Shown here piece by piece: positions 1 through 35,407 of a stretch of 35,407 bases of DNA; position 1 is the stretch's first letter, and the number at the start of each line of letters is the position of its first letter. The stretch covers positions 1 to 35,407 of the forward strand of contig JADZFK010000137.1 of NCBI GenBank assembly GCA_020849945.1, in the 5' to 3' direction. Source of the stretch: Pirellulales bacterium. Lineage in GTDB: Bacteria > Planctomycetota > Planctomycetia > Pirellulales > Lacipirellulaceae. Position numbers and translations under genes: made by a program. The notes beneath the pieces were generated by a model. It saw nothing but the letters and a program-made list of their open reading frames with translations, was not told where the DNA came from and ran no database searches.

Positions 1-1898
1 AGCAGCGGTGGCATGGGGCAATCGAGCATGTCGCACACCGCTCGTAGCAGTTCGCCTTCCTCGATGGTCACAGCCGAGTCCGAGCAAATGCATGCCGCCG
101 TGGCATCCACCAACCTCGCTCGTAGCTTCGGTGCTGTTTGACGTAGCGTTTGCAGCGCTTCGTCGAGCTTCCCCAGTGCGCATTCCCCGGTTGGCAGCAA
201 CTGTACCGACACTTCCGGCACATGGTGGGCACCGGCCTGGAACGCTTGTGGATCGTCATACTGGCTTGCACGTGCCAAGGCCGAAAACAAAATCGAGATC
301 GGTTCCCCGAGTTTCTGAAGCCCATAGTAGCGAATCTGCGGGGGGCGGGCCTTCTCGAACTGCGGTCGCAAATGCCGCAGTAAGATTTGGTGAAGCGTCC
401 ACTCGAACAAACCAATCCGATCGTCGGCTCGCACCAACTGCACAAAGCATTGGCTGAATTGCTGGTATTGCGCGGGGCTTAATGCGCGCAGGGCCGGCAA
501 CGTCATATCCACAAGCGGCAACATGGCCCGCACATCCACTTGGTTCACCGCCGGCACCAACCGCAGTGTTAGCTCGTAAAGTGCCGGTTCGATCATTTTC
601 TCCAGCGCCCGTAGCTGCGTGGCCCGCACGTCGGCATCTTCGTCGAGTAGCGCCGCGTACACCAGCGCACGCGCGCCGTAAGGCTCGTGGGCCGCCTCCA
701 CCACCGCCGCAGGCAACGCCGCCACCAACTCGCGCACGTACTCGCGGTGAATTTCAGTCGGGTTCGCCACCTGCTCCGATGCGTGCTTCACCGCCTCCAC
801 AGAGGCAGGTTGCTTCAGAACTTCCTCATGGTGTGGCTCGGGCCGCTCCTCCACCAACGCGCCGATCTCGCTTCGGTCGAAGCCCGCAATCACGTCGGCA
901 GGCAGTCGCGCGGGGAACTTGCCGTCCCACGCCGGATCGAGCAACTCGATCCTCTTGCGAAGCGGCGGATGCGTTGCGAACAGCGCGCTGATCCCCTCGG
1001 CAAAGTACATGTGGCTCGCCTCGGCAGCCCGCGGCGAAAGTAACTTCGCACCGAACACCGCGGAACCGATCCGCTTCAGTGCCCCGGCAATCCCTTCCGG
1101 GTTACGGGTGAACTGCACGGCCGAGGCATCGGCCAGGAACTCGCGCTGCCGCGAGGCGGCCGCCTTGATGAGGTTCCCCAGCAGCGTACCCAAAAAACCG
1201 AGTGCCATGAACACAAGCCCGATCAGCAGAAAGTAACTTATGCCATCGTTGCGGCGAGAAGAACGCCCGCCGCCGCTGCGGCCCGCTAACCGCAAGATCT
1301 CGCGCCCGATCAGCCCCATCAGCAGGATGCCATGCAGCACGCCGATGAGTCGCAAGTTCAGACGCATGTCGCCATTAAGAATATGGCTGAATTCGTGCGC
1401 GATGACGCCCTGCAACTGATCTCGCGTTAGCTGCTGGGCGCAGCCGCGTGTTACGCCCACCACCGCATCGCTCGGCGAGTAACCGGCGGCAAACGCGTTG
1501 ATCCCTTGCTCTTCGCCAAGCAAGAACACGGGCGGCACGGGCACGCCCGACGCGAGCGCCATCTCCTCTACCACGTTCAGCAGACGCCGCTCCACCGGAT
1601 CAATCGTGTTCGGAAACACACGCCGGCCGCCCAGCCGCTCGGCCACCACGGTGCCCCCGCCCGACAGTTCCGCCATCTTGAACACGCTGCCCACCAAGAT
1701 AATCGAGATCGACGCCACACCTGCCATGAGCGGCGGCCACGGATGAACGAGCCCCTTGGCATCGGCCATCCCCAACCCGATCGCCGTCACCACAACCGTC
1801 GAAGCAACGATCGCAATCACCGAGAATACAAACATGGCAACAAGCCACTTCGTATTCCGTCGAGCAACCGCCTGGCGTTCAAAAAAAGTGGTGGCCAT
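1..1898 (-). CDS. M48 family (HtpX-like) membrane metallopeptidase, 3' end cut by window edge
   Basis: The frame is open from an ATG at 1898 to the left edge, about 632 codons without a stop. Membrane segments lie at about residues 18-42, 52-75, 178-200 and 218-240. The zinc-protease motif HEFSH starts at residue 168, followed by a helix with EFLADASAV, the usual third-ligand region of M48 enzymes. This places it in the inner membrane with a cytoplasmic zinc site, likely in membrane-protein quality control. HtpX proper is about 290 residues. This protein has roughly 300 extra residues, ending in a region with DSAVTIEEGELLRAV and LDCPMPPL that looks like a TerB-type helical domain (inference). 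The stop is probably only a few codons beyond the window. lemA lies 98 bp upstream on the same strand, a common pairing that suggests one operon. Confidence 0.9.
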   Translation of the reverse strand, partial: MATTFFERQAVARRNTKWLVAMFVFSVIAIVASTVVVTAIGLGMADAKGLVHPWPPLMAGVASISIILVGSVFKMAELSGGGTVVAERLGGRRVFPNTIDPVERRLLNVVEEMALASGVPVPPVFLLGEEQGINAFAAGYSPSDAVVGVTRGCAQQLTRDQLQGVIAHEFSHILNGDMRLNLRLIGVLHGILLMGLIGREILRLAGRSGGGRSSRRNDGISYFLLIGLVFMALGFLGTLLGNLIKAAASRQREFLADASAVQFTRNPEGIAGALKRIGSAVFGAKLLSPRAAEASHMYFAEGISALFATHPPLRKRIELLDPAWDGKFPARLPADVIAGFDRSEIGALVEERPEPHHEEVLKQPASVEAVKHASEQVANPTEIHREYVRELVAALPAAVVEAAHEPYGARALVYAALLDEDADVRATQLRALEKMIEPALYELTLRLVPAVNQVDVRAMLPLVDMTLPALRALSPAQYQQFSQCFVQLVRADDRIGLFEWTLHQILLRHLRPQFEKARPPQIRYYGLQKLGEPISILFSALARASQYDDPQAFQAGAHHVPEVSVQLLPTGECALGKLDEALQTLRQTAPKLRARLVDATAACICSDSAVTIEEGELLRAVCDMLDCPMPPL

Positions 1899-1905
1899 GA
1901 AATTT

Positions 1906-1996
1906 GTCAAGAGCCAAGAGTCAAGAGCCAGAGCACTACGCGCCGACAATAAGACTCATCCCTTCTGGCTCTCGACTCTTGACTCTCCGCTCTTGA
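1906..1996. repeat. Imperfect inverted repeat of GAGTCAAGAG units between lemA and the M48 gene
   Basis: The 98-bp gap holds two arms (about 1906-1933 and 1965-1996) built from GTCAAGAG / CTCTTGAC words. They can fold into a long imperfect hairpin. The right arm ends just next to the lemA stop codon (1997-1999). A related stretch without the partner arm lies at 28366-28405. It could attenuate transcription or stabilise lemA mRNA inside the operon; that is inference. Confidence 0.6.
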
Positions 1997-2602
1997 CTAA
2001 GAAAACGACACCTTCGGCGCTTCCGCGATCTGGGCGTCGTCGAAATCGAGAAGTTGGGCATCGGAGCCATGACCCAAGAGTCCCGCGAAGAGCACAGGCG
2101 GGAACGTTTGCTTGTACGTGTTGTACTCCGTCGCCGTATCGTTATACGCCTGACGCGAGAAGGCCACCTTGTTCTCGGTCGACGTGATCTCCTCGCTCAA
2201 CTGCGCCATGTTTTGGTTGGCCTTCAAATCGGGGTACGCCTCGGCCAACGCAAACAACCGGCCCAACGCCCCAGATAAACCATGTTCGGCCGCCGCAAGC
2301 GCCTGCATCGCGTTCGGATCCGCCGGGTTGGCCGCCGCTTGCTTCAGCCCACTCACCGCCTGGTTGCGAGCGGTGATCACCGCCTCCAGCGTGCCCCGTT
2401 CGTGCTGCATGTAACCCTTCGCGGTTTCCACCAGGTTCGGTATCAAGTCGTACCGCCGCTTGAGCTGCACTTCAATCTGCGAAAATGAATTCAAGTACCG
2501 ATTCTTTAGTTGCACCAGCCGATTGTAGATCCCAATGGCCCACATCACGGCAATCAGCACAATCACCCCCACCACGGCCAACACAATAAGCGAAGTACCC
2601 AT
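1997..2602 (-). CDS. lemA: LemA family membrane protein
   Basis: 201 residues, the usual LemA length. There is one N-terminal membrane helix (about residues 5-25), then the family signature NRLVQLKNRYLNSFSQIEVQ and RRYDLIPNLVETAKGYM, followed by a helical-bundle body. The family topology puts the N-terminus outside and the body in the cytoplasm; its molecular role is still unclear. The start is set by a strong ribosome site, AAGGAG six bases before the ATG. It is followed by the M48 peptidase gene on the same strand, the typical LemA-HtpX arrangement seen in many bacteria, which suggests a joint role in membrane stress or proteolysis. Confidence 0.93.
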   Translation of the reverse strand: MGTSLIVLAVVGVIVLIAVMWAIGIYNRLVQLKNRYLNSFSQIEVQLKRRYDLIPNLVETAKGYMQHERGTLEAVITARNQAVSGLKQAAANPADPNAMQALAAAEHGLSGALGRLFALAEAYPDLKANQNMAQLSEEITSTENKVAFSRQAYNDTATEYNTYKQTFPPVLFAGLLGHGSDAQLLDFDDAQIAEAPKVSFS

Positions 2603-2796
2603 GAATGACTCCTTGGAACTGATAGTTCACAACCCCCGAAAACCAATCGCCCAATTATCCCCAGTCAACGACCGGGGGCGAAGTTCAGCTAATCTACCAC
2701 ATTATCAAAGTCGTTATTCGTCAGCCCCAGAGGAATATTGCCAGATCGCATTCGCCCATTCCGTTCCGCCCACCTGCCGCGGATCTATGTTCCAGC

Positions 2797-3375
2797 TCAT
2801 TCCTCCGGCGCGTTCGCTCGTTCGATGTACTCGCCCGTGCGGGTGTCGATCCGCAGATAGTCGCCCGTGTTCACGAACGCGGGCGCGCCGATCTCGGCGC
2901 CCGTCTCGAGCTTCACCGGCTTTCGCACGTTCGTCGCCGTGTTGCCCTTCGCGGCCGGTTCGGCGTATTCCACCTTCAAGATCACGTGGTTCGGCGGCGT
3001 CACCGTCAGCGGGTTGTTGTTGTACACGAGCAGGCTGCATTCCATGCCGTCCTTCAGGAACCGCCAGGCATCGCCCACCTGATCCTTGGTTAATTCGTAT
3101 TGCTCATACGTTTCGTTGTTCATGAACACGAACATATCTTGCTGGCGATAGAGATACTGAGCCGCGAACTCGACGACATCGGCCTCTTCCAGCGTTTGGC
3201 CCGCTCGGTACGTGCGGTCCAGCATGGTGCCGCGAACCAGGTTCTTGAGCTTGCACTCGTACAGCGCGTTGCCCTTCCCCGGCTTGCGAAAGTTCATTTC
3301 GACCATCAAGTACGGCACGCCGTCGATTTGAACCTTAATCCCCTTACGAAAATCACTGGTGTTATATGTCCCCAC
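2797..3375 (-). CDS. efp: Translation elongation factor P
   Basis: 192 residues, full length. EF-P binds ribosomes stalled at polyproline stretches. The N-terminal KOW-like domain carries the loop KPGKGNA, with Lys34 at the position of the modified lysine in E. coli EF-P. The central and C-terminal OB domains follow (VTPPNHVILKV; GDYLRIDTRTGEYIER). The start is GTG (3373-3375) with AGGA about ten bases upstream; no in-frame ATG fits better. It is divergent from epmB, 114 bp apart, which fits beta-lysylation of Lys34. The ligase EpmA is not in this window. Confidence 0.96.
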   Translation of the reverse strand: MGTYNTSDFRKGIKVQIDGVPYLMVEMNFRKPGKGNALYECKLKNLVRGTMLDRTYRAGQTLEEADVVEFAAQYLYRQQDMFVFMNNETYEQYELTKDQVGDAWRFLKDGMECSLLVYNNNPLTVTPPNHVILKVEYAEPAAKGNTATNVRKPVKLETGAEIGAPAFVNTGDYLRIDTRTGEYIERANAPEE

Positions 3376-3489
3376 GGTTGGTCTTTCCTACTTTCGGCTG
3401 GTATAAGAGAGGTTGAGAGTTAAGGGTTTAATGTTGCGAGTTGCGAGTGGCCAACCGCGAGTTCTCGCGGGCAGGCCTTCCATTACAGA

Positions 3490-4521
3490 ATGACTATTCT
3501 ATCCACAGTCCCGCAGGCTGTCCGCCCCAGATTTGGGCCGCCCTATGCCTCGTGGCAAGAGGCCATGAAGGACGCCGTGCGCGATCCGACTGAACTGTGC
3601 CAACTGCTCGACCTACCGACGAACTTGGCGAACGAAGCCCGAGTCGTGGCCGAGCGGTTTCCCCTGTTTGCCCCGCGGGGGTTCGTGGCCCGCATGCGCC
3701 CTGGCGATCCCGCCGACCCGCTCTTGCGGCAAGTGTTGCCCATCGGGGCCGAGTCGGCCAACGTCCCCGGGTTCGTCGACGACCCCGTGGCCGACGCGGC
3801 GGCCACTCGCCTGCCCGGCCTGCTACAAAAGTACGAAGGTCGCGCCCTGCTTGTCGCCACGCGCACCTGCGCAATCCACTGCCGCTACTGTTTCCGTCGG
3901 CACTTTCCTTACGACGAAACGCCGCACTCGTTGGCCGATTGGCAACCCGCGATCGATCACCTCGCGGCCGATCCCTCGATCAACGAAGCGATCCTGAGCG
4001 GCGGCGATCCGCTCATGCTGATCGATGCCACGCTTGCCGCACTGATCGAACGACTCGAAACCATCCCTCACCTACGCCGGCTCCGCATCCACACACGTTT
4101 GCCCATTGTCATTCCCGAACGAGTGACCGACGATTTCGTGGCGATCTTGAAATCCTCCTCACTCACGCCGATCGTTGTGCTGCACGCCAATCATGCCCAA
4201 GAACTCAATTCCCACGTCGAACGAGCGGTCGCCAAACTGGCAACAAGCCGGGCCGTGCTACTCAACCAGGCTGTCCTCCTCGCAGGGGTGAACGATTCGG
4301 CACAAGCCCAGGCCGCGCTTTGCGAACGACTCCTCGACCTCCGCGTTATGCCGTACTACTTGCACCAACTCGACCGCGTGGCCGGTGCCGCCCACTTCGA
4401 GGTTCCCATCGAGCGCGGCCTGCAGATCATCGATCAACTTCGCATAGCGCTGCCGCGCTACGCCGTGCCGCGTTATGTGCAAGAAATCGCCGGAGCACTT
4501 AGCAAAGTGGAACTTAGATAG
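3490..4521 (+). CDS. epmB: EF-P beta-lysylation protein EpmB (lysine 2,3-aminomutase family)
   Basis: 343 residues, matching the short EpmB type (E. coli 342) rather than the longer catabolic lysine 2,3-aminomutases. The radical SAM motif CAIHCRYC puts the cluster cysteines at 127, 131 and 134. A family segment DPLLRQVLPIGAE precedes it, and SGGDPLM and HTRLPIVIPERV follow. The enzyme uses a 4Fe-4S cluster, SAM and PLP to turn alpha-lysine into (R)-beta-lysine, which EpmA then attaches to EF-P Lys34. The neighbouring divergent efp supports this role over lysine catabolism. No strong Shine-Dalgarno is seen before the ATG. Confidence 0.93.
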   Translation: MTILSTVPQAVRPRFGPPYASWQEAMKDAVRDPTELCQLLDLPTNLANEARVVAERFPLFAPRGFVARMRPGDPADPLLRQVLPIGAESANVPGFVDDPVADAAATRLPGLLQKYEGRALLVATRTCAIHCRYCFRRHFPYDETPHSLADWQPAIDHLAADPSINEAILSGGDPLMLIDATLAALIERLETIPHLRRLRIHTRLPIVIPERVTDDFVAILKSSSLTPIVVLHANHAQELNSHVERAVAKLATSRAVLLNQAVLLAGVNDSAQAQAALCERLLDLRVMPYYLHQLDRVAGAAHFEVPIERGLQIIDQLRIALPRYAVPRYVQEIAGALSKVELR

Positions 4522-4527
4522 TATCTC

Positions 4528-4576
4528 GGTCGAGTAGCGAAGGTCCGGGGTTTACCGTGACCTTCGCTACTCGACC
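4528..4576 (+). terminator. Perfect 18-bp hairpin between epmB and the rlmN/cfr-like gene
   Basis: The arms 4528-4545 and 4559-4576 are exact reverse complements (GGTCGAGTAGCGAAGGTC) with a 13-base loop, starting seven bases after the epmB stop. No T tract follows, so an intrinsic terminator is not certain; a 3' mRNA-stabilising hairpin or a small palindromic repeat are alternatives. Confidence 0.6.
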
Positions 4577-4618
4577 GCCTCTGCGAGAAACAATTTCCCC
4601 AAGTGTGAGAGCGAACTC

Positions 4619-5695
4619 GTGCCGTCTTCAGTAAGCATCTACGACTCAGCCGCGATAGATCGCTTGCGGGCTGAACTGAAGTTCGAGCCACGGCGGTTGC
4701 GCGCGCTACGCACGGTGTACTTCAAGAAGTTCCTCGGGAATGAAGCGGCCCTCGCCGAGCTGCCCGAGGAAGTGCGCGAACCGTTCGCCCAGCGCGTGGT
4801 GTTCCACCCTCTGGCCGTTGCCGAGTCGGCCGATTCGCAACTCGACGGTGCCACGAAACTGGTCCTCCGCACGACGGCTGGTTACGCAATCGAAACGGTC
4901 ATCATGCGCACTGGCACCGGGCGCGTGTCGTTGTGTGTTTCATCGCAGGTAGGTTGCGCGGCGGCCTGCGGCTTCTGTGCGACTGGCCAAATGGGCGTCG
5001 CCAAGAACCTGACTTCCGCCGAACTTCTTGACCAAGTCGTACTGGCCGGCGAACACATGTGCAACGAAGAACGCGCCGTGCGAAACATCGTGTTCATGGG
5101 CATGGGCGAGCCGTTCCACAACGAAGCAGCGATCTACGAAGCAATCACCGCGCTACTTGCCCCGGAGCTGTTCCATTATCCGCCCCGGCGGATTCTGATT
5201 TCAACCGTCGGCATCCCCGACGCCATGCTCCGCTGCGCGCGCCGCTTCCCGGCATTGAACCTCGCGCTGAGCCTGCACAGCGCAAGGCAGGCAACGCGTG
5301 AGAAGTTGATCCCCCTGGCGGCCAAGTACCCGCTCGATGATCTACGTGCCGCCCTGGCCCAATTACACGAAATCCAGCGGCAGCCGGTCATGATCGAATA
5401 CCTGATGCTCGCGGGTGTGAACGATTCGCTGGCCGATGCCGCCGATCTCGCGGCTTGGCTTGAAGGTTTGGATGTCCACGTGAATCTGATCCCGTACAAC
5501 TCCATTGCCGCGGTGCCAAACTGGCAAACGACCGAACGGCCCGAGCGTGATGCCTTCGCCACGGTGCTCCGCAAAGCCGGGTTCGTCGTGACGATTCGCT
5601 ACTCGCTCGGTGCCGATATCGCCGCCGCTTGCGGCCAACTCGTGCAAACCGAAAACCGACAGCTCGCCCAGCAACAAGCAATGTCTGCTCAATAA
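4619..5695 (+). CDS. RlmN/Cfr family 23S rRNA (adenine) methyltransferase, Cfr-like features
   Basis: 358 residues. Radical SAM enzyme that methylates A2503 of 23S rRNA: RlmN at C2, Cfr at C8. The cluster motif CAAACGFC gives Cys113, 117 and 120. Cys106 and Cys338 (in AAACGQL) match the two extra catalytic/accessory cysteines of the family (E. coli RlmN C118 and C355), so the enzyme looks active. GMGEP is present at 161-165. Several segments look more like Cfr than E. coli RlmN as I remember them: RRILISTVGI (RlmN has STSG), LAGVNDSL, and SLGADIAAACGQL. Other parts resemble RlmN (TAGYAIETV; GMGEPFHN is like B. subtilis RlmN). The start is GTG. The exact subfamily needs a tree. Confidence 0.85.
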   Translation: MPSSVSIYDSAAIDRLRAELKFEPRRLRALRTVYFKKFLGNEAALAELPEEVREPFAQRVVFHPLAVAESADSQLDGATKLVLRTTAGYAIETVIMRTGTGRVSLCVSSQVGCAAACGFCATGQMGVAKNLTSAELLDQVVLAGEHMCNEERAVRNIVFMGMGEPFHNEAAIYEAITALLAPELFHYPPRRILISTVGIPDAMLRCARRFPALNLALSLHSARQATREKLIPLAAKYPLDDLRAALAQLHEIQRQPVMIEYLMLAGVNDSLADAADLAAWLEGLDVHVNLIPYNSIAAVPNWQTTERPERDAFATVLRKAGFVVTIRYSLGADIAAACGQLVQTENRQLAQQQAMSAQ

Positions 5696-5810
5696 TTGCC
5701 TGGGCCATGCGTTCTTCGCGCTTCAAAGGCCGCAGCAACGCCCTCGCCCCAAAAACGTGGCATCGACTTCAACCTGTGCTCGCCACACGCGAAGGCAGCG
5801 GTTTGTGTTG

Positions 5811-6158
5811 TCATCGCGCTTGCCGACATCTCGCGCCGCAACGGAACGCGGCGATGCATCCGATCAAGCCAAGCAGCATCGCGGCAGGCTCGGGCACTTC
5901 AGGCCCTATGTCTGCAAGCCAGGCTTCGATCTTTCCATCGGGGTTGTTGCCATATCCCACAATGAACCGGCCGTCCGGCGAGAGGGCGGTTGCGTCGCGT
6001 AGCAACCATCCGGCGGGGATCGAAACACCGTATTCGTTCACGAGCACGTCTTGTAGGTCGCGAATGCCGTTTACGGGATCCCATAGGAAAGCATCGCCGA
6101 GCGAACCATTCTGGCCGCTGCTGATGCCCACGATCCGTGCGCCACTTGCCGACACGCC
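5811..6158 (-). pseudogene. 3' remnant of a secreted HAF-repeat protein with PEP-CTERM anchor
   Basis: The last about 115 codons of this frame make sense as protein: a beta-propeller-like HAF repeat (GVSASGARIVGISS, then AFLWDPVNGIRDLQ), a second one (ATALSPDGRFIVGYG), and a C-terminal PEP-CTERM signal, VPEPAAMLLGLIGCIAAF followed by Arg-rich residues. Such signals are cut by exosortase in the membrane. Upstream of about 6158 the frame stays open but becomes Arg/His/Ala-rich without recognisable repeats, signal peptide or good start. The gene therefore seems to have lost its 5' part by deletion or rearrangement. Confidence 0.7.
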
Positions 6159-6640
6159 TCGGGCATGGTTGCGGGTTCCTGTGGCTCGATGCGCTACAGA
6201 CGCAGGTGGACAGCGAGCGGATGGCACGGCCCGAGCGGCTAATGGTCGATGCCACCCGCGATGGCGGGCCAGGGATATTGCGCGTATTGCAACGGGCGTG
6301 GAAACGTGGTTTTGGATGCAATAAGCGGCGCTATTTGCGATGGGTGTTGCGCGATTCTGCCGGAAACTCAAGCGTTTTCCGGGGTGGGGGTGTTGCAATA
6401 ATTGTCGATTTTGCTCATGTTCGCGCGATTATTGCGCGAGGGGGTGTGGGAAAGCAAGAATCGCAGGCGGCATGCGCGGAGCGGTGGCGGGGCCCGGGCT
6501 GCGAATGGGTTTGCCGTGGGGGAATGATTGAATTGTCAAAGAGCCGTTGGTCGCTGGTAAGGCGTGGGGGCATCTTAGCAGATTACGGTACAGCATTCCA
6601 CTAGAATTTTTGGCCACTTGTCGGGGTGGCGAGGGTCGAG

Positions 6641-6830
6641 GGTGTAGTCCGCATTTCTCACCATCAAAACCACGGTGGCACGGAGCCACGGAGAAAACCA
6701 GTAGCAAGTACCCCTACCACCATAAACGGCAGAAATACCCTGTCTTGTAGGTACGAGCGGTTGACCTTGCTTCACACGATCTCTTGGCTTGTTCTCCGTG
6801 ACCTCGGTGTGCTCCGTGGTAAGAAATCCG
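6641..6830. repeat. Dispersed CACGGAG-type inverted repeat, copy 1 (family A)
   Basis: About 190 bp. It starts with ATTTCTCACCA, continues with CACGG/CACGGAG words, and ends with the reversed set (TTCTCCGTGACC ... TAAGAAATCC). A close copy in the same orientation lies at 22141-22331, sharing the central words CAGTAGCAAGTACCCCTACC and CTCTTGGCTTGTTCTCCGTG. Small remnants lie at 30942-30976 and 35247-35290. No open frame is conserved. Confidence 0.85.
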
Positions 6831-6840
6831 GGCTAGCCCA

Positions 6841-6862
6841 ATATGAATAAATGATCGGCCCT
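6841..6862. repeat. End fragment of the 142-bp family B element
   Basis: ATATGAATAA followed by ATGATCGGCCCT matches the right terminus of family B at 8862-8883 and 14955-14976. The rest of the element is missing, so this is a truncated end or relic directly next to family A copy 1. Confidence 0.6.
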
Positions 6863-7190
6863 GGGTGTTGGTGGGAAGGAATCTCACGCAAAGGAGCGGA
6901 GACGCAGAGGGGATGGCGGCGATTGTCGGGCGTGGGCGCGTTACAACTTATTTAACCGTGGCCCGGGCGAGGGTCGGTGCGTCGCGCGGTGGCCCGAGGG
7001 CATGTGCCTTCACCTGCCACGGCTACGCTGTACCGAAAATGGGCTGTGGTGGACGTTCCAAATGGCAACAACCAACGTAGCTGAAAGTCGGTGCTGGCCG
7101 TGCAATCCGCAATCCGAAATCCGCAATTCCCCGAGTCCGCCTCGGATCGGCGGACCTACTGGGCGGGCCTGCTGGGTTGCGGGGGTGGCG
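6863..7190. other. Gene-free stretch between repeats and the kinase gene
   Basis: No convincing gene. It holds a short purine-rich run of the kind ACGCAAAGGAGCGGAGACGC (about 6886-6911) and a tandem-like run CAATCCGCAATCCGAAATCC (7100-7125). Both resemble small dispersed repeats rather than coding sequence. Confidence 0.5.
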
Positions 7191-8687
7191 TTATCGAGAG
7201 GAGAGGGGTACGGAGCGGTCGGTTAGTTCATTAAGGGCATCGCCTAGCAGGGCGGCCATCGTGGGCGATCGTTCGGCGAGTGAGGCTCGCATTTCCGAGG
7301 TGAGGTGTTGGTTTTCGTCAATCGCGCGGTCATCGTCTTCGAGATTCGTGAAGGTGACGACAAGCCCGGCAATTCCGAAGGCCTTGAAATCGGTTTGAGC
7401 GGCTAGTTCTTCAAGCGGGCGAAGAGCTTTGGCGTAATCTTGGGCACGAAAGTAGCAGTAGACGAGGCCCTGCTTGGCAAGGCCGAGTTGGTAGGGAGTT
7501 GCCTCCGGGAAGTTCTTGCCGACCGCCAACCAGGCGGCTTCGGTATCCACGTTTTTGGCGTGATAGAGTTGCTTCCAAACGGAATCGAGTTTTGGCGGGC
7601 CTTGTTGGGCCCCCGACCACAGCGAATGCGACCCTGTGGCGGCGGCAAGCGCGACGCCGGCTAAACCACAAGCGACCAGCACGGCGGCAACCCGGTGAAA
7701 GCGAGAACGTTGGGGCCGCTGAATGGCGGTCGTTCTCATCAGGTCATCGAGCTTATGCGTGGCGGCGGAGCGTAGCTCGGCGGCTTGCAGAATTTGCGAT
7801 AACGCGGAATGGTCGGGAGGGGTGGCCCAGCCTTCCTGAGCTCCCTCGGTGGCCACGGCGTGGAGTTCAACGAGCAGAGCTGTGGGGTCGGCGAAGCGGT
7901 CGGCCGGGTCCTTGGCCATCATGCGCTCGACGAATTGGGCGAGTCGAGGGGGCATTTCGGGCCTGCGAGAGGCGAGAGGAGTGATCTTGTGGTGGAGATG
8001 CTGGACGGCGACGGAGAGGGGGGAATCGCCGCGGAACGGCGGTTGGCCGGCAAGCATGTGGTAGGCGGTGATGCCGAGGGAATAAATGTCGCTCCGCGAG
8101 TCGAGGGAGCGGCCTTCGATCTGTTCGGGGCTCATGTAGAGGGGCGTACCCATGGTAACGCCGATCTGCGTGAGATTGGCGCCGCCGAGGGCGGCGGGGT
8201 GATCGCCCAGGATGCGAGCCAAGCCGAAGTCGGCCACCTTTACTTCGCCGTTACGCGCGAGCATGATGTTTTCAGGTTTGATATCGCGGTGAACGATCCC
8301 GGCAGCGGCGGCTTTGGCAAGGGCGGTCGCAACTTGCCGGATGATATCGAGTGCTAAAGGCGGCGCGAGCGAGCCGCTGCTTTGGATGACTTCTCCCAAG
8401 TTTCTGCCGGCCACATACTCTTGGGCGATGAAGTGAATCCCATCTTGCTGACCAACTTCATAGATTTGAACAATCCCGCCATGCACGAGCGCCGCGGCTG
8501 CCCGAGCTTCGTGATCGAAACGTCGGACGTAGTTGGGGTCTCGCGCGAGATCGGCATTGAGCACTTTGAGCGCGACCTGCCGGGCGAGCGTCAGCTGCTG
8601 AGCCAAGTAAACCTCGGCCATCGCGCCGCGACCGAGCCGCCGGAGGATGAGGAAGTCCTTCAGTTTCTTTCCGACAAGTTCGGACAT
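7191..8687 (-). CDS. Membrane-anchored Ser/Thr protein kinase (PknB-type) with extracytoplasmic tail
   Basis: 498 residues. The N-terminal Hanks-type kinase domain is complete: glycine loop GRGAMAEVY (19-27), Lys41 in ALKVL, HRDIKPEN (133-140), DFG at 153-155, and the APE-like MSPEQ (185-189). A linker rich in Ala/Leu, then one membrane helix (about 333-352), are followed by about 145 residues on the outside. These contain helical TPR-like text (LGLAKQGLVYCYFRAQDYAKAL). The kinase would phosphorylate Ser/Thr of cytoplasmic partners in response to a signal sensed outside. The substrate is unknown. The gene stands alone between repeats; no clear ribosome site precedes the ATG. Confidence 0.93.
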   Translation of the reverse strand: MSELVGKKLKDFLILRRLGRGAMAEVYLAQQLTLARQVALKVLNADLARDPNYVRRFDHEARAAAALVHGGIVQIYEVGQQDGIHFIAQEYVAGRNLGEVIQSSGSLAPPLALDIIRQVATALAKAAAAGIVHRDIKPENIMLARNGEVKVADFGLARILGDHPAALGGANLTQIGVTMGTPLYMSPEQIEGRSLDSRSDIYSLGITAYHMLAGQPPFRGDSPLSVAVQHLHHKITPLASRRPEMPPRLAQFVERMMAKDPADRFADPTALLVELHAVATEGAQEGWATPPDHSALSQILQAAELRSAATHKLDDLMRTTAIQRPQRSRFHRVAAVLVACGLAGVALAAATGSHSLWSGAQQGPPKLDSVWKQLYHAKNVDTEAAWLAVGKNFPEATPYQLGLAKQGLVYCYFRAQDYAKALRPLEELAAQTDFKAFGIAGLVVTFTNLEDDDRAIDENQHLTSEMRASLAERSPTMAALLGDALNELTDRSVPLSSR

Positions 8688-8741
8688 GGGCGACAGAGTT
8701 GAGTGGGCGGAAGGAAGCGGAAGGGGAATCGGGGAGCTTTC

Positions 8742-8883
8742 AGGGCCGATCAGTTTGTCAATTTGAGCGAGTGCATTGGAAACCAGCCCGAAGCGTCAGC
8801 GAGGGAAAAAGTACACATTCCCTCGCTGACGCTTCGGGTTTGTGAGTCCTCACTGTCTCGAATATGAATAACTGATCGGCGCT
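8742..8883. mobile_element. 142-bp MITE-like palindromic element, family B copy 1
   Basis: The termini AGGGCCGATCAG and CTGATCGGCGCT form an inverted pair. The interior holds a perfect 20-bp hairpin (8787-8806 with 8819-8838; CCCGAAGCGTCAGCGAGGGA). Its length equals copy 3 (14835-14976) exactly. No convincing target duplication remains here. It sits upstream of the kinase gene. Confidence 0.85.
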
Positions 8884-8900
8884 GGGGGTTTGGCCGTGGT

Positions 8901-9000
8901 CGAACCCTCCCCTAACCCCTCCCTACAAGGGAGGGGAACAATGGCGAATCCTTCCCTGCCCCCTTCCTACAAGCGAGGGGAATTGTTTGGAGACAGCATA
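8901..9000. repeat. AACCCTCCCC / GGGAGGGG palindromic repeat, family C copy 1
   Basis: CGAACCCTCCCCTAACCCC followed by TCCCT...AGGGAGGGG, then a second degenerate TTCCCTGCCCC...GCGAGGGG unit and a GGAGACAGC end. Copies of this pattern lie at 10660-10770 and 14030-14190. It fills the space between family B copy 1 and metF; 9001-9099 shows nothing further. Confidence 0.7.
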
Positions 9001-9099
9001 ATGGTTTTTTACGATGGAATTCGTCAAGGTGGTTCTATCTGGCGGAATTGCGGCGATGCCGTGGATGGGAGGGTTGGCCGCGTGGTATTTCATCAACTT

Positions 9100-9966
9100 C
9101 TAAATCGCAACGTTCATCAACACGTGAGCGGCTGCTTCCGAACGATTGAGCACGTAAAAATGAACACCTGGGATTCCGGCTTCAATTAAGGAGCGCGTTT
9201 GCTCGGTGGCAAACTCGACGCCGATGCGGAATTGGTCGTCGGCCGATTCGCCGGCCGCTTCGAGCCGCTCGACGAACGCCGGAGGCAACTTGGCGCCACA
9301 GAGCGAAGTGATTCGTTTGACTTGAGCGAAGTTGGTGACGGGAAGCAACCCGGGCACAATGGGCACGCCGATGCCAAGTGCCGCGCAGCAATCGCGGAAC
9401 CGGAAGAAGTCGTCGTTGTTGTAGAAGAGCTGCGTGAGGACGAGGTCGGCCCCGGCATCGACCTTGCGTTTGAGGTTGGTGAGATCAACCTCCATGCTGG
9501 GTGCTTCCTGATGTTTTTCGGGGTATCCGGCAACGGCAACTCCCATGTCGGAGAACTCGCGTCGGATCAGGCCCACCAATTCATTGGCGTGCTGGAAGCC
9601 GCCGGGCACGGCGCGGAACTGGCTGTCTCCGCGTGGCGGATCGCCCCGCAGTGCAACCACATTATGGACATCGAGCTGGCGAGCGGTTTGTAGGAACGTT
9701 CGCAATTCCTCGACGGTGCGACCGACACACGTTAGATGCGTGGCGACGGTCAGCTTAAATTCGCGGCGGACACGGGCGACGATTTCGAGTGTAAGGTCTT
9801 GGGTTGATCCGCCCGCCCCGTAGGTGCAAGTGACGAAACTAGGTTGGAACTCAACCAGCTTCGCAACGTGCTGAAACATATTCGCCACGCCCTGTGGAGT
9901 TTTTGGGGGAAACAACTCGAAGGAGAGGCCAACCTTGCCGGGCGTAAATACGTTCGAAAGGGCCAT
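9100..9966 (-). CDS. metF: 5,10-methylenetetrahydrofolate reductase
   Basis: 288 residues, the length of bacterial MetF. It reduces 5,10-methylene-THF to 5-methyl-THF with FAD and NAD(P)H, supplying methionine synthesis. Features of the TIM-barrel family are visible: FELFPPKT near the N-terminus, FVTCTYGAGGS (43-53), THLTC (97-101), VALRGDPPRG (123-132), GYPEKH (162-167), and TQLFYNNDDFFRF (193-205), ending in the PGVHFYVLN substrate-site strand. It shares its strand with folA and thyA a few kb upstream. No clear Shine-Dalgarno precedes the ATG. Confidence 0.96.
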   Translation of the reverse strand: MALSNVFTPGKVGLSFELFPPKTPQGVANMFQHVAKLVEFQPSFVTCTYGAGGSTQDLTLEIVARVRREFKLTVATHLTCVGRTVEELRTFLQTARQLDVHNVVALRGDPPRGDSQFRAVPGGFQHANELVGLIRREFSDMGVAVAGYPEKHQEAPSMEVDLTNLKRKVDAGADLVLTQLFYNNDDFFRFRDCCAALGIGVPIVPGLLPVTNFAQVKRITSLCGAKLPPAFVERLEAAGESADDQFRIGVEFATEQTRSLIEAGIPGVHFYVLNRSEAAAHVLMNVAI

Positions 9967-10058
9967 ATATCTAAGTTAGGGCTAACCGTGCAGTGGTATG
10001 TTTCATTCAGCACGACGGACACGACGTACCGAGGTTAAGAAGGGCGGGCAAACTGGTT

Positions 10059-10083
10059 CGGCTTGATGAAGCGAATCAAGCCG
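10059..10083. other. Perfect 9-bp hairpin upstream of metF
   Basis: CGGCTTGAT (10059-10067) pairs with ATCAAGCCG (10075-10083) over a 7-base loop, about 95 bp upstream of the metF start. There is no T tract on either strand. It may be a leader hairpin or a small repeat. I could not recognise a SAM riboswitch here. Confidence 0.4.
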
Positions 10084-10297
10084 TACATCGACGAGTTGGA
10101 AGATAGCGTTCTGACATCCACTTTCCGACATCTTACCGATTACCTTGAGTACCATTCTATCCTGAATGTCCGGCGAATTGTGGTATCCTTTCGATCCAAC
10201 TCGGCGTTGTCAAACTTCGTTCGACTATTGCACTTGCTGGGAAACCACGAAAAGCACAAAAATGCACGAAAGAACGAGCCTCTCCGCTTGAGCATGG

Positions 10298-10600
10298 GTA
10301 TCTACACAAACTGAACTGGTTATTGTACTCCGCTCGCTCCGCATGCGGAAATTCATCTCGCGGAGCGAGATGAGTACATTTTCGCGGAAACTTCATTTTG
10401 CGGGGCGGCTGTGATTTTTGGAAAGCGGGCTACTGGTTTTGGCGCAAATAGCAAAGATAACTGGTCAAAACAGCGGCCTGGCGGCCGCCGCTAACTCGAA
10501 TCGACTTTTCATCACAAGCGCGGAGCGAGATGAGTACCATCGAATGGACCCGCTGCCCTCCCAACGCAAATTCATCAAGTCATTCAACTTGTGTAGATAC
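10298..10600. repeat. Nested repeat block: family D copy 1 between direct repeats, inside an outer inverted repeat
   Basis: Outermost is an 18-bp inverted pair, GTATCTACACAAACTGAA (10298-10315) against 10583-10600 (16 of 18 match). Inside it, the 19-bp word CGCGGAGCGAGATGAGTAC occurs twice in the same orientation (10359-10377 and 10519-10537). Between these lies family D: GGAAAGCGGGC...GATAACTGGTCAAAACAG, then the palindromic GCGGCCTGGCGGCCGCCGC and TAACTCGA. Other D copies are at 22349-22496 and 25959-26045. No gene is supported in 9967-10775. Confidence 0.8.
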
Positions 10601-10659
10601 GAATGCCCGGTGGGAGAGGGGTTTTTCGGATAGGCTATTTGCAGAGGCGCGGTTGGGCT

Positions 10660-10770
10660 TGGCCTTTGAACCTGTCGTGGATCGGGTAGCGGCTCAAGGA
10701 GGGGCAAGAATCGGGCGGTCTTCGAACCCTCCCCCAAACCCTCCCTAATAGGGAGGGGAGTTCTGAGACA
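10660..10770. repeat. GGGAGGGG palindromic repeat, family C copy 2
   Basis: GGATCGGGTAGCGGCTCAAG then CTTCGAACCCTCCCCCAAAC, CCTCCCTAATAGGGAGGGG and TTCTGAGACAGC. The left half (GGGTAG.GG.TCAAGGA) also occurs at 14060-14080, so the repeated unit is more than 100 bp. It ends within ten bases of the stop codon of the YTV-type gene. Confidence 0.75.
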
Positions 10771-10775
10771 GCGCA

Positions 10776-11918
10776 CTAGCCTTCCGCGGGCACACGGACC
10801 ATGACGTTGCGAGGAACGCGATACGTGTAGGTGACGGGCACTTGCTTCGTGATCGTACGCGGGACCTGAATCGTGTGCTTCTCGCAGACCCACTTGCACA
10901 CTTGAACCTGATAGGGTTCGACACGCTCTTCTTCAACCATGCGGCAGGTCGTGACGGGCACTTGGCGAACTTGCTCCTCGCACACCATGCGGCACACTTG
11001 CACGGATTCCTGACGCGGCACTCGTTCAACAACCTGACGGCAAGTTTGCACAGGAACCTTCCGAACACACTCCTCTTGCACCATGCGGCAGACCTGTACG
11101 GGCACTTGCCGGACTTGAACTTCAGGAACCATGCGGCACACTTGCACTGGGACTTGTTCGGTAACTTGTTGCGGGACGTATTGCACCGAAGTGACTTGTT
11201 CGGCAACGACGTTAGGACGCCACACGCGTTGAACGACTTGGCGCGAGGGTGTGTAACCGGCGGTCCACACGAGGCCGCCGCGTTGGGTTTGGACGATGCC
11301 CGTTAGGGGATCGACGACTTGGGTGGGCGGAGCCCAAGTCAGGCCGGGCCAGGTTTGGGTACCCGGTACGCATGCCACTTGGTCGACGTAGCAGCCACGA
11401 TCGACGTATTGCGTTTGGCAAGCTGTTACGGGCCGCATCACGGTACGACACTGTGGTTGATAAACGGTTTCGCTTACCGGCCGCTGCACCACATAGCGTT
11501 CTTCGCGCATGGCCGTTTCCGTGACCGGTCGTTGAACGACATAGCGTTCCTCGCGCTCGCTCGTTTCGACGACGTTCCGCACGACGTTGTAGCTCGTATC
11601 GCGCATCACCGTTTCGTAAACGGGTCGCTGCACGGTGTAGCGTTCCTCGCGCATCGAGGTTTCGTGGACGGGCCGCAAGACTTTGTAACGCCGTTCGCGT
11701 TGCTGGGTTTCCCAAACGGGTACTTGGCGAGTGACCTCTTGCTGATCCATCACCGTTTCGCACACTTGGCGGTAGTAGGTAACTTGTCGCTCCTCGCAAA
11801 TGGTCTTGCATACGAGTTGGTAGCAGGTATCGCAGCACTGGGCGCGAAGTAGCGAAGCGACCCCGACCACGACGAGGAAGCAGATTGGCACAAGGCAGCA
11901 ACGAATGCGGTTCGACAT
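10776..11918 (-). CDS. YTV-type Tyr/Cys-rich repeat protein, probable cell-wall protein
   Basis: 380 residues from the ATG at 11918. The frame is open upstream to a TTG at 12101, but a signal peptide starts at this ATG (about residues 1-26, ending SLLRA before QCCDTC). Mature protein: a Cys-rich head (28-53); five exact 16-residue repeats at 74-153 of the kind REERYVVQRPVTETAM; a central linker (154-255) with CY..QVACVPG and a Trp/Pro stretch; then six 16-residue repeats at 256-351 of the kind VPVQVCRMVQEECVRK; and a short VP-rich tail. YTV proteins are known from planctomycetes and have been reported in cell-wall fractions of Rhodopirellula. Function by inference: disulfide- or tyrosine-crosslinked envelope protein. 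AAGG lies 11 bases before the start. Confidence 0.85.
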   Translation of the reverse strand: MSNRIRCCLVPICFLVVVGVASLLRAQCCDTCYQLVCKTICEERQVTYYRQVCETVMDQQEVTRQVPVWETQQRERRYKVLRPVHETSMREERYTVQRPVYETVMRDTSYNVVRNVVETSEREERYVVQRPVTETAMREERYVVQRPVSETVYQPQCRTVMRPVTACQTQYVDRGCYVDQVACVPGTQTWPGLTWAPPTQVVDPLTGIVQTQRGGLVWTAGYTPSRQVVQRVWRPNVVAEQVTSVQYVPQQVTEQVPVQVCRMVPEVQVRQVPVQVCRMVQEECVRKVPVQTCRQVVERVPRQESVQVCRMVCEEQVRQVPVTTCRMVEEERVEPYQVQVCKWVCEKHTIQVPRTITKQVPVTYTYRVPRNVMVRVPAEG

Positions 11919-12114
11919 GACCCAAGCGACCTTAGATGAGATGAGTGACCCCGCGTCCGTGCCATGACCTATGACCCGCGGGAGACCGCCCTGTCGCCCA
12001 AAGACCCTCCAGAGTAAATGTGGCGGACGAACCACGACTTGGCAAATGACAGCAGTGCCGCGTTGCGCTGCTATCGCCAAGGCAAACTTCGCCCGTAGCA
12101 AGGGTTTACGGCGC

Positions 12115-12130
12115 GAGAAAAAAACTTCTC
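12115..12130. other. GAGAAAAAAACTTCTC motif upstream of the YTV-type gene
   Basis: A short A-run framed by GAGAA/TTCTC, about 200 bp upstream of the YTV-type start (on the gene strand it reads GAGAAGTTTTTTTCTC). A near copy, GAGAAAAAAACTTTCT, lies at 25676-25691, about 225 bp upstream of purH. It may be a regulatory or structural motif. The rest of 11919-12380 shows no gene. Confidence 0.35.
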
Positions 12131-12380
12131 ACGTTTTCATTCTCTGCCGACACGTTGCTTGGCGGCAACAGAGGAACCTGCGAATGTCGAGAAATTTATT
12201 CACCGCTTCCTTTCGCAGGCCGCACAACCGGTACAGTTTGAAGGCGTTCGTAGTCGAACATAGAGCACGGCGAGCTGAAAACCTCGTAAGACATGGCCTT
12301 CAAGAGCGGCAGTATCCTAGCCGCCGTTTGGGCTAAGAACGGCTTCACACGCACCTGTAACATTACCGCCCGCATCACCC

Positions 12381-12523
12381 AGGGCCGATCCGTTAATCGT
12401 GTTCGGGACAGTGAGGACTCACAAATCCGAAGCGTCCGTGAGGGTAATGTGTGTTTATTCCCTCAGTGACGCTTCGGGCTGGTTTCCAAACCACTCGCCC
12501 AATTTGAATCGATGCTCGGCCGT
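12381..12523. mobile_element. Family B MITE-like element, copy 2 (inverted), with target duplication
   Basis: 143 bp, in the opposite orientation to copies 1 and 3. The termini are AGGGCCGATCCG and ATGCTCGGCCGT (degenerate). The central hairpin is imperfect (CGAAGCGTC...GACGCTTCGG). The flanks 12369-12380 and 12524-12535 share the 10-bp core CCGCATCACC at the same offset, which reads as a target-site duplication. It lies 15 bp after the folA stop codon, in the gap before the YTV-type gene. Confidence 0.85.
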
Positions 12524-12538
12524 GCCGCATCACCGCGG

Positions 12539-13054
12539 CTAGTTGTTCTGGATGCGATCGTATTGTTCAAAATCAACCGCGAACTGGTTCTTGGCATCGG
12601 CGGGGTGATGTTCCGTGGAGGTGCGGTTCCAGCAGGTTGCATCGTAGCTTGGAAATAACGTGTCGCCATCGACGCGAGCCTGCACGCGGGTCAGATAGAG
12701 TCGATCGGCCCGTGGCAGTCCTTCGCCGTACATTTCGGCCCCTCCCACGATGAACGCTTCGGTGTCGCCCGCTTGTTCGGCGAGCTTCAGGGCGTTCGGC
12801 AAGCTCGTTGCAACCGCGACGGCATCGCCTACTTCATCGTTCACTTCGTAGCCTGGTTGCCGCGAAACGACCACGGTGCGTCGGCCGGGTAGCGGTCGGC
12901 CGATCGACTCCCACGTGCGACGGCCCATGATGATCGTGTGCCCCATCGTCAGCTGCTTGAACCGCTTCAGATCGGCCGAAAGCCGCCACGGCAGTTCGCC
13001 GCCACGGCCGATCACGCCGTTTTCCGCGACGGCAACGATGATCGAAATACGCAT
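12539..13054 (-). CDS. folA: Dihydrofolate reductase
   Basis: 171 residues, normal DHFR length. It reduces dihydrofolate to THF with NADPH. Visible motifs: ISIIVAVAENGVIGRGGELPW (positions 3-23), acidic Asp28 in LPWRLSADLKRFK, the NADPH-binding GRRTWESIGRPLPGR (44-58), VVVSRQ, and the second nucleotide loop FIVGGAEMYGEGLP. It follows thyA on the same strand after 142 bp; ThyA makes the dihydrofolate that FolA recycles. No good Shine-Dalgarno is visible before the ATG. Confidence 0.96.
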   Translation of the reverse strand: MRISIIVAVAENGVIGRGGELPWRLSADLKRFKQLTMGHTIIMGRRTWESIGRPLPGRRTVVVSRQPGYEVNDEVGDAVAVATSLPNALKLAEQAGDTEAFIVGGAEMYGEGLPRADRLYLTRVQARVDGDTLFPSYDATCWNRTSTEHHPADAKNQFAVDFEQYDRIQNN

Positions 13055-13196
13055 GGCTATTATCCGCGGGTAAGTCCATCAAACGAGGTTGACGAGCTTT
13101 CAAGCAAGAAGGTTGACGGGGTTCAGCGGACGCTGGCGGTTAACAACGATCGAAACGGTGCGTTGAAATCACCTAGGAGGCTACAAGTGCCACGCT

Positions 13197-13991
13197 TCAC
13201 ACCGCGATGGGGGCCGGAATGTGCGGATGTGGGTTGTAATTCTCCAACGTGAAATGCTCGTAAGCAAAATCGAAAATGGAATCGACGCGCGAATCGATTC
13301 GCATGGTCGGCAGCGGCTTTGGTTGGCGGGCCAGTTGTAGCCGAGCCTGTTCCAGATGGTTCTCGTACAAGTGGGCGTCTCCGAGCGTGAGGATGAACTC
13401 GCCCGGCTTCAGGCCCGTCACCTGGGCGACCATCATCGTTAACAGCGCATAGGAAGCGATGTTGAACGGTACGCCCAGGAACACGTCGGCACTTCGCTGA
13501 TACATTTGGCACGAGAGCTTTCCCGCGGCCACATAATACTGAAACAGTAAATGGCATGGCGGCAACGCCATTGCGGGTAGGTCGGCCACGTTCCAGGCAC
13601 TGACGATCAGCCTGCGCGAGTCGGGCTGGGTGCGGATCTGGTCGACGACCTCGCGGATCTGATCGATCGTTTCGCCGTGGCGGCCTTGCCACGATCGCCA
13701 TTGGTAGCCGTAAACGGGGCCAAGTTCGCCTTGCTCATCGGCCCACTCATTCCAAATGCTCACACCATGCTCGGTTAAATAGCGAATGTTCGTTTCGCCA
13801 CGAAGGAACCACAGCAACTCGTGGATGATCGACTTGAGATGCACTTTCTTCGTCGTCACGAGCGGGAACCCGGCCGCCAAATCGAACCGCATTTGATGCC
13901 CGAACACACTCCGCGTGCCGGTGCCTGTGCGATCGCCCTTGGGCGTGCCCTCATCAAGAATGCGCTGAAGAAGTTGGAGGTAAGCTTGCAT
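13197..13991 (-). CDS. thyA: Thymidylate synthase ThyA
   Basis: 264 residues, the same length as the E. coli enzyme. It methylates dUMP to dTMP using methylene-THF, yielding dihydrofolate. Catalytic Cys146 lies in [12 protein letters not shown]; the phosphate-binding Arg21 region is GDRTGTGT, and [11 protein letters not shown] and [18 protein letters not shown] are intact, ending in [11 protein letters not shown]. Clustered with folA and metF, all on the minus strand. An unusual family C repeat and a tRNA gene lie directly upstream of the start; no clear ribosome site is visible. Confidence 0.97.
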
Positions 13992-14029
13992 GCGTTCGAT
14001 TAGCAGCGCAGTCCTCGGCCGCTCCCTTT

Positions 14030-14190
14030 GTTAGGCATTGCGCCGAAACCTGCTCTGGAACGGGTAGTGGTTCAAGGAAAGGCAATAAACCAGCGAGGCT
14101 TGAACCCTCCCCCAACCCCTCCCGAAAGGGAGGGGAGTTTTGAAAACCCCTACGCAAAATAGGGAGGGGAGTTTTGAGACAAAGCCTAAC
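14030..14190. mobile_element. Family C copy 3, with short terminal inverted repeats
   Basis: The element begins GTTAGGCATTG and ends CAAAGCCTAAC, an inverted pair with one mismatch. Inside are GGGTAGTGGTTCAAGGA, TTGAACCCTCCCCCAACCCC, and two tandem AGGGAGGGGAGTTTTGA units. It is 161 bp long and sits between the thyA start and the tRNA gene. This is the only family C copy with clear termini. Confidence 0.7.
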
Positions 14191-14213
14191 GATCGGGAGA
14201 TGCTCGACGAAAG

Positions 14214-14296
14214 CGGAGGGCACGGGACTCGAACCCGCAACCGGTTTCCCGGCACCACATTTCCAGTGTGGCCGCTAGCCAATTCGCTTACCCTCC
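14214..14296 (-). tRNA. tRNA-Ser (anticodon GGA)
   Basis: A class II tRNA can be folded. The acceptor is GGAGGGT against GCCCTCC with discriminator G. The anticodon stem CCACA/TGTGG encloses the loop CTGGAAA, so the anticodon is GGA, reading UCC/UCU. A long variable arm pairs GCCGG with CCGGT, and the T arm is GCGGG TTCGAGT CCCGT. The D stem is weak (about two pairs). The 3' CCA is not encoded and must be added. Confidence 0.93.
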
Positions 14297-14344
14297 GAGG
14301 CGGTGGCCAATCCCTTATCTTAACGGCATTCTGGCGGGTGTCTA

Positions 14345-14521
14345 TTAGCAGTCTGTTGAAAAACGCCATCGAGGCGTTTTTCAACCTCGCCAAGCTCGGA
14401 CGGGCACCGCGCGCAGCGTGGTCGGCACCTCGCGGCTCGCAAATCAGCGACTTTAGGTCGCTGATTTGACATGGCATGCATGCCATGACGCAGCCCGTTA
14501 ACTTTTTCAACGGACTGTTAG
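14345..14521. mobile_element. 177-bp structured MITE-like repeat, copy 1 (family M)
   Basis: The ends TTAGCAGTCTGTTGAAAAA (14345-14363) and the reverse complement of 14503-14521 match at 16 of 19 bases. Inside, on the minus strand in order: a CCGTTGA...TTAACGG stem, the perfect palindrome CATGGCATGCATGCCATG, a 12-bp stem (14440-14451 with 14457-14468), a GC-rich region, and a 13-bp stem GTTGAAAAACGCC. A second copy lies inverted at 34393-34529. An open frame runs through it on the minus strand but is not conserved beyond about 20 codons. Confidence 0.85.
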
Positions 14522-14822
14522 CCCAACGAAAAACGCTACGTTTGTGGCGATGAGGAAAACCTGGAGCCGACCCGTTTCGGGTTGGAAGACAGAACTTGAA
14601 GCTTCAGCGTTTTCTTCAATCGTTCATTCCCGGCCAAGCTGGCCGGGCTATCAATTCAGCCCCCTGCTTTTCGGCACATGGCTTGGAGGCGGCCGCTTGT
14701 GAGATAGGAGTAATGGATCCGAACCATACCGCTTGGGTTCGGAGATTCGTTGAACTCGTGGCGATGGGCCGTTGAGTGGGGTAGAATCGGGGTTTGAAAC
14801 AAGCCGCCAGAGCAACACGATT
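14522..14822. other. Gene-free stretch upstream of dnaE
   Basis: No credible gene or repeat. It contains a GGCCAAGCTGGCC-like short palindrome (14631-14645). Any promoter of dnaE should lie here, upstream of the inserted family B element, but I see no confident -35/-10 pair. Confidence 0.4.
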
Positions 14823-14988
14823 GAGACGAAGCTCAGGGCCGATCGTTTATTCAAATTGGGCGAGTGGTTTGGAAACCAGCCCGAAGCGTCGGCGAGGGAA
14901 GAAGCACCCATTCCCTCGCTGACGCTTCGGGTTCGTGAGTCCGCGCAGTCTCGAACATGAATAACGGATCGGCCCTGAGACGAAGCTC
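14823..14988. mobile_element. Family B MITE-like element, copy 3, with perfect 12-bp target duplication
   Basis: The 142-bp element (14835-14976) has termini AGGGCCGATC...GATCGGCCCT, extending to 17 of 19 matching bases. It is flanked on both sides by the identical direct repeat GAGACGAAGCTC (14823-14834 and 14977-14988). The interior is a near-perfect 20-bp hairpin, CCCGAAGCGTCGGCGAGGGA against 14911-14930. The right duplication ends 14 bp before the dnaE start, so the element lies in the dnaE leader. Confidence 0.92.
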
Positions 14989-15002
14989 GAAAGGATTCAG
15001 CC

Positions 15003-18000
15003 GTGACCACGCCGCCGTTTGTGCATTTGCATTGCCACAGCCACTATAGTTTGCTGGATGGCGCTAGCCCCATTGATGTGCTGGTGGCCCGCGCCAAGGA
15101 ATTGGGCATGAATGCCTTGGCGATTACCGACCACGGGAACTTGTACGGTTCGCTCGAGTTCTATAAGGCGTGCAGAGAGGCGGGGATTAATCCGATCATC
15201 GGGTACGAAGCCTACGTGGCCCCGGGCAGCCGGTTCGAGAAGAGCGCGAGTCCGCAGGGTGAATCGAGTTATCACCTTACGCTGTTGGCGGCCAATCGGA
15301 CCGGCTTTCGGAACCTCGTGAAACTCGCGAGTAAAGCGTTCTTGGAAGGTTTTTACCACAAGCCGCGGATCGATCGCGAGCTGCTGGCGACCCACAGCGA
15401 GGGGATCGTGTGCCTGAGCGGTTGCGTTTCGGGCGAGTTAAGCCGGGCGTTGCTTTCGGGCAATACGGCGGAGGAAGCGCTCGCTCGCGGCGAAGAACAT
15501 GCTGCGTGGTTTCACCGCACGTTTGGCGAGCGGTACTTTGTCGAAATTCAGAACAATGGGCTGGAAATCCAACGACAAGCGTTGGAGCTATCGGTCGATT
15601 TGGCGAGGCGGATGGGGTTGCCGCTGGTGGCGACGAGCGACGCCCACTACGTTCGGCGCGAGGATGCGGTGGCCCAAGATGTGCTGCTGTGTATCAATAC
15701 GGGCAAGTTCCGCACCGATACGAATCGAATGCGGATGGAGGGGGACCAGTTCTTCTTGCGTAGTCCGCAAGAGATGTATGCGGCATTCCCGGGGTTGGAG
15801 GATGCGGTAGCCCGCAGCCAACAGATTGCCGACGGGATCGACATTCAATTGGAACTGGGTAAGCGGCACTTTCCGCCGTTTTCGCCGCCGGGTGGGAAGC
15901 CCTCGGCCTCGTTCTTGCGTGAGTTGTGTGAATCGGGGCTGCGCGAGCGTTACGCGGCAGAGCCGCGGCAATGGCAGAACAGCGATCCGCAATCGGGCGA
16001 GTTGAGCGACGAGGTACGCCAGCGGCTGGAGCGCGAGCTGGCGGTCATCGAGAAGCTCGGCTTTTGCGATTACTTTCTCATCGTGTGGGATTTTGTGCGG
16101 TACGCCGTAGAGAAGGGCATCCCCTGCACGGCGCGTGGGTCGGGCGTTGGTTCGCTGGTGTGCTTTGCGCTGAAAATCAGCCACGTGTGCCCGTTAAAGT
16201 ATGGCCTGCTGTTCGAGCGGTTCTTGGACGAGAATCGGCGCGAAGCGCCCGATATCGATATCGACTTCTGCAAGGAGCGTCGAGCGGAGGTAATTCAGTA
16301 CGTCAAGGATAAGTACGGCGAGGCGAATGTTGCCCAGATTGGCACGTTTGGCACGTTGGCAGCCCGTGCCGCGATACGCGATGTGGGCCGCACGTTGAGC
16401 ATCCCGCTGAATCGGGTCGATCACATCGTGGCGATGGTGCCGGAGCAGTTGGGGATTGAACTCAAGGATGCGCTTGAGCAGAGCGACGAATTGAAAAAGG
16501 CGTATGACTCGGATGGTGAGATTCACGAACTCATCAACCTGGCCATGAAAGTGGAGGGCCTGGCCCGCAACGTGGGCACCCATGCGGCGGCGGTCGTGAT
16601 TGCCGAGAAGCCGGTGGACGAATACGTGCCGCTGCAATTCGTGAAGGGGAAGACGGAAGTCATCACGCAATGGGCGATGGGCGACGTCGAGAAAGCGGGC
16701 TTGTTGAAGATGGACTTCCTCGGCCTCCGCAACCTGACGATCTTGGCCAAGGCGGTTGAACTAGTCGAGCAATCGTGTGGTGAGCGGATCGACCCGCACA
16801 AGTTCCCGCTCCACGATCCGCGGGCGTTTGCTCTCTTCTGCCGAGGAGAAACCAAGGGCATCTTTCAGTTTGAAAGCGGCGGCATTCGCGACCTGCTGCA
16901 GCGGATGAAGCCCGACCATTTCCGCGACATCATCGCCACCAACGCGCTCTATCGCCCGGGTCCGCTGGAAGGCGGCTTGGTGGATGATTACATCGAAGTG
17001 AAGCACGGCCGCAAACAGGCGTACTACCCACATCCGGTGATGAAGGACGTGCTCGAGGAAACCAACGGCGTGATGGTGTTCCAAGAGCAAGTGATGCGGA
17101 TTCTCAACTTGCTGGGCGGCATCCCGTTGGCCGACGCCTACAGTTGCATCAAGGCAATCAGCAAGAAGAAACTCGAGATCATCGCCAAATACCGAGAGAC
17201 GTTCATCGAGGGTGCGCGTGAGAAAGGGCTGGAGAAGCGGAAGGCCGAGGATCTGTTTGGTCAGATCGAGAAATTCGCGGGCTATGGCTTTAATAAATCA
17301 CACAGCACGGCGTACGCACTCATTGCTTACCAGACGGCGTACTTGAAGGCACACTACCCGGTTGAGTTCATGGCGGCGTTGTTATCGGGCGATATCCCGG
17401 GGCGCAACTTCAAGAGCAAGGATCCGCTGGTTGAGCACCTTGAAGATTGCAAGCGGATGGAAGTCACCGTGGTGCCGCCCGATGTAAATCGCTCGGAGGT
17501 GGATTTTGCGGTGTCGGGTGGGCAGATCCTATTTGGCCTGAGCGCGATCAAGGGTTGTGGCAGCGGTGCGGCCGACGCAATTTGCGTGGCCCGCCGCAAG
17601 GACGGTCCGTTCACAAGCTTGTTCAATTTCTGCGAGCGGGTCGATCCGCAGTCATGCGGTCGAGCCGCGATCGAAACGTTGGTGAAAGCCGGAGCGTTCG
17701 ATTCGCTGGGGGCCAAGCGTTCGCAACTGATGGCGGCAATCGAGCGGGCCATGCAATGCGGCGCGGCCGTGCTGGCCGACCGCAAGAGCGGGCAGCGGGG
17801 CCTGTTTGAAGCGGATGCGGAAGAGTCGCCCACAGCGACGAACATGGCACTGCCCCAGCTTCCCGAGTATTCGGAAAAAGAGAAGCTGGTAATGGAGAAG
17901 GAAGTGTTAGGTTTCTACTTGTCGAGCCACCCGCTCGCGCAGCACGAGGCCATGCTCCGCGCGTTTTGTTCGCACAGCAGCACGCAACTGGGCGGGCTTG

Positions 18001-18596
18001 AAGCACGTTCGGAAGTGCTGGTGGGTGGGATGCTGGCCGCGATTAAGTTTTCGCACACAAAAAACCCGCGACCGGGCAGCACGCACACCAAGTACGCGAT
18101 GTGGGATTTGGAGGACCTGGACGGCATCGTGCGGTGCATCATGTGGCCCGAGCAGTTTGCCGAGTTTGGGGAATTGGTGAAGGCCGACGCGATTTTGGCG
18201 ATGCGTGCATCGGTCGATCGTCGCCCGGGTGCCGAAGAGATCAACCTCATCATCAACGAGTTGATACCGCTCGAACAACTTTCGGAGCGATTTTCAAGCA
18301 GCGTGACGATCCGCGTTCGCGAAGAGCAGCACGGCATCGAATCACTGCCCACGCTGCGTGAAATCGTGCGTGGTTATCCTGGCCACAAACCTTTGCGGCT
18401 ACGGCTCGACCTAGCGTCGGGTGGTAGCGTCATGTTCGATTGTCCGAAGAGTGCCGTGGCGATTGACGCGGAGCTGCGCGAACGTGTCGAGCAATTACTT
18501 GGCGCAGGCAGCTTCCGCATCACGGTGGCGGCACCGAAACCGACTGGTCCGCAAGGAGTGGCGAGCCACCGCCGGAGAGGGGCAGACCGTGCGTGA
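15003..18596 (+). CDS. dnaE: DNA polymerase III subunit alpha
   Basis: 1197 residues, the usual size of DnaE1-type replicative polymerases. Order: PHP domain at the N-terminus (HLHCHSHYSLLDG at 8-20, ITDHGNLYG), the C-family palm with catalytic Asp pair in PDIDIDFC (416-423), KGIFQFES, and MVFQEQVMRI, then the conserved AGYGFNKSHSTAYALIAYQT. The beta-clamp-binding region, tandem HhH and an OB fold (SEVLVGGMLAAIKF) follow. The PHP histidines look intact, so proofreading-type activity is possible (inference). The start is GTG with AAAGGA about eight bases upstream. Upstream is the family B insertion; downstream is a gene-poor AT-rich stretch. Confidence 0.97.
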   Translation: MTTPPFVHLHCHSHYSLLDGASPIDVLVARAKELGMNALAITDHGNLYGSLEFYKACREAGINPIIGYEAYVAPGSRFEKSASPQGESSYHLTLLAANRTGFRNLVKLASKAFLEGFYHKPRIDRELLATHSEGIVCLSGCVSGELSRALLSGNTAEEALARGEEHAAWFHRTFGERYFVEIQNNGLEIQRQALELSVDLARRMGLPLVATSDAHYVRREDAVAQDVLLCINTGKFRTDTNRMRMEGDQFFLRSPQEMYAAFPGLEDAVARSQQIADGIDIQLELGKRHFPPFSPPGGKPSASFLRELCESGLRERYAAEPRQWQNSDPQSGELSDEVRQRLERELAVIEKLGFCDYFLIVWDFVRYAVEKGIPCTARGSGVGSLVCFALKISHVCPLKYGLLFERFLDENRREAPDIDIDFCKERRAEVIQYVKDKYGEANVAQIGTFGTLAARAAIRDVGRTLSIPLNRVDHIVAMVPEQLGIELKDALEQSDELKKAYDSDGEIHELINLAMKVEGLARNVGTHAAAVVIAEKPVDEYVPLQFVKGKTEVITQWAMGDVEKAGLLKMDFLGLRNLTILAKAVELVEQSCGERIDPHKFPLHDPRAFALFCRGETKGIFQFESGGIRDLLQRMKPDHFRDIIATNALYRPGPLEGGLVDDYIEVKHGRKQAYYPHPVMKDVLEETNGVMVFQEQVMRILNLLGGIPLADAYSCIKAISKKKLEIIAKYRETFIEGAREKGLEKRKAEDLFGQIEKFAGYGFNKSHSTAYALIAYQTAYLKAHYPVEFMAALLSGDIPGRNFKSKDPLVEHLEDCKRMEVTVVPPDVNRSEVDFAVSGGQILFGLSAIKGCGSGAADAICVARRKDGPFTSLFNFCERVDPQSCGRAAIETLVKAGAFDSLGAKRSQLMAAIERAMQCGAAVLADRKSGQRGLFEADAEESPTATNMALPQLPEYSEKEKLVMEKEVLGFYLSSHPLAQHEAMLRAFCSHSSTQLGGLEARSEVLVGGMLAAIKFSHTKNPRPGSTHTKYAMWDLEDLDGIVRCIMWPEQFAEFGELVKADAILAMRASVDRRPGAEEINLIINELIPLEQLSERFSSSVTIRVREEQHGIESLPTLREIVRGYPGHKPLRLRLDLASGGSVMFDCPKSAVAIDAELRERVEQLLGAGSFRITVAAPKPTGPQGVASHRRRGADRA

Positions 18597-18621
18597 CGCA
18601 CTGGAAAAGGGAAGGTATAAT
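18593..18621 (+). promoter_or_regulatory. Possible sigma70-type promoter at the end of dnaE
   Basis: A perfect TATAAT (18616-18621) lies 17 bp after GTGACG (18593-18598, four of six matches to the -35 consensus). It overlaps the dnaE stop codon and points towards the lyase gene at 18965, giving a leader of about 335 nt. The match could be chance. Confidence 0.4.
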
Positions 18622-18964
18622 AGTGTGCAAAAGCGTTTCACTTATTGATGACAGTTTGCCGTGCATCTCGCATGGCAAGTACGTGATTTACTTCCGCCAA
18701 ACGGAATCCCATGTTGAAGTTGTTCGTGTATTACATGGGTCACACGAGATGGAGGGGCTACTCTAGGTTTACGCATTTCATTGAGGCCATGGACCATGAT
18801 GTTGCGAAGAACATCGCACTTATTGAATTAACCAAGCTGCGACAAGGCACTGTAAGCTTTACGGTTCACTTCGCGCATAAGATTGCTTGTCTTGCCACAA
18901 TGTAGATCAACAATCGACGCGTTAATGCATGGCCCTAAGCATCTCACCAAGGATTACATTACTT
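18622..18964. other. AT-richer gene-free stretch before the first lyase gene
   Basis: The base composition is visibly less GC-rich than the neighbouring genes. A 64-codon frame at 18711-18905 has no recognisable motif and no good ribosome site, so I do not call it. It may be a long untranslated leader or a relic of lost DNA. Confidence 0.4.
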
Positions 18965-20926
18965 ATGGTAGACATGATTTCTAGAACTCGCCTTTCGCTC
19001 ATTGTCTTTGGATGGAGTGCGACTTCAATATGTGCCTCGTGTGCTTTTGCGGTGCCGGCCAGCTTTCCGCCGCAGGCGACGTTGGCGGAGGTGGAGCAGC
19101 GTGTTCGGGCGTGCTCGCCCGAGCATCCGCGGTTGCTTGCCAGTCGCGAGCAGTTGACCGGGTTGGCAGGGTCCTTGGAGAAGGATCCGCTGCGGCGCGA
19201 GCTGGCGACCGCACTCATTGAGGAAGCGGATCGAGTCTTGAAGGTACCGCCCATCGAGCGCGTACTCATCGGCCGGCGGCTGCTAGATAAGTCGCGTACC
19301 TGCGTCTCGCGTGTGTTGGTTCTTTCCTTGGCGTATTACTTAACGGGTGAAGAACGCTACGTGGATCGTTGTCAGCAAGAGATGCTCGCGGCAGCACGCT
19401 TCACGGATTGGAATCCCGATCATTTTCTCGATACAGCCGAGATGACCTTTGCACTTGGAGTTGGGTACGATTGGCTTTACAGCCAGTTGGATGAGCCCGC
19501 GCGGAATGAAATCCGCGGAGCGATTGTTCAGAAGGGCGTTCAGCTGCCTCGCAAGAACCCGAACTATTCTTGGATTCGGAGAGAGAATAACTGGGGGCAG
19601 GTGTGTCATGGAGGAATCACGGTTGGCTCGCTCGCCGTATTAGAAGATGAACCGGAACTGGCCGCCTATACTGTCCACAATGCCGTGCATAACGTGGTGC
19701 ATGCGATGAACGCAATCGCGCCGGCTGGCAGCTATCCGGAAGGACCTTCCTATTGGTCGTACGGTACCAGCTACAATGTATTCTTAATCGCCGCACTGGA
19801 GAGTTCGTTGGGGACCTGTTTTGGTCTCGACCAAGCGCCGGGGTTCGACAAGACCGGCGGTTATCTTACGCTCGTAAGAGGCCCCTCGGGGCGGTATTTC
19901 AACTATGCCGATGGAAGTGCGGATCGCAGGGTCGAACCAATCCGGATGTGGCTCGCAACACGTTACCAACGTTCCGATTGGCTTCAAGAGGAGCGAACCT
20001 ACTTGGAACATATCCTGAGCGTACGGAAGGACGACGGGGGCGGGAGCGCTTGGCGCCAGTTGGCCCTGGCCATGTTGTGGATGGAATCCGCGAGCGAAGC
20101 GGCAAGCCCTGCCATGCCCTTGCATTGGCAAAGCAAAGGCAAAGTACCGATTGCCATTCATCGCAGTTCATGGCAAGACCCGAATGCCACGTTCGTGGGG
20201 GTAAAGGCGGGCGCTCCGCGAGCCAACCATGGCCACATGGATATTGGCTCCTTTGTGCTCGATAGCGACGGCGTGCGGTGGGCGATCGACCTGGGGCCCG
20301 AGCCGTATCATCCTATTGAAGCCCGGGGAATGGCATTGTTCGATAGCAAACAAAAATCCGACCGCTGGACGATCTTCCGCCTCAACAATTTTAGCCATAA
20401 TACGCTAGTCATCGAGGATCAACTGCAGGTGGCCGCCGGCAACGCGACGATCGAATCCTTTTCCGATAATCCGCGGCGGCCGTTCACGATTGTTGATATG
20501 AGCAGCGTTTACGAAGGGCAAGTGACGTCAGCACGGCGCGGGTTCACGCTGTTGCCATCGCGCGAAGTATTGATCCAAGACGAACTCACGGGCCTCAAGC
20601 CGGGCAGCCGCGTGCGATGGGGGATGTTGACAGCCGGGGTGCCCGAGGGGTTGGGGGCCTCGCGCATCGTGCTTCGCCAAAGCAAGAAGCAGCTAACCCT
20701 TGCGGCGCTGGTGCCGACCATGGCTGAGTGGACCGAGATCGACACCGCCAAACCTCGCCACGAATGGGATTCGCCGAACCACAAGACACGGATGGTGGCG
20801 TTCGAGACCATCGCGCCGCCCTCGGGCAAACTTACGTTGGCAGTGGTTGCCACACCAGGATCATGCACCAAGCCGAGCGGCGAACGCATGCCGTTTCGGC
20901 CACTTGCCAAGTGGGCAGCCCATTGA
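18965..20926 (+). CDS. Secreted heparinase II/III-like polysaccharide lyase
   Basis: 653 residues from the ATG at 18965, chosen because AAGGA lies 11 bases upstream and a signal peptide begins here (hydrophobic to about residue 28, ending CAFA before VPASF). An ATG at 18929 in frame would add 12 residues and spoil the signal. The first about 370 residues are the (alpha/alpha) toroid of alginate- and heparin-lyase type families, with RENNWGQVCHGG and PEGPSYWSYGTSYN, likely active-site Asn, His and Tyr. The C-terminal half is the heparinase II/III beta-sandwich (NHGHMDIGSFVLDSDGVRWAIDLG, FSHNTLVI). It would cut uronic-acid polysaccharides in the periplasm by beta-elimination; the substrate cannot be told. 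Confidence 0.85.
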   Translation: MVDMISRTRLSLIVFGWSATSICASCAFAVPASFPPQATLAEVEQRVRACSPEHPRLLASREQLTGLAGSLEKDPLRRELATALIEEADRVLKVPPIERVLIGRRLLDKSRTCVSRVLVLSLAYYLTGEERYVDRCQQEMLAAARFTDWNPDHFLDTAEMTFALGVGYDWLYSQLDEPARNEIRGAIVQKGVQLPRKNPNYSWIRRENNWGQVCHGGITVGSLAVLEDEPELAAYTVHNAVHNVVHAMNAIAPAGSYPEGPSYWSYGTSYNVFLIAALESSLGTCFGLDQAPGFDKTGGYLTLVRGPSGRYFNYADGSADRRVEPIRMWLATRYQRSDWLQEERTYLEHILSVRKDDGGGSAWRQLALAMLWMESASEAASPAMPLHWQSKGKVPIAIHRSSWQDPNATFVGVKAGAPRANHGHMDIGSFVLDSDGVRWAIDLGPEPYHPIEARGMALFDSKQKSDRWTIFRLNNFSHNTLVIEDQLQVAAGNATIESFSDNPRRPFTIVDMSSVYEGQVTSARRGFTLLPSREVLIQDELTGLKPGSRVRWGMLTAGVPEGLGASRIVLRQSKKQLTLAALVPTMAEWTEIDTAKPRHEWDSPNHKTRMVAFETIAPPSGKLTLAVVATPGSCTKPSGERMPFRPLAKWAAH

Positions 20927-21078
20927 AGCTGTCTGGAAACTCATCACGACAAGAGAGGCAGCCGCCGGCGGAAGCCGAGGGCTGGGTATCCAATTCTCGG
21001 ACACCCTTAACGCGGTTGCTGGCGGAGGATTCAGCAACTTGCGATGCGGTCATCCATCATGGGGCGGCGACGCAGTTC

Positions 21079-21315
21079 CTATTGCAGCCAACTCATGAAC
21101 AGAATGACGCCCAAGATGATTCCCATGAATACGAAGATCCACAGGGCGAAGCGAGCGGCATGGGAAAGGATCGCGTTCATCTCTTCATGCCGGGTGGCGG
21201 CACACACGAGGCTAACGCTTACGATCAGGGGTAATGCGTACCAAAGCCGCGCAATGCTCATAACAGCCAACAGCCAGTTGTGCGGATCGCCGTTTGCGAG
21301 AAGCAATTCAAACAT
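21079..21315 (-). CDS. Small membrane protein, unknown function
   Basis: 78 residues with two membrane helices (about 17-42 and 55-76). The frame extends upstream, but the ATG at 21315 is the better start: AAGGA lies 11 bases before it, inside the last codons of the upstream gene. The stop of that gene (21323-21325) is only 7 bp from this start, so translation is probably coupled. No family recognised; it likely works with its partner in the membrane. Confidence 0.65.
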   Translation of the reverse strand: MFELLLANGDPHNWLLAVMSIARLWYALPLIVSVSLVCAATRHEEMNAILSHAARFALWIFVFMGIILGVILFMSWLQ

Positions 21316-21322
21316 GGCGGTG

Positions 21323-22009
21323 TTATTCCTTCTTGTTGCCCGATGTTTGCGCCGATGACTCGTGAGGTGCGATGACGAGTGGGCCGCTGTAGGCATCGAA
21401 GACGACGAGCAGGTTGAGGAGCCCCGCGATCACCGTGAACACGGTGCCGATATCAAAATTTTCGCCGTAATCGTAATTCCACTTGGAAAATTCATCGGGG
21501 TGGACGACCGTGTTGTTGGCGTCGGTTTGATCGATCGACTTGAAGTAGAGATCGGTTTCCGCGGGTGGTGGCAAATAGATGGCGTTGTAGGGCGGACGCA
21601 TCAGGTCGCTGCCAAACAGCGGTGCTTTGTGGTTTCGAATCCGCGATCGTTGCACCAGTGCGGGCATCGCGGGAAGCCCGACACCCAATTGGCACACGTA
21701 CTGCCATCGGTCGGTCACGAACTCGAGCCATCTCCCGCGAACGGAGGCACCGCCCTGAACGGCGATACGTTTGGGAAAGAAGTCGGCGGTTGAAGCAAAG
21801 ACAACCCGCCCGCTGCCAATATACATACCGTAGAAGAACGTGCCCAAAATGCAGATCATGAACAGCAGGCCTTTTCCCGTGCGGCCTTGGTAAAGATGAC
21901 CGGCCCCGGGAATCAGCCAAGCAAGAAATGCCGCCAAACGCGGGTCTTTCAGCTCGATTTCAATTTGAGAGCCGTCGCCGGCGGATGAATCCATCACACG
22001 TTTGGCCAT
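21323..22009 (-). CDS. Membrane protein with TM2-like N-terminus, probably DUF6677 type
   Basis: 228 residues from the ATG at 22009, set by GGAG seven bases upstream. After an acidic start comes DPRLAAFLAWLIPGAGHLYQGRTGKG, the helix-turn of TM2-type domains, then a second helix (FMICILGTFFYGMYIG). A long non-membrane middle carries two Pro-rich parts (LGVGLPAMPALVQ; MRPPYNAIYLPPPAETDLYF). A third helix (TVFTVIAGLLNLLVVFDAYSG) and an acidic tail follow. Similar proteins are common in planctomycetes; I recall them as DUF6677 but cannot confirm it. The function is unknown. It is co-transcribed with the 78-residue membrane protein downstream. Confidence 0.75.
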   Translation of the reverse strand: MAKRVMDSSAGDGSQIEIELKDPRLAAFLAWLIPGAGHLYQGRTGKGLLFMICILGTFFYGMYIGSGRVVFASTADFFPKRIAVQGGASVRGRWLEFVTDRWQYVCQLGVGLPAMPALVQRSRIRNHKAPLFGSDLMRPPYNAIYLPPPAETDLYFKSIDQTDANNTVVHPDEFSKWNYDYGENFDIGTVFTVIAGLLNLLVVFDAYSGPLVIAPHESSAQTSGNKKE

Positions 22010-22140
22010 GCATCTACTCCACAACGAATCGAGCTTTCGTTCCGAGGCTCGGATCGACAACCTTCGTCGCCGCACAAAATGACAACCGCGGAACCGCTAT
22101 TCTACGGCACTCGGCCCAGAAATCCAGGTCACTCTTCGGA

Positions 22141-22331
22141 AGGTGTTAGTCCCCATTTCTCACAATCAAAACCACGGAGGCACGGAGCCACGGAGAAAAC
22201 CAGTAGCAAGTACCCCTACCACAAGGAACGGCGGAAACACCCTGTCTCGTAGCGATGGGCGGTTGACCTTGCTTCAAACGATCTCTTGGCTTGTTCTCCG
22301 TGACCTCTGTGTGCTCCGTGGTGAGAAATCC
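22141..22331. repeat. Dispersed CACGGAG-type inverted repeat, copy 2 (family A)
   Basis: Same order of words as 6641-6830: TTAGTCC.CATTTCTCAC, CACGGAGGCACGGAGCCACG, CAGTAGCAAGTACCCCTACC, CTCTTGGCTTGTTCTCCGTG, and GTGGTGAGAAATCCGG. The two copies are more than 80 percent alike by eye. It lies upstream of the DUF6677-like gene. Confidence 0.85.
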
Positions 22332-22348
22332 GGTTTGTGGGGCGATTA

Positions 22349-22496
22349 GAATGTACTCCTCTCGCGGAGAGACTGTGATTTATTGGAAAGTGGGCAACCG
22401 GTTTCGGTACAAGCGGCAAAGATAACCGGTTAAAACAGCGGCCTGGCGGCCGCCGCTAACTCGACATTACCGTTTGAATGTACTCCTCTCGCGGAG
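22349..22496. repeat. Family D copy 2 between 21-bp direct repeats
   Basis: An identical 21-bp word (GAATGTACTCC...CGCGGAG) stands at 22349-22369 and 22476-22496, framing a D unit: TGGAAAGTGGGCAACCGG, AAGATAACCGGTTAAAACAG, then the palindromic GCGGCCTGGCGGCCGCCGC and TAACTCGA. The right direct repeat is itself half of a palindrome ending in GGAGTAC. The remaining bases up to the FHA stop codon at 22618 show no gene. Confidence 0.8.
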
Positions 22497-22617
22497 CCAG
22501 AGGAGTACTTTGCTTTCTCGAAACGGAACCACTACATGGCAGGCAGCCCGCCCGCTTGCAATTCGATAGCGAGAGCCAAATCGTGCTCGATGGGTTGGGG
22601 CGAGCAAGCTCCGCCGA

Positions 22618-23295
22618 TTACGGTGTTTCCGAGCCGCCGATTTTGCGAAGATACTCGGCCAAGTGCGACTGCAGTTCGAGCAGTTGTTGCCACTGCACCA
22701 AATCGATCTTGAAATGCGTTTCGTCCTCGGGCAGCGAGACCGATTGCACGAGCGTGCGGCTTTGGAGGTGGAGGAACTCGAAGATTTCGGAGATTTGGGC
22801 TGCCTGGCCAGGGCTTAGGCCGCTGGGTAGCTCGGGGGCCGTGGGGATGTGCAGCGAGCTGTGGAGGCTTTCGGAAGCGCCCCACTTGAGCTCGAAATCC
22901 ATGGGGTCGGCACCAACATGTTGCGACATGTTCGAAGGGTCGAGGTCGCCTGTGAGGCCGAGGCCGCTTTCGCGGAGTTGATCGAGCCGGCTGACGATTT
23001 GATCCTTGGTACCAAAGAGCAGTACGCTGCGCCCCAAAGCGATCACATCGCCAAAACGCAAGATGCGGAGTTGAACATCCTCGCCGTTGACGCGGGTGCC
23101 ATTGGTGCTTTCCAGGTCGGTTAGCACAAGCCGACCTTCATCTTCCTGAATCTTGATGTGAAATCGGCTGATGCGTTCGTCGTTGAGCTGGACGCTGTTA
23201 CCTTCTTCACGGCCGATCGTAACGGGCGTGGAGAGCCGATCGAACACGCGACCGCGATCGGCACCGTCCAGAACTCGCAATGTTACTTCAGCCAT
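22618..23295 (-). CDS. FHA-domain protein
   Basis: 225 residues. The N-terminal FHA domain (about 5-95) is complete, with GREEGNSVQLND, the phosphothreonine-contacting ERISRFHIKI, and STNGTRVNGE. FHA domains bind phosphothreonine peptides, so it may read out Hanks-type kinases such as the one at 7191-8687 (inference; no direct linkage). The remaining 130 residues are acidic and then helical (AAQISEIFEFLHLQSRTLV; FKIDLVQWQQLLELQSHLAEYLRKIG), possibly a coiled-coil for oligomerisation. No membrane segment. No Shine-Dalgarno is visible. Confidence 0.9.
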   Translation of the reverse strand: MAEVTLRVLDGADRGRVFDRLSTPVTIGREEGNSVQLNDERISRFHIKIQEDEGRLVLTDLESTNGTRVNGEDVQLRILRFGDVIALGRSVLLFGTKDQIVSRLDQLRESGLGLTGDLDPSNMSQHVGADPMDFELKWGASESLHSSLHIPTAPELPSGLSPGQAAQISEIFEFLHLQSRTLVQSVSLPEDETHFKIDLVQWQQLLELQSHLAEYLRKIGGSETP

Positions 23296-23534
23296 TGGAA
23301 TTCACACATGAGACGCCTGGCGAGGATTCGCCCACGTCAAGCCAAATTGGCAGTAGAGAAGGCCGGCCCATGACCAGACGCCACGAGGCGAAGGGCAGGC
23401 TAAAAAGCCGATTCCGCGAACCGTCCCGCAACTGTTCCTCTACACCTCCATTCTGCGCAATAATCGAGGCTCCCGCAACAGGCGCATGCCCGCCGGAAAA
23501 CTGCGGGAATCTAGTTCTACCGTGCCTTTTTCTG
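23296..23534. other. Gene-free stretch before family I repeat
   Basis: No gene supported. A long plus-strand frame crosses this and the repeat, but it has low-complexity, Arg/Ser-rich text and no recognisable motif. Confidence 0.4.
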
Positions 23535-23763
23535 TTTCACCACGACGACACGACGGACACGGCGGACGAAAGAAGCAAGGAAAGGATAACCGAATCGTCG
23601 GGACGAACCGGATCAAGCGGTTCTTGGGTGAACCAAGAAAGTACTTGTTGGAATCAGCGGTTCGACATCTTTCCTCTTGACCTCGTGTTGCATTTCATTC
23701 GGTGTATACGGCGAATCCTGTTATCCTGTCCGAACTTCGCGTCGTGTCCCTCGTGGTGGAAAA
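23535..23763. repeat. 229-bp repeat with CACCACGA-type inverted ends (family I)
   Basis: The left end TTTCACCACGACGACACGAC and the right end (reverse complement TTTCCACCACGAGGGACACG) form an imperfect terminal inverted repeat. The interior holds AACCGAATCG, CTGTTATCCTGTCCGAACTT and similar words. The style is like family A (CACGGAG words) but the sequence differs. It ends just beyond the purH stop. Confidence 0.65.
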
Positions 23764-23769
23764 TCGAAG

Positions 23770-25455
23770 TTAGTGGCGGAAGTGCCGGTGGCCGGTGAAG
23801 ATCATCGGTATTCCGTGCCGGTTGCAGGCGGCGATGACTTCCTCATCGCGGCGTGACCCACCGGGTTGGATCACGGCAGCCACGCCGGCCTCGGCAGCGC
23901 GGTGAATCGAGTCGTCGAATGGGAAGAACGCATCCGAGGCCAACACGGCACCGCGGGTTCGCTCTCCTGCCTTCTCGATCGCGATCTCAACCGAATCCAC
24001 CCGGCTCATTTGGCCAGCCCCCACGCCCACAACCATCAAATCCTTTGCCAGCACGATGGCATTCGATTTCACGTGTCGGCAGACGGCCCAGGCCAATCGC
24101 AGGTCGATCTGCTGTTGCGTAGAGGGTTGGGCTTCGGTGACGACGCGCCATTGAGAATCGTCGTCGCGGAGGTTGTCGGCCGTTTGGCACAACATGCCGC
24201 CGCTGATCTGCCGATACTCGCGCTGCCCGCTTTCGTGCAGCAGCATGTGGGGCAGTGAAAGCAATCGAACATTCGCCTTCCACTTGGGTTTCGTCGTGAG
24301 GATTTCCACGGCCTCGGGGGTGAATTCGGGCGCGATGATGGCTTCGACGAACCGATCCGGCTCGGCCAGGAATTCGGCAGCCTCGGCATCGACGGTTTCG
24401 TTGAAGCCCAGTACCGAACCGAACGCGCTAAGCGGATCACCTTCCCACGCGCGGCGAAGGGCGTCGACCACGGTGTCGGCCGTCGCCGCACCACATGGAT
24501 TATTGTGCTTGATGACCACAACGCTGGGGATCGGCAACGAACGCACCATGGCGAGCGCGCTGTCCAGGTCCAGGTAGTTGTTGTAGGAAAGTTCCTTGCC
24601 GTGCAATTGCTCGGCATGGACGAGCGTTTCGGTTCCCGCGTCGGGAAAAGCGTAGAGCGCTGCCAACTGATGCGGGTTCTCTCCGTAACGCAACTGGGCG
24701 CGGCGCAGCAGAATCGAGAGCACGCACCCCGCGCTCCAGTCGTCGCGAGTCTTCTGTACGCTTCGTTCCACAACTTCGGCAACGTCGATGCCTTGGCTGC
24801 CCAGCGCGCCGCGGATGCTTTCGGCAAGTTGTGGGGTAATAGTTCCCTGGTTCTCGGTAAACTTGAGTGTGCTGAGGTAGCCGCTGATGGCCGCGTCGTA
24901 TTCGGCCGTGTGGACGAAAGCGGCAAGGGCCAGGTCGCGGCGTAACTCGGGGGTCGTGCTTCCGGTCGAACGCACTTGTTCCAACACGCGTTCGTACTGA
25001 AATGGCGCGGTGGCCACGCACACGAATTCATGGTTCTTGGCGGCCGCTCGGATGAGTGTCGGGCCACCGATGTCGATCTTCTCGATGGCCTCCGCAATCG
25101 GCACGTTCGGCCGCGATACCGTTTGTTGGAAGGGGTAAAGATTCACCACGACCAACTCGAACGGCACGATGCCTTGGCTCTGGAGGGCTTCCATGTCGTC
25201 GGGGCGATCGCGTCGGCACAGGATGCCTCCGTGGATCTTGGGGTGCAGCGTCTTGATTCGCCCGTCCATCATCTCGGGGAAGCCGGTGTAAGCGGCCACC
25301 TCGCGTACCGGCACGCCAGCCGCTTCGAGATGTTTGCGCGATCCGCCGCTGGCGAAGATTGCAACCCCAGCCGTCACCAACCCTTGGGCAAACTCGACGA
25401 GGCCCGACTTGTCGCTCACGCTGATGAGTGCCCGCTCGACTTTGGGAGAATTCAT
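23770..25455 (-). CDS. purH: Bifunctional AICAR transformylase / IMP cyclohydrolase
   Basis: 561 residues. It catalyses the last two steps of IMP synthesis, using 10-formyl-THF, so it also depends on the folate pool. The N-terminal MGS-like cyclohydrolase has [14 protein letters not shown] and [15 protein letters not shown] (65-79). The C-terminal transformylase has LRYGENPHQ (255-263), KHNNPCGAA (316-324), SNAIVLAK, and ends GHRHFRH. Between the domains, residues about 200-252 are longer than in typical PurH (510-530 residues): a segment with [18 protein letters not shown] and [11 protein letters not shown] looks like an insertion. The start has GGAGG six bases upstream of the ATG. Confidence 0.95.
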
Positions 25456-25479
25456 CGTCCCCCTCCACCAAGGGTAATT

Positions 25480-25560
25480 GCATTCAGCCCCCGGCTTTGC
25501 CGGGGGTTCAACCAGCCATGCATCACCGCAACGCCTTTAAGCCCCGGCAAAGCCTGGGAC
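25480..25560. repeat. GCCCCCGGCTTTGCCGGGGG hairpin repeat, copy 1 (family F)
   Basis: A perfect 8-bp hairpin CCCCCGGC TTT GCCGGGGG (25488-25506), then a shorter CCCCGGCAAAGCC arm at 25541-25553. A copy in the opposite orientation lies at 29091-29172, sharing GCATTCAG, the hairpin and the order of the second arm. It sits 20 bp upstream of purH. Confidence 0.8.
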
Positions 25561-25675
25561 CGGCATCGGAGTTTCCGGACGGCATCAACGCATAATTCAA
25601 GAGAAACACAATGACTTAACATCTTACGGATATCCTTCATCCATCTCCCCAAAACGAATCGTGGAATAATCGGTC

Positions 25676-25691
25676 GAGAAAAAAACTTTCT
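25676..25691. other. GAGAAAAAAACTTTCT motif upstream of purH
   Basis: Near copy of the motif at 12115-12130; both lie about 200-225 bp upstream of a minus-strand start. The function is unknown. Confidence 0.3.
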
Positions 25692-25749
25692 GGGCGATGA
25701 ACCAACGAACCGTCCGTCCCGTATAGCAATTAGAACACGGAACAACCTG

Positions 25750-25916
25750 CGACGAGGCTCCCGCCCCGAACCAAGCCTTCGTCGCCGTGCTGTTTGGGCC
25801 CCGCGCACCCAGGCGAGGCCAAAATAGCACTTCCCGCCGTCCCTTTCAACGTGCGCCCGGGCCACCGTCCCCCCCCTCAACCCGGGCCAAATCGCAAAGG
25901 GACGGCGATTTTTTTT
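25750..25916 (+). ncRNA. Candidate structured RNA: three hairpins ending in an intrinsic-terminator-like T run
   Basis: Hairpin 1: CGACGAGGCT against AGCCTTCGTCG (25750-25759 / 25774-25784), one bulge. Hairpin 2: 25787-25800 against 25817-25830, 12 of 14 positions pairing by Watson-Crick plus one wobble. Hairpin 3: a nested stem, CGCCGTCCCTTT (25835-25846) with AAAGGGACGGCG (25896-25907), enclosing GCCCGGG/CCCGGGC, followed after one A by eight T's (25909-25916). The T run fits termination on the plus strand, yet no plus-strand gene lies upstream, so a small RNA is the simplest reading. No known RNA family recognised and no confident promoter found. Confidence 0.45.
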
Positions 25917-25958
25917 GCGCTACAGCCCCCACCTCTGAGCTTGTGAGGAAATGTTATT

Positions 25959-26045
25959 TCGAGTTAGCGGCGGCCGCCAGGCCGCTGAATTAACCGGTTA
26001 TTTCTACCACTGGTGCTGAAACCGATTGCCCTCTTTCAAAAAAAC
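25959..26045. repeat. Family D copy 3 (inverted)
   Basis: Reverse complement of the D unit: TCGAGTTAGCGGCGGCCGCC, AGGCCGCTG, TTAACCGGTTATT, and GAAACCGATTGCCCTCTTTC. It lacks the flanking direct repeats of copies 1 and 2. Confidence 0.75.
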
Positions 26046-26127
26046 ACAACCTCTCTGCAGGGCTCAGGCCCGCCAAGTATTGTAGCAATGGCAAGAACTA
26101 CCGGCAGAGCCGGGTGCTGAGCACGCA

Positions 26128-26171
26128 AGGCCGATCAGTTATTCCTGTTCGGGACCGTGTGGACTTACTAG
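26128..26171. repeat. Truncated end of a family B element
   Basis: GGCCGATCAGTTATTCCTG followed by TTCGGGACCGTGTGGACTTA matches the terminal about 40 bp of family B (compare 12383-12422). The hairpin core and other end are missing. The remaining gene-free DNA to 26621 shows only the promoter below. Confidence 0.6.
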
Positions 26172-26502
26172 CATGTTCGCGTGGGGCAGGCCGCGGCAAA
26201 CCTTTGTTCAAGTTGTTGCGTAGTAACGGTGGGGCTGCCAAACGGCAGACTTCGCTTTGGTCGTCGGTCCACATGAAGGGCCGATTTCTGACGGCACGAT
26301 GCCCGTGGGCTTTAGCGCCCTCGTAACCGCATGTAACGGCCTCTTCCGTGCCGTTTGCTTGACTCTCGCACGTCGGCACAGCAAGATCGATTGTAGCGTT
26401 TATTGGGATGCGAGACGGTCGGCGAGGTGGTCCATCTGTGACGGTCGCGCCAACCAGGCACGCCACGGGCGAACCAGATTGCGAAAACCAGCGGACATTT
26501 TT

Positions 26503-26531
26503 TTGACCACGGCCCATTCGTGATCTATATT
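26503..26531 (+). promoter_or_regulatory. Sigma70-like promoter of the S41 protease gene
   Basis: TTGACC (26503-26508), a 17-bp spacer and TATATT (26526-26531), preceded by a T-rich run. It gives a transcript start near 26538 and an 80-90 nt leader before the ATG at 26622. This is the best promoter match seen in the window. Confidence 0.6.
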
Positions 26532-26621
26532 CACTAGGCCAACTCGCACACCCACTCCGAACGCCCGCTCGTTCGGCGTGCTGCACGGCAGCAGCCCGAC
26601 GGCGAAGAACAGGACCTTTCG

Positions 26622-28361
26622 ATGCGAACACGGGGACACGCACTTTCGCGCCGGATTACCCACTTGTTGGCTTGGCTCGCGCTGGCCACGCAAGCTGCGT
26701 TGGCCATCGCTCAGGTTGCTCAGCCGCTCCAGCAGCCCGCCTTTCAGCAACCGGCCGGGCCGCTGCTACAGCCTGTTACCGGCGTCACGAATGCCATTCA
26801 ACACGCGGTGCTCCGCGTATTGGAGAGCGGGCGTTCGCTCGAGATCAATGGCCGTTGGGCCGATGCCCTGACTCAGTACGAGGAAGCGCTCCACCAATAC
26901 CCGGAGAACTCCGATCTGCAGGCCCGTTTTGATGTAGCCCGCCTGCACTACAGCCTCGACCAGCGTTACGATGATCGTAGTTTCCGTGAAGCCGTGCGAT
27001 CGCTCAGCGCTCAGCAAGCACTCGATCAGTACAGCGACCTGCTCGGAAAGATCGAAAACCATTATTACACCAATCCTCCGTGGCAGCAGCTAACCCAACG
27101 CGGGGCGAATGCCATGGAGATCGCCTTGGCGAATGAGAACTTCCTGCGGAACCACGGCGTTCGCATCCGGGGCCAGCAGGTGGAGGCCCTGCGCTCGGAA
27201 ATCGCTCAGTTGCCCAGCCGTTATGCGATTCGCTCGGCACGCGATGCTTCCGCCGTTGCCATGCAGATCGCCCGATTGGCACGACAACGAGCCGGCATCG
27301 GCGAAACCGCCACGCTGCTCGAATTCACTTCGGCGGCCGCCGGAGGCCTGGATCATTACTCCTCGTTCCTCACGCCCGATCAACTCCGCGATATCTATTC
27401 GCAGATCGAAGGTAACTTCGTGGGGTTGGGAGTCGAACTGAAAGCGGATCGTGGCGCTCTCCTGATCGTCCATGTCATTCCCCGAAGCCCGGCCGAGAAA
27501 GCTGGCATTCACGACGGAGACCGAATCACCGCGGTGGATGGCCAGGCGACCAGCTCGCTTTCCACCGACGAAGCCGCCTCGCTCCTTACCGGTGCCGAAG
27601 GCAGCTTGGTTCGCGTTGCCGTCGAAACTCCGGGCACGTCGCCGCGCGAGCTGACGGTTCGCCGCGAGAGTGTGGACGTTCCCAGTTTGGAGGATGTGAA
27701 GATCATCGATGCCACGAGCGGCGTTGCTTACATCCGCATTCCGGCATTTCAGAAAACCACCCCGACCGACCTGGAAAACGCCCTCTGGGACCTCCACAAA
27801 CAGGGTATGCGAAGCCTCGTTATCGACCTTCGCGGCAACCCGGGCGGGTTGCTCACGGCAAGCGTCGAGATCGCCGACAAGTTCATCGCGGAAGGGGGCA
27901 TTGTTTCCACCCGTGGCCGCAGCGAAGCCGAGAACTTCAGCTACCGTGCCCACCGGCCCGGAACGTGGCGCGTGCCGCTCGTTGTGCTCATCGATGGCGA
28001 TAGCGCCAGTGCAAGCGAAATTTTCGCGGGAGCCATCAAGGATTCCGGCCGCGGAAAGATCGTCGGCACGCGATCGTATGGCAAAGGCTCGGTGCAAGGA
28101 ATCTTCCCTCTCGGCAAGTACGGCGCGGGTGCCCGCCTCACCACGGCCAAGTTCTATTCGCCCTTGGACCACCCGATCAGCAACGTCGGCATTACGCCCG
28201 ATGTCGATGTTCGCAACCCGCCCGCGACTTTTAACTACGTCGCTGGTTACCGCGGCGTTTCGAACGAAACGAACCAGCCCTCGCCCACGCAAGACGAAAA
28301 GGCACGCGGCCTTCAAATCGCAATCGGCCTGGCCCGCGAACTGCCAGTGGCCCAACTGTAG
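26622..28361 (+). CDS. S41 family C-terminal processing peptidase
   Basis: 579 residues. The N-terminal signal peptide (to about residue 30, ALAIA before QVAQP) sends it to the periplasm. A helical part with a TPR-like unit (WADALTQYEEALHQYPEN) follows, then a PDZ domain (about 265-350: GLGVELK, PRSPAEKAGIHDGDRITAVDG), and the S41 core with VIDLRGNPGG. The catalytic Ser463 in SASASE and Lys488 in SYGKGSVQ are 25 residues apart, as in E. coli Prc (430/455). It degrades or trims proteins at their C-termini. The start has AGGA seven bases upstream. It stands alone. Confidence 0.94.
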   Translation: MRTRGHALSRRITHLLAWLALATQAALAIAQVAQPLQQPAFQQPAGPLLQPVTGVTNAIQHAVLRVLESGRSLEINGRWADALTQYEEALHQYPENSDLQARFDVARLHYSLDQRYDDRSFREAVRSLSAQQALDQYSDLLGKIENHYYTNPPWQQLTQRGANAMEIALANENFLRNHGVRIRGQQVEALRSEIAQLPSRYAIRSARDASAVAMQIARLARQRAGIGETATLLEFTSAAAGGLDHYSSFLTPDQLRDIYSQIEGNFVGLGVELKADRGALLIVHVIPRSPAEKAGIHDGDRITAVDGQATSSLSTDEAASLLTGAEGSLVRVAVETPGTSPRELTVRRESVDVPSLEDVKIIDATSGVAYIRIPAFQKTTPTDLENALWDLHKQGMRSLVIDLRGNPGGLLTASVEIADKFIAEGGIVSTRGRSEAENFSYRAHRPGTWRVPLVVLIDGDSASASEIFAGAIKDSGRGKIVGTRSYGKGSVQGIFPLGKYGAGARLTTAKFYSPLDHPISNVGITPDVDVRNPPATFNYVAGYRGVSNETNQPSPTQDEKARGLQIAIGLARELPVAQL

Positions 28362-28365
28362 TTGG

Positions 28366-28405
28366 GTCAAGAGTCGAGAGACAAGAGTCAAGAGCCAGAA
28401 GAGGG
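28366..28405. repeat. GTCAAGAGTC-type short repeat after the S41 gene
   Basis: GGTCAAGAGTCGAGAGACAA and GAGTCAAGAGCCAGAAGAGG repeat the words of the lemA-M48 gap (1906-1996), here without an inverted partner. It lies right after the stop codon. Confidence 0.5.
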
Positions 28406-28522
28406 TCGAGGGTCAGAGTGCGGGCCAATCCAGTGCCCCTACTCCCCTACTCCCCTTGCCCCCAACACGGCCGTTTCTTTCGCGGTGAAGTGTGGTAGAA
28501 CATGGGGCGGAGGGAGTGGCCC

Positions 28523-29017
28523 ATGTTCATTTATGTAGCACGACATGCTTGGGCCGGTACCCGCGGCGATCCGCAATGGGCGGATGACTCGCTACGAGAA
28601 CTTACGCCCGAAGGCATCGCGCGATACACACAGATGGTCAAGCTACTGGCCGCGCGCGGGTTTGCCCCAAGTCGCATCGGTAGCAGCCCCTATGTGCGGT
28701 GCCGTCAAACGGCCGAGATCATCGCCGGCCACGTGCCAACGAAACCACACGTTGACGAACTTACAGCTTTAGAACCGGGGTCCGTTCTCGAACCGCTACT
28801 CGACTGGTCGCGTCAGCACGCGGGCATCAACCACGACCTGTGCTGGGTCGGCCATAGCCCCGACGTAGAATGGCTTGCCGCCGCACTCATCGGCGACCAA
28901 ACCGCCCGACTGCGTTTCGCCAAAGGAGCCATCGCGGCCATCCATTTCGAATCGAATATCCAACTTGGCAGCGGTGAGCTCGCTTGGCTTGTGACAGCGA
29001 AGATGTTAGGGTTGTAA
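28523..29017 (+). CDS. SixA-like phosphohistidine phosphatase (histidine phosphatase superfamily)
   Basis: 164 residues. The start at 28523 is chosen because GGAGGGAG lies just upstream; an in-frame ATG at 28502 would place this site inside the gene. The catalytic core is FIYVARHAWAG (RHA instead of the common RHG), the second Arg in SSPYVRCRQTAEII, and the second His in CWVGHSPDVEWL. SixA enzymes dephosphorylate His residues of phosphotransfer proteins such as ArcB HPt or NPr in E. coli. The substrate here is unknown. No secretion signal, so cytoplasmic. Confidence 0.85.
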   Translation: MFIYVARHAWAGTRGDPQWADDSLRELTPEGIARYTQMVKLLAARGFAPSRIGSSPYVRCRQTAEIIAGHVPTKPHVDELTALEPGSVLEPLLDWSRQHAGINHDLCWVGHSPDVEWLAAALIGDQTARLRFAKGAIAAIHFESNIQLGSGELAWLVTAKMLGL

Positions 29018-29090
29018 TCTAAACATTCTTCCATCACTTGCTAATTCTGTTGGCTGAGAAGTAGTGAAGGGCGTTAGGGAATGGGTTACA

Positions 29091-29172
29091 CAGCATCCGG
29101 CTTTGCCGGGGGGCACCGCGATGTCTCGATGTGTGGATGGCTTAACCCCCGGCAAAGCCGGGGGCTGAATGC
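29091..29172. repeat. GCCCCCGGCTTTGCCGGGGG hairpin repeat, copy 2 (family F, inverted)
   Basis: ATCCGGCTTTGCCGGGGGGC at the left and CCCCCGGCAAAGCCGGGGGC at the right, enclosing GATGTCTCGATGTGTGGATG. On the other strand it matches 25480-25560 in order. It lies in the gap before the PYROXD2-like gene. Confidence 0.8.
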
Positions 29173-29313
29173 GGTTTCAATTCCCGGACACACTCAAGTA
29201 GATGAGACGATGGAGGCCACGATCCGGAGCACCCCACGGGAACAAGGGTGTTCGGATCAACAGCGGGCCACACCCTGCCAACCTACCGAACTTTTCATAG
29301 CGGACCATGCATC

Positions 29314-30939
29314 ATGCACACAGGTCGTTTCGATGGAATCGTGATCGGTGGCGGGCACAATGGCTTGGTTTGTGCGGCGTACTTGGCCAAGGCAGGCCGC
29401 AAGGTGTGTGTTCTGGAGCGTCGGCATGTGTTGGGCGGATGTGCAACGACGGAAGCACTTTGGCCCGGTTACAAGGTTTCGACAGCCGCTTACGTCATCA
29501 GCTTGTTTCTGCCGCAGATCATTCGAGAGTTGAAGCTCAACGAGTACGGTCTATCGGTACTGCCGCGAAGTCCGTCGTCGTTTACGCCGTTGCCCGATGG
29601 CCGGAGCCTGCTGCTTGGCCCCGATCCGGAACTGTGTCGTCGAGAGATAGCGAAGTTCAGTGCGGCCGACGCCGAACAATACCCGCGATACAACACTTTC
29701 CTCGAGCGCGTTGCGGCCGTGCTCGAGCCGGTGCTGAGCATGGCGGCCCCCGACCTGCTGCCGCTTCCAGGGCCTTGGCGATCCATCGGCCTCGGCAAGC
29801 GCCTTCGAGACCTCAAGAAGGCGTGGACTCTCTATCGCGCGTTACGCAAGTTAGGCGGCGATCTGCCGCAAGCAGTCGAGTTGCTCACCGGTGCCGCACG
29901 GCCTATTCTCGATCGTTGGTTTGAAAGCGACGCCCTCAAGGCAACCCTGGCGACCGATGCGATCATTGGCGCGTTTCTTTCGATCAGTTCGCCCGGCAGC
30001 GCGTATGTGCTCTTGCACCACGTGATGGGCGAGGCGGGCGGGGCTCGCGGCGTTTGGGGGTTTGTGCAGGGTGGCATGGGCGGCCTGGCCGATTCGCTCG
30101 CCCGCGCCTGCGGCGACCTGGGCGTGGAGATTCGCCGCGAGTCGCCCGTGCGGGAAATTCTGACCCGTGGCGGCCGCGCCGTGGGTGTTCGGCTCGATGA
30201 TGGCACACTACTCGATGCCAAAGTGGTTGCTTCGAGTGTCGATCCCCACCTGACGTTCGAAAACTTTCTTTCGCCCAGCGATCTGCCCGAGTACTTTCGC
30301 GAGGCCGTGGCTCGGATCGATTACGCCTCGGCCTCGGCCAAGATCAACCTGGCGTTGAGCGAACCGCCCAGGTTCACTTGCCTTACCGATGGGGCGGGCG
30401 TCGTCGGACCCCAGCATCATGGCACGATGCATATCGGCCCATCGCTCGAATACCTCGAACGCGCCTACGACGATGCCAAGTACGGCCGGCCCAGCGAGCA
30501 CCCTATCTTGGAAATCACGATGCCCACGAGCGTCGATCGCACCATCGCGCCGCCTGGGAAACATATTTTGAGCATGTTTGTGCAGTACGCCCCGTACCAT
30601 TTGGCGAACGGCAACTGGGACGACCTCAAAGAATCGTTTGCCGATCGCTGTGTCGCCGAGCTGGCCAAGTATGCCCCGAATGTGCCGGCGGCCATCGAGC
30701 ATCGTCAGGTTCTTTCGCCGCTCGATCTGGAGCGTACCTACGGCATCACGGGTGGCAACATCATGCAAGGGGCCATGAACGCCCATCAATTATTCTGCTT
30801 TCGTCCGGTAGCCGGCTGGGCCGATCACCACACACCGATTCGTGGTTTGTACTTGTGCGGAGCGGCCAGTCACCCAGGAGGCGGTGTACTGGGCGCTTGC
30901 GGAAAGAACGCCGCCCAGGAGATACTCCGCGATGGATAG
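29314..30939 (+). CDS. FAD-dependent phytoene-desaturase/PYROXD2-like oxidoreductase
   Basis: 541 residues from the ATG at 29314. The frame can be extended to a GTG at 29248, but the dinucleotide-binding fold begins only here. N-terminal Rossmann motif: FDGIVIGGGHNGLVCAAYLAKAG with LERRHVLGG. The C-terminus has the second FAD-binding motif GLYLCGAASHPGGGVLGACGKNAA. The middle (PGSAYVLLHHVMGEAGGARG, FVQGGMGGLADSLA) fits the PYROXD2-type branch of the carotenoid-desaturase superfamily. These are flavin amine/desaturase-type oxidoreductases with mostly unknown substrates. No carotenoid genes are nearby, so a carotenoid role is not supported. Confidence 0.88.
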   Translation: MHTGRFDGIVIGGGHNGLVCAAYLAKAGRKVCVLERRHVLGGCATTEALWPGYKVSTAAYVISLFLPQIIRELKLNEYGLSVLPRSPSSFTPLPDGRSLLLGPDPELCRREIAKFSAADAEQYPRYNTFLERVAAVLEPVLSMAAPDLLPLPGPWRSIGLGKRLRDLKKAWTLYRALRKLGGDLPQAVELLTGAARPILDRWFESDALKATLATDAIIGAFLSISSPGSAYVLLHHVMGEAGGARGVWGFVQGGMGGLADSLARACGDLGVEIRRESPVREILTRGGRAVGVRLDDGTLLDAKVVASSVDPHLTFENFLSPSDLPEYFREAVARIDYASASAKINLALSEPPRFTCLTDGAGVVGPQHHGTMHIGPSLEYLERAYDDAKYGRPSEHPILEITMPTSVDRTIAPPGKHILSMFVQYAPYHLANGNWDDLKESFADRCVAELAKYAPNVPAAIEHRQVLSPLDLERTYGITGGNIMQGAMNAHQLFCFRPVAGWADHHTPIRGLYLCGAASHPGGGVLGACGKNAAQEILRDG

Positions 30940-30941
30940 GC

Positions 30942-30976
30942 CCGATTTCTCACCGTAAAGGCACAACGAGGCACCG
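30942..30976. repeat. Family A remnant
   Basis: CCCGATTTCTCACCGTAAAG followed by GCACAACGAGGCACCGG resembles the left end of family A; the rest is absent. It lies directly behind the oxidoreductase stop. Confidence 0.45.
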
Positions 30977-31094
30977 GTCATCTACCGTCCGTGCCGCTTT
31001 CAAGCCATACTATCCGATACGCAGCCGTCGGTAATAAGTTGCGTCGTTGGCGTGGTGCGGTTTCTACTACGCTCTACCGTCTAGGTTTGTTGCC

Positions 31095-33092
31095 ATGATT
31101 GAACTTGCTTCTACGTTGTTGGTCCTCCTTGCGTTGCAAGTCGAAACATCGCCCTCCGACCTTCGTTCAACGCGGCCTGCGGATATCCTCGACAAGCTCG
31201 ACTTAGACGGGCCCGGCTTGGAGGTGGCGCGGTCGGCGGCGAAGAAGCAAGATACGCCGGCTGCGCTCGGCGCGCTGCGAGACCATTATCGCCAACGATT
31301 TCCACGTGTTGCCGCAAAGGGCGAGCTCGATCCAAAGCGCCGTGCCGCCGCCGACAGGATGGTGAACCACGTCTACCAATGGGGCCCCTACGAGCCGTTC
31401 GATTACGGGCCAAACATGAACTGGGAGGCCGATCCGCGAGGCGACATCGAATGGGTCGCGGCCCTCTATCGTTTTTATTGGGCAACCGATCTGGCCGAAG
31501 CCTACGAGGCGACCCGCGATGAGAAATACGCCCGCGCCTTTGTCGAATTGACGACCGACTGGATTCAAAAGCACCCGCTGGAAAACTATTCCAAGAGGCA
31601 TCCGGTGTACAAGCGTTGGCGCGGATTCGCCTGGCTCGATATTCAGACGGGCATTCGCGCCAATTCGCTTTGCCATGCTGTTCAGGTGTTCGTCCATAGC
31701 GAGTCGTTCACACCCGAGTTTCTCGGAATCTTGTTGGCCAGCCTGCACGACCATCAGGTCAAGACAGAACGGTTGCCGATGAACGCCATCCACAACAAGG
31801 CGATTTTCGAACAACGAGGGTTTATCAACATTGCGGTGACTTTTCCCGAATTCCGAGATTCACAGCGATGGCTGGAAATGGCCATCGGGCGAACCCGGGA
31901 GACGCTCGTCGGCCAGGTCACGAAGGATGGCGTCCAACGCGAGTGGACTTGGGGATACCATCTCGCCGTGCTGCGCGACGCCGCGGACATCGTTCAATGG
32001 ATGGAATCGCGCAAAGTGCCAATTCCGGCAGACTATCGCGAACGTGTCCGCGCGATGTATGACTACGTGTTTTTCATGGCAACACCAGAACTAGCTGGCC
32101 CCATGTTCGGTGACGCCGGGCGTTATGGCACGCATGGTCAGGACCGTTCCCAATGGCCCCTCTATTCGCCGCTGATGGCAGCATCGGAGCGGTTCCGCGA
32201 CCCGAAGTATGCCGCACTGGCTCGGCTCGATGTGGCGAATCTGCCCAAAGTGGGCAGCCATGCGTTTCCCGAGGCCGGCATGTACGTAATGCGCAATGAA
32301 TGGGGGCCCGAGCAGATCTACTTTGCCATGCACTGTTCGCCACGCGGGATTAGCGCCCACGATCAACCAGACAACGGAACTTTCGAACTGCGTGCCTTCG
32401 GCCGCTGGTTGATGCCTGACACCGGTTACTTCACTTATGGGCATGATCCGGCAAGCCGCGCGTGGCATCGCCGCACGGCCGTTCATCAAACCTTAACGCT
32501 CGACGAAGCCGACTCCAAGATCGATGGCAGGCACTTGTTGTGGAAACAGGTACCTGAGGGCGACGTGCTGACCGTCGAGAACGCATCCTACGAGAACCTC
32601 ATTCATCGGCGCACTGCGTGGTTCGTGAACCGGTCGTTCTTCGTCTTGCTCGATGAGGCGATTGGCGATGCGGAAGGATCGCTGGACATGCATTTCCAAC
32701 TGGCACCAAGCGAGATCCGCCGCGGGACAGGCCCGCACACCTCGCAAGTCACCACCTGCTTCGACGACGCGAACGTATTGATTCACTGCGAACCTCGTGC
32801 CTCGCTTTCCATTCGCGAGGAGGACGGATGGCACGCCTGGGACTACGGGAAACGCGAGCCACGCAAAGCCGTGGCCTTTCGGCACAGCGACCAAGCGCCG
32901 GCCGCCTTCCTCACGGTCCTTTACCCCTATCGCGGCACAACGCCGCCCGAGGTAACGGCAAACATGCCGGTCGGCCACGCCGTTGGTGCCGATCGGGTCG
33001 AGCTTTCCGTGCGTACCGATGGAAGAACGTGGCGCCTAGGCCGTGATCTTCAGTCGAAGCAAGCGTGGTGCCGCCCTGCCGACTCACCGTGA
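31095..33092 (+). CDS. Secreted heparinase II/III family polysaccharide lyase (PL12-like)
   Basis: 665 residues from the ATG at 31095; the frame is open to a TTG at 31047, but the hydrophobic start MIELASTLLVLLALQ is a better secretion signal. The N-terminal toroid has NWEADPRGDIEWVAALYRFYW, NAIHNKAIFEQRGFINIA (likely active-site Asn/His), and WTWGYHLAVL (likely Tyr). The beta-sandwich half has ISAHDQPDNGTFELRAFGRW and a His before DQPDN typical of the heparinase II/III fold. The layout fits heparinase III-like PL12 enzymes, cutting sulfated or uronic polysaccharides. It differs clearly from the lyase at 18965-20926. Planctomycetes commonly degrade algal polysaccharides. Confidence 0.87.
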   Translation: MIELASTLLVLLALQVETSPSDLRSTRPADILDKLDLDGPGLEVARSAAKKQDTPAALGALRDHYRQRFPRVAAKGELDPKRRAAADRMVNHVYQWGPYEPFDYGPNMNWEADPRGDIEWVAALYRFYWATDLAEAYEATRDEKYARAFVELTTDWIQKHPLENYSKRHPVYKRWRGFAWLDIQTGIRANSLCHAVQVFVHSESFTPEFLGILLASLHDHQVKTERLPMNAIHNKAIFEQRGFINIAVTFPEFRDSQRWLEMAIGRTRETLVGQVTKDGVQREWTWGYHLAVLRDAADIVQWMESRKVPIPADYRERVRAMYDYVFFMATPELAGPMFGDAGRYGTHGQDRSQWPLYSPLMAASERFRDPKYAALARLDVANLPKVGSHAFPEAGMYVMRNEWGPEQIYFAMHCSPRGISAHDQPDNGTFELRAFGRWLMPDTGYFTYGHDPASRAWHRRTAVHQTLTLDEADSKIDGRHLLWKQVPEGDVLTVENASYENLIHRRTAWFVNRSFFVLLDEAIGDAEGSLDMHFQLAPSEIRRGTGPHTSQVTTCFDDANVLIHCEPRASLSIREEDGWHAWDYGKREPRKAVAFRHSDQAPAAFLTVLYPYRGTTPPEVTANMPVGHAVGADRVELSVRTDGRTWRLGRDLQSKQAWCRPADSP

Positions 33093-33140
33093 TCGTCGTC
33101 GCGGGCAGTTTGCAGTAACTACGTGAACAGACGCCATTGG

Positions 33141-33241
33141 AGAGCCTATCCCAGAACTGTCCACAAAGAGGGGGACAGGCCCATGTTGCTCCGAACACTC
33201 CACAAAACGGGTCAGTCTCCGACGGTTCTGGGTTAGGCTCT
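33141..33241. mobile_element. 101-bp element with 17-bp terminal inverted repeats between convergent genes
   Basis: AGAGCCTATCCCAGAAC (33141-33157) pairs with 33225-33241 at 16 of 17 positions. The interior has GGGGGACAGGCCCATG and ACGGGTCAGTCTCC, words of the GGGACTG-type palindromic repeats found in other bacteria. The right end overlaps the first base of the lipase stop codon. It lies between convergent genes, so it may also act as a bidirectional transcription block. Confidence 0.7.
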
Positions 33242-34203
33242 TAATGTGCCACGGGGGGATGGTTCTCGGCATCCTCGCTCGTGTTTCGAATCACGAGTTC
33301 TTCGAGTTTCGTTTCGCCGCGATTCTTGGCCACCGACTCGTATTCCCTTCCGACCGCCGTGGCGATGTGCTCGGCATACTGGCCGATGCTGTGATCGGCC
33401 AGGAAGTCGAGCTTCCACTTGAGCAGGCCTTTGAGCAAGCCGCGCCACCGATCGCGTGAGCGGAAGAGGCCGGTTAGCTTGCGGATTCGACCTTTGCGGT
33501 CGAGGTACACCTCGTGTCCGCTGTGTCGGTATCCCATCCACGCTGGCGGAACACGCGTGACAATATCGTTGTTGTGAACCCAGCGGTAATGCGTCACTTC
33601 GGCATGTCGTACGTAGCGTTTGCAACCCACGCGCGGCGAGCCGAACGTGTGCAGCTCTTGCGGATCGCGGACCACGGCAGAGGTTTTGCAGCGGAACGCG
33701 CAGATCGTGGCCATCGCCGCGCCCAACGAGTGGCCGCAAAACCACACCGGCTGATCAAACTTGCGGAGCGTTTCTTCCAGTACGGGCCACAGGTCGTTCA
33801 CTTCGCCGTTGAACCCACTATGAACCCGCCCAAAGGAACCGACGACCGACATCACCGCGTTAGCATCGGCCTGAACGTCGTTCCATTCAGTCGGCTCGGT
33901 GCCGCGGCATGCCACCACGGCATCGAACGCATTGCGGAACAAGAAAGCCTGGGCGCCGTCGGAATCGACCAAGCGGGCTTCCGGAAACCCAATTGCCCCG
34001 GCCGCCCGCACGGCTTCCGCTTCGTCGTTGTAGGCGATGAGTGCGAGTTCCGCCATCGCTAGTGCGCGACGCAAGAAACTCAACTGTGCCAAACGGCCAC
34101 GCACGTCGGAATATAGCACGAGCGGCACTTCGCCAACGTCGTGGATTACCTTTGACACCAAGAATGGGATGCGTCCTTCTTCCAGTAAGCCATTCTGCGC
34201 CAT
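33241..34203 (-). CDS. Class 3 (fungal-type) lipase family protein
   Basis: 320 residues from the ATG at 34203. The open frame continues to 34389, into a hairpin and repeat, and is not credible there. Alpha/beta hydrolase features: DAVVACRGTEPTEWNDV (oxyanion region), the nucleophile elbow WFCGHSLGAAMAT, then FGSPRVG with likely Asp in NNDIVTRVPP, and His in DHSIGQYAEHI. It hydrolyses esters of lipids or other acyl esters. I see no signal peptide, so it may be cytoplasmic or exported by another way. The C-terminal about 35 residues are charged and probably disordered. Confidence 0.88.
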   Translation of the reverse strand: MAQNGLLEEGRIPFLVSKVIHDVGEVPLVLYSDVRGRLAQLSFLRRALAMAELALIAYNDEAEAVRAAGAIGFPEARLVDSDGAQAFLFRNAFDAVVACRGTEPTEWNDVQADANAVMSVVGSFGRVHSGFNGEVNDLWPVLEETLRKFDQPVWFCGHSLGAAMATICAFRCKTSAVVRDPQELHTFGSPRVGCKRYVRHAEVTHYRWVHNNDIVTRVPPAWMGYRHSGHEVYLDRKGRIRKLTGLFRSRDRWRGLLKGLLKWKLDFLADHSIGQYAEHIATAVGREYESVAKNRGETKLEELVIRNTSEDAENHPPVAH

Positions 34204-34372
34204 GGGATTCGACTCATGCTGGAGGAGAGTGGTCGCCCGGGGGTATCGTAAAGTATGGCTGAATCGAGCGTAGTGTTTCAACCCGTGAACGTGAAACTCC
34301 AAGACCTGCCGATTCAACCGCGACAAGAACCACGATGTGGGCTTGTGTGTCGCGATTCCATCAACAGAAAGA

Positions 34373-34392
34373 CCCTTGGCTTTCGCCAAGGG
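34373..34392. other. Perfect 8-bp hairpin upstream of the lipase gene
   Basis: CCCTTGGC TTTC GCCAAGGG, directly next to the family M repeat copy 2. No T tract. It could be a terminator core for plus-strand transcription or an outer part of the repeat. Confidence 0.4.
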
Positions 34393-34529
34393 CCTAACAA
34401 CCCGTTGAAAAAGTCAACGGGCTGCGTCATGGCATGGATGCCATGCCACAACAGCGACCCAAGTCGCTGTTGTGCGAACCGCGAGGAGCCGACCACGCTG
34501 CGCGCGGTGCCCGTCCGAGCTGGGCGAGG
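34393..34529. mobile_element. Structured MITE-like repeat, copy 2 (family M), 3' end lost
   Basis: Aligns to the reverse complement of 14345-14521 over about 137 bp, starting CCTAACAACCCGTTGAAAAA. It keeps stem 1 (CCCGTTGA/TCAACGGG), the CATGGCAT palindrome, and the 12-bp stem at 34447-34458/34463-34474, which differs from copy 1 by two compensatory pair changes. The last 13-bp stem and terminal repeat of copy 1 are not present. Confidence 0.85.
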
Positions 34530-34569
34530 GAAGCGGGGGTGGCTCGATCTTACGCGTACGGAGCGATTG

Positions 34570-35088
34570 TTAGTTGGCCAGTTTGAGTGTGAAACCCTTT
34601 GCCGTTTTGATCAACGGGCTTACTGGGTGGACATTAACTGGCGGTTCCGGCAACCGAGGGGCCATCTTCCTAAAGTGTGGCACGACAGGGCCATGTTCAA
34701 AGCCGATCATGGTTTCCCGGTACATGATGAGGCCTGTTCGCACGTCACGAATCTGTAGGCTGATGTAGTTTCCCTCGAAAAGGGCGTTTGCCAACGCGTC
34801 GTTCCACGAGCCAGCGTAGGTGAGCGGGTAACCGTTGAGGCTCAGGATCACGTCGCCCGGTTCGAGGCCCAGCATGGCGGCTCGGCTGCCGTAGTGAACA
34901 TGCACAACCCGTTCGCCGTAGCCCGGAATCGATGCACTCGCAAACCCGAACCGGGGCAGGTCATACGAGCCGCCAGGGTTGAGCAACAGGGCTTTCTTGG
35001 GCGGGGCGGCAATCGTCGAGGTGGTTGCGGTTGAAAGCGTTAGGACGACAAACAGCGACAAAACATTCGTGCGAAGGCGGGCGTTCAT
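34570..35088 (-). CDS. Secreted PDZ-domain protein
   Basis: 172 residues. A signal peptide (about 1-28, ending TIAA before PPKK) sends it across the membrane. A single PDZ-like domain follows (about 48-118): RVVHVHYGSRAAMLGLEPGD and ILSLNGYPLTYAGSW. No protease domain is attached. It probably binds protein C-termini in the periplasm, but its partner is unknown. The start has GGAG six bases upstream of the ATG. The gene ends just beyond the family M repeat. Confidence 0.85.
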   Translation of the reverse strand: MNARLRTNVLSLFVVLTLSTATTSTIAAPPKKALLLNPGGSYDLPRFGFASASIPGYGERVVHVHYGSRAAMLGLEPGDVILSLNGYPLTYAGSWNDALANALFEGNYISLQIRDVRTGLIMYRETMIGFEHGPVVPHFRKMAPRLPEPPVNVHPVSPLIKTAKGFTLKLAN

Positions 35089-35407
35089 GGTGGTCTCCGT
35101 GGCGGAAAGGTGGGGGCGGTTGTTTGTTGCCCGGCGAGTGCCAGGCTCTATTGCTCTAACGCACCACCCGAGCCGCTGTTACAGAGGAGGCTCATTATTT
35201 TTCGCAGCACGCAAAAACAGCCGATTTCCAGGGGGTTTTCACCCCTAACCCGGATTTCTCACCACGGGGCACACAGAGGTCGCGGAGCCGTGTAGGCCGG
35301 ATCAAGCGGCGCAGAGAGCGAACCACCACCAGTCGACTCAACCGCCACGCTGCTCCGGCAGAACCCACCTACGGGGCGGAATTGCCGGAACGGCGCGGCG
35401 GTCGAGC
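35089..35407. other. Gene-free right end with repeat remnants
   Basis: No gene seen. 35247-35290 is a family A remnant (CCCGGATTTCTCACCACGGG, CACAGAGGTCGCGGAGCC), followed by a GTAGGCCGGATCAAGCGGCG-type word (35290-35311). A plus-strand frame crossing it has no recognisable motif. Confidence 0.5.

Follow-up and report, generated by a model that had tools for sequence, protein, structure and literature searches.

A gene-less MITE of Pirellulales with covarying hairpins and the termini of an IS1182-like group

Introduction

Bacterial MITEs are short, non-coding and intergenic elements that are mobilised in trans by IS elements, are present in several copies per genome, and are transcribed into stable stem-loops (PMC10969869). 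Small interspersed repeats with predicted RNA folds have also been described in Streptococcus pneumoniae, i.e. BOX, RUP and SPRITE, which are over-represented between convergent genes (PMC3049150). Of these, SPRITE resembles a Rho-independent terminator and is located at the 3' ends of genes, and its ends consist only of AAAA/TTTT, with no known duplication (PMC3049150). The REP/REPIN sequences with their RAYT transposases are 20-40 bp long, carry GTAG or CGTC tags, and are known in Planctomycetes too (PMC3733652).

The repeat described here was followed up from two copies in the window, by which we mean the whole analysed stretch of 35,407 nucleotides of a Pirellulales genome (order identified from named records). 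It is a gene-less MITE with definable boundaries and with termini shared with an IS group; the kind of element is known, but the family, with its likely IS1182-like partner, is new. With the described bacterial MITEs it has in common its short length, lack of coding sequence, terminal inverted repeats, target duplications, intergenic location, presence in several copies per genome, stem-loops and a likely IS partner, whereas it differs from them in spanning an order and in stems that covary almost completely (PMC10969869). The IS1182-like nature of the partner is a link not mentioned in PMC10969869. In layout and placement the repeat most resembles SPRITE (PMC3049150), although the Pirellulales MITE has an unrelated host and ends different from those of BOX, RUP and SPRITE. 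In contrast to SPRITE, its ends are clear, it is flanked by YTAR duplications, and it contains several hairpins. The REP/REPIN sequences are likewise palindromic, dispersed and intergenic (PMC3733652); identity with them was rejected, because the MITE is longer (149 bp), differs in its ends, has terminal inverted repeats and 4-bp duplications, and has a likely partner of the DDE type. In comparison to the IS1182 family, the terminal bases and target duplications match those of the IS1182-like group of the order, but the MITE lacks a transposase gene and its interior is no piece of the IS. Searches of the literature on this repeat, on IS1182 MITEs and on Pirellulales repeats returned no description of the family.

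Results

Two copies of the element in the window

The sequence-only reading, which preceded this analysis, had proposed a structured dispersed repeat at 14345-14521. A repeat is located there, but this interval includes the TTAG duplications, and the element proper, copy 1, covers positions 14349-14517 of the plus strand as a complete 169-bp long form (covariance model score 135.5 bits). The target-site duplications TTAG are at 14345-14348 on the left and at 14518-14521 on the right, as read from the sequence and in line with the YTAR or NTAN direct repeats that flank other copies; copy 1 thus reads TTAG, CAGTCTGTTGAAAAA...TTTTTCAACGGACTG, TTAG. Its terminal inverted repeats, which had been recognised from the start, are 18 nt long and 89% complementary.

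Between the duplications, five hairpins follow one another on the plus strand. P1 (14355-14385, GTTGAAAAACGCC/GGCGTTTTTCAAC) is a perfect stem of 13 bp, formed by the left terminal inverted repeat and an inverted copy of the same, with 91-93% of cells paired among 103 copies. The linker CTCGCCAAG (14386-14394), near-invariant over the order, leads to the P2 region (14394-14438), which in this long form exceeds that of the 149-bp standard form by about 20 nt. P3 (14440-14468), with arms CAAATCAGCGAC at 14440-14451 and GTCGCTGATTTG at 14457-14468, has a terminator-like layout of A-tract, GC stem and T-tract, and shows two-sided changes in 11 of its 12 pairs among the 103 copies. Two-sided changes were likewise found in all 7 model pairs of P4 (14470-14487, CATGGCATG/CATGCCATG) and in 10 of the 11 pairs of P5 (14491-14517), which combines the right terminal inverted repeat with its inverted copy. 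On the minus strand the P5 stem contains two G.U pairs, in agreement with the earlier remark that the differences in one of the stems are wobble-compatible on one strand. A palindrome search of copy 1 independently returned three internal perfect palindromes besides the terminal repeat.

Copy 2 (34398-34529, minus strand, 84.4 bits) is followed by TTAG at 34394-34397. The same series of stems had been ascribed to both copies; P3 is indeed kept in copy 2, but P1 and the left terminus are missing. The P3 arms of copy 2 on the minus strand are CACAACAGCGAC (34474-34463) and GTCGCTGTTGTG (34458-34447). Both copies and every base quoted for them are present in the window, and the covariation reported for the 12-bp stem (A:T to C:G and T:A to A:T, with both stems perfect) is correct. 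Fold z-scores of copy 1 were -6.5 for the plus and -7.2 for the minus strand, with none of 200 shuffles as stable; these values and the about 18 substantial copies in the same genome (a 4.09 Mb draft of 265 contigs, with several copies cut by contig ends) demonstrate that the repeat is not due to chance.

Copy 1 is located upstream of a tRNA-Ser(GGA) gene (14213-14296, minus strand), at a distance of about 50 bp, and immediately upstream of the promoter-like sequence TAGACA-16-TAAGAT of this gene (minus strand, in the region 14317-14348), so that the insertion may insulate or alter this putative promoter. The gene for the DNA polymerase III alpha subunit is farther off on the other side of copy 1, and the start of a lipase-like gene adjoins copy 2. 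The window also contains two heparinase II/III-like genes (polysaccharide lyases) at 18929-20926 and 31047-33092.

Distribution and architecture of the family

A covariance model built from 16 copies detected the family in 36 of the 297 sampled genomes of the order Pirellulales, representing 22 of 122 genera, and in one genome only outside the order in a phylum sample of 392 genomes. That genome (G474) has two lower-scoring copies, L217 and L221, for which horizontal transfer is possible. A DNA search of 60 relatives revealed diverged copies in other Pirellulales families with the architecture unchanged, i.e. YTAR, P1, linker CTCGCCAAG, P2, linker CGGCTCGC, P3 (for example CAAAACAGCGAC/GTCGCTGTTTTG), P4 (for example CATGGCA/TGCCATG), P5 (CAGCCCGTTGA/TCAACGGGCTG) and YTAR. 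The linkers CTCGCCAAG and GGCTCGC are near-invariant, and the termini CAGCCYGTTGA...TCAACRGGCTG are the same throughout the order. The standard length is 149 bp, with no coding capacity, and in the own genome this form coexists with the long form with about 20 extra nt in P2, to which copy 1 belongs.

Two diverged copies are located less than 800 bp apart in genome G039 (L032:1504-1653 and L032:2270-2434). Three sites with CTGTTGAAAAA in the own genome (L060, L067 and L070) were rejected as members of the family. The plasmid and phage collections searched gave no match to the element, and Rfam gave nothing at gathering scores, with only a tRNA and weak chance matches by E-value.

Target duplications and a putative mover

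Perfect 4-bp direct repeats flank 46 of 102 copies, the commonest being CTAG, CTAA, TTAG and CTAT; the calling tolerated a shift of the ends of up to 3 bases, and a few of the 46 may be chance. The form NTAN accounts for 37 of them. These repeats, and the existence of IS1182-like elements that have the termini and duplications of the MITE, support the initial suggestion of a mobile element.

The transposase was traced from two loci of the own genome, L058 and L071, which have an IS end in common. L071 (positions 1-410, contig C227) is a truncated IS1182-like element at a contig end, its terminus being that of the MITE, and it encodes a transposase N-terminus that is cut by the contig end. Another contig of this genome, C21, carries a second relative, diverged and frame-broken. 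Many genomes of relatives contain complete IS elements, about 1.42-1.54 kb long, which have the termini CAGCCCGTTGA...TCAACGGGCTG and are flanked on both sides by CTAG, TTAG or CTAA (YTAR). Several IS copies in genome G014 have the same end base, and repeated copies have identical ends. The best NCBIfam model for the transposases was IS1182 (NF033551) with 187-194 bits, below the cut-off of 270, and they are therefore named IS1182-like; their domains are DUF772 and DDE_Tnp_1.

MITE and IS occur together more often than expected: the IS was present in 9 of the 36 genomes with the MITE and in 20 of the 261 that lack it (p=0.004 when the truncated IS of the own genome is counted, p=0.011 otherwise). 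In the sampled data, a close IS of the IS1182-like group is found in only about one quarter of the MITE-bearing genomes. The likeness between MITE and IS is limited to the terminal bases, and the interior of the MITE is no deletion product of any IS seen. An empty site was sought in two congeners and not found, the regions being not syntenic; one congener, which lacks the element, shares the tRNA-Ser flank of copy 1 but is not syntenic on the opposite side.

IS701 elements have a YTAR target. For this reason IS701 was considered as the mover and then dropped, as the IS elements with matching ends are IS1182-like. Having both the ends of the MITE and the YTAR duplications, the IS1182-like elements are the likely movers, and their transposases probably move the MITE in trans, a view well supported by the shared ends and target sites.

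Covariation of the hairpins

The check that had been suggested (collection of copies, a covariance model, and comparison of covariation with the phylogeny) was carried out, and the covariation is strong and exceeds tree-based neutral simulation. In the alignment of 103 copies from 25 genomes, which was fitted to the structure model, 89.3% of pair cells form standard pairs and two-sided changes occur in 50 of 55 pairs, with a covariation score of 0.309 compared to 0.100+/-0.004 for shuffled data and at most 0.05 with partners slid. A MAFFT alignment of 16 copies, not fitted to the model, agrees (0.216 vs 0.099). Parsimony on a FastTree tree assigned 78 double changes to terminal and 79 to internal branches. 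The corresponding means in site-independent neutral simulation on the same tree were 15 and 5, and the highest values in 20 runs were 23 and 9, respectively. Stems P2-P4 have no conserved sequence; the outer pairs of P3 are A on the left and T on the right in 85-95 of the 103 copies, and its inner pairs flip freely. This order-wide, nearly complete covariation of the hairpins and the difference between young and old lineages described below set the family apart.

Selection or template-switch repair

The pairing depends on the age of the copies. Over terminal branches of increasing length, single and double changes numbered 77:2, 69:7, 109:33, 25:20 and 10:16, and on internal branches 63:79. 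Inserted copies decay while spreading lineages keep the pairing, which favours selection.

The most serious alternative accepts the same MITE and regards its fold as functionless, with polymerase template switching in the palindromes copying one arm onto the other. Template switching is a documented mechanism that can create and maintain hairpins (PMC8794818). In agreement with it, double changes fall on adjacent pairs more often than expected (25 vs 9.1+/-2.8), and private two-sided transversions occur in single copies of the own genome, L008 (copy 2) and L009. A double change of transversion type cannot pass through a G.U pair, and such changes make up 86 of the 157. On the other hand, double changes are scarce in the youngest copies (2, as opposed to 77 single ones), and of the 9 that occur on branches under 0.1, 8 are of transition types; from these figures, one-step repair is not common. 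Strand-symmetric repair would, moreover, not predict the mismatch bias on internal branches, where A.C (on the plus strand, equal to G.U on the minus strand) outnumbers G.T by 30:8 (p=0.0005), although P5 drives this bias. On terminal branches the ratio is 96:79 (Fisher p=0.006 for the contrast between internal and terminal branches), and on internal branches without P1 and P5 it is 12:6 (p=0.24). Taken together, we find template switching an unlikely account of the family, if one that deserves attention.

The claim that the folding matters thus gains support from the covariation without being proven, as template-switch repair could give two-sided changes too; the evidence favours selection on folding over such repair, short of proof, and we give selection roughly twice the weight. 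An RNA fold of one particular strand had been hinted at as well. The minus-strand wobble excess points in this direction and is only suggestive. The comparison of fold energies between the strands was rejected as strand evidence, since the difference (-7.0 observed vs -4.5 shuffled) is mostly base composition, which accounts for much or most of the better fold energy of the minus strand. A reading in which the success of the MITE depends on the RNA fold of one strand is tentative, and we lean against it: selection among spreading lineages would keep the five-hairpin structure over the order while dead copies decay, and the minus-strand transcript would have a specific task, for example to insulate host genes against the insertion.

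Selection could also act on the hairpins as DNA, in single-stranded or cruciform form or as multiple transposase sites in terminal and subterminal repeats, being needed for efficient transposition. P1 and P5 each consist of a terminal repeat beside its own inverted copy, and selection in spreading lineages only would suit a requirement of transposition. However, the autonomous IS has no such hairpins beyond its outermost terminal bases, so that the transposase seems not to need them, and P2-P4 offer no conserved stem sequence for binding; we judge this version improbable. A duplicated stand-alone regulatory RNA gene instead of a transposon, to which the strong order-wide covariation and the near-invariant linkers would be suited, is very improbable in view of the terminal repeats, the 4-bp duplications, the IS group with the same ends, the many copies per genome at unrelated places with a patchy distribution, the lack of any Rfam match, and a search inside copy 1 that found no promoter-like site.

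Placement relative to genes

Most insertions are at the 3' ends of genes. They were located between convergent gene pairs in 39 cases and between divergent pairs in 11 (p=9e-5), two classes which on a circular chromosome have the same frequency; the gene calls were simple longest ORFs and not curated. There was no orientation bias in co-directional contexts (22 vs 18). The duplicated YTAR contained the stop codon of an ORF (minimum 100 codons) in 36 of 102 copies, more often than the 20% found for control YTAR sites (p=0.002). As the YTAR carries the stop codon, an insertion can leave the stop of the gene intact. At several loci, for example L135, L165, L172 and L033, the YTAR is at the gene stop and the element lands exactly at the gene end.

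P1 to a degree resembles P3, in that the order in both is A-tract, GC-rich stem, T-tract whichever strand is read. The scan for consensus terminators called neither P1 nor P3, which is explained by their T-tracts being inside the stem. The layout is that of a bidirectional intrinsic terminator, and the two hairpins are terminator-like. Our best guess is that the hairpins act as terminator or 3'-end structures that would make the insertion harmless, although the convergent placement may reflect mere tolerance.

Discussion

The combined reading that we prefer has four parts. IS1182-like transposases would act in trans on the ends of the MITE and insert it at YTAR with a 4-bp duplication. The pairing of the hairpins would be kept by selection in the lineages that multiply, when single inserted copies decay. 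Upon being read through, the hairpins would act as bidirectional terminator-like or 3'-end structures, and harmless insertion at the 3' ends of genes would make the element successful. As a whole, i.e. a MITE with an IS1182-like mover, selected hairpins and a terminator-like role, we consider this explanation fairly probable.

The family is a large natural data set, with 103 copies from 25 genomes aligned here and more obtainable. It allows dead and spreading copies of one set of hairpins to be set side by side, which makes the cause of compensatory change, selection or template switching, testable. For the planctomycetes it represents a widespread repeat, for which no name was found, now linked to an IS1182-like group with YTAR duplications, a link that aids genome annotation.
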